Source: Streptomyces aquilus | GTDB lineage: Bacteria; Actinomycetota; Actinomycetes; Streptomycetales; Streptomycetaceae | Assembly: GCF_003955715.1 (NCBI RefSeq) | Contig: NZ_CP034463.1 | Span: 9,362,001 to 9,426,000, forward strand | Length of the DNA stretch: 64,000 nt | Reading direction: 5' to 3' | Part shown: piece by piece, positions 1 to 64,000 of the stretch | Position numbering within the stretch: the stretch's first letter is position 1 | Layout of the letters: each line of letters begins with the position of its first letter | Translations under genes and position numbers: made by a program | The notes under the pieces: generated by a model | What the model was told of the DNA's origin: nothing | What the model saw: only the letters and a program-made list of their open reading frames with translations | Database searches by the model: none

Positions 1-192
1 CGGTGACCTGACGGACCGGTCGGATGGGACGCGGGCATGCGGAGGCGGTCGTCCCACCGTTGCTCCGATGCCACTCTTAGACGAAGTGTCAGGACGGTAG
101 CGCCGTGAGGGTTACCGCGGGTAGCGGTAGGAAGGTTACGGTTCAGTAATATGCCGTCGCCGCTCTGCCGTTCTCTCCTGGAGGCCGCCGCA

Positions 193-214
193 CCCTCGGT
201 GGAGGCACCGGGGG
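193..214 (-). terminator. Hairpin after ABC exporter operon
   Basis: A 9-bp stem (one G-T pair) with a GAGG loop lies just beyond the stop codon of the leftward ATPase gene. The inner arms are CGGTG and CACCG. There is no T-run, which is common for Streptomyces terminators. Positions 1-192 hold no gene I can support; an AT-richer stretch near 130-160 with repeated GGTTAC/GGTAG words could be a promoter for a gene beyond the left edge. Confidence 0.4.
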
Positions 215-220
215 ACCCGC

Positions 221-892
221 TCAGACGGGCGTGACGCGTCCGTCGCGGACCTCGACGATCCGGTCGGCCACGCCGAGGTGGGTGCGGTCATGGGTGACCA
301 CGACGGTGGATGTGTTCCGGCGCCGGGTGAGGCGGGCGAGCAAGTCGACGACGGCGGCGCCGCGTTCGTGGTCGAGCGCGCTCGTGGGCTCGTCGACCAG
401 CAGGACGGTCGGGTCGTTCATCAGGGCACGGGCGATGTTGACGCGCTGACGCTGACCGCCCGAGAGCTGGTGGGGGCGGCGATGCGCCTGGCCGCCCAGG
501 CCCACCGCGTCCAACAGGTGCTCCGCCCGGTCCCGGGCCTTGCCGGGGGAGCGGCCGGCGAGGTGGGCCATGACCTGGAGCTGTTCCGCGGCGGTGAGGG
601 AGGGCAGGAGGTGGGGCTGCTGGAACACGATGCCGACCTTGTGCCGGCGCAGGTCGGTGAGTTCGCCGCGGGTCATGCCGGTGGTGGGGGTTCCGTCGAT
701 GGTGACGGTCCCGGCGTCGGGGGTGACGAGGGTGGCGGCGACGGCCAGCAGACTGGACTTGCCGGACCCGGAAGGGCCGACCACGGCGGTCAGGCTCGCC
801 CTGGGGACGTCCAGGGTGACGCGGTCGAGGGCGGTGAGGCGGCCCTCGCCGTCCGGGTAGGTGAGGGTGACGGCGGTCAGACGCAGGCTCAT
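221..892 (-). CDS. ABC transporter ATP-binding protein (LolD/MacB type)
   Basis: This is the cytoplasmic ATPase of an ABC exporter, 223 residues, the usual length for the LolD/MacB-like family. Walker A (GPSGSGKS, about residues 39-46), a Q-loop (VFQQPH), the LSGGQRQR signature near residue 143, Walker B (VLLVDEP) and the H-loop histidine (VVTHD) are all present, so it should be catalytically competent. Its ATG overlaps the stop of the upstream permease by four bases (889-892), so the two are translationally coupled. Substrate cannot be read from the sequence; relatives move lipoproteins, peptides or drugs. The divergent two-component system probably controls it, by position only. Confidence 0.9.
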   Translation of the reverse strand: MSLRLTAVTLTYPDGEGRLTALDRVTLDVPRASLTAVVGPSGSGKSSLLAVAATLVTPDAGTVTIDGTPTTGMTRGELTDLRRHKVGIVFQQPHLLPSLTAAEQLQVMAHLAGRSPGKARDRAEHLLDAVGLGGQAHRRPHQLSGGQRQRVNIARALMNDPTVLLVDEPTSALDHERGAAVVDLLARLTRRRNTSTVVVTHDRTHLGVADRIVEVRDGRVTPV

Positions 893-1977
893 CGGGCGCT
901 CCCCAGAGCGGTCAGCGGGTCGACGGAGGTGATCCGGCGGATGGACAGGGCGGACCCGAGCACGCCGAGCAGGACCGTCACCGCGGCCGGTACGAGAACG
1001 GTGGCGGGGGTCAGGACGAACGGCACCGTCGACCCGGCGACGAGGGCACCGACCCCGGCGGCGAGGCCGGTGCCGGCCAGCGTGCCGCCCACCAGGAGCA
1101 CGACGGCCTGCCCGAGAGCGTCCTTCAGCAGGTGCGCGGTGGAGGCGCCGAGGGCCTTGAGCACGGCGACGTCGGCACCGCGCTGGATGGTCCAGACGGT
1201 GAAGAAGGCGCCGACCACCAGGGTGGAGATGACGAACAGGAAGCCGCGCATCAGCTGGAGCGAGCCGTTCTCCGAGGCGTAGGAGCCGATCGCGGACAGC
1301 GAGTCGTCCTTGCCGACCGTGGTGGTGCCGACGGCCCGGTCGGTGGCCCGCACATCGGTGCCGGAGCCGGTGGTCAGCGCGATCACGGTCGCGGTCGGAC
1401 CGCCGCCGGCGCCGGCCGGGGGCGCCGCTTCACGCCACAGGTCGAGGCTGGTCCAGATGACCGGGACGTGGCTGAAGGAGGCGTCGCCGCGTACGGCGGC
1501 CACCTTCACCTTCTGCCCCGCCAGCGTGACGTCGTCCCCCCGCCGCACACCGAGGGCGTCGGCGGCCGGGACGGACAGCACCGCGGTGCGCGGCCCGATC
1601 CTGTCGCTGTCCGGGGCGAGCAGGGAGCCGGGGGTGACACCGAAGACGCCGACACCGGCGCTGCGGTCACCGGCGGTGGCGCGGGTGGTGGTGATGCCGA
1701 GCGGTTCGGCGCTGGTCACACCGGGCGTCCCGGCCCACCGCCGCCACTGCTGCTCGGTCACACTGGAGCCCGCGTACGACAGCTCCCGCCCGCCCCCGGA
1801 CCCGCCGAAGGCGATCAGGTCGGCGGGCAGGCCGGTGATCGCGGAGATGTTCTGCCGGCTCAGCCCGGCGGTCAGCCCCGACAACAGCCCGACCAGCAGG
1901 GTGATGAGCACGACGACGGTTCCCATCAGGGCGAACCGCCCCTTGGCGAACCTCAGGTCTCTCCAGGCGACGAACAC
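889..1977 (-). CDS. FtsX-like ABC transporter permease
   Basis: This is the membrane partner of the ATPase at 221-892. The 362-residue protein has one N-terminal membrane helix (about residues 15-35), a large extracytoplasmic domain, and three helices in the C-terminal FtsX domain, the MacB/LolC layout. I chose the GTG at 1977 (reads MFVAWRDLRFAKGRF) because similar actinobacterial proteins begin with this segment; an in-frame ATG lies at 2022. It overlaps the ATPase start by four bases. The gene is divergent from the histidine kinase gene, leaving about 170 bases for both promoters. Confidence 0.85.
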   Translation of the reverse strand: MFVAWRDLRFAKGRFALMGTVVVLITLLVGLLSGLTAGLSRQNISAITGLPADLIAFGGSGGGRELSYAGSSVTEQQWRRWAGTPGVTSAEPLGITTTRATAGDRSAGVGVFGVTPGSLLAPDSDRIGPRTAVLSVPAADALGVRRGDDVTLAGQKVKVAAVRGDASFSHVPVIWTSLDLWREAAPPAGAGGGPTATVIALTTGSGTDVRATDRAVGTTTVGKDDSLSAIGSYASENGSLQLMRGFLFVISTLVVGAFFTVWTIQRGADVAVLKALGASTAHLLKDALGQAVVLLVGGTLAGTGLAAGVGALVAGSTVPFVLTPATVLVPAAVTVLLGVLGSALSIRRITSVDPLTALGSAR

Positions 1978-2149
1978 GGTTACGGCCTGTCCTTTGCGGT
2001 GGCGGAAGCGGAAGGCCTCCACCGTCGCCGACAGCCCCCTGCGCGCACCTCTGGCGGGGGAGAGCAGTCCACGGATCGCAAGGCGGCACCCGGGTTGTAA
2101 CTTTCGATGGAGGCCGACAGCGGTCCGGCTTCCTTAGTCTGGAAGGACT

Positions 2150-3487
2150 GTGAACACCGCCGCCCCCGCTCTCACCCCGACCACCCGGGCCCTGACCTGG
2201 TGCCTGCACCTGCTGACCGTCGGTTTGCTCGCCCTGGTCGCCACCCGTGCCGTGGCCGACAGCAGCCCGCACGCCGTCCTGATCGTCGCCGTGACGGCGG
2301 TGTGCGCACTGCTGTACGCGGCCGGGCCGATGCTGCCCCGGGTGCGGCTGTCCCGGCGGGCGGCCGGCTGGTGGCTGGCCGCGGTGGGCGGCGCGTGGCT
2401 GGTGCTGCTGGTACTGACCGGCGATGCCGTGTGGGTGGCGTTCCCCCTGTACTTCCTCCAGCTCCACCTGCTGCCGCGCCGACCCGCGCTGCTCGCCGTG
2501 ACCGCGACGGCGCTCGCCGCGGTCGTCGCTTTCGCCGCGCACCAGGGTTCCTTCAGCCCGGCCATGGCCATCGGCCCCGGCCTCGGGGCCGCGGTCGCGG
2601 TGGCCGTGGTGTGGGGGTACGAGGCCCTGTACCAGGAGAGCGAGCAGCGCAGACGGCTGATCGAGGAGCTCACCACCACCCGTGCCGAGCTGGCCCGGGC
2701 CGAGCACACGGCCGGTGTCCTGGCCGAACGCGAACGCCTCGCGCGCGAGATCCACGACACCCTCGCCCAGGGCCTGTCCAGCATCCAGTTGCTGCTGCAC
2801 GCCGCCGAGCGCGCCCTTCCCGGACGGCCCGAACTGGCGGCCCGTCATGTGGTGGCGGCCCGGCAGGCCGCGCAGGACGACCTCGCCGAGGCCCGCCGCT
2901 TCGTCGCCGCCCTCACCCCACCCGCCCTGGACGGCACCACGCTGGCCGGCGCCCTGGAACGGCTGTGCGCCACCACCGATGCCCGCCACCCGCTGACCGC
3001 CCGCTTCCACCTCACCGGCGACCCGGCCCCCCTGCCGACCGAGCACGAGGTCGCCCTGCTGCGCATCGCCCAGTCCGCCCTCGGGAACACCGTCCGCCAC
3101 GCCCGCGCCACGACGAGCGAGATCACCCTCGCCTACCGCGGTGACCAGGTCACCCTCACCGTCATCGACGACGGCATCGGGTTCGACCCAGCCCGCCCGA
3201 CCGGGCCGGACCCCGAGGGCGGCGGCTTCGGGCTGGCCGCGATGCGTACCCGCACACACGCGCTGGGCGGGACTCTGACCGTCGAGTCGGACCCCGGCCA
3301 GGGCACGCTGCTGGCTGCTCGGTTGCCGCGGACCGGGCTCGGGGCGACGGAGACGGAGACGGAGACGGAGGCCGGGCTGGCAGTCGAGTGCGCGGTCGCG
3401 CCTGAGTCTCGGCCGGAGCCCGAGTCTGGGGCGGGGCAGCCCGAGCCCGAGTCTGGGGCGGTAACCGAAACCGGGGCCTGCCCGTGA
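2150..3487 (+). CDS. NarL-type sensor histidine kinase
   Basis: This 445-residue membrane kinase has about four to six N-terminal helices, a short coiled coil, a HisKA_3 dimerisation box (REIHDTLAQG, phospho-accepting His about residue 202) and a HATPase_c domain (DDGIGFD, then GGFGLAAM). The start is GTG after GGAAGG. Its 3' end overlaps the response regulator by four bases (GTGA). The C-terminal 60 or so residues are unusual: four perfect GACGGA hexamers encode a Thr-Glu run, followed by a duplicated CCCGAGTCTGGGGCGG segment encoding a Pro/Glu/Ser-rich tail that the family does not need. It probably senses an envelope or drug signal and controls the divergent exporter; that is inference. 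Confidence 0.88.
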   Translation: MNTAAPALTPTTRALTWCLHLLTVGLLALVATRAVADSSPHAVLIVAVTAVCALLYAAGPMLPRVRLSRRAAGWWLAAVGGAWLVLLVLTGDAVWVAFPLYFLQLHLLPRRPALLAVTATALAAVVAFAAHQGSFSPAMAIGPGLGAAVAVAVVWGYEALYQESEQRRRLIEELTTTRAELARAEHTAGVLAERERLAREIHDTLAQGLSSIQLLLHAAERALPGRPELAARHVVAARQAAQDDLAEARRFVAALTPPALDGTTLAGALERLCATTDARHPLTARFHLTGDPAPLPTEHEVALLRIAQSALGNTVRHARATTSEITLAYRGDQVTLTVIDDGIGFDPARPTGPDPEGGGFGLAAMRTRTHALGGTLTVESDPGQGTLLAARLPRTGLGATETETETEAGLAVECAVAPESRPEPESGAGQPEPESGAVTETGACP

Positions 3488-4119
3488 CCGCCGCCCCCAT
3501 CCGGCTGCTGCTCGCCGACGACCACCCGGTGGTCCGCGCCGGACTGCGTGCCGTACTCGAGACCGAACCCGGCCTGCTGGTGGCGGCCGAGGCGGCCACC
3601 GCCGAAGACGCCGTCGAGCGGGCCGGCGCGGGCGACATCGACGTCGTACTCATGGACCTCCAGTTCGGCAAGGGCATGAACGGGGCCGAGGCCACCGCAC
3701 GGATCACCGCACGGCCCGGCGCCCCACGCGTGCTGATCGTCACCACCTACGACTCCGACGCGGACACCCTGCCCGCCATCGAGGCCGGCGCGACCGGCTA
3801 CCTCCTCAAGGACGCCCCGCCCGAGGACCTGGCCGCCGCCGTGCGCACCGCAGCCGCCGGACGCACCACGCTGGCGCCCGCCGTCGCGGAGCGGCTCATG
3901 AACCGGCTGCGCACGCCCGGCACCACGCTGACCCGGCGGGAGACGGAGGTCCTGGTGCTGGTCGCCGAGGGGCTGTCCAACCAGGCCATCGGCCGGCGCC
4001 TGCACCTCACCGAGGGAACGGTCAAGTCCCACCTGGCCCGCGTCTACACCAAGCTCGACGTCGACTCCCGTACGGCCGCCGTCGCGGCCGCCGCCCACCT
4101 CGGCCTCATCCGCCGCTGA
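3484..4119 (+). CDS. NarL/LuxR-family response regulator
   Basis: This is a 211-residue cytoplasmic DNA-binding regulator and cognate partner of the kinase at 2150-3487, whose stop codon overlaps its GTG start. The receiver domain (residues 1-120) has the acidic pair (ADDHP), the phospho-acceptor in VVLMDLQF and the conserved lysine in YLLKDA. The C-terminal GerE helix-turn-helix contains LTRRETEVL and LSNQAIGRRLHLTEGTVKSHL. Probable targets are its own operon and the divergent ABC exporter. A hairpin follows at 4139-4158. Confidence 0.9.
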   Translation: MTAAPIRLLLADDHPVVRAGLRAVLETEPGLLVAAEAATAEDAVERAGAGDIDVVLMDLQFGKGMNGAEATARITARPGAPRVLIVTTYDSDADTLPAIEAGATGYLLKDAPPEDLAAAVRTAAAGRTTLAPAVAERLMNRLRTPGTTLTRRETEVLVLVAEGLSNQAIGRRLHLTEGTVKSHLARVYTKLDVDSRTAAVAAAAHLGLIRR

Positions 4120-4138
4120 CCGACCCGCCGGAGGGAAC

Positions 4139-4158
4139 CGTGCCCCGGGGCGGGCACG
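4139..4158 (+). terminator. Hairpin after response regulator
   Basis: Perfect 7-bp stem CGTGCCC/GGGCACG with a six-base GC loop, 20 bases past the regulator stop and 50 bases before the next gene. No T-run. It likely separates the two-component operon from the TraB-family gene. Confidence 0.5.
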
Positions 4159-4209
4159 TGTCCTGAATACGGGCGTCAGGGGGACGACCGAGGGGCACGG
4201 GGGGCGACG

Positions 4210-4911
4210 ATGCAGATCATCGAAGTGACCGGGTATGCCGTCAGATCCGCGGTGATCACCATGCGGCGGCGCGACAAGCCGCTCGAGTTCGTGGTCTTCC
4301 CGATGCTGCATGTCGCCTCGCCGACCTTCTACTCCCAGGTGCGCGGCAGGCTGAAAGAGTGCGACCTCATCGTGCTGGAGGGCATCAGGGGGAGGTCGGC
4401 CGGGGTGAGCGCCCTCACCCTCGCCTACCGGTTCGCCCCGCGCCGCAAGCGCAACGGCCTGGAGGAGCAGCGCTACGAGACGCTGATCCCGGACTCCGTA
4501 CCGGTGATCAACCCGGACGTGACCGCGGCGGAGGCGATCGCGGACCTGAAGACCCTGCCGCGGTGGATGCATCTGCTCCTGCTGATCGCGGCTCCGGTGA
4601 TGGGCCTGGTGTTCGCGCTGCGCGGTCCGCGCGCCTTCCTCGACGAGGACATGGCGGTCGACGACCTGCCGACCACGCTGCGGGCGGAATGGCTGGCAGA
4701 CGATCCCATCGAACACGCCATGAGCGACCGGCGCGACGCACGGCTGCTCGCCGCGCTCGGCGAGATCTACGCCGAGCGCGGCGACGAGCCGATCCGGGTG
4801 GCCGTCGTGTACGGCGCCGGCCATGTCCCGGCGATCGTGGCGGGCCTGATGGAACGTCATGGCTACCGCCCCCGCGACGCGCAGTGGCTCACCGTCATGA
4901 TCCCGGCGTAG
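4210..4911 (+). CDS. TraB/PrgY-family protein
   Basis: A 233-residue protein resembling the TraB/PrgY/GumN superfamily. It shows an early histidine motif (FPMLHVASPTFY), followed by LIVLEG, and a late GAGHVPAI segment; such His and Glu residues are the conserved metal-site candidates of this family, some members of which are metalloproteases. A hydrophobic stretch (MHLLLLIAAPVMGLVFAL, about residues 118-135) may be a membrane helix. The function in Streptomyces is unknown. It is monocistronic, flanked by a hairpin upstream and the oppositely oriented TPR gene downstream. Confidence 0.7.
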   Translation: MQIIEVTGYAVRSAVITMRRRDKPLEFVVFPMLHVASPTFYSQVRGRLKECDLIVLEGIRGRSAGVSALTLAYRFAPRRKRNGLEEQRYETLIPDSVPVINPDVTAAEAIADLKTLPRWMHLLLLIAAPVMGLVFALRGPRAFLDEDMAVDDLPTTLRAEWLADDPIEHAMSDRRDARLLAALGEIYAERGDEPIRVAVVYGAGHVPAIVAGLMERHGYRPRDAQWLTVMIPA

Positions 4912-4949
4912 GACGGGACGCCGGACGGGATCTTCGCCCGTCCCCGTGT

Positions 4950-5930
4950 TCAGGCCTGGCGCGTTGCGCGCCGCGCCTCCGCCACCAGTTCGCGGGGCAG
5001 TCCCTCCGCCGCGCACGCGTGGTCGATCAGGAGGGCGCGGTAGCCGGGGCTCGGGACCTGCGGCGCGAGTGCGATCAGCGCGCGGAGATCGTCGGACGAG
5101 CCGGACCGGCGGGTGCGGTAGGCGGCAGCCGCGGCGCGCAGGGAGGCTTCGCCGGGCGCGTGGGCCAGACCCTGCTCGGCCTGGGCGGCGGCCCCGGCGA
5201 AGTCGCCTTGCTCGGCACGTACGTCGGCGAGGTCCAGATGGACCGACCAGTTGTCGGGTTCCAGGGCCAGCGCCCGTTCGAAGGCGGTCGCGGCCTGGTC
5301 CAAACGGCCCATCACCCGCCAGGTGGCTGCTCGCGCGACCTCGGTCCACATGGCGGGTTCGAGGGCACGGTCGCACACGGCGAAGGCCAGGTCGTAGCGG
5401 CCGCAGGCCCGCGGCAGCCGGGCCATGGAGGCCAGGGACTCCGGTACGGGACTGCGTGCCGAGACGACGTCGATGGCTCGGAACCAGGGGGTGAACCGCT
5501 CGCGCATGGCGTCGGAGTCGAGGTCGTGGCCGTAGTCCAAGGTCCGCAGACACGCCTCCGCCATGGCCTCGGCACGCACGGCGCCGAGCAGCTGGGCATC
5601 GCCGAACCACGGGGCGGCGCCCCACGCGACGTCGGGGCGCGCGCCGGTGGCCGAGCCGAGCGCCATCACCGCGTCGTCCATCTCCCCGTCGAGGAAGAAG
5701 AAGTACGCCTGCGCCACCACGGCGCTCAGGGAGGAGTCCCGCCGGACATCCTCTTCGAGCTCCGAGCGCCGGTCCCGCCACAGCTCGGCGAGGGCCGCGT
5801 ACGGCTCCGGGGCGTCCGGCGCCGAGGCGACCGCGCCGACCAGGAACCTCACGGCACCGGCCGGGCTTCCGCCGCAGTGCGCCATCACGCCGGCGAGCGT
5901 GACCCCCACCGCCACTGACTTGTTCGACAT
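4950..5930 (-). CDS. Tetratricopeptide-repeat protein
   Basis: A 326-residue soluble alpha-helical protein. At least three degenerate TPR units are visible in the second half (for example GRLDQAATAFERALALEPDN, then ADVRAEQGDFAGAAAQAEQGLAHAP), and weaker ones before. There is no enzymatic motif, so it is probably a scaffold; the partner is unknown. Neither the ATG at 5930 nor the in-frame ATG at 5969 has a clear ribosome binding site; I prefer 5930 because the extra residues look non-conserved. It converges with the TraB-family gene. Confidence 0.7.
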   Translation of the reverse strand: MSNKSVAVGVTLAGVMAHCGGSPAGAVRFLVGAVASAPDAPEPYAALAELWRDRRSELEEDVRRDSSLSAVVAQAYFFFLDGEMDDAVMALGSATGARPDVAWGAAPWFGDAQLLGAVRAEAMAEACLRTLDYGHDLDSDAMRERFTPWFRAIDVVSARSPVPESLASMARLPRACGRYDLAFAVCDRALEPAMWTEVARAATWRVMGRLDQAATAFERALALEPDNWSVHLDLADVRAEQGDFAGAAAQAEQGLAHAPGEASLRAAAAAYRTRRSGSSDDLRALIALAPQVPSPGYRALLIDHACAAEGLPRELVAEARRATRQA

Positions 5931-6169
5931 CGGCAGAGAATATCCAGGCCCGAGGGACGGGTGGGACATCGGACGTCGACGCCGCCGACGAACGCGGCGA
6001 ACAGGCCCTCCCCAGAAGGGCGCGGAAGCCCGCCCGCCGGATTCGTGACCTGAGCGTTACCTGTACCTGAGGGCGTAGATCCTTCACCGCGGGGCACTTG
6101 GTGTCTGCCGGGCGGCACGGGGTGTCGGGCGGCGGTGTCAGAGGGCTACAGGTGAAGAGGGGACTCGCG

Positions 6170-6415
6170 ATGATCCTTCCGGCTGAGAGAGAACTGCGGA
6201 CCGCGCTGGCGCGTTTCGCCGAGGCCCGCATCGAGTACGACGCGTCGGGCGGCAGGCGGTGCGGCCGCGCGCTGGAGGACGCCACGTACACCCTCTGCGT
6301 ACTGACCGGCGCCCGCACCGCCGACGAGGCCCTGGCCGCGGCGGACGCGCTGCTGCTGCGGTACGGCGCGCGCGCCGAGAGCGCCGCGCACGAGGACAGG
6401 ACACTGGCGGCCTGA
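6170..6415 (+). CDS. Small DUF5133-type protein
   Basis: An 81-residue helical protein starting at ATG 6170 (MILPAERELRTAL) after an AAGAGG site. The pattern LARFAEARI, then LEDATYTLCVLTGARTADEALAAADALL resembles the small Streptomyces family annotated as DUF5133, often found near regulators and of unknown function. A longer in-frame reading begins at 6098 but lacks support. It is followed by a separate oxidoreductase gene. Confidence 0.65.
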   Translation: MILPAERELRTALARFAEARIEYDASGGRRCGRALEDATYTLCVLTGARTADEALAAADALLLRYGARAESAAHEDRTLAA

Positions 6416-6530
6416 CCGCCCGGGGGCGAGTCGTCCGGTGGGTGGGAATACCGGACGACTCGGTCTAGGTTCATCCCGGGAGCCGGCCGCATCTTCGCCG
6501 TCCGGCCACATCGCGGAAGGACCGAACCTC

Positions 6531-7220
6531 ATGCGCTACGCCGTTCTCGGCACCGGCATCGTCGGCCGTACGATCGCCGCCAAGCTCGCGTCACTCGGCC
6601 ATGAGGTGGTCATCGGAACCCGTGACCCGCAGGCCACCCTCGCCCGCACCGACCCCGACGGCATGGGCAACCCGCCGTACGCCGTCTGGCAGGCCGACCA
6701 CGCCGACGTGCTGCTGAAGCCGTTCGCGGAGGCCGCCGCCCTCGGCGAGACGATCGTCAACACCACCGCCGGTACCGCCGCCCTGACGGCCCTGGACGCG
6801 GCGGGCAGCGCGAACCTGGCGGGCAAGGTCGTCATCGACGTCGCCAACCCGCTGGACTTCTCCGCCGGTATGCCGCCCACGCTCGACCCCGTCAACACCG
6901 ACAGCCTCGGCGAGCAGATCCAGCGCGCCTTCCCCGAGGCGAAGGTCGTCAAGACCCTCAACACCATGACCTGCGCGGTCATGGTCGAGCCCACGCGTGT
7001 GGCCGGGGAACACAACGTGTTCGTCTCCGGCGCGGACACCGGCGCCAAGAAGCAGGTCACCGAGCTGCTGGTGTCCTTCGGCTGGCCCGAGCACAGTGTC
7101 ATCGACCTCGGCGGCATCGAGACCGCCCGCGGCACCGAGATGCTGCTGCCGATCTGGCTGCGCCTGATGGGCACGCTCGGCCACGCCGACTTCAACTTCC
7201 ACATCCAGGGCGCCCGTTAG
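6531..7220 (+). CDS. NADPH-dependent F420 reductase-like oxidoreductase
   Basis: A 229-residue Rossmann-fold protein. It opens with the dinucleotide-binding loop GTGIVG, has GTRDP after the second strand, and contains DVANPLDF and VKTLNTM, typical of the NADP/F420 oxidoreductase superfamily (PF03807-like). It is likely a cytosolic NADP-dependent reductase; whether it uses F420 or another substrate cannot be told. The start at 6531 is preceded by GGAAGG. A small hairpin overlaps its stop codon. Confidence 0.8.
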   Translation: MRYAVLGTGIVGRTIAAKLASLGHEVVIGTRDPQATLARTDPDGMGNPPYAVWQADHADVLLKPFAEAAALGETIVNTTAGTAALTALDAAGSANLAGKVVIDVANPLDFSAGMPPTLDPVNTDSLGEQIQRAFPEAKVVKTLNTMTCAVMVEPTRVAGEHNVFVSGADTGAKKQVTELLVSFGWPEHSVIDLGGIETARGTEMLLPIWLRLMGTLGHADFNFHIQGAR

Positions 7221-7227
7221 CACGGGC
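7212..7227. terminator. Hairpin between converging genes
   Basis: Perfect 6-bp stem GCCCGT/ACGGGC with loop TAGC; the loop contains the stop codon of the oxidoreductase. Being symmetric, it may serve both this gene and the converging response regulator. Confidence 0.45.
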
Positions 7228-7240
7228 CACGTCCCGGTCC

Positions 7241-7888
7241 TCAGGTGAGTTCCAGCAGCCCGCGACGCATGGCTTCGGACACCGCGGCCGCTCTGTTGTC
7301 CACGCCGAGCTTGCGGTAGATCCGGATCAGGTGGGTCTTGATCGTCGCCTCGCTCAGATGCAGGGACAGCGCGATGGAGCGGTTGCTGTGCCCGTCGGCC
7401 ATCAGCCGGACGACCTCCGTCTCACGCCGCGTCAGTTCCGCCGCGGGGCTGACGACTTGGCCGACCAGATGGCCGACCAGCTCGGCCGCGAGCCCGATGC
7501 CGCCCGCACCGGCGCTGCGCACGGCACGGAAGAGCTCGTCGGGCGGACCGGCCTTGAGGACGTAACCGCGGGCCCCGGCCTCCAACGCCCGTACGACGTC
7601 GGCGCGTCCGGAATAGCTGGTGAGCATCACCACCGGCAGCCCCGGCGCCGCCGACGCCAGTCGGCGTACCGCTTCCACGCCGTCCATGCCGCCGTCGCCG
7701 TGGGCGAAGCGGAGGTCCATCAGGACGACGTCCGGCCTCAGTTCGAGCGCGAGCCGGACCGCCTGTTCCCCACTGTGCGCCTCCGCGACGACGTCGAGGT
7801 CCGCGGCGCCCTCCAGCAGGGCCCGTAGCCCCGCGCGGACGACCGCGTGGTCGTCGGCGATCAGCAGACGCAGCGGGGCGGGTGTCAT
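7241..7888 (-). CDS. NarL/LuxR-family response regulator
   Basis: A 215-residue regulator with a receiver domain (IADDHA, VVLMDLRF with the phospho-acceptor Asp, YVLKAG) and a C-terminal LuxR-type helix-turn-helix (LTRRETEVVRLMADGHSNRSIALSLHLSEATIKTHL). Its ATG overlaps the kinase stop by four bases, so it is co-translated with the kinase at 7885-9147. It has no adjacent transporter or enzyme on its strand, so its regulon is not evident. Confidence 0.9.
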   Translation of the reverse strand: MTPAPLRLLIADDHAVVRAGLRALLEGAADLDVVAEAHSGEQAVRLALELRPDVVLMDLRFAHGDGGMDGVEAVRRLASAAPGLPVVMLTSYSGRADVVRALEAGARGYVLKAGPPDELFRAVRSAGAGGIGLAAELVGHLVGQVVSPAAELTRRETEVVRLMADGHSNRSIALSLHLSEATIKTHLIRIYRKLGVDNRAAAVSEAMRRGLLELT

Positions 7889-9147
7889 CGGGGGACCGCC
7901 GAGGTGAGCGGCTGGGCCGTGACGGCGGCCGGGCGGTGGCGGGTGGGCACGGTGGCGCGGACCCGGGTGCCGCGGCCGGGCCGGCTCTCGACGGCGAGGT
8001 CACCCCCGTGCTCCCGCAGCCGGGCGCGGGCCGAGGGGAGACCGAGACCGCGGCCGGACCCGGACGGCGTACCGGTGTCGGCCGGCGCGAAGCCGACGCC
8101 GTCGTCCCGCACGTCCAGCTCGACGCGGTCCGGATGATGGCGCAGTGTCACCAGCAGCCGACTGGCATGGGCGTGCTCACGGGCGTTCGCGACCATGCTG
8201 TGCGCCACGCGGAACACGGTGGTCGCCGTCTCCTCGTCCAGCTCGGGACGCCGGCTGCCCACGGTGCGGAACTCCACGTCGGCCGCGGCTCCCTCCAACT
8301 GGGCGCGGGCGCACAGCAGTCGCAGCGAGTCCTCGAGTCCGGCCTGCGTGACCGGGGCGGGGGTGAGGTCCCGGATGATCCGCCGGGTCTCCACGAGGCC
8401 GACGTCCAGCCCCTCGACGACCGCGCGCACCCGGGTGTGCGCCACGTCGGGTCGCTCGTGCCAGTCGCGCTCGGCCGCCCGCAGCAGCATCAGGCTGCCG
8501 GACAGCTCCTGGGCGAGCGTGTCGTGCAGGTCCCGGGCGATGCGCGCGCGTTCCTCCAGGACACCCGTGCGGTGCCTCTCCTCGGCCAGCGAGTCCCGTG
8601 TGCCGCGCAGCTCCTCCACCAGCCGCTGCCGCTCCGCAAGGGTCCGCTGCAACGTCCGGTGCACGGCGACCGTGCCCCAGACCGCGGCGACCGGGACGAG
8701 TACCAGCTCCGGGTCGAATCCCCCGGCGTCGCGGGTGAGCTGGCCGAGCAGGACGACAGTGATCGCCAGCACGGCGACCGCGACGGACCTGGGACCGAGC
8801 GTGCGCAGCGCGACCACGGCCAGCGGCACGGCACACCACACGTAGGAGCCCGTGAACGGCGGCGGGGCGAGAAAGACGAGGGTCGCCCACTCCCCGACGA
8901 GCAGGGCGACCCAGAGCGCACGGCCGCGCGGACCCAGCACCGTCCACGACGCCAGGCCGACCGCGTACGTCACCGCGAGCAGCCCGCTGATCGTCACGAT
9001 CTCCCAGCACAGCGGGATGTTCAGCCGGACCAGTCGGATCAGCGCGACCCCGACGACGAGGAAGAACACCAGGTGTGGCAGCTGCCGCGCGGCGACACGA
9101 GTGAGGCGGCCCGACATGCGAGCGGGCACGGCGTCCAGGTCGGACAA
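7885..9147 (-). CDS. NarL-type sensor histidine kinase
   Basis: A 420-residue membrane histidine kinase: about six N-terminal helices (to residue 155), a linker coiled coil, a HisKA_3 box (RIARDLHDTLAQELSG) and a HATPase domain (DDGVGFAPAD, then GRGLGLPSARARL). I chose TTG at 9147 because it follows AGGGGG by seven bases; ATG 9117 is in frame but has no Shine-Dalgarno sequence, and GTG 9129 is another option. The membrane part is a generic sensor of unknown ligand. It is operonic with the regulator at 7241. Confidence 0.85.
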   Translation of the reverse strand: MSDLDAVPARMSGRLTRVAARQLPHLVFFLVVGVALIRLVRLNIPLCWEIVTISGLLAVTYAVGLASWTVLGPRGRALWVALLVGEWATLVFLAPPPFTGSYVWCAVPLAVVALRTLGPRSVAVAVLAITVVLLGQLTRDAGGFDPELVLVPVAAVWGTVAVHRTLQRTLAERQRLVEELRGTRDSLAEERHRTGVLEERARIARDLHDTLAQELSGSLMLLRAAERDWHERPDVAHTRVRAVVEGLDVGLVETRRIIRDLTPAPVTQAGLEDSLRLLCARAQLEGAAADVEFRTVGSRRPELDEETATTVFRVAHSMVANAREHAHASRLLVTLRHHPDRVELDVRDDGVGFAPADTGTPSGSGRGLGLPSARARLREHGGDLAVESRPGRGTRVRATVPTRHRPAAVTAQPLTSAVPR

Positions 9148-9268
9148 CGGCTTACCCCCTGGACGAATGATCCACCGGGACAGGGAGGCCGAGTTTATCC
9201 GCTGCCTGTAGGGCTGATGTGAAGAGCGGTGCCGCCCCTGCACCGAGCTGGGGCGGCACCGCCTCGTG

Positions 9269-10414
9269 TCAGGCCCCGGGGTGAAGGCCGAGCCAGCCGG
9301 GGGTGGGATCGCCCTTGACCTCGCCGAAGTACAGGGCGAAGGTCTGCTTCCAGCGCTCCACCGCGGCGCGGTCGGCCATGAAGCGGGGGAAGCCGTCCAC
9401 ATGGGCCTCGGGGTACTCCCAGATCGGCTTCAGCCCGGCCGGGGGAGCGATGTCGGTGCGCACCGACCAGCCGTTGAAGGAGCCCTTCTGCCGCTCGGTC
9501 GACAGCAGCCAGTTGAGGAACAGCTTGGCCGCCGTCGTGTTCCTGGCCTCCTTGAGGATGGCCACGCGCTGGCCCCAGCCCATGAAGGGGTGCCCGTCCG
9601 TGATCACGGACTGCACGGGGGACGAGGGGGAGGGCAGCGCCGAGCCCGAGGTACCGATGCCGATCGCCTTCTGCCCCAAGCGGACCGCGTCGCCGGGGGA
9701 GTTGCTGCCGCGGGCGAACCGCACGTCCTGGGCGGCGAGCCTGGCCACCCACTCCCAGCCGTACTGCCGGGCGTAGAGGCTGTAGAGGTAGAGGACGGCG
9801 TCGTCGTCGTGCGGGTACGACGAGGCGATCTGGCCCTTCCACTTCGGGTCGACCAGGTCCAGCGGGCTGCGCGGGGCGTCGGAGCCGACCGCGGCGGTGC
9901 CGTACAGGAAGCTGAAGGCGATCACGCCGCCGGCCACCCACGCGCCCTGGGGGTCCTTGAAGGCGTCGTACACCTTCGAGAAGCCGGACGGCTTGTAGTG
10001 CAGCAGCCGGCCCTGCTCCTTCCAGCGGACGAAGTCCTGCACCGTCTGCAGCTGTACGACGTCGGGTACGAGGGTGTCGGTGGCGAACTGGTTGTCCACC
10101 CGGACGTCGTGGTACTTGCTGTAGTCGACGACGAGCGTCAGGTCGATGTCGGGGAAGCGGGCCTTGAACGCGGCCTTGGTGCCGTCCTGTTGGGTCGGGG
10201 TGTCGCCGCCCGCGTAGATGACCAGCTTCCCGCCCTCGGCCAGCGCGGCCTGGTACAACTCGTCCAGCGTCCGGGTCTCCTCGGGCCCGGTCCGCTGCCG
10301 GGACGCCGTGGGAGTGGCCGCCGCCGGGACCGCCGAGGCGCCGAACACGCCCGCACCGAGGGCGGCGCCGGCGCCGACGGACAGGACACGCCTTCTGCTG
10401 GGAAGAGTGGACAT
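9269..10414 (-). CDS. Tat-exported extracellular solute-binding protein (orphan)
   Basis: A 381-residue periplasmic-type binding protein of the iron/spermidine-putrescine class (SBP_bac family). It starts with a twin-arginine signal (SRRRVLS, about residues 6-12), a hydrophobic core and an Ala-rich cleavage region (AVPAAATP), with no lipobox. Mature motifs such as LVIYAGGDTP and AAFKARFPDIDL are typical of the family. There is no permease or ATPase beside it, so it must work with a distant transporter or bind its ligand for another purpose. Its promoter region contains the long palindrome at 10539-10566. Confidence 0.82.
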   Translation of the reverse strand: MSTLPSRRRVLSVGAGAALGAGVFGASAVPAAATPTASRQRTGPEETRTLDELYQAALAEGGKLVIYAGGDTPTQQDGTKAAFKARFPDIDLTLVVDYSKYHDVRVDNQFATDTLVPDVVQLQTVQDFVRWKEQGRLLHYKPSGFSKVYDAFKDPQGAWVAGGVIAFSFLYGTAAVGSDAPRSPLDLVDPKWKGQIASSYPHDDDAVLYLYSLYARQYGWEWVARLAAQDVRFARGSNSPGDAVRLGQKAIGIGTSGSALPSPSSPVQSVITDGHPFMGWGQRVAILKEARNTTAAKLFLNWLLSTERQKGSFNGWSVRTDIAPPAGLKPIWEYPEAHVDGFPRFMADRAAVERWKQTFALYFGEVKGDPTPGWLGLHPGA

Positions 10415-10538
10415 GCGAAGGGGACCTCTCTGATCGGGGGGTGGGAGCCCGGGCGCCACGGGCCATGGTCAGTCTGCTGTCGGCGGCCCGGGTTCCGCGT
10501 CGTCCGTTCGGAGAGAGGAGAAGTCCGAGGGGTGGAAG

Positions 10539-10566
10539 CCGCGTTCAACCGATCGGTTGAACGCGG
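10539..10566. promoter_or_regulatory. 28-bp perfect palindrome
   Basis: A fully self-complementary 28-bp sequence centred on CGATCG, core TTCAACCGATCGGTTGAA. It sits 14 bases past the stop of the acetyltransferase gene and 125 bases upstream of the solute-binding protein start. As DNA it is an ideal dimer operator; as RNA it would be a 12-bp stem with a GATC loop and could end the acetyltransferase transcript. No T-run follows. Confidence 0.65.
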
Positions 10567-10579
10567 GCACCGGATCCGC

Positions 10580-11791
10580 TCAGAACCAGTGCAGGCAGTG
10601 CGGGAGTTGGTCGCCGCGGAACAGGGCGTCGGCGAGCGGGGCCGCGTCGGCATGGTGGGCCCGGATGTGTCCGGCATGGACGAGCGTGCTCGGGGCGGTG
10701 CCGCCGAGATAGATCGAGCCCAGATCGCGGACGTCCAGGGAGAGGTCGGGCGCCCGGTCCGTCGGAACGCAGTCGGCCTTGCCCCCGGAGACGGTCAGCA
10801 GCCAGCGGCCCCGCTCCGCGAGGAACGGGTCCTCGACGTCGAGGACGAGCTCGCCGTCCGTGAACCAGCCGCGCGCGGTCAGCGCACGCGGGACGTCCAG
10901 CAGCCGCACCCACAACCAGTCCGTGTCGCCGCCCGCCTCGCCGGCGCGGAAGTCCGCGAGCTGCCAGCGCAGCGGATGCTGGGGCGGGACGTGCTGGAAC
11001 ACCACCTTGCCGACCAGGTCGTGGCCGAGCAGGAACCGGGCCAGGGCGGTGAAGACGGCGCTGTCGGCGGTGATGGTCTCGTCGACCTTCAGAGTCTCGT
11101 GCTCGCCGAGCGAGTAGCTGGCGTATCCGTCCGGTACGCCGTCGGCGTCGCGGTGAACGGCGATGTAGCGGGGTGCCGGTGCGATCGGCGGCTGTCCGGC
11201 GCGCAGGGCCCACCAGCGGTGCGGGCGCGACAGTGCGCCGGGCTGGGCGCGGCGATACCGGTCGTAGACCTCTTCCAGGAGCTCGCCGCACTCGGCGCGC
11301 CGCAGCACCTCGACCGAGCCGGTGTCGGCTGCTCGGCCCGCCCGGGGAGCGCTGAGCTGGGCCTGCCGGCGCGGCACCGTCAGCCGCCCCGTGTAGGTGG
11401 CCGGCCCGTAGCCGAACCTGCCGTAGATCGTGGCCTCGGAGGCCAGTAGCACCGACAGGAACTCCCCGCGGTCCCGGAACTCGGCGAGCTGATGGCGCAT
11501 CATCGCGCTGAGCACGCCCTGGCGCCGGTGCGAGGGCAGCACGCCGACGGCCGTGACGCCCGGGGCCGAGGCCAAGGTCGCACCGGGCAGGGTGAGTTCG
11601 AAGGGGTACGAGGCGGCGGTGCCCACGGGCCGCCCGTCCGCCGTCAGGGCGAGCAGACAGCGGTCCGTCTCGAGCGCCGACCACCACAGCCCGCCGCCGT
11701 CGACCGGGGTCTCGGGGAAGCGCCCGAACGCGGCATGGACCGTGTCGACGAAGACCTCCAGGTCCTCGTCGGTCGTGGAACGTATCTCCAT
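10580..11791 (-). CDS. Eis-like GNAT N-acetyltransferase
   Basis: A 403-residue enzyme of the Eis family: N-terminal GNAT domain, with the acetyl-CoA loop near VLPSHRRQGVLSAMMRHQL (about residues 84-102), a second GNAT fold, and an SCP2-like C-terminal domain. Mycobacterial Eis, about 400 residues, acetylates aminoglycosides at several amines and uses its C-terminal carboxylate; this protein also ends in an aromatic residue (HCLHWF). ATG 11791 follows GAGGAGG. The substrate here is unknown. Longer starts up to 11845 are possible but add poorly supported residues. Confidence 0.85.
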   Translation of the reverse strand: MEIRSTTDEDLEVFVDTVHAAFGRFPETPVDGGGLWWSALETDRCLLALTADGRPVGTAASYPFELTLPGATLASAPGVTAVGVLPSHRRQGVLSAMMRHQLAEFRDRGEFLSVLLASEATIYGRFGYGPATYTGRLTVPRRQAQLSAPRAGRAADTGSVEVLRRAECGELLEEVYDRYRRAQPGALSRPHRWWALRAGQPPIAPAPRYIAVHRDADGVPDGYASYSLGEHETLKVDETITADSAVFTALARFLLGHDLVGKVVFQHVPPQHPLRWQLADFRAGEAGGDTDWLWVRLLDVPRALTARGWFTDGELVLDVEDPFLAERGRWLLTVSGGKADCVPTDRAPDLSLDVRDLGSIYLGGTAPSTLVHAGHIRAHHADAAPLADALFRGDQLPHCLHWF

Positions 11792-12018
11792 TGCTGCCGC
11801 CGCCTCCTCGAAGTGCACGGCACCACGATGCGCGGTGCCTCGCACAGTGCAGCGACGTCGCGTGACGGGATCAAGCGAATTACGGCCGGTCGCGGCGGAT
11901 CCGGCCCGTTCCGGCCCGTCGGCGCGTCACTGATCATCAAGATCCGCCTGCCGGGCCTGGAACTCCTCGAACGCCATCTTCCGCGCGGGGTCCTGACACA
12001 CCGGGGGTCCGGAGCCGT

Positions 12019-12744
12019 TCACAGCGCGGCGCCCGTCTCCTTGGCCAGTGCCTCCAGGAGGCGGTCCTGGAACGCTTCGTCGTGGACCGCCGCGTGCGGC
12101 TGCACGCGTTCGCGGTGGTACCAGTACCCGCCCGTGGTCAGGGCCTCGGGGTCGTCGCCGGCGGCGAGCCACTCCTGGGTTCGATGGCCGAGTTCCAGGT
12201 CGTCCGGCGCGCTGGGCCCGCCCATCCTGGTCGGCACCCATCCGGGGTCGACGGCGTTGCTCACCACGTCCGGGCGCAGCCGGGCGACCGCGGCGGCGAG
12301 CGCGGTGACGAACAGCTTGCTGTCGGAGTACGACCCCGCCCTCCTCCCCGACCAGTCGACCCCGTCGAGCGAGGGCCGCCCGCCGAAGTGCGAGTTGCTG
12401 CTCAGGTACACCAGGCGGCGGGGGCTGGGAAGCAACGCCGTGAGCAGGTACGGCGCGATGATGTTGACCGGCATGACCGCGGGCCCGCTCCAGACGCCCG
12501 CGTTGTGGATGACGGCGTCGAGCGGCTCCGCGTCGTTCAGCTCGGCCGCGATCCGCCGTACGGCGTCACGTTCGGTGAAGTCGCCCACGACGAGGTGCGC
12601 ACCGCGGTCGAGCAGCGGGGCGAGGCCCGCGAGGCGCTTCTCGTTCCGGGCGTGCACCACCACGTCGTGCCCCGCGGACAACAGCGCGTCCGCCGCGGCG
12701 CGTCCCAGGCCGTCGCCGGACCCGGTCACCAGAATCCGGCTCAC
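12019..12744 (-). CDS. SDR-family oxidoreductase
   Basis: A 241-residue short-chain dehydrogenase. The NAD(P)-binding loop is TGSGDGLG near the N-terminus and VIHNAGVW is the NNAG-equivalent. The catalytic region reads LVYLSSNSHFGG, then YSDSKLF: the serine and YxxxK are present. GTG 12744 is chosen because it sits right before the Rossmann strand (MSRILVTGS) and follows GGAGG. It probably reduces or oxidises a small alcohol or ketone. It is divergent from the ABC transporter gene at 13057. Confidence 0.85.
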   Translation of the reverse strand: MSRILVTGSGDGLGRAAADALLSAGHDVVVHARNEKRLAGLAPLLDRGAHLVVGDFTERDAVRRIAAELNDAEPLDAVIHNAGVWSGPAVMPVNIIAPYLLTALLPSPRRLVYLSSNSHFGGRPSLDGVDWSGRRAGSYSDSKLFVTALAAAVARLRPDVVSNAVDPGWVPTRMGGPSAPDDLELGHRTQEWLAAGDDPEALTTGGYWYHRERVQPHAAVHDEAFQDRLLEALAKETGAAL

Positions 12745-13056
12745 GACCCCACCACCTCCGTGCCCTGCCGGTCGGCGTGCGCCTCGCAGGGACGATGGGC
12801 GACTGCTCCTCGCATAGCGGTGTTTCCTTCCGTTCAGGCTCAGCGGGCGTGCTCCGTGTCCGCTCAGGCTACGAAGACCACGGGCCCCGCACGACCGCGA
12901 GCCGACCGGCCTGACCCTCACCGCACCGAGCGCCGCCCCCGGCACACCCGACCACCCAGGTACCGCGGTGTCCGGTTTTCGCCGGTCCGGGATAAATGCC
13001 TGGACTGAGTGCCTCCCCTGACGGGACACTGCCGACTTCCAAACACCGGGAGCGTG
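12745..13056. other. Divergent intergenic region
   Basis: This 312-base gap between the SDR and ABC genes holds no credible gene. An AT-rich GATAAAT hexamer region near 12988 preceded by TTTTCG about 15 bases earlier is the best -10/-35 candidate for the rightward ABC gene. No strong inverted repeat is visible. Confidence 0.35.
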
Positions 13057-14973
13057 ATGGGGACAACAGACACACAGGGGCCGACGCCGGGAAGGAGCGC
13101 CGTCCTTCTGGCGCTGCGCCGCTACGGCAGGGAACTGATGCGACTACGACGACTGGCGCTGCCCGCGCTGCTGCTGCCGGCTCTCGGCAACATCGGCACC
13201 CGCTACGTCGCCCCTCTGCTGATCGCCAAGCTGGCAGGTCAGGCCTCCGGCGAGGGCGGTCTCACCCTCGGCTCGGCGCTGCCGTACGTACTGGGCTTCG
13301 GCGCGGCGCTGCTGCTCGCCGAGATCGTGTGGCGGATCGGGCAGCACTGCCTGAACCGGGTGGACGCCCTCGGCATGGAGCACCTGTACGTAAGCGGCAT
13401 GGACGAACTCCTCGCCAAGGACGCGGCGTTCTTCCACGACAACTTCGCCGGCTCCCTGACCAAGCGGGTGCTGAGCTTCGGCAAGCGCTTCGAGGACTTC
13501 GTCGACACCGTGACGTACCGGATCGTGGGCAGTCTCGTCCCGCTGGTGTTCGGTGCCGTGGTGCTGTGGAGCTACGAACCGATGCTCGTCGTCGGCCTGT
13601 TCGTGATGATCGCGCTGACCGTGGTGGCCGCGACGCCCCTGATCCGGCGGCGGCAGAGGCTCGTCAACGACCGTGAGGCGGCGCTCGCGCGGGTCTCCGG
13701 CCATGTCGCCGACAGCCTGATGAACATGGAGACCATCCGGGCGTTCGCCGCCGAGCGCCGGGAGGCCGACGAACACCGCAGCCGTGTCGCCGACTCCCGG
13801 CGTCTGACACTGAGGTCGTGGGACTACGGCAACCTGCGCGTCGACACCCTGATCGCCCCGATGTCCGTGCTGACCAACGTGCTGGGCCTGGTGGTCGCGA
13901 TCGCCCTCGGCGGCCCGGGCCAGGGCGTGGAGGAGATCGTGGTCGCCTTCACGTACTACTCCAACGCGACCCAGATCATGTTCGAGTTCAACCAGATCTA
14001 CCGGCGTCTGGAAAGCTCGATGACCGAGGCCGCGCAGTTCACGGAACTGCTGCTGGACCCGCCGACCGTGCTCGACCCGGCGGAACCGGAGCCGCTCGCC
14101 CCGTGCGGCACCGGCATCCGCTTCGAGGCGGTGACCTTCGCCCACGCCGGCGCGAAGCCGATCTTCCGGGGACTGGACCTGGACGTGCCCGCGGGCGCCC
14201 GGATCGGTCTGGTCGGCAGGTCCGGCGGCGGCAAGACCACCCTCACCCGGCTCCTGCTGCGGATGTCGGACATCAACGACGGACGCATCGTCATCGGCGG
14301 TCAGGACATCAGCCGGCTCCGCCAGACCGACCTGCGCTCACTGATCGCGTACGTCCCGCAGGAACCCGCCATGTTCCACCGCAGCCTGCGCGACAACATC
14401 GCCTTCGCCCGGCCCGGCGCCACCGCCGAGGAGATCCACGCGGCGGCCGCTGCCGCGCACGTCACCGAGTTCGCCGAGCAACTCCCCGACGGCTTCGACA
14501 CCTTGGTGGGCGAGCGGGGAGTGAAACTCTCGGGCGGCCAGCGCCAGCGCGTCGCCCTCGCCAGGGCCATCCTGCGCGACGCCCCGATCCTGCTGCTCGA
14601 CGAGGCGACCAGCGCACTGGACTCGGAGAGCGAGATCCTCGTCCAGGACGCGCTGTGGCGGTTGATGGACGGACGTACGGCGCTGGTCGTCGCCCATCGC
14701 CTGAGCACCGTCGCCGGCATGGACCGTCTCGTCGTGCTCGACCGCGGGACCGTCGTCGAGCAGGGCTCCCACGAGGAACTGCTCGCGACGAACGGTGCCT
14801 ACGCCAAGCTGTGGCAGCACCAGTCGGGCGGTTTCCTCGGCGAGAGCGCGGAGTCGGATCCCGAGCGCGCGATGCCCGGAGCCGGCCTCGGCGGACTGCC
14901 CGGACCGGCCGGCCCGCCGCCGGACGAGGACCGCAGGACCCCACCGCACGCCCGCACGACCACCGGCTCCTGA
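13057..14973 (+). CDS. ABC transporter, fused membrane and ATPase domains
   Basis: A 638-residue half-transporter of the exporter type. Residues 1-330 carry six membrane helices (ABC_membrane); the rest is the nucleotide-binding domain with Walker A (GRSGGGKTT), Q-loop (YVPQEPAMF), signature LSGGQRQR, Walker B (ILLLDEATSALD) and switch histidine (VVAHRL). It likely works as a homodimer in the cytoplasmic membrane. No second half-transporter is adjacent. The ATG at 13057 directly follows an in-frame GTG (13054) and a GGGAG site; the last 50 residues are Pro/Arg-rich and probably disordered. Confidence 0.88.
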   Translation: MGTTDTQGPTPGRSAVLLALRRYGRELMRLRRLALPALLLPALGNIGTRYVAPLLIAKLAGQASGEGGLTLGSALPYVLGFGAALLLAEIVWRIGQHCLNRVDALGMEHLYVSGMDELLAKDAAFFHDNFAGSLTKRVLSFGKRFEDFVDTVTYRIVGSLVPLVFGAVVLWSYEPMLVVGLFVMIALTVVAATPLIRRRQRLVNDREAALARVSGHVADSLMNMETIRAFAAERREADEHRSRVADSRRLTLRSWDYGNLRVDTLIAPMSVLTNVLGLVVAIALGGPGQGVEEIVVAFTYYSNATQIMFEFNQIYRRLESSMTEAAQFTELLLDPPTVLDPAEPEPLAPCGTGIRFEAVTFAHAGAKPIFRGLDLDVPAGARIGLVGRSGGGKTTLTRLLLRMSDINDGRIVIGGQDISRLRQTDLRSLIAYVPQEPAMFHRSLRDNIAFARPGATAEEIHAAAAAAHVTEFAEQLPDGFDTLVGERGVKLSGGQRQRVALARAILRDAPILLLDEATSALDSESEILVQDALWRLMDGRTALVVAHRLSTVAGMDRLVVLDRGTVVEQGSHEELLATNGAYAKLWQHQSGGFLGESAESDPERAMPGAGLGGLPGPAGPPPDEDRRTPPHARTTTGS

Positions 14974-15007
14974 AGACGACTCCCTCCGTCCCTCCGTCTC
15001 CGGTCCG

Positions 15008-15988
15008 CTAGACCGTGACGACGATCTTCCCGGAGCGCGGGCCCGTCTCGAGATGGCGGTGTGCGGCCACGACGTCGTCGAGGGCGAACACCTTGTCGAC
15101 GGCGGGCCGCAGCGCACCGAGTCGCACACCGGCGCCCAGGAAGGCCGCCATGCGTTTCACCACGGTGGCGTCGAGGGTGTGCTCGAAGCTCCGGTAACTG
15201 AAGATCCTCAGCGGTGTGCCGGTCGGGAACGGGGTGGGCCGAGGGTCCAGGAAGCCCGCGGCGACCAGCGTTCCGCCGGGGCGGGCCGCCTTCAGGAGCT
15301 CCTGCTGGCCGGGGCCCATGACCACGTCGAGGACGATGTCGGCGCCGGCCCCGTCGGTGTGGCGGTGGACGGCTTCGGCGACGTCCTCCTGGTCGGTGGC
15401 GATGACGGCGGCGGCACCGGCGGCGAGGAGTTCGTCCTTGCGTGCGGTGTGCCGGGTGAGGGCGAGGGGGACGGCGCCGATCTGGCGGGCGATCTGCATC
15501 GCCGCCCGGCCGACACCGCCGGACGCGGCGGTGACGAGGACGTGGTCGCCGGGCCGTACGCCCGCCTTCTCGACGAGCGCGCCGTAGGCGGTGGAGTACG
15601 CGACCCACACAGCCGCCGCCTCCGTGACGCCGAGCCCGGCCGGGCGGGGGACGACCTGGCTCGCGGGGAGCGTGGTGTAGCCGGCGTAACTGCCCCGGGT
15701 ACTCGCGTCCGGGAGGGCCGCGAGGATGACGGGATCGCCGATCTTCAGCCCGGCGGTGTCGGGGCCCAACGCGTCGACGACGCCGGTTCCTTCGACGCCG
15801 AGACGGGCGTGGGGCAGGGGGACGGTCGCGGGCGAGGTGCCCGAGCGCATCATCTGGTCGAGCGGGTTGACGGCGAACGCCTCGATCCTGACGCGCACCT
15901 CGCCGGCGGCGGGCTCGACGACCGGCTCCTCGACGATGTGCATGACCTCCGGACCGCCGAACTCGTCGAACACGACGACTCGTTGCAT
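15008..15988 (-). CDS. NADPH:quinone reductase-like, zinc-independent MDR oxidoreductase
   Basis: A 326-residue medium-chain dehydrogenase/reductase of the quinone-reductase branch. The N-terminal GroES-like domain (EPVVEPAAGEVRVRIEAFAVNPLD) is followed by a Rossmann domain with VLVTAASGGVGRAAMQIAR. Catalytic zinc ligands are absent, as in quinone/enone reductases. ATG 15988 fits the family N-terminus (MQRVVVFDEFGGPEV). It is divergent from the HxlR gene, whose relatives often control such reductases in response to quinones, aldehydes or other electrophiles. Confidence 0.85.
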   Translation of the reverse strand: MQRVVVFDEFGGPEVMHIVEEPVVEPAAGEVRVRIEAFAVNPLDQMMRSGTSPATVPLPHARLGVEGTGVVDALGPDTAGLKIGDPVILAALPDASTRGSYAGYTTLPASQVVPRPAGLGVTEAAAVWVAYSTAYGALVEKAGVRPGDHVLVTAASGGVGRAAMQIARQIGAVPLALTRHTARKDELLAAGAAAVIATDQEDVAEAVHRHTDGAGADIVLDVVMGPGQQELLKAARPGGTLVAAGFLDPRPTPFPTGTPLRIFSYRSFEHTLDATVVKRMAAFLGAGVRLGALRPAVDKVFALDDVVAAHRHLETGPRSGKIVVTV

Positions 15989-16048
15989 GGTGGATCCTCC
16001 GCATCTGGCGCTGGTTTCGTTGCTCGCGGACGACGTTACGAAGCCGTC

Positions 16049-16065
16049 GGTTACCTCCTGGTACC
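16049..16065. promoter_or_regulatory. Candidate HxlR operator
   Basis: Two self-complementary words, GGTTACC and GGTACC, lie four bases apart in the 87-base gap between the divergent reductase and HxlR genes, just before the HxlR start. A third similar word (CGTTACG) is at 16034. The pattern suits a dimeric winged-helix regulator. Confidence 0.3.
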
Positions 16066-16075
16066 TTCGATTCCC

Positions 16076-16456
16076 ATGCAGAACGTGGCCGGCCCCTCCT
16101 TCCTCGCCGACTGCCCCACGCGCCTGGCGGTCGAGATCATCTCCGACAAGTGGGCCGTGCTCGTGATCTACGGACTCAGCGGCGGGCCCCGCAGACACGG
16201 CGAGCTCGTCGACCTCATCGGCGGCATCTCCCGCAAGGTCCTCACCCAGACACTGCGCCGACTCCAGCGATACGGCCTGCTCGAACGGCACGCCGAAGCA
16301 CCGCGGCACGTCGAGTACCGCCTCACCGACCTCGGCCGGACCCTCGTCGAGCCCATCGAGGTCCTGACGGTCTGGGCGAGGGACAACGGCGAGGCCATCA
16401 CCGCCTTCCAGGAGACGGCCGAAGCCACCACCGAGGCCGAGGGACGAACCGGCTGA
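16076..16456 (+). CDS. HxlR-family transcriptional regulator
   Basis: A 126-residue winged-helix protein. It has the family signature: CPTRLAVEIISDKWAVLVIYGLSGGPRRHGEL followed by ISRKVLTQTLRRLQRYGLLER and the beta-wing YRLTDLG. A cysteine (residue 13) near the start of the domain is the usual redox or ligand-sensing residue in this family. It probably represses or activates the divergent quinone-reductase-like gene. No ribosome binding site is visible upstream of its ATG, so it may be leaderless. The deaminase gene starts 83 bases downstream on the same strand. Confidence 0.88.
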   Translation: MQNVAGPSFLADCPTRLAVEIISDKWAVLVIYGLSGGPRRHGELVDLIGGISRKVLTQTLRRLQRYGLLERHAEAPRHVEYRLTDLGRTLVEPIEVLTVWARDNGEAITAFQETAEATTEAEGRTG

Positions 16457-16539
16457 CGGTACGAGCGCACGCTGATATTGGCTTGCGCACCGCCGTCACC
16501 TGCGCGAACGTCGCCTGACACCTGACGAAGGCAGTGAAG

Positions 16540-16953
16540 ATGACCACGCAGACCCACGCCGTCGACCACGAACTCATCGAGGCCGCCGCGCGGATCGCCC
16601 GCACGCGCTGCCGGGGCGACAACCACACCATGGCAGCCGCGGCCCGCGCCGCGGACGGCCGGATCGTCACCGCGGTCAACGCCTACCACTTCACCGGCGG
16701 ACCCTGCGCCGAACTGGTCGTCATCGGTACGGCGGCTGCCCAGGGCGCCTACGACCTGGACACGATCGTCGCCGTGGGCGACCGGGACCGCGGAGTGGTT
16801 CCCCCGTGCGGCCGCTGCCGCCAGGTCCTCTTCGACTACTTCCCCACCCTCGAGGTGATCGTCGGCAACGGCGACCACGTCCGAACCGTCCCGGTCGCCG
16901 ACCTGCTGCCGGAAACCTACGTCTGGTCCGACCACCAGCTCGACACCGAGTAG
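16540..16953 (+). CDS. Blasticidin-S-deaminase-like cytidine deaminase
   Basis: A 137-residue zinc deaminase. The core AYHFTGGPCAELVVIGTAAA and PPCGRCRQVL is nearly the same as in blasticidin S deaminase (BSD), much closer than to housekeeping cytidine deaminases. Predicted zinc ligands are Cys56, Cys90 and Cys93, with Glu58 as proton shuttle; each is offset by two from the BSD residues. The C-terminal LLPETYVW matches the BSD end (LLPSGYVW). Likely reaction: hydrolytic deamination of a cytosine nucleoside, possibly an antibiotic. ATG 16540 follows GAAGG; GTG 16534 is in frame. It may be cotranscribed with the HxlR gene. Confidence 0.85.
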   Translation: MTTQTHAVDHELIEAAARIARTRCRGDNHTMAAAARAADGRIVTAVNAYHFTGGPCAELVVIGTAAAQGAYDLDTIVAVGDRDRGVVPPCGRCRQVLFDYFPTLEVIVGNGDHVRTVPVADLLPETYVWSDHQLDTE

Positions 16954-17022
16954 CCACGGCATCCACCTGCCAGGTCGTTCTACGACCTTCACCGCGTTCG
17001 TCAGCGAACGCGCTCGACGAGG

Positions 17023-17520
17023 CTATGCGTCCGGGTGGGTGCCCGGAGGTGGGCCGAGGATCTCGATGTGGTGGCGGGCCGCGGTGTGGCCGAGGGCCGC
17101 GGGGTCGAGCGGGGCCGGGTCGGGGAGCCGGCGCTCGTGCGCCGGGGCGCCCGCTTCCGCGGCGAAATCCTCGAACCCGGACGGTGTGGTGATCTGCAGG
17201 CAGCGCAGGGGTTCCCCGGAGCCGACCACGAACGTGTGGGGCAGCCCCCTGGGCAGGAGTACGAAGTCCCCCGGGGCGGCGGCGAGTTCCTGCCCGTCAC
17301 ACAGGAAGCGGGCGGTGCCCGACAGGACGTAGAACATCTCGTCCTCCTCCAGGTGACGGTGCAGGGGCGGCGCGAAGCCGGCCGGGTTGAGGAATTCCGC
17401 CACGGTGAGGCGGCCCCGGGTCTGCGCTCCCGCGGCCTTGACGGTGACGAGGTTGCCGAGGAACCACAGGGCCTCGCCCTCGGCGTTCGCGAGGACGTAG
17501 GGATGGTTGACGGAGGGCAT
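17023..17520 (-). CDS. Cupin-domain protein (quercetin-dioxygenase-like)
   Basis: A 165-residue single-domain cupin. Motif 1 reads PPLHRHLEEDEMFYVLSG, with the His-x-His and Glu metal ligands; motif 2 is PRGLPHTFVVGSG with the last histidine. It should therefore bind a divalent metal. Relatives are annotated as quercetin 2,3-dioxygenase-like, but small cupins have many roles. It is divergent from a TetR gene with an operator between them. Confidence 0.85.
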   Translation of the reverse strand: MPSVNHPYVLANAEGEALWFLGNLVTVKAAGAQTRGRLTVAEFLNPAGFAPPLHRHLEEDEMFYVLSGTARFLCDGQELAAAPGDFVLLPRGLPHTFVVGSGEPLRCLQITTPSGFEDFAAEAGAPAHERRLPDPAPLDPAALGHTAARHHIEILGPPPGTHPDA

Positions 17521-17532
17521 GGCCGCCTCCCA

Positions 17533-17552
17533 GTTGGATAGACCAACGTCTA
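17533..17552. promoter_or_regulatory. Nested TetR operator
   Basis: Two overlapping perfect inverted repeats: GTTGGatagaCCAAC (17533-17547) and TAGACcaacGTCTA (17539-17552). They lie in the 38-base gap between the divergent cupin and TetR genes, so a bound dimer would cover both promoters. Confidence 0.6.
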
Positions 17553-17558
17553 GTGAAT

Positions 17559-18254
17559 ATGACGGTAGTATGTCGGTTTATGGGCGTCAATAGGGGTGTG
17601 GCCGGTGGCGGGCGGCGTCGGTACGACTCGCCGCTGCGCGAGGAGCGCGCCCGGCAGACCCGGCAGGCGATCGTCACGGCGGCGAGTCGGCTCTTCGTCG
17701 CCCGTGGCTACGCGGCCACCTCCTTCGCCGACATCGCCACGGAGGCCACGGTGGCGCGCCCGACCGTCTTCGCCGCCTTCGGCTCCAAGGCCGCGTTGCT
17801 TCGCGAGGTGGTGGACCAGGCGCTGGCGGGCGACGACGAGCCCGTGCCGGTCGCCGAGCGCGCATGGTTCCGGCCGGTGTGGGAGGGGCGGACGCCGCGC
17901 GCGGTGCTCGAGGCCTATGCCGGGGTCTGCCGCGTCATCGGCGGGCGCGCCGCGGAAGTCTTCGAGGTGGTCCGTCGGGCGGCCGACGAAGGTCCCGAGT
18001 TGGCCGACCTGTGGGGGACGATGCAGCGCAACCGGCGCGCCGGAGCCACGATGGTGATCGACCACATCGAGGGGCTCGCACCCGGACCGCCCGGACTCGA
18101 TCACGAGCGCGCCGTGGACGTCGTATGGGTGTTCAACGATCCTTCCCACTACCGGTCCCTGGTGCGAGGGTGCGGCTGGAGCGAGCAGGAGTACACCGCC
18201 TGGATCGCCGACCAGATGCACCACGGCCTCGGCCTGGACGCCGCTTGTGAGTGA
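17559..18254 (+). CDS. TetR-family transcriptional regulator
   Basis: About 231 residues. The N-terminal helix-turn-helix is clear: RQAIVTAASRLFVARGYAATSFADIATEATVARPTVFAAFGSKAALLREVVD. The C-terminal ligand domain is not assignable. Start choice is uncertain between GTG 17553, ATG 17559 and ATG 17580 (MGVNRGVAGG); the last avoids overlap with the operator. Probably autorepresses and represses the divergent cupin gene, released by a small aromatic ligand; this is inference from arrangement. Confidence 0.85.
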   Translation: MTVVCRFMGVNRGVAGGGRRRYDSPLREERARQTRQAIVTAASRLFVARGYAATSFADIATEATVARPTVFAAFGSKAALLREVVDQALAGDDEPVPVAERAWFRPVWEGRTPRAVLEAYAGVCRVIGGRAAEVFEVVRRAADEGPELADLWGTMQRNRRAGATMVIDHIEGLAPGPPGLDHERAVDVVWVFNDPSHYRSLVRGCGWSEQEYTAWIADQMHHGLGLDAACE

Positions 18255-18302
18255 AGCGGTGCGTGGGGGGGCGAGCCGCTGCTCCAGCTTCGCGAGCACC
18301 TG

Positions 18303-18494
18303 CTAGTCGGTCAGCCACCGGATCGCCTCGAACTCGCCTTGGTCGTAGGAGGTGATGGTGTCGGCGGCGGCGCTGAGGACGTACCAGAGCGAGACGTCGT
18401 TGTGGCTCCTCTGCCCCCGGGTTCGCGGTCTTTCAGGGGGGGCGCGTTCCAGGTCGTCCCCGGGGAGGGCACTGACAAGCACGGCCGCGGGCCG
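18303..18494 (-). pseudogene. C-terminal remnant of a NUDIX hydrolase
   Basis: Immediately after the TAG stop of the kinase gene the same reading frame stays open for 63 codons to a TAG at 18303-18305. The last 40 codons read RTRGQRSHNDVSLWYVL and later ITSYDQGEFEAIRWLTD, which is the typical C-terminal end of Streptomyces NUDIX hydrolases; the NUDIX box itself is missing. There is no start codon or ribosome site to make a separate protein. It is most likely a truncated relic left by a deletion that joined it to the kinase. Confidence 0.6.
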
Positions 18495-18983
18495 CTACTT
18501 CGCTCCGGTGGGGGCGTCGAAGAGGCGGAGCTCGTCGGCGTCGGGTGCTTGGAAGACGTTCACGTACTTCTCCAGCAGCTCGTGGCTGATCGGGACGGTC
18601 CCGGGCGCCTCCTTCCGGTTGCGGGCTTCGAGGCGGCGGTGCAGCTCGTCCATCGGTACGGCGAGGTAGTGGAGCTCGACGGGAACGCCGAGTGCGCGCG
18701 CCGCCACACGCTTCTCGTCCCGCTCAGCGCGGCCCCAGAAGCCGAACTCCAGGATCACCGTCTGCCCGAGCCTCAGCAGGTCCTGGGTGTGGTGCCAGAA
18801 GCGCCGCTCAAGGCGGTCGCGTGCGGGTTCGTCGAACAGGTCGACACCGAGGGCGGCCAACCACTCGTCCGGGCACAGACGCACCGCCGGGATCTCTTCG
18901 GCCAGCCTCTTGGCCAGCGTCGTCTTCCCGGAACCGGGGAGTCCGCACAGCAGGATCAGCCGGGGCTCGGGGCTCGTATCCAT
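18495..18983 (-). CDS. P-loop kinase-like ATP-binding protein
   Basis: A 162-residue AAA_33-type kinase. Walker A is GLPGSGKTT at about residues 13-21, followed by LCPDEWLAALGVDLFDE (substrate acid region) and VILEFGFW (Walker B-like). Similar small kinases phosphorylate antibiotics or polynucleotide ends, but the substrate here is unknown. ATG 18983 is placed directly before the P-loop. Its stop codon abuts, in frame, the NUDIX remnant at 18303-18494. Confidence 0.8.
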   Translation of the reverse strand: MDTSPEPRLILLCGLPGSGKTTLAKRLAEEIPAVRLCPDEWLAALGVDLFDEPARDRLERRFWHHTQDLLRLGQTVILEFGFWGRAERDEKRVAARALGVPVELHYLAVPMDELHRRLEARNRKEAPGTVPISHELLEKYVNVFQAPDADELRLFDAPTGAK

Positions 18984-19104
18984 CAGGCCTCTCCGAAGCG
19001 GCGCGCCAAGGTCGTTCCGCATGCTCGCGCAAACGTGCCGTCTGTGGGAAACGGATTCCGTGCGGGCGGGAACCGGGACCTGGTGGGGAGGCGTCCACCC
19101 CGGC

Positions 19105-19728
19105 ATGCAAGATCGATACCTGTATCTCGCTCGCCATGGCGAGGCCACACCCGACGAGAACGAGCTGACCTCGGCCGGCCGACGGCAGGCGGAGCTGCTG
19201 GGCAAGCGCCTGCACGGCGTACCGCTGACCGCCGTACACCATGGCCCGTTGCCCCGTGCGGCGCAGACGGCTCGGCTGGTGGGGGAGCAGTTGGGTGAGA
19301 TGCCGCTGCGGGAGTCCCGGGCGGCCGGCGACTATGTGCCGTACGTCCCCCAGCGCGATGAGCTGCCCTCGGCGTTCGCAGACGCGATGGTGGCGCGCTT
19401 CGCGTGGGTGACGGCCGAGGAGCGTGTGAGTGGCGCGGAGCTGGCCCGCCAGGCGGTGTCGGACTTCACCGGTCCGGTCGCTGAGGGAGACGCGCCACGG
19501 CACGAGCTGGTCGTCACCCACGCGTTTCTGATCGCCTGGCTGGTGCGCGCCGCGATGGACGCCCCGGCCTGGCGTTGGACGGGGATCAACGCCGGCAATG
19601 CCGCGCTCACCGTCATCCGTTATGCCCCGGACCGGCCGGCTGGTGTCCTGGTCCTCAACGACATGAGTCACCTCCCGGAAGACCTGCGCTGGACCGGCTT
19701 CCCGCCCCCGCTCCGGGCGCCTTGCTGA
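19105..19728 (+). CDS. Histidine phosphatase family protein
   Basis: A 207-residue phosphoglycerate-mutase-like phosphatase. The catalytic RHG motif is at LYLARHGEATPDE near the N-terminus, with a partner histidine in LVVTHAFLIAWLVR and arginine in PRAAQTA. It hydrolyses phosphate esters by a phospho-histidine intermediate; the natural substrate is not evident. It is divergent from the P-loop kinase gene by 121 bases. Confidence 0.88.
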   Translation: MQDRYLYLARHGEATPDENELTSAGRRQAELLGKRLHGVPLTAVHHGPLPRAAQTARLVGEQLGEMPLRESRAAGDYVPYVPQRDELPSAFADAMVARFAWVTAEERVSGAELARQAVSDFTGPVAEGDAPRHELVVTHAFLIAWLVRAAMDAPAWRWTGINAGNAALTVIRYAPDRPAGVLVLNDMSHLPEDLRWTGFPPPLRAPC

Positions 19729-19799
19729 GGCCGAAGCGGCAACTGCCGTACGGGCCCGCCGTGATGCCGCCGAAGTTCATTGGCCCGGTTTCATAGTTG

Positions 19800-19970
19800 T
19801 TGCTCTCTGGAGATGATCCGCTTCGCCGTGTAGCGTCAGTCCCGGCTGTCGTGGTTCGCAGTACCTGCCCGCGCTTTGGCGTGGGCGTTTTGCTGTGCAG
19901 TGCTGGACCAGGACGATCACCTCCAGGGCCGCGCGGCGCGGTTCCTGTACGTCTACGGAAAGGCATCAAC
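19800..19970 (+). promoter_or_regulatory. Long 5' leader of the cold-shock gene
   Basis: The about 170 bases before the cold-shock ATG are unlikely to code. The segment near 19905-19970 resembles the untranslated leaders of Streptomyces csp genes, ending in CGGAAAGGCATCAAC before the ATG; an inner CCGCG/CGCGG hairpin is at about 19929-19941. Csp leaders typically control mRNA stability and translation at low temperature. Confidence 0.4.
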
Positions 19971-20174
19971 ATGGCCAGCGGAACCGTGAAGTGGTTCAAC
20001 TCGGAGAAGGGGTTCGGCTTCATCGCCCAGGACGGCGGCGGTCCGGACGTCTTCGCGCACTACTCCAACATCAACGCCTCCGGCTTCCGTGAGCTCCAGG
20101 AGGGCCAGGCGGTGACCTTCGACATCACCCAGGGCCAGAAGGGCCCGCAGGCGGAGAACATCACCCCCGCCTGA
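19971..20174 (+). CDS. cspA: Cold-shock protein
   Basis: A 67-residue single cold-shock domain. [18 protein letters not shown] contains RNP1 (KGFGFI), and DVFAHYSNI is RNP2. It binds single-stranded RNA or DNA and acts as an RNA chaperone and translation aid. The length is standard for Streptomyces. It has its own leader and a strong terminator, so it is monocistronic. Several paralogues are expected elsewhere in the genome, so the symbol denotes family only. Confidence 0.95.
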
Positions 20175-20214
20175 CCCTGGCCCGCTCGGGCAACGGGATC
20201 GCGAGAGTGATCGG

Positions 20215-20257
20215 GTGCGCCGCCACGCAGTCCAGTTCGCGTGGCGGCGCACTTTTT
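20215..20257 (+). terminator. Strong intrinsic terminator of csp
   Basis: A perfect 13-bp stem (GTGCGCCGCCACG at 20215-20227 with its complement at 20240-20252), a 12-base loop, and a TTTTT run at 20253-20257. It is the clearest rho-independent terminator in the window and separates the cold-shock gene from the converging SseB-like gene. Confidence 0.9.
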
Positions 20258-20310
20258 CGTTCGTGTCGAACGGGCGCGGGGCAGGAACCGGAAGGGCTCA
20301 GGCGGTTCCG

Positions 20311-21129
20311 TCAGGCGCGGCCGAACCAGCGGCGCCTCGCCCGCGGTTGCTGCGCCGAGTCGCTCGCCGGGAGCGCCGACGGGTCGTCGTACTCGCGGGA
20401 TGTCACCCGGACCTGGCCCGACGCGGCGTCCTGGCGGACCGTGTCCAGGCCCAGGCGGTCCAGGTGGGCGATCGCGTCGGCGTGGGTGGTGGTGTGGAGG
20501 GCGAGCATGCCGACCTTCGGGTGCTCCTGGCCGAGCCGCACCTCTTCGCCCAGCAGCACCTGCATCAGGCGGTCGGCAGCGGCCGAGGGCAGCTCCTCGT
20601 CGACGGCGACGTGCAGCAGCAGGTGTTCCTCGCCGCCGACCCGCCACCGGACGTGCGCCACCCACACCGAGCGGACGGCGGGAAACTCACGGATCCGCCG
20701 GGCCAGTGCGTCCCGCAGGGCGACCGCCACCGGGTCGGTGGACCGGCTGAGCTCCATCTCCGCTCCGGGCCCGTGGGTCGCCCAGTCCCGCAGCGCCTGC
20801 TCGGGAAAGATCGCCTGCCCGTTCCCGGAGCGCACCCCGAGCACCGCGACGCCGGTCTTCTCCAGGATGTCCCTCAGTCGCGTCGCGTCGCAGTGGACCA
20901 TTCCCGCAGCCGTGGGCAGCAGCTGCGCGCCGAGGCCCGCATCGGTGAACCCGAGCAGGGTGGGCGGCTGGTCGTCGTAGGGGAGGAACACCACCGATCC
21001 GGTCTCGGTGACGGGGACGAACACCCCGCCCTCGAACAGCGCGGAGAGCACCGCCTCCGGCGCGGGCTCGTGCCCCTCCGAGCGACGGTCGAGCAGGTCG
21101 GCGAGACGTACGTTCGCATCCTCGATCAC
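20311..21129 (-). CDS. SseB-family protein
   Basis: A 272-residue protein with the SseB N-terminal pattern (VLSALFEGGVFVPV, then FLPYDDQPPTLLGFTD, SAQLLPTAAG-like segment) and an SseB_C-like second half with LLLHVAVDEEL. Actinobacterial SseB-like proteins are soluble and of unknown function; some lie near type VII secretion genes, but not here. GTG 21129 (MIEDANVRLADLL) is the most plausible start. It converges with csp and is followed upstream by the YrdB-like gene on the same strand. Confidence 0.75.
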   Translation of the reverse strand: MIEDANVRLADLLDRRSEGHEPAPEAVLSALFEGGVFVPVTETGSVVFLPYDDQPPTLLGFTDAGLGAQLLPTAAGMVHCDATRLRDILEKTGVAVLGVRSGNGQAIFPEQALRDWATHGPGAEMELSRSTDPVAVALRDALARRIREFPAVRSVWVAHVRWRVGGEEHLLLHVAVDEELPSAAADRLMQVLLGEEVRLGQEHPKVGMLALHTTTHADAIAHLDRLGLDTVRQDAASGQVRVTSREYDDPSALPASDSAQQPRARRRWFGRA

Positions 21130-21203
21130 GTGTCCAGCGTAGTGTCCGACGCTGTCGGCGGACCGGCCCGAAGGGCGCGGACGCCGCGGGCGAGCCGCCC
21201 CTG

Positions 21204-21590
21204 TCACTGCCGCATCAGCCACGCGATCCGGTCGAGGGAGGCGGCGTGGTAGGCCACCAGAACGACCGTGAGCGCCAGGGCGGGGGTGTGGGCCCCCGCC
21301 GCGTAGAGGGCTGCCGCGCCGCCGAAGAAGACGGTGAGTTCGAGGAGCAGCCGCACGGGGCCCGGGGTAGTGACGACGGTGTTTCCGGAGCGGGACTCGT
21401 CGCCAGGGGTCGCGAAGACCCCCCAGGCCGCGGCGACCAGCACCGGTACGGCCACCACCGTGACGTACCGCAGCCCCTGCGGGGAGACGTGCCAGGCCCA
21501 GTATCCGAAGCACACCAACGCGGTGACCTCCAGCAAGAGCCGCAGCGCGAGCACGGCGGGGTGGTAGCCCAGTCCGGGACCGGAGGTCAT
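21204..21590 (-). CDS. YrdB-family (DUF2568) membrane protein
   Basis: A 128-residue integral membrane protein with four hydrophobic helices (about residues 12-32, 41-61, 80-100, 104-120). The helical pattern with ALRLLLEVTALVCFGYWAW and VRLLLELTVFFGGAAALY matches the DUF2568/YrdB family. Function is unknown. It may be cotranscribed with the SseB-like gene 75 bases downstream. Confidence 0.75.
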   Translation of the reverse strand: MTSGPGLGYHPAVLALRLLLEVTALVCFGYWAWHVSPQGLRYVTVVAVPVLVAAAWGVFATPGDESRSGNTVVTTPGPVRLLLELTVFFGGAAALYAAGAHTPALALTVVLVAYHAASLDRIAWLMRQ

Positions 21591-21986
21591 CAGCGTCCTG
21601 CCTTTCGCCTTGTCCTACCGGACCGAGCCTTGTTGTCTCAGGCGCGGCCGTCAGCCTAGCCGGGGGTACGGGTACCGCTGAACGGTGTCATCGGGTCGGG
21701 ATCGTCATCGACGGGGTTGGCAGGCGGTGGCCGGCACCGAGACGGTGAGCCGGTCGACCGCGACCATCCCCGGCAACCGGCGGTGCAGTTCGGCCGGATG
21801 TCGATCGGGAGGCGTTGCCTGTGTGCGCTCAGAGCGTCGGCGTCACTGTTCTCCGGGAGCAACGGGCAGCTTGGGAAGCGGAGTTCACGCGGCAGGCATA
21901 CGGGGGAGAGAGACGCCGTCTGGGCTCACCCCTCGGTGATCCTTTGGCCATACCCTGAGTCTCCGTCCGTACTACCGGGGAGCGTC
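21591..21986. other. Non-coding gap of 396 bases
   Basis: No intact gene is supported. On the minus strand, an open stretch ending at a TGA at 21705-21707 includes LPGMVAVDRLTVSV, loosely like the end of a BON-type domain; it may be a decayed remnant, but I would not assign it. The promoter of the VOC gene must lie at the right end. Confidence 0.4.
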
Positions 21987-22376
21987 ATGACAAGTAGGTT
22001 CACCGAACTGGCCGTTGACTGCCACGACCCGGAGCGGCAGGCGGCCTTCTGGTGCGAGGTCCTGGACTTCAAGGTGATCGAGCGGGGCGAGGGCAAGGTC
22101 GAGATCGGATCCTGGGTGCCGACCGTCGAGGAGGTCCGGGCGCGCCAGATGCCGCCCACCGTCCTGTTCGTCCAGGTGCCGGAAGGCAAGTCCGTGAAGA
22201 ACCGGCTGCATCTCGACGTCAGTCCGATCGACCGCGGTACCGAGGACGAGGTGGCCCGACTGCTGGCCCTCGGCGCGACCCGGACGGACGTGGGTCAGGG
22301 TGCGGGCCGGAGCTGGGTGGTCATGGCGGACCCGGAGGGCAACGAGTTCTGCGTCCTTCGTACCCTGGCGCCGTAA
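21987..22376 (+). CDS. VOC-family protein (glyoxalase/bleomycin-resistance fold)
   Basis: A 129-residue protein with two beta-alpha-beta-beta-beta modules: FTELAVDCHDPERQAAFWCEVLDFKV and later RLHLDVSPIDR, ending with VVMADPEGNEFCVLR, the family's closing motif. Possible metal ligands are His18-like, His73-like and the closing Glu. ATG 21987 follows GGGGAG. Substrate unknown: dioxygenase, isomerase or drug-binding roles are all possible. Confidence 0.85.
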   Translation: MTSRFTELAVDCHDPERQAAFWCEVLDFKVIERGEGKVEIGSWVPTVEEVRARQMPPTVLFVQVPEGKSVKNRLHLDVSPIDRGTEDEVARLLALGATRTDVGQGAGRSWVVMADPEGNEFCVLRTLAP

Positions 22377-22520
22377 CGCCGGGTCGCAAGCACCCCCCGT
22401 CAACGGGCGCCCGGGAGGCCGTTGTCGTCGCGCGCGGACCCCGGCATGATGGGTGCCGTATGCCGTGCATCGTCGCTGCCCGCGCCGCGCGGAGACGTCG
22501 GACAGGAGCAGGACGGAAGC

Positions 22521-23192
22521 ATGTCGGGAGAGATGTCGCCCAACGGAAAGCGCTCCGGCCCCGGTTCGTCACCCGAACTGCGTGCCTCTCATGCCGACCG
22601 GGACAGGGTGGTGGACGTACTGCGGATCGCCGCGGGGGACGGCCTGCTGACGGCGGACGAGTTGGACGAGCGGCTGGAAGCCGCCCTGTCGGCGCGGACG
22701 CTGAGCGAACTGGCCGGGCTCACCGCGGATCTGCCCGTGGCGGCGACCCCGGCGGGCGGTGCCGTGGCCGGGGGCGTGGTGCCCAAGGACGTCGTCCGGA
22801 TCGATCACGTGTTCAGCGGGGCGGTCAAGCGGACCGGGCGTTGGGTGCTGCCGCGGCGGCTGGAGCTCGCGGTGAGCTGGTGTGACGTCACCCTCGACTT
22901 CACCGAGGCCGTGATCACTCAGGACACCCTGCAGATCGACGTCGCCATGACGGGGAAGACCCTGACGCTCGTCACGGGGCCCGGCGTCGAGATCGACGCC
23001 GACGAACTGACCCGGATCCACTGCCCGCTCAAACACCGCCCCACGCGGACGGCGCCGGACGGCACACCGGTCAGGCTGCGCGTGGAACTGGTCGGCCAGA
23101 AGGCCCACGGCAGCGTGGTGGTGCGGCCTCCGCGCCGAGGGTTCCGGCAGTGGCTGCTGCGCAGGTCGTCTTCCCGGCCGGCGGGGGACTGA
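22521..23192 (+). CDS. DUF1707 SHOCT-like domain protein
   Basis: A 223-residue protein. The N-terminal 60 residues have the DUF1707 pattern: LRASHADRDRVVDVLRIAAGDGLLTADELDERLEAALSARTLSELAGLTADLP. This SHOCT-related helical domain is often found at the N-terminus of actinobacterial membrane or cell-wall-active proteins. The rest is a beta-rich domain (DVVRIDHVFSGAVKRTGRWVLP) similar to the toast-rack DUF2154-like fold, with no membrane helix. ATG 22521 follows AGGAGCAGGACGGAAGC. Confidence 0.75.
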   Translation: MSGEMSPNGKRSGPGSSPELRASHADRDRVVDVLRIAAGDGLLTADELDERLEAALSARTLSELAGLTADLPVAATPAGGAVAGGVVPKDVVRIDHVFSGAVKRTGRWVLPRRLELAVSWCDVTLDFTEAVITQDTLQIDVAMTGKTLTLVTGPGVEIDADELTRIHCPLKHRPTRTAPDGTPVRLRVELVGQKAHGSVVVRPPRRGFRQWLLRRSSSRPAGD

Positions 23193-23230
23193 CTCCGCCG
23201 GCGCCGCCACCTCAACCACACGTGACACGA

Positions 23231-23264
23231 GGGCCGCCGTCCCCTTCCACAGGGGGCGGCGGCC
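23231..23264. terminator. Large hairpin after DUF1707 gene
   Basis: GGGCCGCCG and CGGCGGCCC arms with an inner CCCC/GGGG pair form a 13-bp stem interrupted by one mismatch, starting 38 bases after the stop. No T-run. It likely isolates the DUF1707 gene from the sugar locus. Confidence 0.6.
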
Positions 23265-23298
23265 CTGCGCGTCCCTCGGCATCCCAGACTTTGTCCTG

Positions 23299-23358
23299 AG
23301 TGTGGAAAAAGATTGCCTCTACTCCTGCGCAAGTACTTCCCAGTCTGGAAAATGGTTG
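23299..23358. promoter_or_regulatory. Direct-repeat operator upstream of ROK gene
   Basis: Two near-identical 17-mers, AGTGTGGAAAAAGATTG (23299-23315) and AGTCTGGAAAATGGTTG (23342-23358), 43 bases apart, about four helical turns. They are strikingly AT-rich for this genome and lie 85-145 bases before the regulator start, so they are good candidates for autoregulation. Confidence 0.5.
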
Positions 23359-23442
23359 TTACGTTCCTCTCCGACAGCCCGGTGGCGCGGTCGGTGGAGA
23401 CGGCGCCGGGTTCCCGGCCGTGGGTTGAGGGGAGGAGGGACC

Positions 23443-24633
23443 GTGCGACGGATGACTGCTCGGCCTGAGAACGCCCATCAGGCGCGGCTGCTGCGTCTGC
23501 TGCGTGACAACGGGGCCAACTCCCGCGCCCAGCTGGGCGACCTGGTGGACCTGTCCCGTTCGAAGCTGGCCGTCGAGGTGGACCGGCTGCTGGAGACCGG
23601 ACTGGTGGTCGCGGACGGGCTGGCCCCGTCCCGCGGTGGCCGCCGGTCGCACAACATCCGGCTCAACCCGGGGCTGCGGTTCCTCGGTGTCGACATCGGT
23701 GCGACCTCGGTCGATGTCGCCGTCACCAACGCGGAGCTGGAGATCCTCGGCCATCTCAACCAGCCCATGGACGTCCGTGAGGGCCCGGTCGCGGTCTTCG
23801 AGCAAGTCCTGTCCATGGCGGCGAAGTTGAAGGCGACCGGGCTGGCGGAGGGTTTCGACGGTGCCGGTATCGGTGTGCCGGGGCCGGTCCGCTTCCCGGA
23901 GGGTGTGCCGGTCGCGCCGCCGATCATGCCGGGCTGGGACGGTTTCCCGGTGCGGGAGGCGCTCAGTCAGGAGCTGGGCTGTCCGGTGATGGTCGACAAC
24001 GACGTGAACCTGATGGCGATGGGGGAGCAGCACGCGGGTGTCGCCCGTTCCGTGGGTGATTTCCTGTGCGTGAAGATCGGTACCGGTATCGGCTGCGGCA
24101 TCGTGGTCGGCGGGGGTGTCCATCGGGGTGTCACCGGCAGCGCCGGGGACATCGGGCACATCCAGGCCGTCCCGGACGGACGGCCCTGCGCCTGCGGCAA
24201 CCGGGGCTGCCTGGAAGCCCACTTCAGCGGGGCCGCGCTGGCCGAGGACGCGGAACAGGCCGCCCGCGAGGGCCGGTCGGCGTATCTCGCCACCCGGCTG
24301 GAGACCGCGGGAAGCCTGACCGCCGCGGATGTGTCGGCCGCCGCCGCGGCGGGAGACACCGTGGCGCTGGAACTCATCCGGGAAGGCGGCAAACGTCTGG
24401 GACAGGTCGTCGCCGGACTCGTCAGTTTCTTCAACCCCGGTCTGGTGGTCATCGGCGGAGGTGTGACCGGACTGGGTCACACGTTGCTGGCCAGTGTCCG
24501 GACCCAGGTGTACCGGCAGTCCCTGCCGCTGGCCACGGGCAACCTGCCGATCGTACTGGGTGAGTTGGGGCCGGTGGCCGGAGCCATCGGCGCGGCCCGG
24601 CTCATCAGCGACCACGTCTTCTCGCCGGCCTGA
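23443..24633 (+). CDS. ROK-family transcriptional repressor
   Basis: A 396-residue protein with an N-terminal winged helix (LLRLLRDNGANSRAQLGDLVDLSRSKLAVEVDRLLETGLV) and a sugar-kinase-like ROK domain: LGVDIGATSVDVAVT phosphate loop, GIGVPGPVRFPEG, and the zinc-binding CACGNRGCLEAHFSG. It is the NagC/XylR type and likely binds a sugar or sugar phosphate. GTG 23443 is favoured by GGAGGAGGG just upstream; ATG 23452 is in frame. It heads the carbohydrate locus and probably represses it. Confidence 0.9.
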   Translation: MRRMTARPENAHQARLLRLLRDNGANSRAQLGDLVDLSRSKLAVEVDRLLETGLVVADGLAPSRGGRRSHNIRLNPGLRFLGVDIGATSVDVAVTNAELEILGHLNQPMDVREGPVAVFEQVLSMAAKLKATGLAEGFDGAGIGVPGPVRFPEGVPVAPPIMPGWDGFPVREALSQELGCPVMVDNDVNLMAMGEQHAGVARSVGDFLCVKIGTGIGCGIVVGGGVHRGVTGSAGDIGHIQAVPDGRPCACGNRGCLEAHFSGAALAEDAEQAAREGRSAYLATRLETAGSLTAADVSAAAAAGDTVALELIREGGKRLGQVVAGLVSFFNPGLVVIGGGVTGLGHTLLASVRTQVYRQSLPLATGNLPIVLGELGPVAGAIGAARLISDHVFSPA

Positions 24634-24661
24634 CCGGCTCCCGAGGGCGCAGCACCACACA

Positions 24662-24692
24662 TGTGACAGCACGTCGATCACGTGCCGTCACA
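24662..24692. promoter_or_regulatory. Inverted repeat between ROK and ABC genes
   Basis: A 13-base arm beginning TGTGAC pairs with ACGTGCCGTCACA across a five-base loop with one mismatch. It lies 29 bases after the ROK stop and 110 before the ATPase start. It could be a terminator or an operator for an internal promoter. Three tandem CCTGC words follow at about 24756. Confidence 0.45.
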
Positions 24693-24802
24693 AACCTGCC
24701 GATGGCACCACACGGCCATCAAGCCTGCCCGCCCTGCACTGCTCCTCCACGCCCTGCCCTGCCCTGCCCACTCACGGCCCGCATCCGCCGAGGGGATTCC
24801 TC

Positions 24803-26326
24803 ATGGCACCACAACCACCCCTGCTCACCATGTCCGGCATCACCAAGTCCTTCCCGGGTGTCCGCGCCCTGGACGGCGTGGACCTCGAAGTCGAGGCCGG
24901 TGAAGTCCACTGCCTCCTCGGCCAGAACGGCGCCGGCAAGTCCACGCTGATCAAGGTGCTCGCCGGAGCCCACCAGCCCGACGACGGTGAGATCACCTGG
25001 CGGGGCGAGCCCGTCACCCTGGGGTCACCGATCGCCGCCATGCGCCTCGGAATCGCCACCATCTACCAGGAACTCGACCTGATCGAGGGCCTGTCCGTCG
25101 CCGAGAACGTCTTCCTCGGACACGAACCCACCTCCGCCGGATTCGTCGTGCGCGGCGCCGCCGCCCGCACCGCGACCGCGCAGCTGCTGCAACGTCTCGG
25201 GCACTCGGAGATCGAACCCGCCCGGCTCGTCGGCGAGTTGTCCGCGGCCCAGCAGCAGATCGTCTCCATGGCCCGCGCCCTCTCCCACGAGGTGCGGTTG
25301 ATCGTCATGGACGAGCCGTCGGCGGCGCTCGACCCCGAAGAGGTCGACAACCTCTTCAGGATCGTGGCCGATCTCACCGCCGAAGGCGTCGCCGTCATCT
25401 ACATCTCGCACCGCCTGGAGGAGATCCGCCGCATCGGCGACCGGGTCACCGTCCTCAAGGAGGGCCGGTCGGTCGCGGGCGGCCTGCCCGCCGAGTCGAC
25501 CCCGACGAACGAGGTCGTGGCCCTGATGACCGGGCGGAACGTCGAGTACGTCTTCCCCGAACGCCCCGCGGCCGGGTTCGCCGCGCAGCGGGAACCGGTG
25601 CTGAGGGTCGAAGGGCTCACCCGGCGAGGGGAGTTCGCGCCCGTCGACCTGGAGTTGCGGCCCGGGGAGATCGTCGGCCTTGCCGGACTCGTCGGGTCGG
25701 GGCGCAGCGAGATCCTGGAGACCATCTACGGGGCCCGCAAACCCGACGCAGGCCGGGTGCTCGTCGACGGCAGCCCCCTGCGACCCGGGAGCGTACGTGC
25801 CGCCGTACGCGCCGGCATCGGGCTCGCGCCCGAGGAACGCAAGGCACAGGCCCTGCTGATGCTGGAGTCCGTCAGCAGCAACGTCTCGGTCTCCACCCTG
25901 TCCCGGTTCGCCCGCGCGGGCTGGATCGACCGGCGCGGCGAACGCGCCGCGACCCACCAGGCGGTCCGCGAACTGTCCCTGCGGCCGGACAACCCCGACA
26001 CCGCGATCAGGACCCTGTCCGGCGGCAACCAGCAGAAGGCGGTGCTCGCCCGCTGGCTGCTGCGCGGCTGCAAGGTCCTGCTGCTGGACGAGCCGACCAG
26101 GGGCGTCGACATCGGCGCCCGGGCCGAGCTCTACGCCGTGATCCGCCGGCTGGCCGACGAGGGCCTGGCCGTACTCCTCGTGTCCAGCGAGGTGCCCGAG
26201 GTCCTGGGCCTCGCCGACCGGGTGCTCGTGCTCCGCGAAGGCAGCGTCGTCCACACGGCGGACGCCCGGGAGCTCGACGAGCACCGCGTACTCGATCTTG
26301 TGATGGAAGGGAGCCCGACGTCATGA
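24803..26326 (+). CDS. Sugar ABC transporter ATP-binding protein (RbsA type)
   Basis: A 507-residue tandem ATPase of the ribose/galactose class. The first domain has GQNGAGKST, ELSAAQQQIVSMARAL and LIVMDEPSAALDP; the second, LVGSGRSEI (degenerate Walker A, as usual in the family), LSGGNQQKAVLARWL and VLLLDEPTRGVDIGA. It energises uptake of a sugar or polyol through the adjacent permease. ATG 24803 follows GAGGGG. Its stop overlaps the permease start (ATGA). Confidence 0.93.
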   Translation: MAPQPPLLTMSGITKSFPGVRALDGVDLEVEAGEVHCLLGQNGAGKSTLIKVLAGAHQPDDGEITWRGEPVTLGSPIAAMRLGIATIYQELDLIEGLSVAENVFLGHEPTSAGFVVRGAAARTATAQLLQRLGHSEIEPARLVGELSAAQQQIVSMARALSHEVRLIVMDEPSAALDPEEVDNLFRIVADLTAEGVAVIYISHRLEEIRRIGDRVTVLKEGRSVAGGLPAESTPTNEVVALMTGRNVEYVFPERPAAGFAAQREPVLRVEGLTRRGEFAPVDLELRPGEIVGLAGLVGSGRSEILETIYGARKPDAGRVLVDGSPLRPGSVRAAVRAGIGLAPEERKAQALLMLESVSSNVSVSTLSRFARAGWIDRRGERAATHQAVRELSLRPDNPDTAIRTLSGGNQQKAVLARWLLRGCKVLLLDEPTRGVDIGARAELYAVIRRLADEGLAVLLVSSEVPEVLGLADRVLVLREGSVVHTADARELDEHRVLDLVMEGSPTS

Positions 26327-27351
26327 CGCAGCCGGCCACCGCGGCGCCGAAGGACGCGCCGACCCCCGCCGCGAAATCCGCGGAGGAGAAGGGGAGTTCA
26401 CGCCTGACCGGACTGCGGTGGGACGTGCGCACGCTGTCCCTGCTCGGAGTCCTCGCCGTCCTCGTCGCGGTCGGCGGGATCACCGCGCCGGACGAGTTCC
26501 TGGCGACCAGCAATCTCCAACTCGTGCTCACCCAGGCGTCGGTGATCGGCGTCGTCACCGTCGGCATGACCTTCGTCATCACCAGCGGCGGCATCGACCT
26601 GTCGGTCGGCGCGATGGTCGCGCTCGCCTCGGTGTGGGCGACGACCGTGGCCACACAGGACTTCGGCTTCGCGGGCATCCTCTTCACCGCCGTGGTCGTC
26701 GGTGTGGGCTGCGGACTGGTGAACGGCCTGCTCATCGCCTACGGCAGGATGGTCCCGTTCATCGCGACCCTGGCCATGCTCGCCTCCGCCCGGGGCCTGG
26801 CCCTGCAGATCACGGACGGCAGCACCCAGGTCGTGACCGTCCAGTCGGTGCTCGATCTCGGCGGCCGGGACTCCTACGTCCTCGGCATCCCGCCCCTCGT
26901 CCTGATCTTCGCCGCGGTCACCGTCATCGGCTGGCTGCTGCTCAACCGCACCACCTTCGGCCGGCGCACCGTCGCGGTCGGCGGCAACGCGGAGGCGGCA
27001 CGCCTGGCCGGCATCGACGTCCGCCGCCAGCGGCTGTACCTGTACCTGCTGTCCGGACTGTGCTGCGGCATCGCCGCCTTCATGCTGATCGTGCTCGCCG
27101 GCTCGGGTCAGAACACCAACGGCAACCTCTACGAGCTGGACGCCATCGCCGCGGCGATCATCGGCGGGACGCTGCTCAGCGGCGGCCGCGGCACGATCGT
27201 CGGCTCCGTCCTCGGCGTGCTGATCTTCACCACGATCACCAACATCTTCGCCCTCAACAACCTCGAGACCGCTGTCCAGCAGATCGCGAAGGGCGCCATC
27301 ATCGTCGCCGCCGTCCTGGTCCAGCGCCGCTCAGCGCACGGGGACACCTGA
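26323..27351 (+). CDS. Sugar ABC transporter permease (RbsC type)
   Basis: A 342-residue inner-membrane permease of BPD_transp_2 type with eight to ten helices. Signature segments include TFVITSGGIDLSVGAMVAL, GGNAEAARLAGIDVRR (coupling loop) and GTLLSGGRGTIVGSVLG. A polar 40-residue N-terminal tail precedes the first helix. It is translationally coupled to the ATPase by a four-base overlap. Its last codons form the first unit of the 36-bp repeat array that follows, which is unusual. Confidence 0.93.
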   Translation: MTQPATAAPKDAPTPAAKSAEEKGSSRLTGLRWDVRTLSLLGVLAVLVAVGGITAPDEFLATSNLQLVLTQASVIGVVTVGMTFVITSGGIDLSVGAMVALASVWATTVATQDFGFAGILFTAVVVGVGCGLVNGLLIAYGRMVPFIATLAMLASARGLALQITDGSTQVVTVQSVLDLGGRDSYVLGIPPLVLIFAAVTVIGWLLLNRTTFGRRTVAVGGNAEAARLAGIDVRRQRLYLYLLSGLCCGIAAFMLIVLAGSGQNTNGNLYELDAIAAAIIGGTLLSGGRGTIVGSVLGVLIFTTITNIFALNNLETAVQQIAKGAIIVAAVLVQRRSAHGDT

Positions 27352-27569
27352 CGCCGACCGTGCCGTACGCCGCACGGGGACGTTTGACGCCGCCCATGCC
27401 GTACGCCGCCCATGCCGTACGCCGCACGGAGACGCCTGACGCCGCCGTGCCCGACGCCGCACGGAGACACCCGAAGCCCCGCCCGTGCCGCTCACCGCAC
27501 GGAGACGCCTGAAGCCACCCGTGCCACTCGCCGCACGTCGGCGCCTGGACGCCGACCGTGCCGTACGCC
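27336..27569 (+). repeat. Tandem ~36-bp hairpin repeats
   Basis: Six tandem units of 35-38 bases start at 27336, 27372, 27424, 27459, 27497 and 27533, each beginning GCACGG or GCACGT; a 16-base partial unit lies at 27408-27423. The junction between units forms the hairpin CCGTGC-loop-GCACGG. The 8-base loop differs among copies (CGTACGCC, CCGACGCC, CGCTCACC, CACTCGCC) while the stem is kept. The first unit overlaps the end of the permease gene. The array fills the gap before the binding-protein gene and is unlikely to be coding. Confidence 0.8.
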
Positions 27570-27602
27570 GCCGGACGGCGGCCCCTGACACCGCCGTCCG
27601 GC
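27570..27602 (+). other. 12-bp hairpin closing the repeat array
   Basis: A perfect 12-bp stem (GCCGGACGGCGG and its complement at 27591-27602) with a nine-base loop follows the last repeat and lies 51 bases before the binding-protein start. No T-run, so more likely an mRNA-stabilising or attenuating structure than a full terminator. Confidence 0.65.
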
Positions 27603-27653
27603 CCCCGCCATCCCGTCCTGACGCACACCGCCCAGTCGAAGGGTCGATCCACC

Positions 27654-28700
27654 ATGGCAAGAACCCCCGCCACCAGCCGCAGAGCACTGCTGTTCGGCAC
27701 CGCAGCCGTGTCCGCCGGGGCGCTGCTGACGGCCTGCACCAGCAACGAGACCAAGGACCAGGAACCGGCCGCCGACAACGCCCCGGTCGCCGACGACAAG
27801 CCCGGCAAGCCGGTCACCATCGGCTTCGCCGGCCCGCAGGCCGACCACGGCTGGCTCAACGCCATCAACGACAACGCCAAGAGCCGGGCGAAGAAGTACT
27901 CCGACGTGACGCTGGAGATCACCGAGGGGTCCAACGACACCGCCGCGCAGATCGGCCAGATCCAGACGCTGATCAACAAGAAGGTCGACGTCCTGGTGAT
28001 CCTGCCGGCCGACGGCAAGGCCCTCACCCAGGTCGGTCTCCAGGCCATGCGGGCCGGCATCCCGGTCATCAACCTGGACCGCGTCTTCGCCTCCCCGCAG
28101 GCGTACCGCTGCTGGATCGGCGGCGACAACTACGGCATGGGCCTCAACGCCGGGCACTACATCGGCGAGCAGCTCAAGGGCAAGAAGAACGCCAAGGTCG
28201 TCGAACTCGCCGGCCTCGACAACCTCGAACTGACCCAGCAGCGCACCAAGGGCTTCGACGACGCCCTGAAGAACTACCCGAACATCAGGAAGGTCGCCCG
28301 CCAGGCGGCCGACTTCACGGTCGAGTCCGGGCAGGCCAAGATGGCCCAACTCCTCCAGGCCCAGTCGAACTTCGACGCCCTCTGGAACCACGACGACGAC
28401 CAGGGTGTCGGCGCGCTGCGCGCCATCGACCAGGCCGGCCGCGACGACTTCCTGATGGTCGGCGGCGCGGGCGCCAAGTCCGCGATGGACGCCATCAAGG
28501 CCGGCAACAGCGTCCTCAAGGCAACCGTCCTGTACCCGCCGACGATGGCCGCCTCCGCGATCGACCTCGCCCGCGCCCTCGGCCAGAGCAAGGGTGTCGG
28601 CGGCCTCGCCGAGTTCGAGATCCCGTCCTCGCTGACGCTCTACTCGGCCGTGGTCACCAAGGACAACGTCGACCAGTACCTGCCGACCGGCTTCATCTGA
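27654..28700 (+). CDS. Sugar ABC transporter substrate-binding lipoprotein
   Basis: A 348-residue periplasmic-binding-protein-like lipoprotein of the ribose class. The signal carries an arginine pair (SRRALLFG), and the lipobox is SAGALLTAC with the acylated Cys at about residue 26. The mature part has the two-domain Peripla_BP_4 fold: ITIGFAGPQ-like first strand, DTAAQIGQIQTLINKKVDVLVILPADG and IPVINLDR. It captures the sugar for the permease/ATPase. Position after the hairpin array suggests it has its own mRNA level. Confidence 0.92.
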   Translation: MARTPATSRRALLFGTAAVSAGALLTACTSNETKDQEPAADNAPVADDKPGKPVTIGFAGPQADHGWLNAINDNAKSRAKKYSDVTLEITEGSNDTAAQIGQIQTLINKKVDVLVILPADGKALTQVGLQAMRAGIPVINLDRVFASPQAYRCWIGGDNYGMGLNAGHYIGEQLKGKKNAKVVELAGLDNLELTQQRTKGFDDALKNYPNIRKVARQAADFTVESGQAKMAQLLQAQSNFDALWNHDDDQGVGALRAIDQAGRDDFLMVGGAGAKSAMDAIKAGNSVLKATVLYPPTMAASAIDLARALGQSKGVGGLAEFEIPSSLTLYSAVVTKDNVDQYLPTGFI

Positions 28701-28771
28701 CCGGGCCGGGCCGCGGGCCCAGCGCGAGCACAGCGATGAGTCAGTGACGCTCCGACGAGGAGGAAATCCGT

Positions 28772-30031
28772 ATGGAACTCCGTATGGAACAGAGGGACAG
28801 CCGGACCGGACCGCCGACGCTCGGCGTGGGCATGGTCGGTTACGCGTTCATGGGCGCCGCCCACTCACAAGGTTGGCGCACCGTTGGGCACGTGTTCGAC
28901 CTGCCGCTGCGACCGGTCCTGGCCGCGATCGCCGGCCGCGACGCGCACGCCGTGCGGGCGGCGGCCGACCAGCACGGCTGGGCCGCGGCGGAGACCGACT
29001 GGCGCGCCCTCATCGCCCGCGACGACGTACAGCTCGTCGACGTCTGCACACCGGGCGACAGCCACGCGGAGATCGCCATCGCGGCACTGGAGGCGGGCAA
29101 GCACGTCCTGTGCGAGAAGCCGCTGGCCAACTCGGTCGCCGAGGCGGAGGCCATGGTCGCGGCCGCCGAAGCGGCCCGGGCCCGTGGGCAGTTGGCGATG
29201 GTGGGCTTCAACTACCGGCGCGTGCCCGCCCTCTCCTTCGCCCGCCGCCTCATCGCCGACGGCAGGCTCGGAGCGCTGCGTCACCTGCGGGTCAGCTACC
29301 TCCAGGACTGGCTGGTCGACCCCGACTTCCCGCTCACGTGGCGGCTTCAGCGCGAGCATGCCGGGTCGGGGGCGCTCGGCGACCTCGGCGCCCACATCGT
29401 CGACCTCGCGCAGTATCTGACGGGGGAGCCGCTGGTCGGGGTCTCCGCCCAGGTGGAGACGTTCATCAAGGAACGTCCGCGTCTGGACGGTGCCTCCTCG
29501 GGCCTGACCGCTTCCGCCGGCTCCCGGCGCGGGCCGGTGACCGTGGATGACGCGGCCGTCTTCACCGGCCGGTTCTCCTCGGGGACGCTCGCCGTGTTCG
29601 AGGCCACCCGGATGGCGTCGGGCCGCAAGAACGCCCTGCGGCTGGAGGTGAACGGCGAGCTGGGTTCGCTCGCCTTCGACCTGGAGCGGCTCAACGAACT
29701 GTCCTTCCACGACCACCAGGAGCCCGCCGCGACCGCGGGGTTCCGCAGGATCGTCGTCACCGAACCGGATCACCCCTATCTGGAGGGCTGGTGGCCGCCG
29801 GGCCACGGCCTCGGCTACGAGCACAGTTTCGTCCACCAGGCCCGCGACCTCGTCGAGGCCATCGCGTCCGGCACGGACCCGATGCCGTCCTTCGCGGACG
29901 GGCTCCAGGTGCAGCGGGTGCTCGCCGCGGTGGAGGAGAGCGCGGAGAAGAACTCCGTGTACACCCCCGTCCAAGCCGTCGAGGCCCCGACGACCTCCTT
30001 CGACTCCGCCGTCGCAGGTGGCGACAACTGA
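28772..30031 (+). CDS. Gfo/Idh/MocA-family oxidoreductase
   Basis: A 419-residue NAD(P)-dependent sugar or cyclitol dehydrogenase. The Rossmann loop is GVGMVGYAFMGAAHSQGW, EKP is in CEKPLANSVAEAEAM (catalytic lysine), and the C-terminal domain has GALGDLGAHIVDLAQYL with the conserved Asp/His pair. Clear GAGGAGG site before ATG 28772. Likely oxidises the imported sugar or inositol at a ring hydroxyl. It lies at the end of the uptake operon and is followed by a terminator-like hairpin. Confidence 0.92.
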   Translation: MELRMEQRDSRTGPPTLGVGMVGYAFMGAAHSQGWRTVGHVFDLPLRPVLAAIAGRDAHAVRAAADQHGWAAAETDWRALIARDDVQLVDVCTPGDSHAEIAIAALEAGKHVLCEKPLANSVAEAEAMVAAAEAARARGQLAMVGFNYRRVPALSFARRLIADGRLGALRHLRVSYLQDWLVDPDFPLTWRLQREHAGSGALGDLGAHIVDLAQYLTGEPLVGVSAQVETFIKERPRLDGASSGLTASAGSRRGPVTVDDAAVFTGRFSSGTLAVFEATRMASGRKNALRLEVNGELGSLAFDLERLNELSFHDHQEPAATAGFRRIVVTEPDHPYLEGWWPPGHGLGYEHSFVHQARDLVEAIASGTDPMPSFADGLQVQRVLAAVEESAEKNSVYTPVQAVEAPTTSFDSAVAGGDN

Positions 30032-30043
30032 CCGACGCCGAAG

Positions 30044-30067
30044 CGGGGTTGCCATCCCCCAACCTCG
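30044..30067 (+). terminator. Hairpin after oxidoreductase
   Basis: An 8-bp stem (one G-T pair) built on GGTTG/CAACC with an eight-base loop, 12 bases past the stop and followed by CTTTGTCC. It may end the uptake operon. Confidence 0.45.
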
Positions 30068-30099
30068 CTTTGTCCTCGCCCGGGAAGAAGTTCGCCTTC

Positions 30100-30159
30100 T
30101 TCATGCACAAGGGGTTCCCGCCACAGACGAACGGGGCTACGGTCCCTTTCGTGCACAGG
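30100..30159 (+). promoter_or_regulatory. Direct repeat TTCrTGCACArGG
   Basis: TTCATGCACAAGG (30100-30112) and TTCGTGCACAGG (30148-30159) are repeated 48 bases apart upstream of the second half of the sugar locus, next to the palindrome at 30159-30175. Likely part of the same regulatory region. Confidence 0.35.
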
Positions 30160-30175
30160 AACCACACAGTGGTTC
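30159..30175. promoter_or_regulatory. 17-bp palindromic operator
   Basis: Perfect inverted repeat GAACCACACAGTGGTTC (7-bp arms, 3-base centre), about 130 bases before the inositol-phosphate-synthase-like gene. It is the only strong palindrome in this gap and a good operator for a LacI, GntR or ROK dimer. Confidence 0.6.
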
Positions 30176-30306
30176 GACACTGACGGCGCCAACAGGCCGT
30201 ACGGCAGACCCCCGCCCCTATGCCGGCGGTGGGCGGGAGGCCTCCGAGCCCCCACCCACCGTCCTCCACATCACCTCGGCACAGCGACATGGCAGGGAGG
30301 CAGTTC

Positions 30307-31458
30307 GTGAACAACGACGTGAACGCATCGCAGCCCCGGACCGGCGAGCGTCCCGCGCGCACCGGCGTCTGGTTCGTCGGAGCCCGCGGATCGGTCGCCA
30401 CCACCGCCGTCACCGGATGCGCGGCGGTCACCGCCCGACTGCACGCGCCGACCGGCATGGTCACCGAGACGCAGCCGTTCGACGGCACCGGTCTGCCGCC
30501 CCTTTCCACGCTCGTCTTCGGCGGGCACGACACCACCCACTGCCCGCTGCCCAAGCGGGCCGAACAACTCACCGAGGCAGGCGTCCTGCCGCACGGACTC
30601 GCCCCCGCCGTACGCGCCGAACTCCGCGCCGCCGACGAGGCGATACGCATCGGCGGCCCGCTCCCGGACGACCCGCGCGGCGACGAGGAGCTCATCGCCG
30701 ACTTCGCCGCCGACCTCACCTCGTTCCGCGAGCGCCACGCACTGGCCCGCGTGGTCGTGGTCAACGTCTCCTCCACGGAGCCGCTGCCCGCACCGGACGC
30801 CGTACGCCTGCCGGCCAGCTCCCTCTACGCGGCCGCCGCCGTGCGCGCCGGCTGCCCCTACGTCAACTTCACGCCGTCCACCGGGCTGCGCACCCCGGCC
30901 CTGACCGAAGCCGCCGCGGCCGCCGGACTTCCCCACGCGGGACGCGACGGCAAGACCGGCCAGACGCTGCTGCGGGCCGCGCTCGCCCCGATGTTCGTCC
31001 AACGCGCCCTGCACGTCAGGGCCTGGTCCGGCACCAACCTGCTGGGCGGCGGCGACGGGGCGGCGCTGGCCGACCCGGGCGCGGCCGCGGCGAAGAACGC
31101 CGGCAAGGAACGCGTCCTGGCCGACACCCTCGGGCACACCCCGCAGGGCGAGGTGCACATCGACGACGTCCCCGTGCTCGGCGACTGGAAGACCGCCTGG
31201 GACCACGTGGCCTTCGAGGGCTTCCTCGGCTCGCGCATGATCCTCCAGACCATCTGGCAGGGCTGCGACTCGGCCCTGGCCGCTCCGCTCGTGCTGGACC
31301 TGGCCCGGCTGGTCGCCCGCGCCCACGAGGCGGGCCTGTCCGGCCCCCTCCCGGAGCTGGGCTTCTACTTCAAGGACCCCGACGCGGGTCCGTCCGGGCT
31401 GACGGAGCAGTTCACCGCGCTGCTGTCGTTCGCCGACCGGCTGCGAAACGCTTCTTGA
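30307..31458 (+). CDS. Inositol-3-phosphate synthase-like protein
   Basis: A 383-residue protein of the myo-inositol-phosphate synthase superfamily. The NAD loop is VGARGSVATTAV rather than the GxGGNxG of canonical synthases. The C-terminal domain has WSGTNLLGGGDGAAL, then DDVPVLGDWKTAWDHVAFEGFLGSRMILQTIWQGCDSALAAPLVLDLARL. Canonical enzymes cyclise glucose 6-phosphate; this divergent branch also occurs beside ebo-type gene clusters, but eboA is absent here. GTG 30307 follows GGGAGG by six bases; an in-frame ATG is at 30289. Confidence 0.75.
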   Translation: MNNDVNASQPRTGERPARTGVWFVGARGSVATTAVTGCAAVTARLHAPTGMVTETQPFDGTGLPPLSTLVFGGHDTTHCPLPKRAEQLTEAGVLPHGLAPAVRAELRAADEAIRIGGPLPDDPRGDEELIADFAADLTSFRERHALARVVVVNVSSTEPLPAPDAVRLPASSLYAAAAVRAGCPYVNFTPSTGLRTPALTEAAAAAGLPHAGRDGKTGQTLLRAALAPMFVQRALHVRAWSGTNLLGGGDGAALADPGAAAAKNAGKERVLADTLGHTPQGEVHIDDVPVLGDWKTAWDHVAFEGFLGSRMILQTIWQGCDSALAAPLVLDLARLVARAHEAGLSGPLPELGFYFKDPDAGPSGLTEQFTALLSFADRLRNAS

Positions 31459-31654
31459 TCCGTCATCCCCGCGCGGCAGCAGCCCACGGCCGCGTCCCCT
31501 CACGAGCGACGACGAAGGTCCGCTCGTTCTGAACTCCACCCCCCGCGCGCAGTGTTCGGCCGCCCAGCGGCCACCTCCTGCCGCTCGCCGGTCCTCTTGC
31601 GAGACGGCGTCCGGCAGGCACCCGCAGCATCGCGACAACGAAAGTGAGACCCCT

Positions 31655-32818
31655 GTGACCGCGTTCAACGACGAAGCCGTCACCGGCGACGCCCTGCGCC
31701 GCACGCTCGGCGTCAGCCGCCGCCGCTTCCTCAGCACCTGCACCGCCACCGCCGCCGTGGCGATCGCCGCCCCGGTCTTCGGCGCCTCGCCCGCGCTCGC
31801 GCAGGACAGATCGGAAGCCGCCGCAGGCGACCGGGGACGTTCCGCTCTGGTGCCCCCGCACAAGCGCGGCATCATCCTCTACACCGTCCGTGACGCCGTC
31901 GGCCGCGACCCGCTCGCCTCCGACCTGCCCTCCGGTTTCCGCGAGGTGTTCCGGCAGCTGTCCCGATTCGGCTACCGCCAGGTGGAGTTCGCGGGCTACG
32001 GCCAGCACGCCAACGCGCCGGGCGGCGCCGACCTGGGCACGGTGGCGGGCGCGAAGCTCATGCGCTCCTGGCTCGACGAGTACGGCCTGCGGGCGCAGGG
32101 CAGCCACGGCTACATCCCGCCGTCCTGGCCGCTGACCTCGTCCGACCTCGACACGTTCAAGCGTTTCCTGGAGATCGCCAACATCCTCGGCATGGAGCAC
32201 ATGGGGACCGGCGCCGACCCCACCAACACCCCCTACCGCGCGGACTGGGACGTGGCCGCGGAGAAGTGGAACACCCTGGGCGCCATCGCCCGCGGCGAGG
32301 GCATCAAGCTCTACACCCACAACCACGACGCGGCCTACGACTTCCTCCTCGACGGCGGCCCGCTCGACGCCCAGGGCAAGCCGACCCGCAGCTCCGGCAT
32401 CCGGAAGCTGGAGTACTTCCTGAAGGTGACGGACCGCAAGAACGTGTACCTGGAGCTGGACGTGTTCTGGGCACACGTGGCCCAGTACAAGTTCCACACG
32501 TACACCGCCCACGACGGCTCACAGCGCGAGGACGTGTTCGACCCGGCCGCGCTCGTGGTCCGCAACACCAACCGCTTCCCGCTCTTCCACGCCAAGGACG
32601 GCGTCGTGAACCTCCAGAGCGGCCTGGGCTACGACATGGTGCCCTTCGGCACGGGCGACATCGACTACCGCAGGTTCTTCACCCGGGTGGGCGCGAAGAA
32701 CTACCACAACCCGATGGTCGAGCAGGACAACGCACCGAGCACGACCGTGCCGGGCCAGTCCCTGGACTTCGCCAAGATCGGCTACGACAACCTCGCGGCT
32801 CTGCGTGCCTGCAACTGA
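31655..32818 (+). CDS. Tat-exported sugar phosphate isomerase/epimerase (TIM barrel)
   Basis: A 387-residue xylose-isomerase-like TIM barrel (AP_endonuc_2 family). It has an N-terminal twin-arginine signal (SRRRFLSTCTATAAVAIAAPVFG, cleavage near ALAQD), so it acts outside the membrane, although relatives are called sugar phosphate isomerases. Barrel motifs include YRQVEFAGYG, KLYTHNHDAAYDF and YLELDVFWAHVAQ, probable metal ligands. GTG start. It probably acts on a free or oxidised sugar and works with the following secreted dehydrogenase, 38 bases downstream. Confidence 0.85.
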   Translation: MTAFNDEAVTGDALRRTLGVSRRRFLSTCTATAAVAIAAPVFGASPALAQDRSEAAAGDRGRSALVPPHKRGIILYTVRDAVGRDPLASDLPSGFREVFRQLSRFGYRQVEFAGYGQHANAPGGADLGTVAGAKLMRSWLDEYGLRAQGSHGYIPPSWPLTSSDLDTFKRFLEIANILGMEHMGTGADPTNTPYRADWDVAAEKWNTLGAIARGEGIKLYTHNHDAAYDFLLDGGPLDAQGKPTRSSGIRKLEYFLKVTDRKNVYLELDVFWAHVAQYKFHTYTAHDGSQREDVFDPAALVVRNTNRFPLFHAKDGVVNLQSGLGYDMVPFGTGDIDYRRFFTRVGAKNYHNPMVEQDNAPSTTVPGQSLDFAKIGYDNLAALRACN

Positions 32819-32856
32819 CGCCATGTCACCCACTGTTCAGACCAAAGGAGTTCTGA

Positions 32857-34977
32857 GTGCGTAACAGACGGATCGTCACCCTCGTCGGGGCGGCCGCGTT
32901 GGCCGGAGCCGTCGGGCTGCTGCCTCTTCCCGCGGCCCAGGCCCACCCGTCGGACCCCACACCGCCGACTTCGTCGGACTTCCAGAAGGTCACCCTCAAC
33001 GACCGTCCGGGCGAGCCCATGGCCCTGGCCGTCCTGCCCGACCGGCGGGTGCTGCACACGGCACGCACCGGCGAGGTCCGCATCCACGACCCCAAGAGCG
33101 GCGTCAACTTCCTTGCCGCCGACATGAAGAAGAGCCCCGCCGGGCTCTACCAGCACGACGAGGAGGGCGTGCAGGGCATCGCCGTCGACCCCGGCTTCGC
33201 CAAGAACCACTGGGTCTACCTCTACTACTCGCCGCGCCTCGACACCCCCATGGACGACCCCGCCACACCGGGCGTCAACGAGGGCGACGCACCGCAGTTC
33301 GGCACGGCCGCGGACTTCGCCAAGTACAAGGGCGTCACCCGGCTCTCGCGGTTCAAGCTCGTCGGCAACAAGCTCGACTACAACACCGAGCAGAAGATCC
33401 TCGACGTGCCCGCCGACCGCGGCATCTGCTGCCACGTCGGCGGCAAGATCGACTTCGACCACAAGGGCAACCTGTTCCTGTCGACCGGCGACGACTCCAA
33501 CCCGTTCTCCTCCGACGGCTACGCCCCGCTCGACGACCGCCCCGACCGCAACCCCGCCTACGACGCGCGCCGCACCGCGGGCAACACCAACGACCTGCGC
33601 GGCAAGGTCCTGCGCATCAAGGTCAAGCGCCACGGCGGCTACGCGATACCCGACGGCAACCTCTTCGCGCCGGGCACCGCGAAGACCCGGCCCGAGATCT
33701 ACGCCATGGGCCTGCGCAACCCCTTCCGCTTCGGCGTGGACGACAAGACCGGTGAGGTCTACGTCGCCGACTACTCACCCGACGCCAACACCGCCAACCC
33801 CGGCCGCGGCCCCGCCGGCCACGGACGCTGGATGGTCATCGACCGCCCCGCCAACTACGGCTGGCCGTTCTGCGTGACCCGGGACATGCCCTACCAGGAC
33901 TACGACTTCGCCACCCAGACCTCCAGCGGCGCCTTCAACTGCGCCAAGCCGCTCAACGACTCCCGCCACAACACCGGCCGCAGCGTGCTGCCCCCGGTCG
34001 AGAACGCGGAGATCGTCTACGGCTACGGCGCCTCCGCGGAGTTCCCCGAACTCGGCACCGGCGGCATCGGCCCGATGGGCGGCCCGGCGTACCGCTACGA
34101 CAAGCACAACAAGGCCGCCAACCGCTGGCCCCAGTACTTCGACGGCAAGCCGCTCTTCTACGAGTGGACCCGCGACCAGATGAAGGCCCTGACCCTCGGC
34201 AAGAACAACGAGGTCCAGAAGATCGAGGACGCGATCCCCGGGATCACCACGGACGGCCCGATCGACGCCGAGTTCGGCCCCGACGGGGCGCTGTACGTCC
34301 TGGAGTACGGCACCGGCTACTTCGCGGAGCTGCCCGAGGCCCAGCTCTCCCGCATCGACTTCGTCCGGGGCAACCGCACCCCGGAGCCCAAGGTCGCGGC
34401 CGACGTCGTCAACGGCACCAGCCCGCTGACGGTCAAGTTCTCCAGCGCCGGCACCAAGGACGCCGACGGCGACGCCCTGCGCTACGCCTGGGACTTCGAC
34501 GCCGACGGCACCGTGGACTCCAGGGAGGCCAACCCGACGCACACCTTCGACAAGAACGGGGTCTACGACGCCACGCTGAACGTCACCGACAGCACCGGCC
34601 GCTCGGCCTCCGCCTCGGTTCCGGTCGTGGTCGGCAACAAGGCCCCGGTCGTCTCGCTCACCACCGACCCGGCTCCGCACGGCGGCACGCCGTTCCACTG
34701 GGGTGACACGGTCACCTGGCAGGTCACCGTCACCGACGACCAGCCCGTGGACTGCGCCAAGGTCAGCGTCTCCTTCATCCTCGGCCACGACACCCACGGC
34801 CACCCGCTGTCCACCAGCAACGGCTGCTCCGGCTCCTTCAAGACGTTCGTGGACGGCGGTCACTCCGGCTCGGACAACCTGAAGGCGGTCTTCAACGCCA
34901 CCTACACGGACACACCCCCGGCGGGCCTGCCGTCCCTCTCGGGCAGCGCCGAGGTCGCCCTGACCCCGGAGGACTGA
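32857..34977 (+). CDS. Secreted PQQ-dependent sugar dehydrogenase with PKD domain
   Basis: A 706-residue secreted protein. A Sec signal (residues 1-31, cleavage after AAQA) is followed by a six-bladed glucose/sorbosone-dehydrogenase-type propeller (about 40-500; e.g. GVQGIAVDPGFAKNHWVYLYYSP, GLRNPFRFGVD, PANYGWPFC) and a PKD domain (about 510-600; DGDALRYAWDFDADGTVDSREANPTHTF), then a beta-rich tail. It likely oxidises sugars outside the cell with a quinone cofactor; PQQ synthesis genes are not in the window. GTG start after AAAGGAG. A terminator follows. Confidence 0.88.
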   Translation: MRNRRIVTLVGAAALAGAVGLLPLPAAQAHPSDPTPPTSSDFQKVTLNDRPGEPMALAVLPDRRVLHTARTGEVRIHDPKSGVNFLAADMKKSPAGLYQHDEEGVQGIAVDPGFAKNHWVYLYYSPRLDTPMDDPATPGVNEGDAPQFGTAADFAKYKGVTRLSRFKLVGNKLDYNTEQKILDVPADRGICCHVGGKIDFDHKGNLFLSTGDDSNPFSSDGYAPLDDRPDRNPAYDARRTAGNTNDLRGKVLRIKVKRHGGYAIPDGNLFAPGTAKTRPEIYAMGLRNPFRFGVDDKTGEVYVADYSPDANTANPGRGPAGHGRWMVIDRPANYGWPFCVTRDMPYQDYDFATQTSSGAFNCAKPLNDSRHNTGRSVLPPVENAEIVYGYGASAEFPELGTGGIGPMGGPAYRYDKHNKAANRWPQYFDGKPLFYEWTRDQMKALTLGKNNEVQKIEDAIPGITTDGPIDAEFGPDGALYVLEYGTGYFAELPEAQLSRIDFVRGNRTPEPKVAADVVNGTSPLTVKFSSAGTKDADGDALRYAWDFDADGTVDSREANPTHTFDKNGVYDATLNVTDSTGRSASASVPVVVGNKAPVVSLTTDPAPHGGTPFHWGDTVTWQVTVTDDQPVDCAKVSVSFILGHDTHGHPLSTSNGCSGSFKTFVDGGHSGSDNLKAVFNATYTDTPPAGLPSLSGSAEVALTPED

Positions 34978-35001
34978 CCGACTGACGACGCCAACACACC
35001 A

Positions 35002-35029
35002 GCGGGGCGCCCTCACCAGGGCGCCCCGC
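35002..35029. terminator. Bidirectional terminator hairpin
   Basis: A perfect 12-bp stem with CACC loop (arms built on GGGGCGCCCT and AGGGCGCCCC) between the converging sugar dehydrogenase and Sir2 genes. Symmetric and GC-rich, with no T-run; probably ends both transcripts. Confidence 0.7.
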
Positions 35030-35042
35030 GCTCGGCGTCCTC

Positions 35043-35942
35043 CTACGCCGCAGGCTGCCCGTCCACGGGGATGTCCAGCTGGTCGGCGACCGTCGTGAGG
35101 GCGGTCCCGAGAGGGAGCGCGACGCGGGTGACGGCGAACGGGTCGCCCCGCGTCGGATCCCGGTTGATGATGAACACCCGCTTGTCGGCCTGGGCCGCCT
35201 GGCGGACGAATCTGAGCCCCGACATCACCGTCAACGAGGAGCCCAGCACCAGCAGCGAGGACGCCTCACCGACCAGCCGCCGGCAGTGCTCGATCCGGTG
35301 GACCGGCACCGGCTCACCGAAGAACACCACGTCCGGTTTGAGCACGCCGTCGCATTCCGCGCAGGGTACGACCCGGAAGTCACCGACCTGCTCATCGGTG
35401 AGATCGGCGTCACCGTCGGGGTTGATCTCCGCGACCGTCGGCGCGAATCCGGCGTTGGCCGCCTCCAGCCGTACGGCGAGGTCGCGGCGCGGACTGGTCG
35501 CTCCGCACGACAGACACACGACCCGGTCCAGTCGCCCGTGCAGATCCACGACGCCCTGAGTGCCGGCGGCCTGGTGCAGACCGTCGACGTTCTGCGTGAT
35601 CACACCCGAGAGCACCCCGTGCCGCGCGAACGCGGCCACGGCCCGGTGACCGGCGTTGGGCAGCGCGCGCCCGAACGTGCGCCACCCGAGATGGCTGCGC
35701 GCCCAGTACCGCTGCCGGGCGCGCGGGCTGGAGGTGAAGTCCTGGTAGGTCATCGGGGTGTGCCGGCTGAGACTTCCGCCCTCGCCCCGGTAGGCGGGGA
35801 TGCCCGACTCCGTGGAGATGCCCGCCCCACTCAGTACGAGGACACCACCGGCGCGTACCGCCTCGACCACCGGCCGCAGATCAGTGGTGCCCGGCGGCAG
35901 GTCGGAGGGAGGGGTCCAGTGAAGGGTGGGACGCATCCGCAT
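35043..35942 (-). CDS. NAD-dependent protein deacetylase, Sir2 family
   Basis: A 299-residue sirtuin. The NAD site is SGAGISTESGIPAYRG; TQNVDGLHQAAG follows; the catalytic histidine is in DLHGRLD; zinc is held by CLSCG and CAECDG pairs; and LLVLGSSLTVMSG and INRDPTRGD close the Rossmann fold. It removes acyl groups from lysines with NAD consumption. An ATG two codons downstream (35936) is an alternative start. No acetyltransferase or CoA ligase partner is adjacent. Confidence 0.93.
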   Translation of the reverse strand: MRMRPTLHWTPPSDLPPGTTDLRPVVEAVRAGGVLVLSGAGISTESGIPAYRGEGGSLSRHTPMTYQDFTSSPRARQRYWARSHLGWRTFGRALPNAGHRAVAAFARHGVLSGVITQNVDGLHQAAGTQGVVDLHGRLDRVVCLSCGATSPRRDLAVRLEAANAGFAPTVAEINPDGDADLTDEQVGDFRVVPCAECDGVLKPDVVFFGEPVPVHRIEHCRRLVGEASSLLVLGSSLTVMSGLRFVRQAAQADKRVFIINRDPTRGDPFAVTRVALPLGTALTTVADQLDIPVDGQPAA

Positions 35943-35987
35943 GTCCGCCAGCGTACGAAACCGCGCGGGGCTTCGGCTCCTGATCCG

Positions 35988-36446
35988 CTAGGCGCCCTCG
36001 TGGGCGTCGCGCAGGGAACGGACCATGCCCTGGAGGAGCCGGAACGCGTCCGCCTGTTCGCTCTCGCTCAGCCCGGCCAGCATTCTGGCCTCGACGGAAC
36101 GGACGGCTGCGCTCGCCTTCTCGAGGCTTCGTAGGCCGCTCGGTGTGAGCCGTGTGGGCAGCGCCTTCCCGACGGGTGCCTCCGCGGGCCTGGTCACGTA
36201 GCCGTCCCGTTCCAGGGCCTGGAGCAGCACGTTCATCGTCTGCCGGGTCACGAACGCGCCCCGCGCGAGTTCGGAGTTCGACAAGCCCGGTCGCTGCGCC
36301 AGCAGTTCGAGGCAGGAGTAGTGCGTCACGCTCATGCCGAGCGGTCGCAGCACTTCCTCCATCGCCGTGCGCAGAGCGCTCGACGCTTCCTTGAGCAGGT
36401 AGCCCAGTGACGTCTCCAGGTCGATGCCGACCCCTTCTTGACCCAT
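35988..36446 (-). CDS. MarR-family transcriptional regulator
   Basis: A 152-residue winged-helix regulator: GMSVTHYSCLELLAQRPGLSNSELARGAFVTRQTMNVLLQALERDGYVTR is the DNA-binding part and the C-terminal helix (LLQGMVRSLRDA) the dimer interface. ATG 36446 overlaps the first operator palindrome, so autorepression is very likely. Divergent from a VOC gene 64 bases away, which it should also control. Confidence 0.9.
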   Translation of the reverse strand: MGQEGVGIDLETSLGYLLKEASSALRTAMEEVLRPLGMSVTHYSCLELLAQRPGLSNSELARGAFVTRQTMNVLLQALERDGYVTRPAEAPVGKALPTRLTPSGLRSLEKASAAVRSVEARMLAGLSESEQADAFRLLQGMVRSLRDAHEGA

Positions 36447-36461
36447 GTCAGTATTCTGACA
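36446..36461. promoter_or_regulatory. MarR operator 1
   Basis: Perfect palindrome TGTCAG-TATT-CTGACA. It covers the first base of the leftward MarR gene. Twin of the site at 36474-36489; centres are 28 bases apart. Confidence 0.75.
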
Positions 36462-36473
36462 TACCGTGCTGCG

Positions 36474-36489
36474 TGTCAGAAAACTGACA
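36474..36489. promoter_or_regulatory. MarR operator 2
   Basis: Perfect palindrome TGTCAG-AAAA-CTGACA, identical arms to operator 1. It lies 20 bases before the rightward VOC start, where it would block transcription start or elongation. Confidence 0.75.
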
Positions 36490-36509
36490 CGTAACGAAGG
36501 AGCGTCACC

Positions 36510-36878
36510 ATGCCCGCCACCGGTCCCGACTTCATCTCGCTCCAAGTGCGCGACCTCGACGCCTCCCAGGCGTTCTACGAGCGGTACCTGGGCCTCGTCC
36601 GCTCACCGGCCGGACCTCCGCACGCCGTCGTGTTCGAGACCAAGCCGATCGCGTTCGCCCTCCGTGACGTCCTTCCCGGCACTGATCTCGCCTCCGTCGC
36701 CCAGCCCGGCATCGGTGTCGCGATCTGGCTCCACGCCACCGACGTCCAGGCCGCCCACGACGCGCTCGCCGCCGACGGCCACACCATCGTCTCCGCGCCG
36801 ATCGACGGCCCCTTCGGCCGGACCTTCACGTTCGCCGACCCCGACGGTTACCAGGTCACGCTCCACGACCGCGCCTGA
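36510..36878 (+). CDS. VOC-family protein
   Basis: A 122-residue glyoxalase/bleomycin-resistance/dioxygenase-fold protein: FISLQVRDLDASQAFYERYLGLVRSP opens the first module and FTFADPDGYQVTLHD closes the second. The usual metal His at the start is replaced (ISLQV), so it may bind rather than convert its ligand. ATG 36510 follows GAAGGAG. Controlled by the divergent MarR protein through two operators, which points to a role in handling the MarR ligand. Confidence 0.87.
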   Translation: MPATGPDFISLQVRDLDASQAFYERYLGLVRSPAGPPHAVVFETKPIAFALRDVLPGTDLASVAQPGIGVAIWLHATDVQAAHDALAADGHTIVSAPIDGPFGRTFTFADPDGYQVTLHDRA

Positions 36879-36912
36879 CCGACCTCGGCCCGGCAGCCCG
36901 CCCGGCAACACG

Positions 36913-38031
36913 TCAGGACGGCTGGACCTCGTCGAAGAGGGCGAGGGCCTGGGCGGGGTCGGGGCTCACGAGGCGTTCCAGGCCGGCCGCCGTCATCCTC
37001 GCCCACCGGCCCGCTCGCGCCCACATCTGTTCCTCGAAGGCGCGGACGACGGTGTCCAGGTCTTCCGGCTGGGCGGCGATGGCCTCGGCGAGTTCGGCGC
37101 CCTCCAGCATCGCGAGGTTCGCGCCCGCCCCCAAAGGCGGCATCAGGTGGGCGGCGTCCCCCAGGAGCGTCACCCCGGGCACGTGAGTCCAGGTATGGGA
37201 CACGGGCAGGACGTACAGCGGGCGAGGGGCGAAAACACCGCCGCGGCGCAGAAGGTCGAGGACGGGAGCGGCCCAGCCGTCGAACAGCGCCAGGAGGCTC
37301 GACCTGACGGACTCGACGTCGGACAGGTCCAGGTCCCTGTGCCAGTCCAGCGGCACCCGGAACTGGGCGTACACCTTGACGTGGCCACCGCTGTTGCGCT
37401 GGGCGACGAGACCTCGGTTCACCCCGTACACGGCCAGTGAGCCGTCACCGACCAGCCGGGCCAGGTCGGGATGCCGGGCGTCGATGTCGTCGAGGGAGGT
37501 CTCCACCGCGGTGACCCCCGTGTAGTGCGGTGTCACCGACGAGACGGCCGGACGGACCCGTGACCAGGCGCCGTCCGCGCCGATCACCAGGTCGTACACC
37601 TCCTGCCGCCCGTCCTCGAAGCCGACGAGCACGCCGTCGTCGGCCTTGGGTGCCACCTCTGCCACGCCCCGACCCCACTGGACGTCGAGCGGGCCGAGCA
37701 GCAGGTCGCGGAGCTGCCCCCGGTCGATCTCCGGGTTGGCCTCGTCGCCCGGACGGGGGCGCCAGTCGCGCAGGGCGGTCCCGTCCGTGTCCAGGATGCG
37801 CATGGCCTGCCCCTCGGGGCGGGACAGCGTCCGGAACTCCGCCAGCAGCCCCGCCTTGTCCAGGGCGAGCTGCCCCAACCCCGCGTGCAGGTCCAGCGTG
37901 CCGCCCGGAGGGCGGGCATCGGGGGCGGGATCGCGCTCGAGGACGGTGACGGAGTGGCCATGGCGGTGCAGGACACGGGCGAACGTGAGACCGGCGGGAC
38001 CGGCTCCGACCACGGCGATACGATGCCTCAT
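36913..38031 (-). CDS. TetX-like FAD-dependent monooxygenase
   Basis: A 372-residue flavoprotein hydroxylase. FAD motifs: VVGAGPAGLTFARVL (N-terminal GxGxxG), LVIGADGAWSRVRP (DG motif) and GDAAHLMPPLGAGANLAMLEGAELAEAI. The segment GGTLDLHAGLGQLALDKAGLL is the hallmark of the TetX group, enzymes that hydroxylate and inactivate tetracyclines; many actinobacterial members act on other aromatic substrates. ATG 38031 is preferred; an in-frame ATG at 38064 lies inside the operator. Divergent TetR gene. Confidence 0.88.
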   Translation of the reverse strand: MRHRIAVVGAGPAGLTFARVLHRHGHSVTVLERDPAPDARPPGGTLDLHAGLGQLALDKAGLLAEFRTLSRPEGQAMRILDTDGTALRDWRPRPGDEANPEIDRGQLRDLLLGPLDVQWGRGVAEVAPKADDGVLVGFEDGRQEVYDLVIGADGAWSRVRPAVSSVTPHYTGVTAVETSLDDIDARHPDLARLVGDGSLAVYGVNRGLVAQRNSGGHVKVYAQFRVPLDWHRDLDLSDVESVRSSLLALFDGWAAPVLDLLRRGGVFAPRPLYVLPVSHTWTHVPGVTLLGDAAHLMPPLGAGANLAMLEGAELAEAIAAQPEDLDTVVRAFEEQMWARAGRWARMTAAGLERLVSPDPAQALALFDEVQPS

Positions 38032-38035
38032 GTCG

Positions 38036-38064
38036 ATACACTGTATTGCCCCGATACACTGCAT
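38036..38064. promoter_or_regulatory. Twin TetR operators
   Basis: ATACACTGTAT (38036-38046, perfect 5-bp arms around C) and ATACACTGCAT (38054-38064) are direct copies 18 bases apart, between the divergent monooxygenase and TetR starts. Cooperative binding of two dimers is plausible. Confidence 0.72.
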
Positions 38065-38084
38065 CGCAACAGTACGATGTGGCC

Positions 38085-38771
38085 ATGACTGTGTGGGACC
38101 GGCCGGAGCCGCCGACGCGCCCCGTGCCGCTCGACCGGGAGCGGATCGTCGCCGCCGCCGTCGCGCTGGCCGACGAGGGCGGACTGGACGAGGTGTCGCT
38201 GCGCAAGGTCGCCGCCCGGCTGAAGGCCGGACCGATGCGGCTGTACGGCTACATCGCCACCAAGGAAGAGCTGTTCGACCTGATGGTGGACGAGGTCCAG
38301 GCCGAGATCCTCCCCGAAGCGCCGCCCGGTGACTGGCGGGAGACGCTGCGCGTCCTCGCCCACCGCACCCGGCAGACCGTGCTCCGCCACGAATGGCTGG
38401 CCGACCTGCTCGGCGGCCGTCCGACCCTCGGCCCGAACGGCCTCGCCGTGACCGAGGCCAGACTGGCGGCCCTGCACGGCCTCGCCGACATCGACACTGT
38501 CCTGCGCGCCGCGGAGACGGTGAGCGCCTACACCACCGGTGCGATCAGACGTGAGGTGGCGAACCTGCGGGCCGAGCGCGCCACGGGCCTGTCCAAGAGC
38601 GACTGGCAGCGCGCCAACGGCCCGCACGTGACGAGGATGCTGGCCACGGGACGCTTCCCGGCGCTGTCCAAGGCCGTGCACGAGGCCACGCACGTGGACG
38701 CCGAGGAATCCTTCGAGGCCGGCCTGGACTGGGTCCTGGACGCCGTGGCCGCCAAACTCGCCCGGCCCTGA
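38085..38771 (+). CDS. TetR-family regulator (tetracycline-repressor type C-domain)
   Basis: A 228-residue TetR protein. Helix-turn-helix: RIVAAAVALADEGGLDEVSLRKVAARLKAGPMRLYGYIATKEELFDLMVDEV. The C-terminal domain resembles TetR_C (WRETLRVLAHRTRQTVLRHEWLADLL, later FEAGLDWVLDAV), the class that binds tetracycline-like polyketides. ATG 38085 sits 20 bases after the second operator. Probably represses itself and the divergent TetX-like gene. Confidence 0.9.
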   Translation: MTVWDRPEPPTRPVPLDRERIVAAAVALADEGGLDEVSLRKVAARLKAGPMRLYGYIATKEELFDLMVDEVQAEILPEAPPGDWRETLRVLAHRTRQTVLRHEWLADLLGGRPTLGPNGLAVTEARLAALHGLADIDTVLRAAETVSAYTTGAIRREVANLRAERATGLSKSDWQRANGPHVTRMLATGRFPALSKAVHEATHVDAEESFEAGLDWVLDAVAAKLARP

Positions 38772-38825
38772 GCGCCTTCGCCGAGCCCGCGAAGGGGATG
38801 CCGGCGACGACCCGAGCCGTGCGGA

Positions 38826-40913
38826 TCAGGGCAGGAAGTCGGCGACGAGTGCGGCGAACTCGTCCGGCTCCGCCAGCCGGACGCCGAGGTCCTCGGCCTT
38901 GGCGCGCTTGGAGCCGGCGCCCTCACCGGCGACCACCAGGGTCGTCTTCTTGGAGACGCTGGAGGAGGAGCGGCCGCCCGCACGTTCGATGAGCTCGTTC
39001 ATCTGGTTGCGGGAGAGCTTCTCGAGAGCGCCGGACATCGAGCCGGTGACGACGACGGTCATCCCCGCCAGCGGCAGGTCCGCGGCCGCGGCGTCCTCGG
39101 GCGCTTCGGCAGGGTCGGCGTCCGCCGCGGGCGGCGGCGTCGCGCCGGGTTCGGTCATGTTGACCCCGACCGCGACGAGCTTGTCGATGAGCGGGGCCAG
39201 TTCGGCGAGTTCGGCGACGATGGACGGCGCCTTCTCCGTGCCGATGCCCTCCACCTGCTGCATCGCCTCGGCGTCGGCGGCCCGGATGTGGTCCATGGTC
39301 GCGAAGTGCCGGGCGATCCGCCGGGACATCGACCGGCCGGTGCCCCGCACCCCGAGCGCGCACAGCACCCGGGACAACGGCTGGCCCTTGGCCGCGGCCA
39401 GCGCGGCCAGCAGGTTGTCGGTGCTGGTCTCGCCCATCCGCTCCAGGGCCAGGAGCTGCTCACGGGTGAGGGTGAACAGATCGGCGAGATCGGCGACCAG
39501 ACCGGCGTCGACGAGCTGGACGACCCGGGTGTGTCCCAGGCCCTCGATGTCGAGCTGGTCGCGGCCCGCGGCGTAGGACAGGGAGGCGACCAGGTGGCAG
39601 TTGCGGCCGTTGGTGCAGCGCCAGCGCTGCTCGCTGGTGTCGATGTCCGACCCGCAGCGCGGGCACACCTCGGGGAAGACGATGGGCTGCTCGTCGCCGG
39701 TGCGCAGATGGGCGACGGGGGCTTCGACGCGGGGGATGACATCGCCGGCCCGATAGACCATGACGTGGTCGCCCAGGCGCAGGTCGCGCCGGGTGATGTC
39801 GGCCGGGTTGTGCAGGGTGGCGTAGGTGATGGTGGAGCCGTCGATCTCGACCGGTTCCAGGACCGCGCGCGGGGCGATGATGCCGGTGCGGCCCACGTTC
39901 CACTCCACCTCCAGCAGCCGCGTGATCTTCTCCACGGCCGGCAGCTTGTAGGCGATCGCCCACCGCGGGGCACGGCTGCCGGAACCGGCGGCCTGCTGGT
40001 CGGCGGCCAGGTCGGCCTTGATGACGACGCCGTCGATCCCGAACGGCAGCTCGGCGCGCAGCGCGGCGATCTCCTCGACCCGGGCCAGGACCTCCTCGAC
40101 GCCGTCGGCGGTGGTACCGGGCACGGCGGTCGACGCGGTGGTGTTCACCCCCCACGCGGCGGCCTGTGCCATCAGGTCGCTGTGCGCGCTCTCGCCGAGC
40201 CGGTCGGCGAGAGCGGTGTCGGTGCCGGGCAGCGGGAGCAGCCCGTAGCCGAAGAACGTCATCGGCACGGTGTAGGCACGGTCCTTGGCGCGCAGGGTGC
40301 CGGCCGCGGTGTTGCGCGGATTGGCGAACGGCTGACCGCCGTGCTGTGTGCGCACCTCGTTGGCGTGCTCGAACTGGGCCGTCGTCATCAGGACCTCGCC
40401 GCGGACCTCCACGGTGACCGGCTCGGACAGGGTGTCGGGCAGGCCCTCGATGGTGCCGATCGCATGGCTGACATCCTCCCCGGCCGTGCCGTCCCCGCGG
40501 GTGATCAGCTGTCTCAGACGGCCGTGGGTGTAGCGGGCGGCGATCGCCAGCCCGTCGAGCTTCGGCTCGCTGCTGAAACGGGTGACGTCATGGCCGATAC
40601 GGCGCGCCAGCGAGGCGGCCCAGGTGGTGAACTCCTCGGCGGAGAAGACGTTGTCGAGACTGAGCATCGGCACCGTGTGCGGGACGTCCCCCTCCACCGC
40701 GCCGCCGGCGACCTTGCCCGTGGGGGAGTCGGGGAGCACCTGCTCGGGGTGGGCGTCCTCCCACTGCGCGATGCCGCGCACCAGCCGGTCGTAGGTGTCG
40801 TCGTCCAGGGGTGAGGTGCCGCCCTCGTAGTAGGCGGCCGCGGCCTTCACCGCGTCCTCGACCGCCTGTGCGTAGGCGGCGGCATCCACGATCTGTGCAG
40901 CTGGTGTCGTCAT
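38826..40913 (-). CDS. ligA: NAD-dependent DNA ligase (likely accessory copy)
   Basis: A 695-residue NAD-ligase with all domains: NMN-binding Ia ([17 protein letters not shown]), adenylation domain with KLDG (catalytic Lys118), OB fold, Cys4 zinc finger ([23 protein letters not shown]), helix-hairpin-helix repeats and a C-terminal BRCT domain ([14 protein letters not shown]). The N-terminal region differs from the housekeeping actinobacterial enzyme as I remember it and matches a second ligase found in several Streptomyces. The neighbours are not replication genes. ATG 40913 chosen; ATG 40922 and 40946 are upstream in frame. Confidence 0.9.
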
Positions 40914-41006
40914 GCGGATCATCTTGCACGCCGCCACTGACAACACCCCGCCACCGGCCGGCGCGGGACGCGAGCGCCACGAGCCGGCCGGTGATCATGA
41001 CGACTG

Positions 41007-41882
41007 TCAGACGCGGTCGGCCGCGATCAGCACGTACTGGAAGGAACCGTCCCGGTACGACTCGATGAACGCCTCCTCGATCCCGGTGACCAGCGAGGAC
41101 GTCGCCCGCAGCTCCCAGTAGGGCAGGGTGTCCGGGGTCAGGTCGATCACGGTCTGCGGCACGAGCCGGTTGTCGGCCATGGCCCGCAGATACTCACGCC
41201 GCGAATGGATGTTGCACTCGAAGTGGGCGTTGATCTGGGAGACCCACTTCGACGGCTGGCCGTAGCGGGGGTTCCAGCAGCCGGTGATGGTCACGTACCG
41301 GCCGCCCACCTTCAGGAAGCGGGAGTGCTCGGCGAACAGGTCGTGCAGGTCGACGTACATGGTCGACTCGTTGTTCCACGACGCGGTGACGCTGCCCTTC
41401 TCGAAGGGGGTGTCGAGCATGTTGCACACCCGGGAGCGCACATGGCCTTGGATCCGCAGGTCCCGTGCCCGCCCGTTGCCGAACTCGGCCTGGGTGGCGG
41501 ACAGCGTGACGCCCTCGACCTTGCAGCCGAAGCGCTGGTGGGCCATGACCATGGAGCCGCCGCGTCCGCAGCCGGCGTCGACGAGGGTGTCGTCGGCGGT
41601 GACGGGGCCGAGGTGGTCGAGGAGGAACTCGGCCTGGGCGGACTCCAGTCGGTGCAGCTCGGCGATGAGCTTCTTCTCGTACTCGCTGTGTTCCGGGTCG
41701 CCGAGGGCTTCGTGGTTGACGGCGCCGATGCCGTAGTGGTGGTGGTAGAGCCCGTCCACGTCACCGAGGCGCAGGTTCACCGGCCTCGCCTCGTTGTTCC
41801 AGTACCGAGCGATGTCCCCCTGGTAGGGGGTCGCGGGGGCCGGGATCGTCGCAGAGACGGTGGGGGTGATTTCTGTGGTCAC
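41007..41882 (-). CDS. Geranyl diphosphate 2-C-methyltransferase
   Basis: A 291-residue SAM-dependent methyltransferase that adds a methyl group to C2 of geranyl diphosphate, the first committed step to 2-methylisoborneol. The SAM loop VDAGCGRGGSM is at residues 101-111; YHHHYGIG and WNNESTMYVDL are family-specific. GTG start 14 bases after the cyclase stop, so cotranscribed and probably coupled. Cytosolic; its product feeds the cyclase, which is likely inside the encapsulin shell. Confidence 0.93.
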   Translation of the reverse strand: MTTEITPTVSATIPAPATPYQGDIARYWNNEARPVNLRLGDVDGLYHHHYGIGAVNHEALGDPEHSEYEKKLIAELHRLESAQAEFLLDHLGPVTADDTLVDAGCGRGGSMVMAHQRFGCKVEGVTLSATQAEFGNGRARDLRIQGHVRSRVCNMLDTPFEKGSVTASWNNESTMYVDLHDLFAEHSRFLKVGGRYVTITGCWNPRYGQPSKWVSQINAHFECNIHSRREYLRAMADNRLVPQTVIDLTPDTLPYWELRATSSLVTGIEEAFIESYRDGSFQYVLIAADRV

Positions 41883-41896
41883 TGAGTGTCCGTTCC

Positions 41897-43366
41897 TTAC
41901 CAGAAAGCGGGCAGGCTGTAGCGGAAGGTGTTGGTGCGATGCCAGTCGTGGTTGCCGTCGACCCAGGTGGCCACGCCCTTGAGGAAGCGCACCACGGGGG
42001 GCAGCGGGCAGGCCGCGGCCAGTTCGGCCGCCGCCGCCTCGAAGGCGTGCATGAGGTCGTTGTGGACCTCGACCGCCTTGAGATAGGCGTCGCGCTCCGA
42101 GAGCTTCTCCCGTTCGGCGATCACGACGGGCAGGTTCAGGTGCCGGCCGGGGCCGGCGAGTTCCTTGGTGTACGAGTACAGGTCGTTGACGATCGTGGTC
42201 GCGTTGCCGGCCAGGGCGATGACGCGCTGCATCTCCGGCCGGGCGTGCAGGTCGGCTGGTAGCTCGTAGCCTCCGATGGTGTCGGTGATGGTGGGGCAGG
42301 GGCGGAAGTTGTTGAACTGGCGCATGGCCAGGTACTCCCACACCTCCGGGACATGATCGGTCTCGGCCCAGGCGGCCTCGGCCAGGTAACCCAGGTGCAG
42401 CCGGGCCATGTCGTGGCGGTAGCGGTCGACCTGGGAGGGCGAGGCCATGGCGGTGAAGTAGTCCATGGCACTGCGATAGGCGCGCCGCGGCGGGTCCGAG
42501 CCGAGCGACTCCAGCCAGGCCGGCGCGTACTCCGGGGTGGTGTGGAGCGGGTCGAGCGCGGTGTGGGCCAGCAGGAGACGGCCGCCGAGGCCGACGGGTG
42601 AGCCGCCGTGGTCCTCGCAGTAGCAGTCGTCCACCGCGTTCTCCGCGACCATCAGCCGGGTGGCGATCATGAGGTGGTCGACCGTGGGGGCGTCGGGATG
42701 GCAGCCGACCATGTACCGGCCGACCGAGAAGCCGTCGAACTGCCCCTCCCACTCCTCGGGATAGAGCTGGACCTCGTCCTCGGCCCAGCGCTTGATCCGC
42801 CGGCTCACCTCCTCGACGCGCAGCGGGTCGGGTTCCGGGATCGGGTGGTGGTAGAGGCCGGGTACGGCCTGTCCTTCGGCGGGTGGCGCGGGGGCCGGGG
42901 GCGCCGGGACGGATTCCGGCGGCGGCCGATGCGCGGTGCGGGCGAGGGACAGCGAGGCCGTGCCCAGGCCGGTGGGTCCGCCCAGGACCCGCTCGACCCC
43001 CGACGCGGACTCGGGTACGGCCTCCGGAGCAGCCTCCGGCAGGGGTGGAGCGGCCGATTCCGCGACGGCGACCGGCGGTGACGGAGCCGTACCGGTTGAA
43101 CTGCCCGCCAGTGACAGCGAGTTGGTGCCCAGGCCGGTGGGCCCGCCCAGGACCCGCTGAAAGACGGGTTCGGCAGGCGTGGCGGGCGGCGTGCCGGTGA
43201 CCGGCGGCGGGGGAGCGGTCGTCGGATGCAGTACGGCCTCAAGTCCGAAGGCAGCCGCGGTGATCGGAAGACCGGGGACGGCCGGCGTGGGTACCTCCGG
43301 CGCGGCGCCGGAAGGCAGCGACCGCTGCCCGGGGATGGACGGTCCAGGGGGCCCGGATTCGGGCAT
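41897..43366 (-). CDS. 2-Methylisoborneol synthase (encapsulin cargo)
   Basis: A 489-residue class I terpene cyclase that converts 2-methyl-geranyl diphosphate to 2-methylisoborneol. The catalytic domain (about 185-489) has the Asp-rich motif DDCYCED (246-252) and the NSE triad NDLYSYTKE (393-401). The first 180 residues are Pro/Ala-rich and disordered, and contain a 17-residue motif twice: RVLGGPTGLGTNSLSLA (71-87) and the copy with TASLSLA (126-142). In family 2 encapsulin systems such extended N-termini direct cargo into the shell. It lies 54 bases after the shell gene. Confidence 0.95.
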   Translation of the reverse strand: MPESGPPGPSIPGQRSLPSGAAPEVPTPAVPGLPITAAAFGLEAVLHPTTAPPPPVTGTPPATPAEPVFQRVLGGPTGLGTNSLSLAGSSTGTAPSPPVAVAESAAPPLPEAAPEAVPESASGVERVLGGPTGLGTASLSLARTAHRPPPESVPAPPAPAPPAEGQAVPGLYHHPIPEPDPLRVEEVSRRIKRWAEDEVQLYPEEWEGQFDGFSVGRYMVGCHPDAPTVDHLMIATRLMVAENAVDDCYCEDHGGSPVGLGGRLLLAHTALDPLHTTPEYAPAWLESLGSDPPRRAYRSAMDYFTAMASPSQVDRYRHDMARLHLGYLAEAAWAETDHVPEVWEYLAMRQFNNFRPCPTITDTIGGYELPADLHARPEMQRVIALAGNATTIVNDLYSYTKELAGPGRHLNLPVVIAEREKLSERDAYLKAVEVHNDLMHAFEAAAAELAAACPLPPVVRFLKGVATWVDGNHDWHRTNTFRYSLPAFW

Positions 43367-43420
43367 CCACTACTCCTTGTCGTGGTGTCGGGGACGGGCT
43401 CGTACAGCGCGCCGGGGGCG

Positions 43421-44836
43421 TCAGTCGCGACCGCGGGCGATCTGCACGTTCTCCATGACGCCGAGCGCGTCGGGCACGAGCACCGCGGCGGAGTAGTACG
43501 TGCTGACGAGATAGGACATGACCGCCTGCTCGTTGATGCCCATGAAGCGCGCCGAGAGCCCCGGCTCGACCTCGTCCGGCAGTCCGGTCTGCCACAGGCC
43601 GATGACCCCTTGGTTCTTCTCGCCGGTGCGCAGGGCGATGATGGAGCTGGTCTGCTCCTTGCTGATCGGGATCTTGTTGCAGGGCAGGATCGGAACCCCG
43701 CGCCAGGCCGGCACGGACTGTCCGCCGACATCGACGTGGTCCGGGTAGAGCCCGTAGGCGTTGAAGCCGCGGCCGATGGCGGCGATCGTCCTGGGATGGG
43801 CGAGGAAGAACTTGGTGCCGCGACGGCGGCAGAGCAGATCGTCCATGTCGTCCGGGGTGGGCGGACCGGAGTGGGTCTGGATGCGCTGCTTGAAGTCGGC
43901 GTTGTGGAGCAGTCCGAACTCACGGTTGTTGATGAGCTCGTGTTCCTGGCGCTCACGCAACGCCTCGATGGTCAGCCGGAGTTGCTCCTCGGTCTGGTTC
44001 ATCGGCCCGTTGTAGAGGTCGGCCACCCGGGTGTGGATTCTCAGGACGGTCTGCGCGACGGAGAGTTCGTACTCCCGGGGCTGCAACTCGTAGTCCACGA
44101 AGGTGTTCGGCACGTCGACCTCGCCGACATGACCGGCCGACAGGGCGATCTCGGCCTCGCCGTGTTTGTTCTGCGGTCGCCGGGTGCCGGAGTCGAACTC
44201 GGCGACATGGGCCTGGAGACCGGGAGCGGAGTCCCGTACGGCGGCGAAGTCGGCGCGGGACAGGGTGAGGAGGGTGCCGGAGGTCTCGGCGGTGGCCGTG
44301 CAGTCGTGGCGGGCGTCCGCGTCGAGGAGGGCGTTCTCACCGAAGTGGGCACCGTCGGCGAGGACCCCGAGGGCGATCTCCCCGCCGTACTGGCCCTCAC
44401 CGGACTGGCTGATCCGCCCGTGGGCGATCAGATGGATGCGGTCGGCCGGGCTGCCGCGCGAGACGATGACCTCGCCGGCGACGAAGTCGCGCTGTGCGCA
44501 GCGGTCGGCGAGCGCGGTGAGGACGTCCAGGTCCTCGAAGCCCCGCAGCAGGGCCAGTTCACCGAGTTCACGGGGGATCACCCGGACCGCGGCCCCCTCC
44601 TGCACGAACTCGATGCGACCGTCGCCGACGGTATGGCGCAACCGGCGGTTGACCCGGTAGGCGCCGCCCTTGGTCTCGACCCAGGGGAGCATCCGCAGCA
44701 GCCAGCGGGAGGTGATCTCCTGCATCTGCGGGGCGGACTTCGTGGTGGTGGTGAGGTTGCGTGCGGCGGCGGTGCTCAGGGACTGCTGCGGCGCGGCTGG
44801 TGCGGCCTCGGTCTCCGGGCTGCTGTCCACGGTCAT
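43421..44836 (-). CDS. Family 2B encapsulin shell protein
   Basis: A 471-residue nanocompartment shell protein with an HK97 phage-like fold and an internal cyclic-nucleotide-binding domain (about residues 95-205; phosphate cassette [23 protein letters not shown]). The C-terminal half ([21 protein letters not shown] region to the end, with [32 protein letters not shown]) is the encapsulin signature, related to S. griseus EshA. It is the first gene of the 2-methylisoborneol operon and probably encloses the cyclase. ATG 44836. Whether it binds cAMP or another nucleotide cannot be told. Confidence 0.93.
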
Positions 44837-45262
44837 CGGGGTGGGCTGCTCCTTGCGTGGCCGGGCGGCCGGCGCACAGCTGTACGCCGGCCGGGAGTCG
44901 GGGAGTGTGCGGCAACGGGACGGGACGGCGGCGGTGATCCATCCACCCGCAGGACCGTAACGACCGGTTGCGCCGCATCGCCCGGAGAAGCCAGCTGCTT
45001 CCTTCGAAGCGGTGACAATCATTCGAATGCGGTTTATCGACCCAAGAGCGACATCGCGCCACTCTTTCCGGACCGCTACGCCCCCTACCGGCCTCCCACC
45101 AGGCCGAACGGCGCCCAGCGGCAACCGAGTCGTACATGATCAAGCCGCGAACCTCGCCGCTCTCACCCCTGTCCCGGTTTCACGGCCGGCACCGGGACGG
45201 GCATGGTCGCTGGTACGCGACCTCGTGGACGAGACGCAAGCCGGCAGGAAGGAAGACCAACC
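44837..45262. other. Divergent control region, encapsulin operon / Imm5-like gene
   Basis: This 426-base gap has no supported gene. It must contain promoters for both flanking genes. The most notable elements are the TTCGAA palindromes at 45002-45029. The rest shows no strong repeat. Confidence 0.5.
45002..45029. promoter_or_regulatory. Paired TTCGAA palindromes
   Basis: CTTCGAAG (45002-45009) and CATTCGAATG (45020-45029) share a TTCGAA core with 19-base spacing, in the gap between the encapsulin operon and the Imm5-like gene. A plausible operator for either side; its owner is unknown. Confidence 0.3.
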
Positions 45263-45778
45263 GTGATCCTCCCGAAGGTCAGGGACCCCCGCTTCGTGAC
45301 GCTCCGCCGCGGCGGCACCCTCACCGACGCCGATCACCATCTCCTCGCCCTCTGGGCGGCAGCCTGCGCGGAGCACGTCCTCCACCTCTTCGAGACGGCT
45401 CGGCCCGAGGACCCGCGTCCGCGTCAGGCCATCGAGCACGCCCGCGCCTGGACGCGCGGCGAGGTCAAGATGATGGAGGCCCGGGCGGCGGGCGGCCATG
45501 CCATGGGCGCCGCCCGCGACCTGCGGGGAGCGGCACGGCACGCCGCTTACGCCGCCGGCCAGGCCGCGGTCGTCGCCCACGTCGCCGCGCACGAACTCGG
45601 CGCGGCCGCCTACGCGATCAAAGCCGTACGTGCCGCCGCGCCGAAAGCCGAGAGCGAGGCGGCGGGACGACGCGAATGCCAGTGGCAGCGTGACCAGCTC
45701 CCGGAGACGATCCGCGAACTGGTCCTCGACGACCAGCGGTTGCGCAACGACATCTGCTGGTCCGTCTTCGACTGCTGA
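45263..45778 (+). CDS. Imm5-like putative immunity protein
   Basis: A 171-residue alpha-helical protein. LALWAAACAEHVLHLFE, then PRQAIEHARAWTRGEVKM and AVVAHVAAHELGAAAYAIKAV match the family annotated as putative immunity protein (Imm5-like), proposed by genome-context studies to neutralise polymorphic toxins. GTG 45263 follows GGAAGG. No toxin gene is adjacent. The family is common in Streptomyces as a stand-alone gene, so a different role is possible. Confidence 0.72.
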   Translation: MILPKVRDPRFVTLRRGGTLTDADHHLLALWAAACAEHVLHLFETARPEDPRPRQAIEHARAWTRGEVKMMEARAAGGHAMGAARDLRGAARHAAYAAGQAAVVAHVAAHELGAAAYAIKAVRAAAPKAESEAAGRRECQWQRDQLPETIRELVLDDQRLRNDICWSVFDC

Positions 45779-45938
45779 CCCCACCCGGCCGCCGGCTGTA
45801 CGGGCGGGCCCTCCCTTCAGGCCGCCGTGCCGAAAACCCACTCGGTGGATTCGGCCCGCCGCCGACCGCGGTGATGAGTTGTCGCGCCCGCATCCGTCAT
45901 ACCTACGACGGGGCTCGACGAGGCGGAAGGACGATGTG

Positions 45939-46940
45939 ATGAGCGCGGACACGCGGCTGGACGAGCCGAGCGGGAGCGGGCTGGGTGAGGCCGACGAGCC
46001 GGCGTTCTCGGGGCTGGCGGAGCGGCATCGGCGGGAGCTGCATGTGCACTGCTACCGGATGCTCGGGTCGTTCGAGGACGCCGAGGACGCCGTGCAGGAG
46101 ACGTTCCTGCGGGCCTGGCGACGCCGGGAGACCTTCCAGGGACGGTCGACGTTCCGGGCCTGGCTGTACCGGATCGCCACCCGTACCTGCCTGGACCTGC
46201 TCGCCAAACGCCGCCCGGAGCCCGCGACCGGAGGCGAGGTGCCGTGGCTGCAGCCCTACCCCGACCGACTGCTCGACGAGCTGCCCGCGGCTGACGCGGA
46301 CGAGCCCGAGGCCGTCGTCGTCGCGCGCGAGACGATCGAGCTCGCGTACCTGGTCGCTGTCCAGCACCTCGCGCCGCGTCCGCGGGCCGTGCTGATCCTG
46401 CGGGACGTGCTCGGCTGGTCGGCGAGAGACGTCGCGGAGGCCCTCGGGGACTCGGTCAACTCCGTGAACAGCGCGCTGCAACGGGCCCGCGCCGGCATGC
46501 GCGAGCACCTGCCCGCCGAGCGGCAGGACTGGACCGGCGGGCAGGAGGACGCCGTCACGCGGGAGCTGGTGCGCCGCTACACCGAGGCCAGCGTGGTCAC
46601 CGACGTCCCGGCGCTCGCCGTACTGCTGCGCGACGACGTCCGCTGCTCGATGCCGCCCACGCCGGGCCTGTGCGTCGGCCGGGACGCGGTGGTGAACGAC
46701 TGGGTCACCAGCGGCTTCGAGGGCATGAAGGGCCTGCGTACCGTTCTCACGGCCGTGAACCGGCAGCCCGCCGTCGCCTTCTACCTCTGGCACGAGCGGG
46801 AGGGCGCCTACCTGCCGCTGACGATCGACGTCCTGCGTGTCATCGACGGGTCGATCGCCGAGATCATCACCTTCCACGACGACCGGTTCCCACGGCTCGG
46901 GCTGCCGGAGCGCCTGCGGGCCGAGGGAGCACCATCATGA
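45939..46940 (+). CDS. ECF sigma factor, SigG-like, with SnoaL C-domain
   Basis: A 333-residue extracytoplasmic-function sigma factor. Region 2 (HRRELHVHCYRMLGSFEDAEDAVQETFLRAWRRRETFQGRSTFRAWLYRIATRTCLDLL) and region 4 (APRPRAVLILRDVLGWSARDVAEALGDSVNSVNSALQRARAGM) are intact; the last 120 residues form a SnoaL-like NTF2 fold that tunes activity in such long ECFs. No anti-sigma gene is adjacent, as usual for this type. GTG (45936) directly precedes ATG 45939. Overlaps the DUF6069 gene by four bases. Confidence 0.88.
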   Translation: MSADTRLDEPSGSGLGEADEPAFSGLAERHRRELHVHCYRMLGSFEDAEDAVQETFLRAWRRRETFQGRSTFRAWLYRIATRTCLDLLAKRRPEPATGGEVPWLQPYPDRLLDELPAADADEPEAVVVARETIELAYLVAVQHLAPRPRAVLILRDVLGWSARDVAEALGDSVNSVNSALQRARAGMREHLPAERQDWTGGQEDAVTRELVRRYTEASVVTDVPALAVLLRDDVRCSMPPTPGLCVGRDAVVNDWVTSGFEGMKGLRTVLTAVNRQPAVAFYLWHEREGAYLPLTIDVLRVIDGSIAEIITFHDDRFPRLGLPERLRAEGAPS

Positions 46941-47410
46941 GCGGCATGAACGAAGTCGGCGTCGTCGCGGACCCGGCATCCGACCGGACCGGCAACGCCC
47001 ACCCGTTCCGCCGGCTCGCCGCGACCGGCTGCCTGGCCGCACTCGCGGCGATGGCGGCCACCACCGTCACCGCGGGGCTGGCCCAGGCCGGCGGCGTGGA
47101 CTTCGAGGTCCCCGATGGCGGCGAGACGATCCCGTTGCCCGGGTTCGCCGTGGTGACCGGCTTCTTCTCGGTCGTGGGCGTCGCGACAGCCATGGCGCTC
47201 CTTCGCTGGAGCACCCGCCCCGCCCAGCGATCCGTGTGGACGGCGCTGTCGCTGACGGTGATCTCGTCGGTCCCGCCCCTGATCTCCGGGGCCGACACCA
47301 CGACCGCCATCACCCTCGTCGGGCTCCACCTCCTCGCCGCGGCGGTGATGATCCCTGCCCTGGTACGCGGCCTGAGAGGGGCGTTGGCGGTGCTCCGCCC
47401 GCTGGGATAG
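46937..47410 (+). CDS. DUF6069-type membrane protein
   Basis: A 157-residue membrane protein with four predicted helices (about residues 27-47, 68-90, 101-119, 124-145), resembling the actinobacterial DUF6069 family of unknown function. Its ATG overlaps the sigma factor stop (ATGA), so it is translationally coupled and may act with the sigma factor, conceivably as its membrane sensor; that is inference. Confidence 0.7.
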   Translation: MSGMNEVGVVADPASDRTGNAHPFRRLAATGCLAALAAMAATTVTAGLAQAGGVDFEVPDGGETIPLPGFAVVTGFFSVVGVATAMALLRWSTRPAQRSVWTALSLTVISSVPPLISGADTTTAITLVGLHLLAAAVMIPALVRGLRGALAVLRPLG

Positions 47411-47593
47411 GTTGCGGACATGACTACCGGGACGGCATCGCGCCACGCACGGACAGGTGACCCGGTGCTGTTCTGAGCGCCGAACGGGCCGGTGTGGGCC
47501 CGCTGTTCGAACGGGGATATCGCGCCGCCGCGCGGGCTCCTCCTCCGTCGTGTTGATCACACGCTCGACACATCAACCACGACAGGAGAGTTC

Positions 47594-48325
47594 ATGACCG
47601 TCACAACGCTGCGCATTCCCACCGCGGACGGCCAGGCCGATGCCTTCGCCGCCCGCCCCGACCACGGCGCGCAGCACCCCGGGGTGCTGATGTACCCGGA
47701 CGGCTTCGGCATCCGGCCCGTGCTGCGGGACATGGCCCGTCAACTGGCCGCACACGGCTACTACGTGCTCGTGCCCAACCCCTTCTACCGGCACGGCCCG
47801 GCACCGGTGATCGACCTCCCCGAGCACATCGGAGAAGCGGCCCGGCCCGCGGTCTTCGCCCAGTTGATGCCCCTGATCGAGGCGCACACCAAGGAACGCG
47901 CCCTGAGCGACGCGAACGCCTACCTGAGGTTCCTCACCGCTCAGCCCGAGGTCGGCGCCGGACCGGTCGCGGTGACCGGCTACTGCATCGGCGGCCTGCT
48001 GGCGACACGCACCGCCGCGGCCCACCCGGGTCAGGTCGGCGCTCTCGCCGCGTTCCACGCTCCCGTGGGAGCCGACGGACCGGACAGCCTGGCCGAGCTC
48101 ACCGCCGAGGTCCACTTCGGCCATGCCGAGAGCGACTTGCCGCCCGAGGCCCTCGGTGACCTCAACAAGGCCCTGGACGCGGCAGGTGTCACCTACACCT
48201 CCGAGATCTACCCCGGCACCGTCCACGGCTTCACCATGTCCGACACCGACGCCTTCGACGCCGACGCGCTGCGGCTCCACTGGGACCGGCTGCTGCCCCT
48301 TCTCGGCCGTACCTTGACCACCTGA
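47594..48325 (+). CDS. Dienelactone hydrolase family protein
   Basis: A 243-residue alpha/beta hydrolase. The nucleophile elbow is VTGYCIGGLLA with Cys as nucleophile, as in dienelactone hydrolases; the acid is near FGHAESDLP and the histidine in YPGTVHGFTM. Dienelactone hydrolase opens cis-dienelactone to maleylacetate in chloroaromatic breakdown, a route close to the beta-ketoadipate pathway whose genes follow at 49306. ATG 47594 follows AGGAGAG. It converges with the LysR gene. Confidence 0.87.
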   Translation: MTVTTLRIPTADGQADAFAARPDHGAQHPGVLMYPDGFGIRPVLRDMARQLAAHGYYVLVPNPFYRHGPAPVIDLPEHIGEAARPAVFAQLMPLIEAHTKERALSDANAYLRFLTAQPEVGAGPVAVTGYCIGGLLATRTAAAHPGQVGALAAFHAPVGADGPDSLAELTAEVHFGHAESDLPPEALGDLNKALDAAGVTYTSEIYPGTVHGFTMSDTDAFDADALRLHWDRLLPLLGRTLTT

Positions 48326-48352
48326 GCCTCCGGCCCGGCGTCGTACGGCGCT

Positions 48353-49234
48353 TCAGAACGCCGACCGGATGATCCCCACCGTCCGCGCCAGATGCGGTTC
48401 GGCGCGGTCGGCGCGGTGGGCGACGGCCAGTTCCACGCGGGCGCCGGCCCCGGCCAGCGGCAGATAGGCCACGCCGTCGAGCGTCAGCGCGGTCACGGGC
48501 TCGGGGACGACGGCGACGCCGAGACCGCCGGCCACCAGCGTGATGAGCGTCGAGGTCTCGCCGACCTCGTGCCGGATGTGCGGCTCGACGCCGGCGTCCC
48601 GCAGCAGGCCCAGCACGACGTCGTACATCACCGACCGGCGGTCGGCCGAGTGCACGATCAGGTCGGCGCCGGCGAGGTCCGCGACACGCAGCCGCTTGCG
48701 CCCGGCGAGCCGGTGCCCGACCGGCACGGCGACCACGAGCCGGTCCCGGCGCAGGGTGTGCACCGTGAGGGACAGGTCGGCGGCCGGCGGGCGCAGCAGC
48801 GCGACGTCGATCGCGCCGGTGCGCAGCGCCTCGACCTGGTCGGGGGCGAGCATCTCGCCGCGGAAGGAGAAGTCGACGCCCGGGAGGTCCTCCGTGAGCC
48901 GTCGGGAGAGCGCCGGCAGCAGGCTGTACGTCGCCGACCCCACGCACCCGATCGCGAGGTGCCCCACCGACCCGGCGGCGACCCGGCGTGCGTGCTGGGC
49001 GGCCTCGTCGACCTCGGCGAGGATCGCGCGCGCCCGCTCCAGGTAGGCGCGGCCCGCCTCCGTGACGTCGACGCGGCGGGTGGTGCGGTGCAGCAGCTCG
49101 ACGCCCAGTTCCGCCTCCAGCTGGCGGATCTGCTGGGACAGCGGCGGCTGCGCCATGTGCAGCCGCTCGGCGGCACGGCCGAAGTGACGCTCCTCGGCCA
49201 CCGCGACGAAGTACCTGAGGTGCCGCAGATCCAT
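48353..49234 (-). CDS. LysR-family transcriptional regulator
   Basis: A 293-residue LysR protein: N-terminal HTH (HLRYFVAVAEERHFGRAAERLHMAQPPLSQQIRQLEAELGVELLHRTTRRVDVTEAG) and a substrate-binding effector domain. The helix-turn-helix matches the CatM/BenM-type group (MAQPPLSQQIRQLE). Divergent from pcaF, so a likely activator of pcaFIJ responding to an aromatic intermediate. An ATATG/CATAT palindrome overlaps its start. Confidence 0.9.
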   Translation of the reverse strand: MDLRHLRYFVAVAEERHFGRAAERLHMAQPPLSQQIRQLEAELGVELLHRTTRRVDVTEAGRAYLERARAILAEVDEAAQHARRVAAGSVGHLAIGCVGSATYSLLPALSRRLTEDLPGVDFSFRGEMLAPDQVEALRTGAIDVALLRPPAADLSLTVHTLRRDRLVVAVPVGHRLAGRKRLRVADLAGADLIVHSADRRSVMYDVVLGLLRDAGVEPHIRHEVGETSTLITLVAGGLGVAVVPEPVTALTLDGVAYLPLAGAGARVELAVAHRADRAEPHLARTVGIIRSAF

Positions 49235-49247
49235 ATGTCGTCCATAT
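49233..49247. promoter_or_regulatory. Candidate LysR box
   Basis: ATATG-N5-CATAT, containing the T-N11-A pattern, overlaps the LysR start codon. Further right, GGATAT is repeated directly at about 49258 and 49274. Together these could be recognition and activation sites between LysR and pcaF. Confidence 0.45.
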
Positions 49248-49305
49248 CAATCGACTCGGATATACATACTTCAGGATATCTAGCAGGGGGACTAGCGTCG
49301 TAGCC

Positions 49306-50511
49306 ATGAGCGCATTCCTCTACGCCGCGACCCGGACGCCGTTCGGCCGCTTCAACGGCGCGCTGGCCGGCGTCCGCCCCGACGACCTCGCCGCCGCCGC
49401 GATCACCTCGACGCTCGCCAAGGTGCCGCACCTCGACCCCGCCGCGATCGACGACGTGGTCTGGGGCAACGCCAACGGCGCCGGCGAGGAGAACCGCAAC
49501 GTCGGCCGCATGGCGGCACTGCTCGCCGGGCTCCCGGTCAGCGTGCCCGGTACCACGGTCAACCGGCTCTGCGGCTCCAGCCTCGACGCGGCGATGACGG
49601 CCAGCCGCACGATCGAGTCCGGCGACGCCGAGGTGGTGCTGACCGGTGGTGTCGAATCGATGACGCGGGCGCCCTGGGTGCTGCCCAAGCAGGCGAAGCC
49701 GTTCCCGGTCGGCGATGTCACCGCGGTCTCCACCACGCTCGGCTGGCGGCTGGTCAACCCGCGCATGCCGAAGGAGTGGACGGTCAGCCTCGGCGAGGCC
49801 AACGAACAGCTCCGGGAGCGCTTCGACATCTCCCGTGCACGGCAGGACGAGTTCGCCGCCCGCTCCCACCAACTCGCCCACGCCGCCTGGGAGTCCGGCT
49901 TCTACGACGACCTCGTCGTGCCGGTCGACGGCGTGGACCTGACCCGCGACGAGGGCATCCGCGCCGGCTCCACGCCCGAGACGCTCGCCGGGCTCAAGCC
50001 GGTCTTCCGTACCCCGGAGCAGGGCGGCACCATCACCGCGGGCAACGCCAGCCCGCTCAACGACGGTGCCTCCGCCGTGCTGTTGGGCAGCGAGCAGGCG
50101 GCGGCCACGATCGGGACCGACCCGATCGCCCGCATCGCCGGCCGCGGCGTCATGGCCCTGGAGCCGCAGGCCTTCGGCTACGCCCCGGTCGAGGCCGCCA
50201 ACCGTGCGCTGGCCCGGGCCGGGATCGGCTGGGACCAGGTGGGCGCGGTCGAGCTCAACGAGGCCTTCGCCGTGCAGTCCCTCGCCTGCCTCGACGCGTG
50301 GAAGATCGACCCCGCGATCGTCAACCAGAGGGGCGGCGCCATCGCCATCGGCCACCCGCTGGGTGCCTCGGGCGGCCGCATCCTCGCCACGCTGGCCAAG
50401 GTGCTGCGCGAGACGGGGCAGCGCTACGGCGTCGCCGCCATCTGCATCGGAGTCGGCCAGGGCCTGGCCGTCGTACTGGAGAACTGCGCTGCCACGGGGG
50501 AGGGCCGATGA
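49306..50511 (+). CDS. pcaF: 3-oxoadipyl-CoA thiolase
   Basis: A 401-residue thiolase that cleaves beta-ketoadipyl-CoA to succinyl-CoA and acetyl-CoA. Active sites: Cys89 (TVNRLCGSSLDA), His in NEAFAVQSLA region and GHPLGASGGR, and the second Cys in ICIGVGQG. The N-terminal MSAFLYAATRTPFGRFNGALAGVRPDDL fits PcaF rather than general acetoacetyl-CoA thiolases, and the pcaI/pcaJ neighbours support this. Its stop overlaps pcaI (ATGA). Confidence 0.88.
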   Translation: MSAFLYAATRTPFGRFNGALAGVRPDDLAAAAITSTLAKVPHLDPAAIDDVVWGNANGAGEENRNVGRMAALLAGLPVSVPGTTVNRLCGSSLDAAMTASRTIESGDAEVVLTGGVESMTRAPWVLPKQAKPFPVGDVTAVSTTLGWRLVNPRMPKEWTVSLGEANEQLRERFDISRARQDEFAARSHQLAHAAWESGFYDDLVVPVDGVDLTRDEGIRAGSTPETLAGLKPVFRTPEQGGTITAGNASPLNDGASAVLLGSEQAAATIGTDPIARIAGRGVMALEPQAFGYAPVEAANRALARAGIGWDQVGAVELNEAFAVQSLACLDAWKIDPAIVNQRGGAIAIGHPLGASGGRILATLAKVLRETGQRYGVAAICIGVGQGLAVVLENCAATGEGR

Positions 50512-51203
50512 GCCGGGCGGAGATCGTCGAGAGCGCGGACGCCGCGGTCGCCGGGATCGAGGACGGCTCCACCGTCCTCGTCGGCGGATTCGGCCTGGCC
50601 GGGATGCCGTTCGACCTGATCGACGCGCTCATCCGGCAGGGCGCGAAGGACCTGACGATAGTGTCCAACAACGCCGGCAACGGCGACGTCGGACTGGCCG
50701 CACTGCTGGCCGCCGGCCGGGTGCGCAAGGTGCTGTGTTCCTTTCCGCGCCAGGCCGACTCCTGGGTCTTCGACGACCTCTACCGCGCCGGGAAGATCGA
50801 GTTGGAGGTGGTGCCGCAGGGCAACCTCGCCGAGCGGATGCGCGCGGCCGGGGCCGGTATCGGCGCGTTCTACTGCCCGACCGCGGTCGGCACACCGCTC
50901 GCCGAGGGCAAGGAGGTGCGGGAGATCGACGGCCGCACGTATCTGCTGGAGTACCCGATCAAGGGCGACTACGCGTTGATCGGCGCCCATGTCGCGGACA
51001 CGCTGGGCAACCTCGTCTACCGCAAGACCGCCCGCAACTTCGGACCGGTCATGGCCACCGCAGCCACGACGACCATCGTCCAGGTCGAGCAGGTCGTCGA
51101 GGCCGGCGAGCTCGACCCCGAGGCCGTCGTCACCCCGTCCATCTACGTCGACCGCATCGTCCAGGTGGCGGCCCGTCACTACACCGTCCAGGGGGCACGA
51201 TGA
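50508..51203 (+). CDS. pcaI: 3-oxoacid CoA-transferase subunit A
   Basis: A 231-residue alpha subunit of the CoA-transferase that converts 3-oxoadipate and succinyl-CoA to 3-oxoadipyl-CoA. Family motif: GSTVLVGGFGLAGMPFDLIDAL and NNAGNGDVGLAALL, then ARNFGPVMATAA. Four-base overlaps with pcaF and pcaJ make a tight operon. Acetoacetate (ScoA) specificity is an alternative the sequence alone cannot exclude. Confidence 0.88.
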   Translation: MSRAEIVESADAAVAGIEDGSTVLVGGFGLAGMPFDLIDALIRQGAKDLTIVSNNAGNGDVGLAALLAAGRVRKVLCSFPRQADSWVFDDLYRAGKIELEVVPQGNLAERMRAAGAGIGAFYCPTAVGTPLAEGKEVREIDGRTYLLEYPIKGDYALIGAHVADTLGNLVYRKTARNFGPVMATAATTTIVQVEQVVEAGELDPEAVVTPSIYVDRIVQVAARHYTVQGAR

Positions 51204-51847
51204 GCACCGCGCACACCGACCACCGTCTCTCGATGGACGAGCTGGCCGCCGTCATCGCCCGCGACATCCCGGCCGGGTCCTTCGTCAACCTCGGCATCGG
51301 ACAGCCCACCAAGATCGCCGACCATCTGCCGGCCGACTCCGGGGTGGTGCTGCACACCGAGAACGGCATGCTCAACATGGGCCCCAAGGCCGAGGGCGAC
51401 GCGATCGACCCCGACCTGACCAACGCCGGCAAGGTCCCGGTGACCGAACTGCCGGGAGCGGCGTACTTCCACCACGCCGACTCCTTCGCCATGATGCGCG
51501 GCGGACATCTCGACGTCTGTGTCCTCGGCGCCTACCAGGTCGCCTTCAACGGTGACCTGGCCAACTGGACCACGGGAAGACCCGATGACATCCCCGCCGT
51601 CGGCGGCGCCATGGACCTCGCCATCGGCGCCAAGGACGTGTACGTGATGATGACCCTGTTCACCCGCACCGGCGAGTCCAAGCTCGTACCGCGGTGCACC
51701 TATCCGCTGACCGGCGTCGGCTGCGTCAGCCGCGTCTACACCGACCACGGTGTCTTCGACGTCGGCCCCGACGGCGTACGCATCCGGGAGACGTACGGCA
51801 TCAGCGCCGACGAACTCGCGCACCGGTGCGGCATCGAGGCGTCCTAG
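51200..51847 (+). CDS. pcaJ: 3-oxoacid CoA-transferase subunit B
   Basis: A 215-residue beta subunit. The catalytic glutamate lies in HTENGMLNMGP, following SFVNLGIGQPTKIADHL. Partner of the subunit encoded immediately upstream, sharing an ATGA overlap. With PcaF it completes conversion of beta-ketoadipate to TCA-cycle intermediates; the upstream ring-cleavage genes (pcaGH, pcaB, pcaC/L, catABC) are not in this window. Confidence 0.9.
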   Translation: MSTAHTDHRLSMDELAAVIARDIPAGSFVNLGIGQPTKIADHLPADSGVVLHTENGMLNMGPKAEGDAIDPDLTNAGKVPVTELPGAAYFHHADSFAMMRGGHLDVCVLGAYQVAFNGDLANWTTGRPDDIPAVGGAMDLAIGAKDVYVMMTLFTRTGESKLVPRCTYPLTGVGCVSRVYTDHGVFDVGPDGVRIRETYGISADELAHRCGIEAS

Positions 51848-51862
51848 CTCCTGGCACCCCGG

Positions 51863-52540
51863 TCAGGTGTGTGGGCGTGGCCTCACCAGGCCGCTCTGGT
51901 AGGCGATGACGACCAGTTGGGCGCGGTCGCGCGCGTCCAGCTTGGTCATGGCCCGATGGATGTGGCTGCGTACGGTCAGCGGGCTCACCACCAGCCGGTC
52001 GGCGATCTCGGAGTTGGACTTGCCGTGGGCGGCCAGGGCCACGACCTCGCGCTCGCGGTCGGTGAGGGCCTGGACGGCGTCGGGGAAGGTGAGGAAGCCG
52101 TCGGTGTCGGGCGTGGCCAGGAACCGGGCGATGAGGGCTTGGGTGGCGGTGGGCGACAGGAGGGCCTCGCCGGCCGCGACCGTGCGGATGCCGGCCAGCA
52201 GGACGTCGGGGCTGACGCCCTTGCCGAGGAAGCCGCTCGCGCCGGCCCGCAGGGCCTTGGCGACGTTCTCGTCGTTCTCGAAGGTGGTGAGGACGAGGAT
52301 GTGGGTCCCTGACAGTTCCGGGCGGGCGCAGATGGCGGCGGTGGCGGACACTCCGTCGAGGTTCGGCATCCGGAGGTCCATGAGCACCACGTCGGGGCGG
52401 TGCTCGGCCACCAGGTCGACGGCCTCCTGACCGTCGGCGGCCTCGGCGACGACGGTCAGGTCCTCGGCGGAGTCGATGAGGATGCGGAAGGTGGCGCGCA
52501 GCAGCGCCTGGTCGTCGGCGAGCAGGACTCGGATGGTCAT
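51863..52540 (-). CDS. NarL/LuxR-family response regulator
   Basis: A 225-residue response regulator: receiver domain (LADDQALL, VVLMDLRMPNLDG with phospho-Asp, FLGKGV) and LuxR helix-turn-helix (LTDREREVVALAAHGKSNSEIADRLVVSPLTVRSHIHRAMTKL). ATGA overlap with the kinase stop at 52537. It probably regulates the MMPL transporter gene that lies just upstream of the kinase. Confidence 0.92.
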   Translation of the reverse strand: MTIRVLLADDQALLRATFRILIDSAEDLTVVAEAADGQEAVDLVAEHRPDVVLMDLRMPNLDGVSATAAICARPELSGTHILVLTTFENDENVAKALRAGASGFLGKGVSPDVLLAGIRTVAAGEALLSPTATQALIARFLATPDTDGFLTFPDAVQALTDREREVVALAAHGKSNSEIADRLVVSPLTVRSHIHRAMTKLDARDRAQLVVIAYQSGLVRPRPHT

Positions 52541-53790
52541 AGGGCAGGACTTTCAGGGGGACGGGTCGCGTGGCTGCCTTGACGGAGTTCCTCGAGGGTT
52601 TCCCGGAGGTCTTCCCCGAGATCTTCGTCGCGGTCGTCGAGCGGGAGGGTGCAGGCGACCTCGAAGCCGCCCTGGGGGCGGCGGCCCGCGTGGAAGGTGC
52701 CGCCCGCGGCGGTGGCCCGCTCGCGCATCGTGATCAGGCCGAACCCTCCCGTGATGTCCGGCGGGCCGCCGGGGGCCGCGTCGTTGGTGACGCTCAGGGT
52801 CAGCCGGTGCGGGGCGTAGGCGAGGCGGACGCGCGCGGCCGGGGTGGCGGCGTGTTTGCTGACGTTGGTGAGGGCTTCCTGGACGATCCGGTACGCCGTC
52901 AGGTCGAGCACCGGGGTGAGCCGGCGGGCCTGTCCCTCGACGCCGACGGTCACCGTCAGGCCGGCCGCCGCGCACGCGTCGACGAGCTCGGGCAGGTCGC
53001 GCAGGCCGGGCGCCGGGGTGAGGTCGTCGCCGTGGTCGGTGTCCTGGCGCAGCAGCCCGACCGTGGCCTTGAGCTCGTGCAGGGCGGCGGAGGTGGTCTG
53101 GGGCAGCTTGCCGATGATGGCCAGCGCCTGGTCGGGGTGGGTCGCTGCGAGATGGGCGGCGGTCGAGGCCTGGGCGTCGGCGAGGGTCAGGTGATGGGCG
53201 ACCACGTCGTGCAACTCCCGGGCGATGCGCATCCGTTCCTGGAACACCCGGTGCCTGGCCTCCTCCTCCCGCTCCCGGGCGGCGTGTTCGGCGCGGGCGG
53301 CGGCGTACTCGCGGCGTACCCGGACGTAGCTGCCGAAGGCCGCGGCCAGCAGCACCCAGGCCGTCGGGTTGACGATGGAGAGGACGGGCGAGCTGTGGAA
53401 CGGCGGGAAGAACAGCCCGGTGGCCACCATGCCGAGGGCGGCGGCCAGGGCGCTGTTCCAGGTGGTGCGGCGCGGAGCGTGCACGCTCAGGGAGTACTGC
53501 GCGGCCAGCAGCGGACCCATCAGAAGCGGCGTCAGCAGATAGCCGAGCGCGCCGATGCCCATGGCGCACAGCAGGGTGACGGCCAGCACCGGCAGCGGCC
53601 GGGCGCGTCGCCAGTGGAGTGCGGCACAGGCGACGACGGCCAGCGTGAGGGCCGGCCAGAGGGGTGGAGTGGCCATGATCCCGCGGGTGACCAGGACACC
53701 GCTGATCGTGGCCGCGGCGGCCAGCGCCAGCGCCCCCGCCTCGGCGGCTTGGGGGCGGGCCGCTGCCCAGCGCTGCCAGCTTGTGTTCAT
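52537..53790 (-). CDS. DesK/NarL-type sensor histidine kinase
   Basis: A 417-residue membrane kinase with about five N-terminal helices, a coiled coil, HisKA_3 box (MRIARELHDVVAHHLT) and HATPase domain (LTNVSKHA, GGFGLITMRERA). The G1 box is weak (TNDAAPGGPPDITGG). ATG 53790 follows CGGAG. The preceding gene on the strand is the MMPL transporter (89 bases), suggesting one operon. Confidence 0.9.
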   Translation of the reverse strand: MNTSWQRWAAARPQAAEAGALALAAAATISGVLVTRGIMATPPLWPALTLAVVACAALHWRRARPLPVLAVTLLCAMGIGALGYLLTPLLMGPLLAAQYSLSVHAPRRTTWNSALAAALGMVATGLFFPPFHSSPVLSIVNPTAWVLLAAAFGSYVRVRREYAAARAEHAAREREEEARHRVFQERMRIARELHDVVAHHLTLADAQASTAAHLAATHPDQALAIIGKLPQTTSAALHELKATVGLLRQDTDHGDDLTPAPGLRDLPELVDACAAAGLTVTVGVEGQARRLTPVLDLTAYRIVQEALTNVSKHAATPAARVRLAYAPHRLTLSVTNDAAPGGPPDITGGFGLITMRERATAAGGTFHAGRRPQGGFEVACTLPLDDRDEDLGEDLRETLEELRQGSHATRPPESPAL

Positions 53791-53879
53791 CGCACTCCGA
53801 GGAGGGGGGAGAAGGTCATGCTCACATACGGTGGGCCGCGACGCCCCGGGGGTGGGTGCCGCGGCCTCGGTCGTACCGC

Positions 53880-56087
53880 TCAGACGCGGACCGGGTCCGG
53901 CGACACGGCCTGCTCGCCGGCGGCCTGGGGGCGCGTCCTGGCGAGGCCGCTGCCCTCGACGTCGACGTGGGGAAGCAGCCGGTCGAGCCACTTCGGCAGC
54001 CACCACGCCTTGTCGCCCAGCAGGGCCAGCACCGCGGGCACGAGCGCCATGCGGACGACGAACGCGTCGAACAGCACCGCGACGGCGAGTCCGAAACCGA
54101 TCGTCTTGATCATCGACTCGGCGGCGCCGACGAACCCGGAGAAGACCGCGATCATGATGACGGCCGCGGCGCTGACGACCCGGGCGCTGTGCCGGAAGCC
54201 GGTGACGACCGCCTGGGGCGCCCGGTCGCCGTGGACGTAGGCCTCCCGCATCCGGGCGACGAGGAAGACCTCGTAGTCCATGGCGAGGCCGAAGACGATG
54301 CCCACCAGGAAGATCGGCATCAGGCTCATGATCGGGCCCGGCTGCTCCACGCCGAGCAGCCCCGCGCCCCAGCCCCACTGGAAGACGGCGACCACCGAGC
54401 CGAGGGCGGCTAGCACGCTCAGCAGGAACCCGAAGGCGGCCTTCACGGGGACGAGCACGGAACGGAAGACGACGAGCAGCAGCACCAGGGCCAGCCCGAT
54501 GATGACGGCCAGATAGGGCACGAGGGCGTTCTGGAGGGCCTGGGCGACGTCGATGTCCATCGCGGTGCTGCCGGTGACCTTGAACGTCGCGCCCGTCTCC
54601 CGCTCCAGAGCGGCGCGTTCCGCGCGGATGGTGTGGACGAGGTCCTGGGTCTTCTCGTCGTTCGGCCCGGTGGCCGGGACCGCGGAGAACAGGGCCGTGT
54701 CGCCCGCCGGGTTGAACCGTGCGGGCGAGACGGACACCACCCCGTGCGTGGCACCGATCTTCTCGGCGATCGAGGCGGCGGCCGCTTTGGGGTCGTCCGC
54801 ACCGTGGGCGTCGACCACGATCGTCAGGGGGCCGTTGAAGCCCGCGCCGAAGCCGTGCGCGAGCGCGTCGTAGGCGCGCCGCTCGGTGGAGGAGACCGGC
54901 TTCGACTCGGCGCCCGGCATCCCCATGTCCAGCTGGGTGACGGGCAGGGCCAGGGCGCCCAGGCCCACGACGGACGTCACCAGCACGGCGACCGGGCGGC
55001 GCAGCACGAAGCGGGCCCAGCGCGTACCGCCGTTGTCCGCCGCCGCGGTGGCACGGCCGCGCCTGCGGGTGGCGCGGGAGAGCACGGCACGGGGCCACAT
55101 GCCGAGCAGGGCCGGGACCAGGGTGAGGGCGATCAGCACGGCGACGATCACCGCGCCCGCCGCGCACAGGCCCATCTTCGTCAGCATCGGCACACCGACC
55201 ACGGACAGACCCGCGAGCGCGATGACCACGGTGAGTCCGGCGAAGACGACGGCGGAGCCGGCCGTGCCGACGGCCAGACCCGCCGCCTCACGCGGGTCGT
55301 GCCCGTTCGCGCGCTCCTCCCGGTACCGCGAGACCACGAACAGGGCATAGTCGATGCCGACCGCGAGTCCGAGCATCGAGGCGAGGGTGCCCGTGGTCAT
55401 GGACAGCCCGAAGACGCTGCCCAGCGCCAGGATGCCCGCCATGCTGATCCCGACGCCGATGACGGCGGTCAGCAACGGGAGCCCGGCCGCTGCCAGGGAG
55501 CCGAAGGTGATGAGCAGGACGACCGCGGCCAGCACGATGCCGATCGCCTCGGAGGAGCCGCCCGCCGCCGGCTGCTCGGCGAGCGCGGTGCCGCCTACCT
55601 CGACCGTGAGTCCCAAGGCGCGGGCCTGGTCGACGGCCTTCTCCAGCACGGCCTTGTCGGCGTCGGTGAGGTCGTCGGCCTCGACCTTGTAGGTGACGGT
55701 CGCGTACGCGGTGGAGCCGTCCTTGCTCACCGCCTTCGCGGCGAACGGGTCGACGGCGCCGGAGACCTCGGGTGCGGCGGCGGCCTTCTTGACGAAGGCG
55801 TCGACGGCGGCCCGGTGGTCGGCGGCCGTCACCTTCTCACCGTCGGGGGCGACGAACACGATCCGCGCGTTCGCCCCGTTCGCGGACGAGCCCGGGAAGC
55901 GCTCGCCGATCAGGTCGAAGGCCTTCTGCGCCTCGATGCCGGGCATGAAGGACGTGCCGCTGTCGGAGGCGGCCGGCGCCTTGGCGGCACCGAGGCCGAC
56001 GGCGCCGAGGATCAGCGCCCACAACAGGGTCACGAGCCAGCGGCGCCGGAAGGCGGTTCGGCCCAGCCGGTAGAGCAAGGTAGCCAC
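53880..56087 (-). CDS. MMPL-family membrane transporter
   Basis: A 735-residue RND-superfamily exporter: 12 helices in two halves, each with a large extracytoplasmic loop after helix 1 (residues about 40-170) and helix 7 (about 400-530). Characteristic segments are VGIDYALFVVSRYREE and the second-half counterpart FGLAMDYEVFLVARMREAY, with the helix-4/10 acidic-Tyr pair that carries protons. Related to MmpL and Streptomyces ActII-3-like exporters; cargo may be lipid, pigment or drug. Likely controlled by the downstream two-component pair. Confidence 0.92.
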   Translation of the reverse strand: MATLLYRLGRTAFRRRWLVTLLWALILGAVGLGAAKAPAASDSGTSFMPGIEAQKAFDLIGERFPGSSANGANARIVFVAPDGEKVTAADHRAAVDAFVKKAAAAPEVSGAVDPFAAKAVSKDGSTAYATVTYKVEADDLTDADKAVLEKAVDQARALGLTVEVGGTALAEQPAAGGSSEAIGIVLAAVVLLITFGSLAAAGLPLLTAVIGVGISMAGILALGSVFGLSMTTGTLASMLGLAVGIDYALFVVSRYREERANGHDPREAAGLAVGTAGSAVVFAGLTVVIALAGLSVVGVPMLTKMGLCAAGAVIVAVLIALTLVPALLGMWPRAVLSRATRRRGRATAAADNGGTRWARFVLRRPVAVLVTSVVGLGALALPVTQLDMGMPGAESKPVSSTERRAYDALAHGFGAGFNGPLTIVVDAHGADDPKAAAASIAEKIGATHGVVSVSPARFNPAGDTALFSAVPATGPNDEKTQDLVHTIRAERAALERETGATFKVTGSTAMDIDVAQALQNALVPYLAVIIGLALVLLLVVFRSVLVPVKAAFGFLLSVLAALGSVVAVFQWGWGAGLLGVEQPGPIMSLMPIFLVGIVFGLAMDYEVFLVARMREAYVHGDRAPQAVVTGFRHSARVVSAAAVIMIAVFSGFVGAAESMIKTIGFGLAVAVLFDAFVVRMALVPAVLALLGDKAWWLPKWLDRLLPHVDVEGSGLARTRPQAAGEQAVSPDPVRV

Positions 56088-56209
56088 GGAAACGGGTCTC
56101 CAGGTCTGGTTCGGGATGTGTCACCAGCCTGGCCGGACCGGGGGTGTCCGGGCATCGTGCGGCTGTCCGCACTTGCGCTTGATACGAGGGCACCAAGGCA
56201 GCTCGCCCG

Positions 56210-56229
56210 TCTCCTCCTCAAGGAGGAGA
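56210..56229. promoter_or_regulatory. Palindrome between MscL and MMPL genes
   Basis: Perfect 9-bp arms TCTCCTCCT and AGGAGGAGA with a two-base centre. It lies 42 bases past the mscL stop and 123 bases upstream of the MMPL start. Too short a loop for a good terminator, so an operator is preferred. Confidence 0.42.
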
Positions 56230-56271
56230 TACGGGTACTGCGGTCGGTGCCCCCGGCCTGCTCGGGTGGCG

Positions 56272-56718
56272 TCAGCCGACGGAGGCGGTCGCCTGCGCGG
56301 GGAACCCGGGGCGGCCGGCGAGTTCGGCGGTGCAGAACGCGCAGCGGACCGCCGCCGCGGGCACGGTGCTCAGGCAGTCCGGGCAGTCGACCTTGGCGAC
56401 GGGCTGGTCCTTGACCGGGTTGAAGCGCTCCTGGAGCCGGCCCACGGGGAGCACGACCGCGAAATAGATCACGGCGGCGACCAGCAGGAAACTGATCAGG
56501 GCGTTCAGGAAGGCCCCGTAGGGGAAAGCGGTCCCGGCGACGGTGAATTCCTGCTTGCTGAAGTCACCGACCGCGCCGGTCGCCACACCGATCAGCGGCG
56601 TGAGGAACGCGGTGACGAATCCGGTGACGACCGCGGTGAACGCGGCACCGATGACGATGCCGACCGCCAGATCGACGACGTTGCCGCGCAGCAGGAACGA
56701 ACGGAAACCCTTGAGCAC
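56272..56718 (-). CDS. mscL: Large-conductance mechanosensitive channel
   Basis: A 148-residue channel subunit that opens under membrane tension to release solutes in osmotic downshock. The signature MLKGFRSFLLRGNVVDLAVGIVIGAAFTAVV covers the N-terminal helix and TM1; TM2 is FLNALISFLLVAAVIYFAVV. The C-terminus differs from the E. coli protein: four cysteines (112, 115, 126, 129) in two CxxC pairs form a likely zinc ribbon in the cytoplasm. Confidence 0.93.
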   Translation of the reverse strand: MLKGFRSFLLRGNVVDLAVGIVIGAAFTAVVTGFVTAFLTPLIGVATGAVGDFSKQEFTVAGTAFPYGAFLNALISFLLVAAVIYFAVVLPVGRLQERFNPVKDQPVAKVDCPDCLSTVPAAAVRCAFCTAELAGRPGFPAQATASVG

Positions 56719-57108
56719 TGACTACTCCCGAGATGAGGTGCGACGAGGCACCGAGGACATGGCGACCGGGCGGCCGACGGCGGCCATGCTGCCGTTCGGC
56801 CTGTCCGGCGTCCAACCGCCTCACTCGTTCCAGTGAAAGGACCGAATTCGTGCCTGATAACCATCCGCCTCAGTGCGTGACCGGCCCTCGGTGCGTAGTA
56901 CGGAACACCCGCCTTGGGGGGCATTGAAAGCAAGGGTGTTCGATCGTTCGTTGGGGGGTGTGAATCGGCGCTTCTCCGCGCTACCCGGCGCATCCAGGAC
57001 GCGTTGGAGTGGCCGTGGCAGGGTGCAGTGACGGTTCTTCTCTTGGTGGGCCCGTGCTGCCGTGCTCGTGTTCATGGCATTCGCAGAGCGTTACGGGGAG
57101 ATTCGAAA
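56719..57108. other. Divergent gap, mscL / NB-ARC gene
   Basis: This 390-base gap carries both promoters. The NB-ARC reading frame stays open back to a TTG at 56914, but the residues there are not conserved-looking. A GTTCGATCGTTCG segment at about 56939 is the only weakly repetitive element. I see no other gene. Confidence 0.4.
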
Positions 57109-59040
57109 GTGCGGACATCTGTCGGTGGCCCGGGCGGGCTCGTCACGCCCGGCGATTCCGAGAGCGGCACCTTGGTCGGTCGGGACAAGGACCTCGCCGC
57201 GTTGCGGGCGGCCATGGCGGGGCACCGGATGGTCAGCGTGACCGGCCTGGCCGGTGTGGGAAAGAGCCGGTTGTGCCGGGCTGCCGTGGGCGTCGGCCCT
57301 TGGCAGCGGGTGGTCCGCGTGCGCTGGACCGGACGCGGGCCCGCCGTGCCCGGAGGCCTGGGCCGGCGCGTCGTAGAGGAGCTGACGGGCAGGCCGGCGT
57401 CACGCACGGACCTCTTCGCGGCGGTCGCGGATCTGCCCGCGCTGCCGACGCTGCTGGTCCTGGACGATGTGGACCCGGTGCGGTTGGAGTGCGCGGGGCT
57501 GGTGCAGCGGCTGCTGATGGCCCTGCCGACGCTGCGCGTTCTGGTCGCGTGCCGCCGCGAGCTGGGCGTGGGCGAGGAACGGGTCTTCCGCCTGGCGCCC
57601 CTCGACTGCCGCTCGCCACGGGATACGGGCCGTCCGTCCGCCGCGATGGAGCTGTTCCTGGACCGTGCGCGGCTGGCGGTCGCGGACTTCCGGCCGACGG
57701 AGTCGGACCTGCGAGCCATCGAGGAGGTGTGCTCGGTGCTGGAGGGAGTCCCGCTCGCCGTCGAACTGGCCGCACAGCAGCTCGGCGCGCACGCGCCGGC
57801 CGATCTCCCCCGCCTGGTCACGCACAACCAGTGCCGACTGAGCGCCGACGGCCGCAGTGTGCCGCGCCACCGCTCGCTGCGGGAGGCGATGGCGGCCGAG
57901 TACCTGCTGTGCGAGGAGGACGTACGCGCCGTGTGGCGACGCGTCGGCGTCCTCCAGGGCCCGTTCACCGAGGAGACGGCCGTCTTCGTGTGCGCCGGCG
58001 GCGGCGTGGCGGCGGAACAGGTGCCCTTCTGCGTGGCCCGGCTGGTGTCCTCCGGGATTCTGGAGCGCCTGGACGGCCCCGGCGGCATCAGCATGCCGCG
58101 CTACCGGATGCGACGGGCGCCCCGCGACTTCGGCTTCGAACAGCTCACCGGGACAAAGGAGTTCCGGGTGGCCGCGGAACGCCGCATGCTCCACTGCCGG
58201 CGTACCGCCGCCGTGGCCGAGAACCTCTGGAGCACGGGCTGCCAGCGCCAGGCCGTCGAACTCGTACGCGAACGGCAGGCCGACATCCAGGCGGCGATCC
58301 GCCACGCGGTCGCCCGGCAGGAGCATGTGGAGTGGGCCGTGGAGACGATGGTCGGTCTCTGGTTCTGGTGGATGGTCTACGGCCATGTCGAGGAGGGCCG
58401 CCGGGCGCTGCTGCGCCTGCTGTCCCTGCCTGCCCCCGCCGACAGCCCCGTGCGCCGCGAAGGGTGGTGGCTCGCGGCGTGGATGTGCGCGGACCGTGAT
58501 CCGCGGCGCGCCGGCGAACTGCTCGCGCGCGCCTGGCGGGCCGCCGTACTGGCCGGCGACGACGCCACCGTCGGACGCGTCGCCTACGTCCACGGGGTGC
58601 TGGCGTGCCGCCACCACGACGTCCACTCGGCCGCCGCGCACTTCCGGCAGGCCGCCGACACCATCCCGGCCCTGGCGCCGGGCGGCCCCACACCCGCCGT
58701 CAGCCTTGCCGCCCTCGCCGTGGCGCAGCTCCGCAGCGCACCGGACGACGCCCGGCACAGCGCGCGCCGCGCCCTGACCCACCCGAGCGTGCGCACCGAC
58801 GCCTGGGCCATCATGCTCGCCCGCCATGCCCAGGCCCTCCTCGACCACCACGACGGCCGCCCCCGACGCGCTGCCCGGCGGGCCCGTCGCGCCCTGGAAG
58901 CACTGGACCCCACGCTGCCCGACCCGCGGGGGACGGCGGCGCTGCGTCAGCTGCTCAGCGAAGCGGGGGAGCGGGCCGCCCGGCCGCGTCACGGATCGCT
59001 GCTGCCACCGTCCCGCGGGGAGGCACTCCGGCCGAGGTAG
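57109..59040 (+). CDS. NB-ARC/AfsR-like ATPase with TPR region
   Basis: A 643-residue STAND-type ATPase. Walker A GLAGVGKS (about residues 46-53), Walker B LLVLDDVD (115-122), a sensor RVLVACRR and GVPLAVELAA (GLPL-like) define the NB-ARC module; a winged-helix follows (LREAMAAEYLLCEEDVRAVWRRVGVLQGPF) and the last 300 residues are TPR-like helices. Neither a SARP nor a LuxR output domain is present, unlike AfsR or LAL regulators, so its effector is unclear. GTG 57109 follows GGGGAG. Confidence 0.8.
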   Translation: MRTSVGGPGGLVTPGDSESGTLVGRDKDLAALRAAMAGHRMVSVTGLAGVGKSRLCRAAVGVGPWQRVVRVRWTGRGPAVPGGLGRRVVEELTGRPASRTDLFAAVADLPALPTLLVLDDVDPVRLECAGLVQRLLMALPTLRVLVACRRELGVGEERVFRLAPLDCRSPRDTGRPSAAMELFLDRARLAVADFRPTESDLRAIEEVCSVLEGVPLAVELAAQQLGAHAPADLPRLVTHNQCRLSADGRSVPRHRSLREAMAAEYLLCEEDVRAVWRRVGVLQGPFTEETAVFVCAGGGVAAEQVPFCVARLVSSGILERLDGPGGISMPRYRMRRAPRDFGFEQLTGTKEFRVAAERRMLHCRRTAAVAENLWSTGCQRQAVELVRERQADIQAAIRHAVARQEHVEWAVETMVGLWFWWMVYGHVEEGRRALLRLLSLPAPADSPVRREGWWLAAWMCADRDPRRAGELLARAWRAAVLAGDDATVGRVAYVHGVLACRHHDVHSAAAHFRQAADTIPALAPGGPTPAVSLAALAVAQLRSAPDDARHSARRALTHPSVRTDAWAIMLARHAQALLDHHDGRPRRAARRARRALEALDPTLPDPRGTAALRQLLSEAGERAARPRHGSLLPPSRGEALRPR

Positions 59041-59225
59041 GCCGCGGGGACGGGACGGTCACGAGGCGTCGGCGTAGGCGAGGTGGGCGCCGCGCCGCCG
59101 TCCGCGATGCAGGTCGTGGTGTGGATCCACCCAAGGGTTCACGGGTGCGGCCGGAATCCAGGTGGGCCGGACCCGGCCGCCAGTACCTCGTCGGTCGGCG
59201 ACCGTGCCTGGCCCTCGACGACGTC

Positions 59226-60431
59226 CTACGGGGCGGAGCGCAGCACCAGCAGGGTGATCTCGCTGGGCGCGAAGACGCGGAAGGGCGGGCCCCAGAAGCC
59301 GGTGCCGCGGCTGGTGTAGAGGAGGGTGCGAGAGCCGTGCCGGGTGAGGCCGGCGAGAGCGGGCTGGTCGATACGGACCAGGTGGTGGAAGGGCCAGATC
59401 TGACCGCCGTGGGTGTGCCCGGAGAGCTGGAGGTCGACGCCGGCGGCGGCGGCCCGGTCGATGAACTTGGGCTGGTGGGCCAGGAGCAGCACCGGGAGAT
59501 CGGGGTCGGCGCCGTCCAGCGCTCCGGCGAGATGGGCGCGGTGCCCGGCCAGACCGGAGGATTCGGCCGTGACGTCGTCCACACCGGCGACCACGAGGGT
59601 GTCGCCGCCCCGTTCGAGCAGCAGGTGGCGGTTGCGCAGTGGCTCCCAGCCCAGCTCGTCCATCAGGTCGACCCAGCCCTGGGCCTCGCTGTAGTACTCG
59701 TGGTTGCCGGTGACGTACACCCGGGCCCGGGTGGCCTTCACGGTGCCGAGCGGGGCGGCTTGGGCGCGGCGGCGTTCGGCCGTACCGTCCGCGATGTCGC
59801 CCGTGTGGCAGACCAGGTCGGCCTCCAGGGTGTTCACCACCTCACAGACCCGTTCCGACCAGCGGGCGCGGTCGAGGGGCCCGTAGTGGGTGTCGGTGAT
59901 GAGGGCGACACGGGTGCCGTCGAGCCCGGCTCCCAGGCGCGGGAGTCGAACGTCGAGTTCGCGTACACGGGGGACGCGCCGGGCCTCGTAGTAGCCCCAG
60001 GCGAGCAGTGCGGCGGCCACACCGAGGACGGCCCAGGTGACGATACGGGCCCGACCCTCTCCGTCCCCGACACCGGCCACGGTCAGGGCCGCTCGCAGCA
60101 GCACGCCGAGCAGAACGGACCAGGTGAACAGGACCCAGCTGCCGCCCAGGAGGCTGTCACCGATGATCGCCGCCCGGTCCTGCTGGCGCCGGCCGTGGCC
60201 ACGCATCATCGCGATCGGCATACCGATCAGCCCGAGGGCGAACAGGAGGGTGCCGACCAGCGTGACGGGCAGCGGCCAGTGCTGGCCGGAGTACAGCAGC
60301 ACCCCGCAGGGCACGGCCCACAGCAGGACGGGGGCGATCAGGGGGAGGTAGCGCACCAGACGGAGCACCGGGCTCGGCCGAGCCTCTGGCGCCGCACCGT
60401 CTGCGGGTCGGGTGTCGCTGGTGTCGGTCAC
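59226..60431 (-). CDS. Membrane-anchored metallophosphoesterase
   Basis: A 401-residue protein with four to five N-terminal helices (about residues 20-155) and a calcineurin-like phosphoesterase domain: ALITDTHYGPL, CHTGDIADG, VTGNHEYYSE, LAHQP and SGHTHGGQIWP supply the Asp/His/Asn dimetal ligands. Resembles the YkuE/YaeI type, which acts on lipid-linked phosphates such as lipid A-like or phosphatidic substrates. GTG 60431 follows GGAGGAG. The 185 bases beyond its stop (59041-59225) hold no gene that I can support. Confidence 0.87.
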   Translation of the reverse strand: MTDTSDTRPADGAAPEARPSPVLRLVRYLPLIAPVLLWAVPCGVLLYSGQHWPLPVTLVGTLLFALGLIGMPIAMMRGHGRRQQDRAAIIGDSLLGGSWVLFTWSVLLGVLLRAALTVAGVGDGEGRARIVTWAVLGVAAALLAWGYYEARRVPRVRELDVRLPRLGAGLDGTRVALITDTHYGPLDRARWSERVCEVVNTLEADLVCHTGDIADGTAERRRAQAAPLGTVKATRARVYVTGNHEYYSEAQGWVDLMDELGWEPLRNRHLLLERGGDTLVVAGVDDVTAESSGLAGHRAHLAGALDGADPDLPVLLLAHQPKFIDRAAAAGVDLQLSGHTHGGQIWPFHHLVRIDQPALAGLTRHGSRTLLYTSRGTGFWGPPFRVFAPSEITLLVLRSAP

Positions 60432-60564
60432 GCTGCCGCTCCTCCTGCTGTCCTGTACGACAAATGATGCCTCTTGCACCGCGCTTGGCCGCGGGGAGGG
60501 GAGGAGCGCCGGGTTCGACGACTCGAACCACCCCTGCTCACCTGCGTGTTCGTATGATCGCGCG

Positions 60565-60957
60565 GTGAGGATCTGGACGGAGCGCCCTGCCGAGACGGAC
60601 GTCGAAGCCGTCGTTCGCCGCTACTTCAGCCTGCTCCGAACCGGGAGGATCCACGAGGCCGAGCAGCTCATCGATCACAGCCCGGTCCGTCATGTGATCA
60701 AGTCGCTGTGGGCCGCGGCCGTCGACGTGACGGCCGACGGCGACGAGGAGAGCGGAAGCGCTGCTGCCGACGAGTGGGAGCAGGATCGGTCCTGGCTCGG
60801 CGAACTCGGTCTCGCGGACTTCCACTGGAGCGACACCGGCAGCCATGTCTACGTCGAGATCACCCACCGCGCTCAGGTGATCGAGGTGGCGTTGGGCTTC
60901 TGGGTCAAGCCTGTCGACGCCGGCTGGGTGATCGCTGGACCGAGCACCCTCTGGTAG
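60565..60957 (+). CDS. Small uncharacterised protein
   Basis: A 130-residue acidic protein starting at GTG 60565 (MRIWTERPAETDVEAVVRRYFSLLRTGRIHEAEQLIDH). The fold of helices then strands (VYVEITHRAQVIEVALGFWVKP) suggests an NTF2/SnoaL-like domain, but I do not recognise a named family. No signal peptide or catalytic residues. A longer in-frame reading begins at 60412 but would overlap the divergent metallophosphoesterase start. Confidence 0.55.
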   Translation: MRIWTERPAETDVEAVVRRYFSLLRTGRIHEAEQLIDHSPVRHVIKSLWAAAVDVTADGDEESGSAAADEWEQDRSWLGELGLADFHWSDTGSHVYVEITHRAQVIEVALGFWVKPVDAGWVIAGPSTLW

Positions 60958-61034
60958 GGCGAGAAAGGGCAACGATCGGGCCGGTTCGGTGGTCGTACGA
61001 GGCGATACAGCCCTGCCTTCCGCTGGAGGATTCG

Positions 61035-61868
61035 ATGAGCCGATACGTCGCGATGATGGGCCACAGACAGACCGACCGGCGTGAGGCCTCCTCACCGGCC
61101 CGTAGGGCGAGGCGCGGTGCGGTGGTGGGTGCCGTCGCCGTCGTGCTGGTGGGGGCGGGGACTGCGGCTGACGCCGTGCCTGACACCCCGGTCACCACCC
61201 CCGTGGTCAGCGGCGCCGTGGTCAACTCCGGGCATGACGTCATCGTGGGGATCACCCGCGACGTGCTGTTCCCGGTCACGGTCAGCGGATCGGACGACTC
61301 CGGGCTGTCCTTCGCCGACGTGGACCTGAAGGGACCTCACGGAGGCTTCTACACCACCGACGCGTTCTGCGAGAGCGCCACGTCGTGCACGACGACGTTC
61401 ACGGTCAACGCCCACCCGGCCCCCGGCAGCGACGACCCGGTGGACCTGGCCAACGCCAACGCGGGCACCTGGTCGGTGGACGCCTTGGTCGACGCGGTCG
61501 ACGGCGACTCCGTCTTCGCCCCCGGCGCGGGGTCGTTCGCCCTCAAGCGCGCCGCGCGGCTGACCGTCGACGCCGCCCCGGAACCGGTGGCGAAGGGCGC
61601 GCGGATCACCGTCACCGGCAAACTGGTGCGGGCCAACTGGGACACCTACAGGTATGCGGGCTACGCGGGCCGAGCGGTGAAACTGCAGTTCCGCCCCAAG
61701 GGCAGCAGCACCTACACCACGGTGGCCACGGTCAACACCAGCAGCACGGGCACCCTGCGCACCACCGTCAAGGCGGTCAAGGACGGCTACTGGCGCTGGA
61801 ACTTCGCCGGCTCGACGACCACGGGGCCCGCCAAGGCGGCCGGCGACTACGTGGACGTACGCTCCTGA
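61035..61868 (+). CDS. Secreted beta-sandwich protein
   Basis: A 277-residue secreted protein. An Arg-rich n-region and hydrophobic core (AVVGAVAVVLVGAGTAADA) form a Sec signal with cleavage near residue 48. The mature part is all beta: an Ig-like segment with a Cys pair (CESATSCTTTF), then a second module (ARLTVDAAPEPVAKGARITVTGKLVRANW, YAGRAVKLQFRPKGSSTYTTVATVNTSSTG) of the type found in Streptomyces secreted and surface proteins. Function unknown; adhesion or cell-wall binding possible. Confidence 0.72.
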   Translation: MSRYVAMMGHRQTDRREASSPARRARRGAVVGAVAVVLVGAGTAADAVPDTPVTTPVVSGAVVNSGHDVIVGITRDVLFPVTVSGSDDSGLSFADVDLKGPHGGFYTTDAFCESATSCTTTFTVNAHPAPGSDDPVDLANANAGTWSVDALVDAVDGDSVFAPGAGSFALKRAARLTVDAAPEPVAKGARITVTGKLVRANWDTYRYAGYAGRAVKLQFRPKGSSTYTTVATVNTSSTGTLRTTVKAVKDGYWRWNFAGSTTTGPAKAAGDYVDVRS

Positions 61869-61915
61869 ACCGACCGGCATCACACACCACGGCGGAGGTC
61901 CCGGGCGGCTGACTC

Positions 61916-62389
61916 TTACTCCGACCGCTGTGCGGCCTGGGGGTGTTTCGGGGCGGCGTCGACCGTGTCGCGGATGCGGCCGAGGAGCGTGCGCAGGGTG
62001 GCGCGGTCCTCGGCGGTGAGGGCGCCGGTGGCCGTGCTCAGGGCCTCTCGGTCCAGGTCCTCCGCCTCCTGGTGGCGGGAGCGGCCCGCGTCGGTGAGAG
62101 CGAGCAGGTGGGCGCGACGGTCGGTGGGGTGGGGCAGCCGGGCCACGAGGCCGTCCCGTTCCAGGGCGTCCACCAGGCTGGTCGCGGTGCGGGCGGCGAT
62201 GCCCATCAGGTCGCTGAGGTCGCGCATCCGCATGGGTTCGGCGGTGTGCGCGAGGAAGCGCAGGGCACGCAGCCGCGCCACGGAGGTGCCCTTCTCGGCC
62301 AGCCGTCCGTCGACGTAGGTCCGCAGCCGGTGGGTGGTGGCGAACATCTCGTCGATCAATGGATCGCTGCTGCCCGGTACGTCCCTCAC
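61916..62389 (-). CDS. MarR-family transcriptional regulator
   Basis: A 157-residue MarR protein: VARLRALRFLAHTAEPMRMRDLSDLMGIAARTATSLVDALERDGLVARLPHPTDRRAHLLALTDAG is the winged helix with the wing motif DRRAHLLALT. GTG 62389 follows AGGAG by seven bases. Probably represses itself and the divergent MFS efflux gene through the palindromes at 62534-62556. Confidence 0.9.
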   Translation of the reverse strand: MRDVPGSSDPLIDEMFATTHRLRTYVDGRLAEKGTSVARLRALRFLAHTAEPMRMRDLSDLMGIAARTATSLVDALERDGLVARLPHPTDRRAHLLALTDAGRSRHQEAEDLDREALSTATGALTAEDRATLRTLLGRIRDTVDAAPKHPQAAQRSE

Positions 62390-62533
62390 CGTGGCGCTCC
62401 TGTCGTCGTCGGCTTGTCTTCTCGGGCCACAACTGCTGTGCGCCGCGTGTCCGTTCCTATCGCATGCGGGCGGCGGGCCGTCGGCCGACCGGCCGTCCCG
62501 GTGCGGTGGAAGGGCTCCAAGAAACACTGAGGT

Positions 62534-62556
62534 TACTCAAACTGAGTATGCTCAGT
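62534..62556. promoter_or_regulatory. Overlapping MarR operators before MFS gene
   Basis: Two perfect inverted repeats overlap: TACTCA-AAC-TGAGTA (62534-62548) and ACTGAG-TATG-CTCAGT (62541-62556). They end two bases before the MFS start codon. Confidence 0.7.
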
Positions 62557-62558
62557 AT

Positions 62559-63989
62559 GTGTCCGTACGCCTCAACCAGCGCATCGTCGTCCCCGTCGTC
62601 TGTGTCGTCACCGCGTTCATGTCCATCGTGGACGGAGCCGGGACCACGGTCGCCCTGCCCTCCATCGGACGGGACTTCGGGCTCGCCACCGCGGGCCTCG
62701 ATGCCGTCGTCGTGGTCTACCCCGTCTGTGTCGGCCTGGCCGTCCCCGTCTCGGCGTGGCTCGGGGACCGCTTCGGCGGCCGGAGCACGGTGCTCGTCTC
62801 GTTCGCCGTCTTCACCCTCGCCTCGGGACTCTGCGGCGCGGCCGGGTCGCTCGGCGAACTCGTCGCCTGGCGCGCCCTCCAGGGACTGGCGGCCGGCATT
62901 CTGCTGCCGGTCACCGCCGCCTTGCTCTACCGCACCTTCAGCCTGTCCGAGCAGGTCAAGGTCTCCCGCTACATGATCATCCCGCAGCAGGTGGCGCCCG
63001 CCCTGGCTCCGATGGGGGCGGGCTGGCTCGTCGACCACATGTCGTGGCGCTGGGTGTTCTACGCCAACCTCCCGATCGGCGTCGCGGTCCTGGCCTTCGG
63101 ACTGCTCTTCCTGGACCGGCACCGGGACCACGTCCCCGGCCGTCTCGACGTGCCGGGCCTGGTGCTCACCGCGTTCGGCACCGCGGGGCTGATGTTCGGA
63201 GTGAGCGAAGGTGCCGAGATGGGCTGGGGGAGCCCGCCGGTGCTGGCCGGGCTGATCGGCGGCGGGGTCCTGCTGACGGCGGCCGTGGTGGCCGAACTGC
63301 GGGTGCCCGAACCGGCCCTGCGGGTCCGTCTCTTCGCCGACCGGCTCTTCCGCGACACCAACATCACCGCGTTCATCGGCTTCATCGGCTTCATGGGGGC
63401 GATGTTCCTCGGCCCGCTCTTCCTCCAGGAGGGCCTGGGGCTGAGCGCCTGGGAGTCCGGTTCCGCCACCTTCGCCGAGGCTCTCGGCGTCCTGCTCACC
63501 GTCCAGCTCGTCGGCCCGCTCTACGCGCGGGTCGGTCCGCGCCGTATCGCGGGCTGCGGGCTGCTCGGGGTGGCGATGGTGCTGGTCGCCTTCTCCCGGC
63601 TGGACGCGGAGTCCTCGCTGTGGGCGTTCCGGGGGTTGATGTTCCTGCTCGGCGCGGCGATGGGCGGGGTGTTCATGCCGACCACGGTCGCCTCGTTCAC
63701 CGCCATAGCGAAGGCCGACGTCTCGCACGCCTCGACCCTCAACACCGTCGTACGGCAGGCCGCCAACGCCGCCGCGCCCGCCGTGGTGACCGTCGTACTG
63801 GCCTCGGCCACCGCGGTCGGCACGGGCGCCGACGCCCATCCGCCCGTCTCCGCCTTCCAGCACGCCTACCTGGTGCTCGCGGCCGTCTCCGCGGTCGCCG
63901 CGCTCTTCGCCTTCACCATGCCGGACCGCGCGGCCCGCGTCGCCGCGTCGGCCCAGCCGGCCGGCCGGCGCGAGGCGGTCGACGCGTGA
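62559..63989 (+). CDS. MFS multidrug transporter (DHA2 type)
   Basis: A 476-residue proton-driven exporter with 14 predicted helices. Motif A is WLGDRFGGRSTVL, motif C-like region is MIIPQQVAPALAPMGAGWLVDHMSWRWVFYANLPIGV, the DHA2 hallmark. It should expel drugs or dyes. GTG 62559 is the only start that keeps a complete first helix (RIVVPVVCVVTAFMSIVDGAGTTVALP); there is no ribosome site and the operator touches the start, so a leaderless mRNA is likely. It is the last gene in the window; the remaining 11 bases are empty. Confidence 0.9.
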   Translation: MSVRLNQRIVVPVVCVVTAFMSIVDGAGTTVALPSIGRDFGLATAGLDAVVVVYPVCVGLAVPVSAWLGDRFGGRSTVLVSFAVFTLASGLCGAAGSLGELVAWRALQGLAAGILLPVTAALLYRTFSLSEQVKVSRYMIIPQQVAPALAPMGAGWLVDHMSWRWVFYANLPIGVAVLAFGLLFLDRHRDHVPGRLDVPGLVLTAFGTAGLMFGVSEGAEMGWGSPPVLAGLIGGGVLLTAAVVAELRVPEPALRVRLFADRLFRDTNITAFIGFIGFMGAMFLGPLFLQEGLGLSAWESGSATFAEALGVLLTVQLVGPLYARVGPRRIAGCGLLGVAMVLVAFSRLDAESSLWAFRGLMFLLGAAMGGVFMPTTVASFTAIAKADVSHASTLNTVVRQAANAAAPAVVTVVLASATAVGTGADAHPPVSAFQHAYLVLAAVSAVAALFAFTMPDRAARVAASAQPAGRREAVDA

Positions 63990-64000
63990 CGGCGCACCGA

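Follow-up and report, generated by a model that had tools for sequence, protein, structure and literature searches.

Family 2B encapsulins with cargo resembling 2-methylisoborneol synthase (2-MIBS) share a common shell family, a terpene cyclase and a C-methyltransferase, and the disordered N-terminus of the cyclase carries the consensus GPTGLGT, which was proposed as a possible targeting sequence (Andreas and Giessen 2021, PMC8346489). In geosmin-synthase-like 2B cargo the motif, GPTGLGTSAAR, occurs twice per protein, first between the paired cyclase domains and again at the C-terminus (PMC8346489). The cysteine desulfurase cargo of family 2A is reported to load by way of a largely disordered N-terminal region (PMC8346489, from its reference 8); this is a different enzyme, no specific targeting peptide was identified in it, and its shell lacks the cNMP-fold domain.

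The window analysed here is a stretch of 64,000 nucleotides from Streptomyces aquilus. Unlike the 2-MIBS-like cargo described in 2021, its cyclase carries the motif within a longer tag of 17 residues that is present twice in full, and unlike in the geosmin-synthase-like cargo both of these tags lie in the N-terminus of a one-domain enzyme. The S. griseus relative (L071) has one tag, GPHGLGT. A more distant cyclase family (e.g., L084–L089, L091 and L095) usually has an adjacent shell, mostly 60–68% identical, and a methyltransferase, as in the window, and carries a motif variant like LPTGPTGLGTSAAR, akin to the window's tag; it differs in a catalytic domain that is only about 36–45% identical, in a SLISRV segment at the start of many members and in tandem-unit expansions in two. 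The operon system, the GPTGLGT motif and its repetition in geosmin-synthase-like cargo have been known since 2021, and the two-tag 2-MIBS is a modest novelty. The genome of the window also encodes a two-domain, geosmin-synthase-like cyclase with GPTGAGTSAAD between its domains.

The 2-methylisoborneol operon

Open reading frame positions and profile searches confirmed the operon, in which a 2-MIBS gene lies between the genes for a family 2B encapsulin shell and a methyltransferase; its features are:

43421..44836, minus strand, family 2B encapsulin shell protein (471 aa, ATG at 44836; NF041163, PF19307, PDB 9bhu/9bhv/9bi0)
44234..44491, minus strand, cNMP-binding-fold domain inside the shell protein (PF00027, 57 bits)
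41897..43366, minus strand, 2-MIBS-type terpene cyclase, proposed cargo (489 aa; NF041167, PF19086, PDB 3v1v)
42875..43366, minus strand, Pro/Ala-rich N-terminal region of the cyclase, residues 1–164, predicted disordered (pLDDT, weak model)
43106..43156, minus strand, tag copy 1 (extra), RVLGGPTGLGTNSLSLA, residues 71–87, 17-residue motif in the cyclase
42941..42991, minus strand, tag copy 2 (ancestral position), RVLGGPTGLGTASLSLA, residues 126–142, aligned with the single tag of one-tag relatives
41007..41882, minus strand, geranyl diphosphate 2-C-methyltransferase (about 291 aa, inferred GTG start; NF041943)

The shell protein matched NF041163, "family 2B encapsulin", at 754 bits (cut-off 400), and contained the HK97-fold family 2 domain (SrpI-like, PF19307, 459 bits) and the internal PF00027 (cNMP_binding) domain. 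Its nearest solved shell was PDB 9bhu/9bhv/9bi0 (813 bits), a similarity from which icosahedral assembly is inferred. The cyclase scored 508 bits against NF041167, "family 2 encapsulin cargo protein terpene cyclase" (cut-off 400), and 104 bits against PF19086, with the 2-MIBS 3v1v as top PDB match. The pairing of a 2B encapsulin carrying a cNMP domain with a terpene cyclase, which the sequence-only reading had proposed, is thus borne out by the profiles. The adjoining methyltransferase matched NF041943 at 481 bits (cut-off 400). In this pathway the methyltransferase makes 2-methyl-geranyl diphosphate, which the cyclase converts to 2-methylisoborneol, an earthy odorant. No promoter matched a sigma-70 consensus, a comparison that is uninformative for such a genome.

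Two tags in the N-terminus of the cyclase

The motif RVLGGPTGLGT(N/A)SLSLA was located at both residues 71–87 and 126–142, as the earlier reading had it, so that the GPTGLGT of 2-MIBS-like cargo occurs in two exact copies. The 17-residue copies share 16 residues and have 5 synonymous codon differences, while their flanks share almost no codons; the likeness is confined to the motif, and the linkers have diverged, as had also been claimed. AlphaFold pLDDT was below 50 for residues 1–96 and 98–164, which fits a disordered N-terminus, in a model that is weak as a whole (mean 51.9).

Run on shuffled N-termini, the motif profile gave 0.0003 matches per protein with the threshold applied here and 0.0024 with the loosest one tried. 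A degenerate DNA pattern for the core gave 3 matches in the 10.4 Mb genome, 2 of which were the window's copies; the reversed pattern also gave 3, so the genome-wide count alone is uninformative. What is unlikely by chance is that a single gene should hold two core matches in the same frame, 165 bp from each other. The third genomic match sits in a 260-residue open frame.

Tag number among related cyclases

Two sets of loci were compared. The named loci were the best 80 of at least 210 relatives and so favour similarity to the query; the genus loci (n = 110, among the matches listed) comprised 30 direct and 80 chosen ones, 60 taken roughly by score with some skipped and 20 from the low end, and include the window's own gene (L109). 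Some proteins occur in both sets, e.g., L007 and L102. At L147, L160 and L164 the flanks examined were about 3 kb upstream and 0.3 kb downstream. By a motif profile made from the same proteins that it later scanned, 126 of 136 2-MIBS-type proteins had one tag and 9 had two; this census left out L025, which a contig end truncates, and L044, whose two tags are in different frames. Of the 2-MIBS-type cyclases next to a shell match, 121 of 122 had the tag by profile, compared with none of 23 below-cut-off terpene synthases from a phylum search (one script-chosen open frame per locus).

Eight of the nine two-tag proteins fell in one clade (8 rows, 7 distinct; FastTree support 94) with no loss within it. 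The ninth, L082, arose independently, and its duplication takes in the flanks of the motif. Copy 2 of the window is identified by its alignment with the single tag of one-tag relatives as the ancestral copy, and copy 1 as the extra one. The core P, G, G and T were invariant across the 126 one-tag 2-MIBS, themselves selected by profile, and P131, G133, G135 and T136 of copy 2 were invariant in 21 sequences. In the distant cyclase family, 12 of 34 members had two or more tags, and two had in-frame tandem units of 102 and 111 bp containing the motif. In a third group (48–75% identity), 17 of 20 cyclases were tagless yet stood beside a shell, which complicates the reading of the motif as a docking tag.

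Tags with and without a neighbouring shell

That the motif is a likely shell-docking element agrees with the targeting role proposed for GPTGLGT (PMC8346489). Such a role would be called into question if the motif were equally conserved where the shell gene is missing. The strict core was intact in all 14 2-MIBS without an adjacent shell gene, compared with 107 of 122 with one, and tags were intact at the three of the 14 where the adjacent shell has decayed to remnants (L018, L022 and L029). This goes half of the way towards such an objection: at least 12 of these 14 genomes (L022 and L054 being outside the count) have some family 2B shell, so these cyclases may still load in trans.

Shell presence and absence across the genus said next to nothing about the tag, because a 2B shell above the cut-off occurs in 289 of 295 genomes. 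Among the six others, one (G050) has a cyclase over the cut-off among the matches listed, L168, whose core is degraded to GPTGLGI, in an assembly 82% complete and in 1770 contigs. Twenty shell positions separated tag-type shells from those of the tagless group, and 19 of them did not also differ in 4 polyprenyl-transferase shells; as candidate tag-binding residues they were set aside, because lineage alone could explain the list.

The tag may be a portable family 2B docking code, allowing a cyclase that has lost its neighbouring shell to load in trans into another 2B shell encoded in the same genome; we regard this as a serious possibility, though somewhat short of an expectation. Besides the intact cores, it is favoured by nine genomes with a 2-MIBS but not the shell that belongs to it (eight of the 14, and that of L033, whose sole upstream match is 37% identical): none of their 2B shells over the cut-off exceeds about 65% identity to that of the window, in contrast to 68–95% for shells beside 2-MIBS at the other named loci. 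Distant cyclases with the same core also adjoin shells that are mostly 60–68% identical. On the other hand, some shell losses may be recent, and polyprenyl transferases or other cargo may be the sole clients of the shells that remain. A wider version, in which GP(T/S)GLGT is a portable and multivalent 2B docking code whose copy number, from one to five or more, has repeatedly changed to set the tightness or density of loading, while shell-decayed cyclases load in trans into a different 2B shell, is tentative and rather unlikely.

Synonymous and non-synonymous change in the tags

In three sister pairs, copy 1 showed 11 synonymous and 2 non-synonymous codon differences, compared with 73 and 100 in the linkers (p = 0.0035); copy 2 alone showed 6 and 5 (p = 0.53), indistinguishable from linker. 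Both copies pooled gave 16 and 7 (two-tag sister pairs, p = 0.015), and the pair L008–L099 alone had 4 synonymous and 5 non-synonymous tag differences. Across the 7 two-tag taxa, 14 of the 17 residues of copy 1 were invariant, with codons changed at 12 of these 14. One-tag, shell-adjacent sister pairs (n = 11) were borderline, with 29 and 23 in tags and 158 and 227 in linkers (p = 0.052). The synonymous excess persisted in 2-MIBS without an adjacent shell or with a decayed one (9 and 3 in tags, 37 and 66 in linkers, p = 0.012). On these codon counts the added copy 1 looks preserved by selection. There was no sign of concerted evolution of the two copies, as identity was 0.849 within the gene and 0.854 across species.

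These counts bear on a neutral alternative, in which repeats expanded in a linker rich in Pro, Ala and GC and the extra tag that resulted contributes nothing to loading. The 126 of 136 2-MIBS that manage with one copy, the recent in-frame tandem expansion in two distant relatives and the inclusion of flanks in the L082 duplication are all in keeping with such an origin. However, the copies in the window's clade are alike in the motif alone, and copy 1 has been retained in 7 of 7 distinct taxa with the excess of synonymous changes given above, so that we consider neutral expansion improbable.

Other roles for the tag and for the cNMP-fold domain

The persistence of tags without an adjacent shell could also mean that the tag docks another partner, such as a methyltransferase handing its methylated substrate to the cyclase, and of the 9 named loci that have no local shell but have DNA on both sides, 8 keep an adjacent methyltransferase gene (the exception is L035). 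However, the tagless group too has an adjacent methyltransferase (by partial matches, with short downstream DNA). To our knowledge, geosmin-synthase-like enzymes require no methyltransferase. Geosmin-synthase-like cargo nevertheless bears the motif (PMC8346489), as does, in the form GPTGAGTSAAD, the enzyme of this kind in the window's genome, and docking to another partner is a quite doubtful explanation.

The canonical phosphate-binding cassette of cyclic-nucleotide domains includes R-(A/S)-(A/T); the 16-residue cassette of the window's domain departs from the FGERALLYDEPRSAT of the kinase match and is not canonical. Although the fold is clearly present, the earlier suggestion that this domain responds to a cyclic nucleotide and thereby gates the pore or activity of the shell is hardly credible. 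According to PMC12407261, which refers to its reference 35 on this point, the 2B insertion binds no cyclic nucleotides and has diverged binding-site residues. The window's domain aligns closely with those of the S. griseus locus L071 and the solved shell 9bhu.

Proposed function and significance

We consider it fairly probable that the locus is a 2B encapsulin operon for 2-methylisoborneol in which GP(T/S)GLGT docks the cyclase, and in which the tag was duplicated once and kept, the extra copy serving avidity. The cyclase reaction would take place inside the shell. Published proposals and the conservation of the tag suggest that the short GP(T/S)GLGT tag is what docks the flexible N-terminus to the luminal side of the shell. 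Experimental work on the 2-MIBS shell of S. griseus reportedly describes cargo loading through the 2-MIBS N-terminus and an absence of cAMP binding. In the window's clade a single duplication would have placed the new tag upstream of the ancestral one, and neither has since been lost. The extra tag most likely serves avidity, with two shell sites per cyclase chain that may give tighter or denser loading. Two-site loading is plausible; one copy is the norm and probably enough to load.

The loading signal of family 2B is so far a sequence-based proposal (PMC8346489). The natural series of cyclases with no, one, two and several tags, together with orphans whose shell has decayed, allows direct tests of the role of the tag, its valency and the sharing of cargo among shells. 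Such tests would help to explain terpenoid compartments and would aid the design of loadable shells.

Results

The operon lies on the minus strand in the order shell gene, cyclase gene and methyltransferase gene, with short gaps, and all three products were assigned by curated models above the cut-off:

43421-44836, minus strand, family 2B encapsulin shell
41897-43366, minus strand, family 2 encapsulin cargo terpene cyclase
ending at 41007, minus strand, geranyl diphosphate 2-C-methyltransferase

The nearest solved structures were 9bhu for the shell, by sequence, and 3v1v, a 2-methylisoborneol synthase (2-MIBS), for the cyclase. An NAD-dependent DNA ligase gene (38826-40946) adjoins the operon downstream, and a gene for an Imm5-like putative immunity protein (45203-45775) lies upstream on the opposite strand. 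Elsewhere in the genome, one further full-length match to this shell, also of family 2B, was found (L225, G000:C1, about 6.973 Mb); the gene after it encodes a polyprenyl synthetase. At about 7.934 Mb, a geosmin-synthase-like two-domain cyclase (L221) carries GPTGAGTSAAD, a variant of the cyclase tag motif, between its cyclase domains.

The 17-residue tag RVLGGPTGLGT(N/A)SLSLA was confirmed at cyclase residues 71-87 (copy 1) and 126-142 (copy 2), where the sequence-only reading had placed it. The two copies share 11 identical codons, with 5 synonymous changes and 1 non-synonymous change, and their flanks have almost no codons in common. A tandem-repeat search over the motif detected no array, so the duplication is not fresh. 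Searched as a degenerate DNA pattern, the core matched three times genome-wide, twice at these copies, and the reversed control also gave three matches; chance is argued against by two copies in a single N-terminus and by shuffled N-termini, not by this count.

Tags were counted with a motif profile in 190 cyclases: 78 of the 80 named loci (the best 80 of 210 relatives, and so biased to query similarity), 110 from Streptomyces (a chosen subset of the matches listed, including the S. aquilus gene, L109), plus two from the same phylum but outside that genus.

Tags per cyclase, grouped by catalytic-domain identity to the S. aquilus cyclase
Identity; n; 0 tags; 1 tag; 2 tags
At least 75% (2-MIBS-type); 136; 1; 126; 9
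48-75%; 20; 17; 3; 0
Below 48% (distant family); 34; 1; 26; 7

With a looser pattern, 12 of the 34 distant cyclases had at least two tags, and the shuffled rate was 0.006 per N-terminus. As a control, the tag was looked for in one open frame per locus of 23 below-cut-off terpene synthases from the phylum search, and was found in 0 of them. In the 48-75% group, 17 of the 20 cyclases were tag-less with a 2B shell next door (L200 and L202-L217); in those inspected, the N-terminus was mostly short and contained LPGPPN-like and GGAIPGL-like stretches.

A FastTree tree built from the catalytic domains (143 rows) placed the two-tag 2-MIBS in a single clade of 8 rows (7 distinct) with support 94, apart from L082, which was separate. 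No tag loss was seen among clade members on the tree. Copy 2 is the alignment partner of the single tag of one-tag relatives, so copy 1 is the addition. In L082 the flanks are also common to both copies, and for that reason its duplication looks more recent. L095 and L091, both of the distant family, carry in-frame tandem units (102 bp, 2.4 copies and 111 bp, 2.9 copies, respectively) holding a GPTG-type tag; each protein has 4-7 degenerate copies, the count varying with the pattern used, and both lie beside 2B shells. The close relative L044 (97% over its matched segment) has the two tags in different reading frames, reflecting an assembly error or a broken gene.

Codon-difference counts, which are small and come from neighbouring codons that are not independent, were compared between sister pairs. 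In three pairs of the two-tag clade, tags showed 16 synonymous and 7 non-synonymous differences (6/0, 6/2 and 4/5 by pair) versus 73/100 in linkers (p=0.015). Copy 1 alone gave 11/2 (p=0.0035) and copy 2 alone 6/5 (p=0.53). In 11 pairs of one-tag, shell-adjacent 2-MIBS, the values were 29/23 versus 158/227 (p=0.052).

No adjacent shell match was present in the DNA examined for 14 of the 136 2-MIBS-type proteins, among which L054 and L186 lie at contig ends and L147, L160 and L164 were covered to only about 3 kb upstream. The strict core GP(T/S)G(L/P)GT was kept in all 14, versus 107 of the 122 with an adjacent match; L033, whose match is partial (37%), was counted among the 122. Upstream of the 2-MIBS gene, L022, L018 and L029 retain broken shell-gene pieces, and the tag is intact. 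To explain shell adjacency, the tree requires six or more changes (L054 and L186 left out, L033 counted as lacking its own shell). Three sister pairs without their own shell had tag differences of 4/0, 1/0 and 4/3, pooled as 9/3 versus 37/66 in linkers (p=0.012).

The sequence-only reading had expected the motif not to be equally conserved in genomes lacking the shell gene. Conservation without an adjacent shell runs against this expectation, but of the 14 genomes, at least 12 (8 + 4) contain some 2B shell over the cut-off; the search covered the genomes of all these loci but L022 and L054. Every 2B shell over the cut-off in eight of these genomes and in that of L033 was 43-65% identical to the S. 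aquilus shell; those beside 2-MIBS at other named loci (best 80 of 210 relatives) were 68-95% identical. The sole genome of 295 with a cyclase but no 2B shell, both by cut-off, is the incomplete G050; its cyclase has a degraded core, GPTGLGI, which points in the opposite direction to the shell-less loci with an intact core.

Discussion

In the text available from a 2021 survey (PMC8346489), the only result of a literature search for GPTGLGT, this consensus is described in most 2-MIBS-like cargo and GPTGLGTSAAR as repeated in geosmin-synthase-like cargo; according to the survey, both may serve as targeting sequences, and a double tag in 2-MIBS is not mentioned there. Our preferred interpretation has the tag docking the cyclase inside the shell, as such proposals and the conservation of the motif suggest, and a second tag adding avidity, which we infer. 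Since a single tag is the rule, found also in the S. griseus relative L071, a second one would refine the system without being needed for it. The tag-less 48-75% cyclases may load by another signal. Distant cyclases, including L084-L089, L092, L093 and L098, share an SLISRV segment N-terminal to the tags, often followed by AGLVRALL; SLISRV is perhaps another loading element. The proposed nucleotide control was set aside, given the divergent cassette in the shell's domain and a statement in PMC12407261 (citing its reference 35, an Andreas and Giessen preprint) that the insertion domain of family 2B lacks cyclic-nucleotide binding.

Because the core is kept without an adjacent shell, and the shells in nine of the genomes concerned are 43-65% identical to the S. 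aquilus shell, the tag does not depend on having its own shell next door; it serves either for loading in trans or for some other purpose. The double-tag observation stands, and it amounts to a small, testable variation on an established system. The part worth following is that the tag has been multiplied repeatedly and is kept after its shell gene decays.
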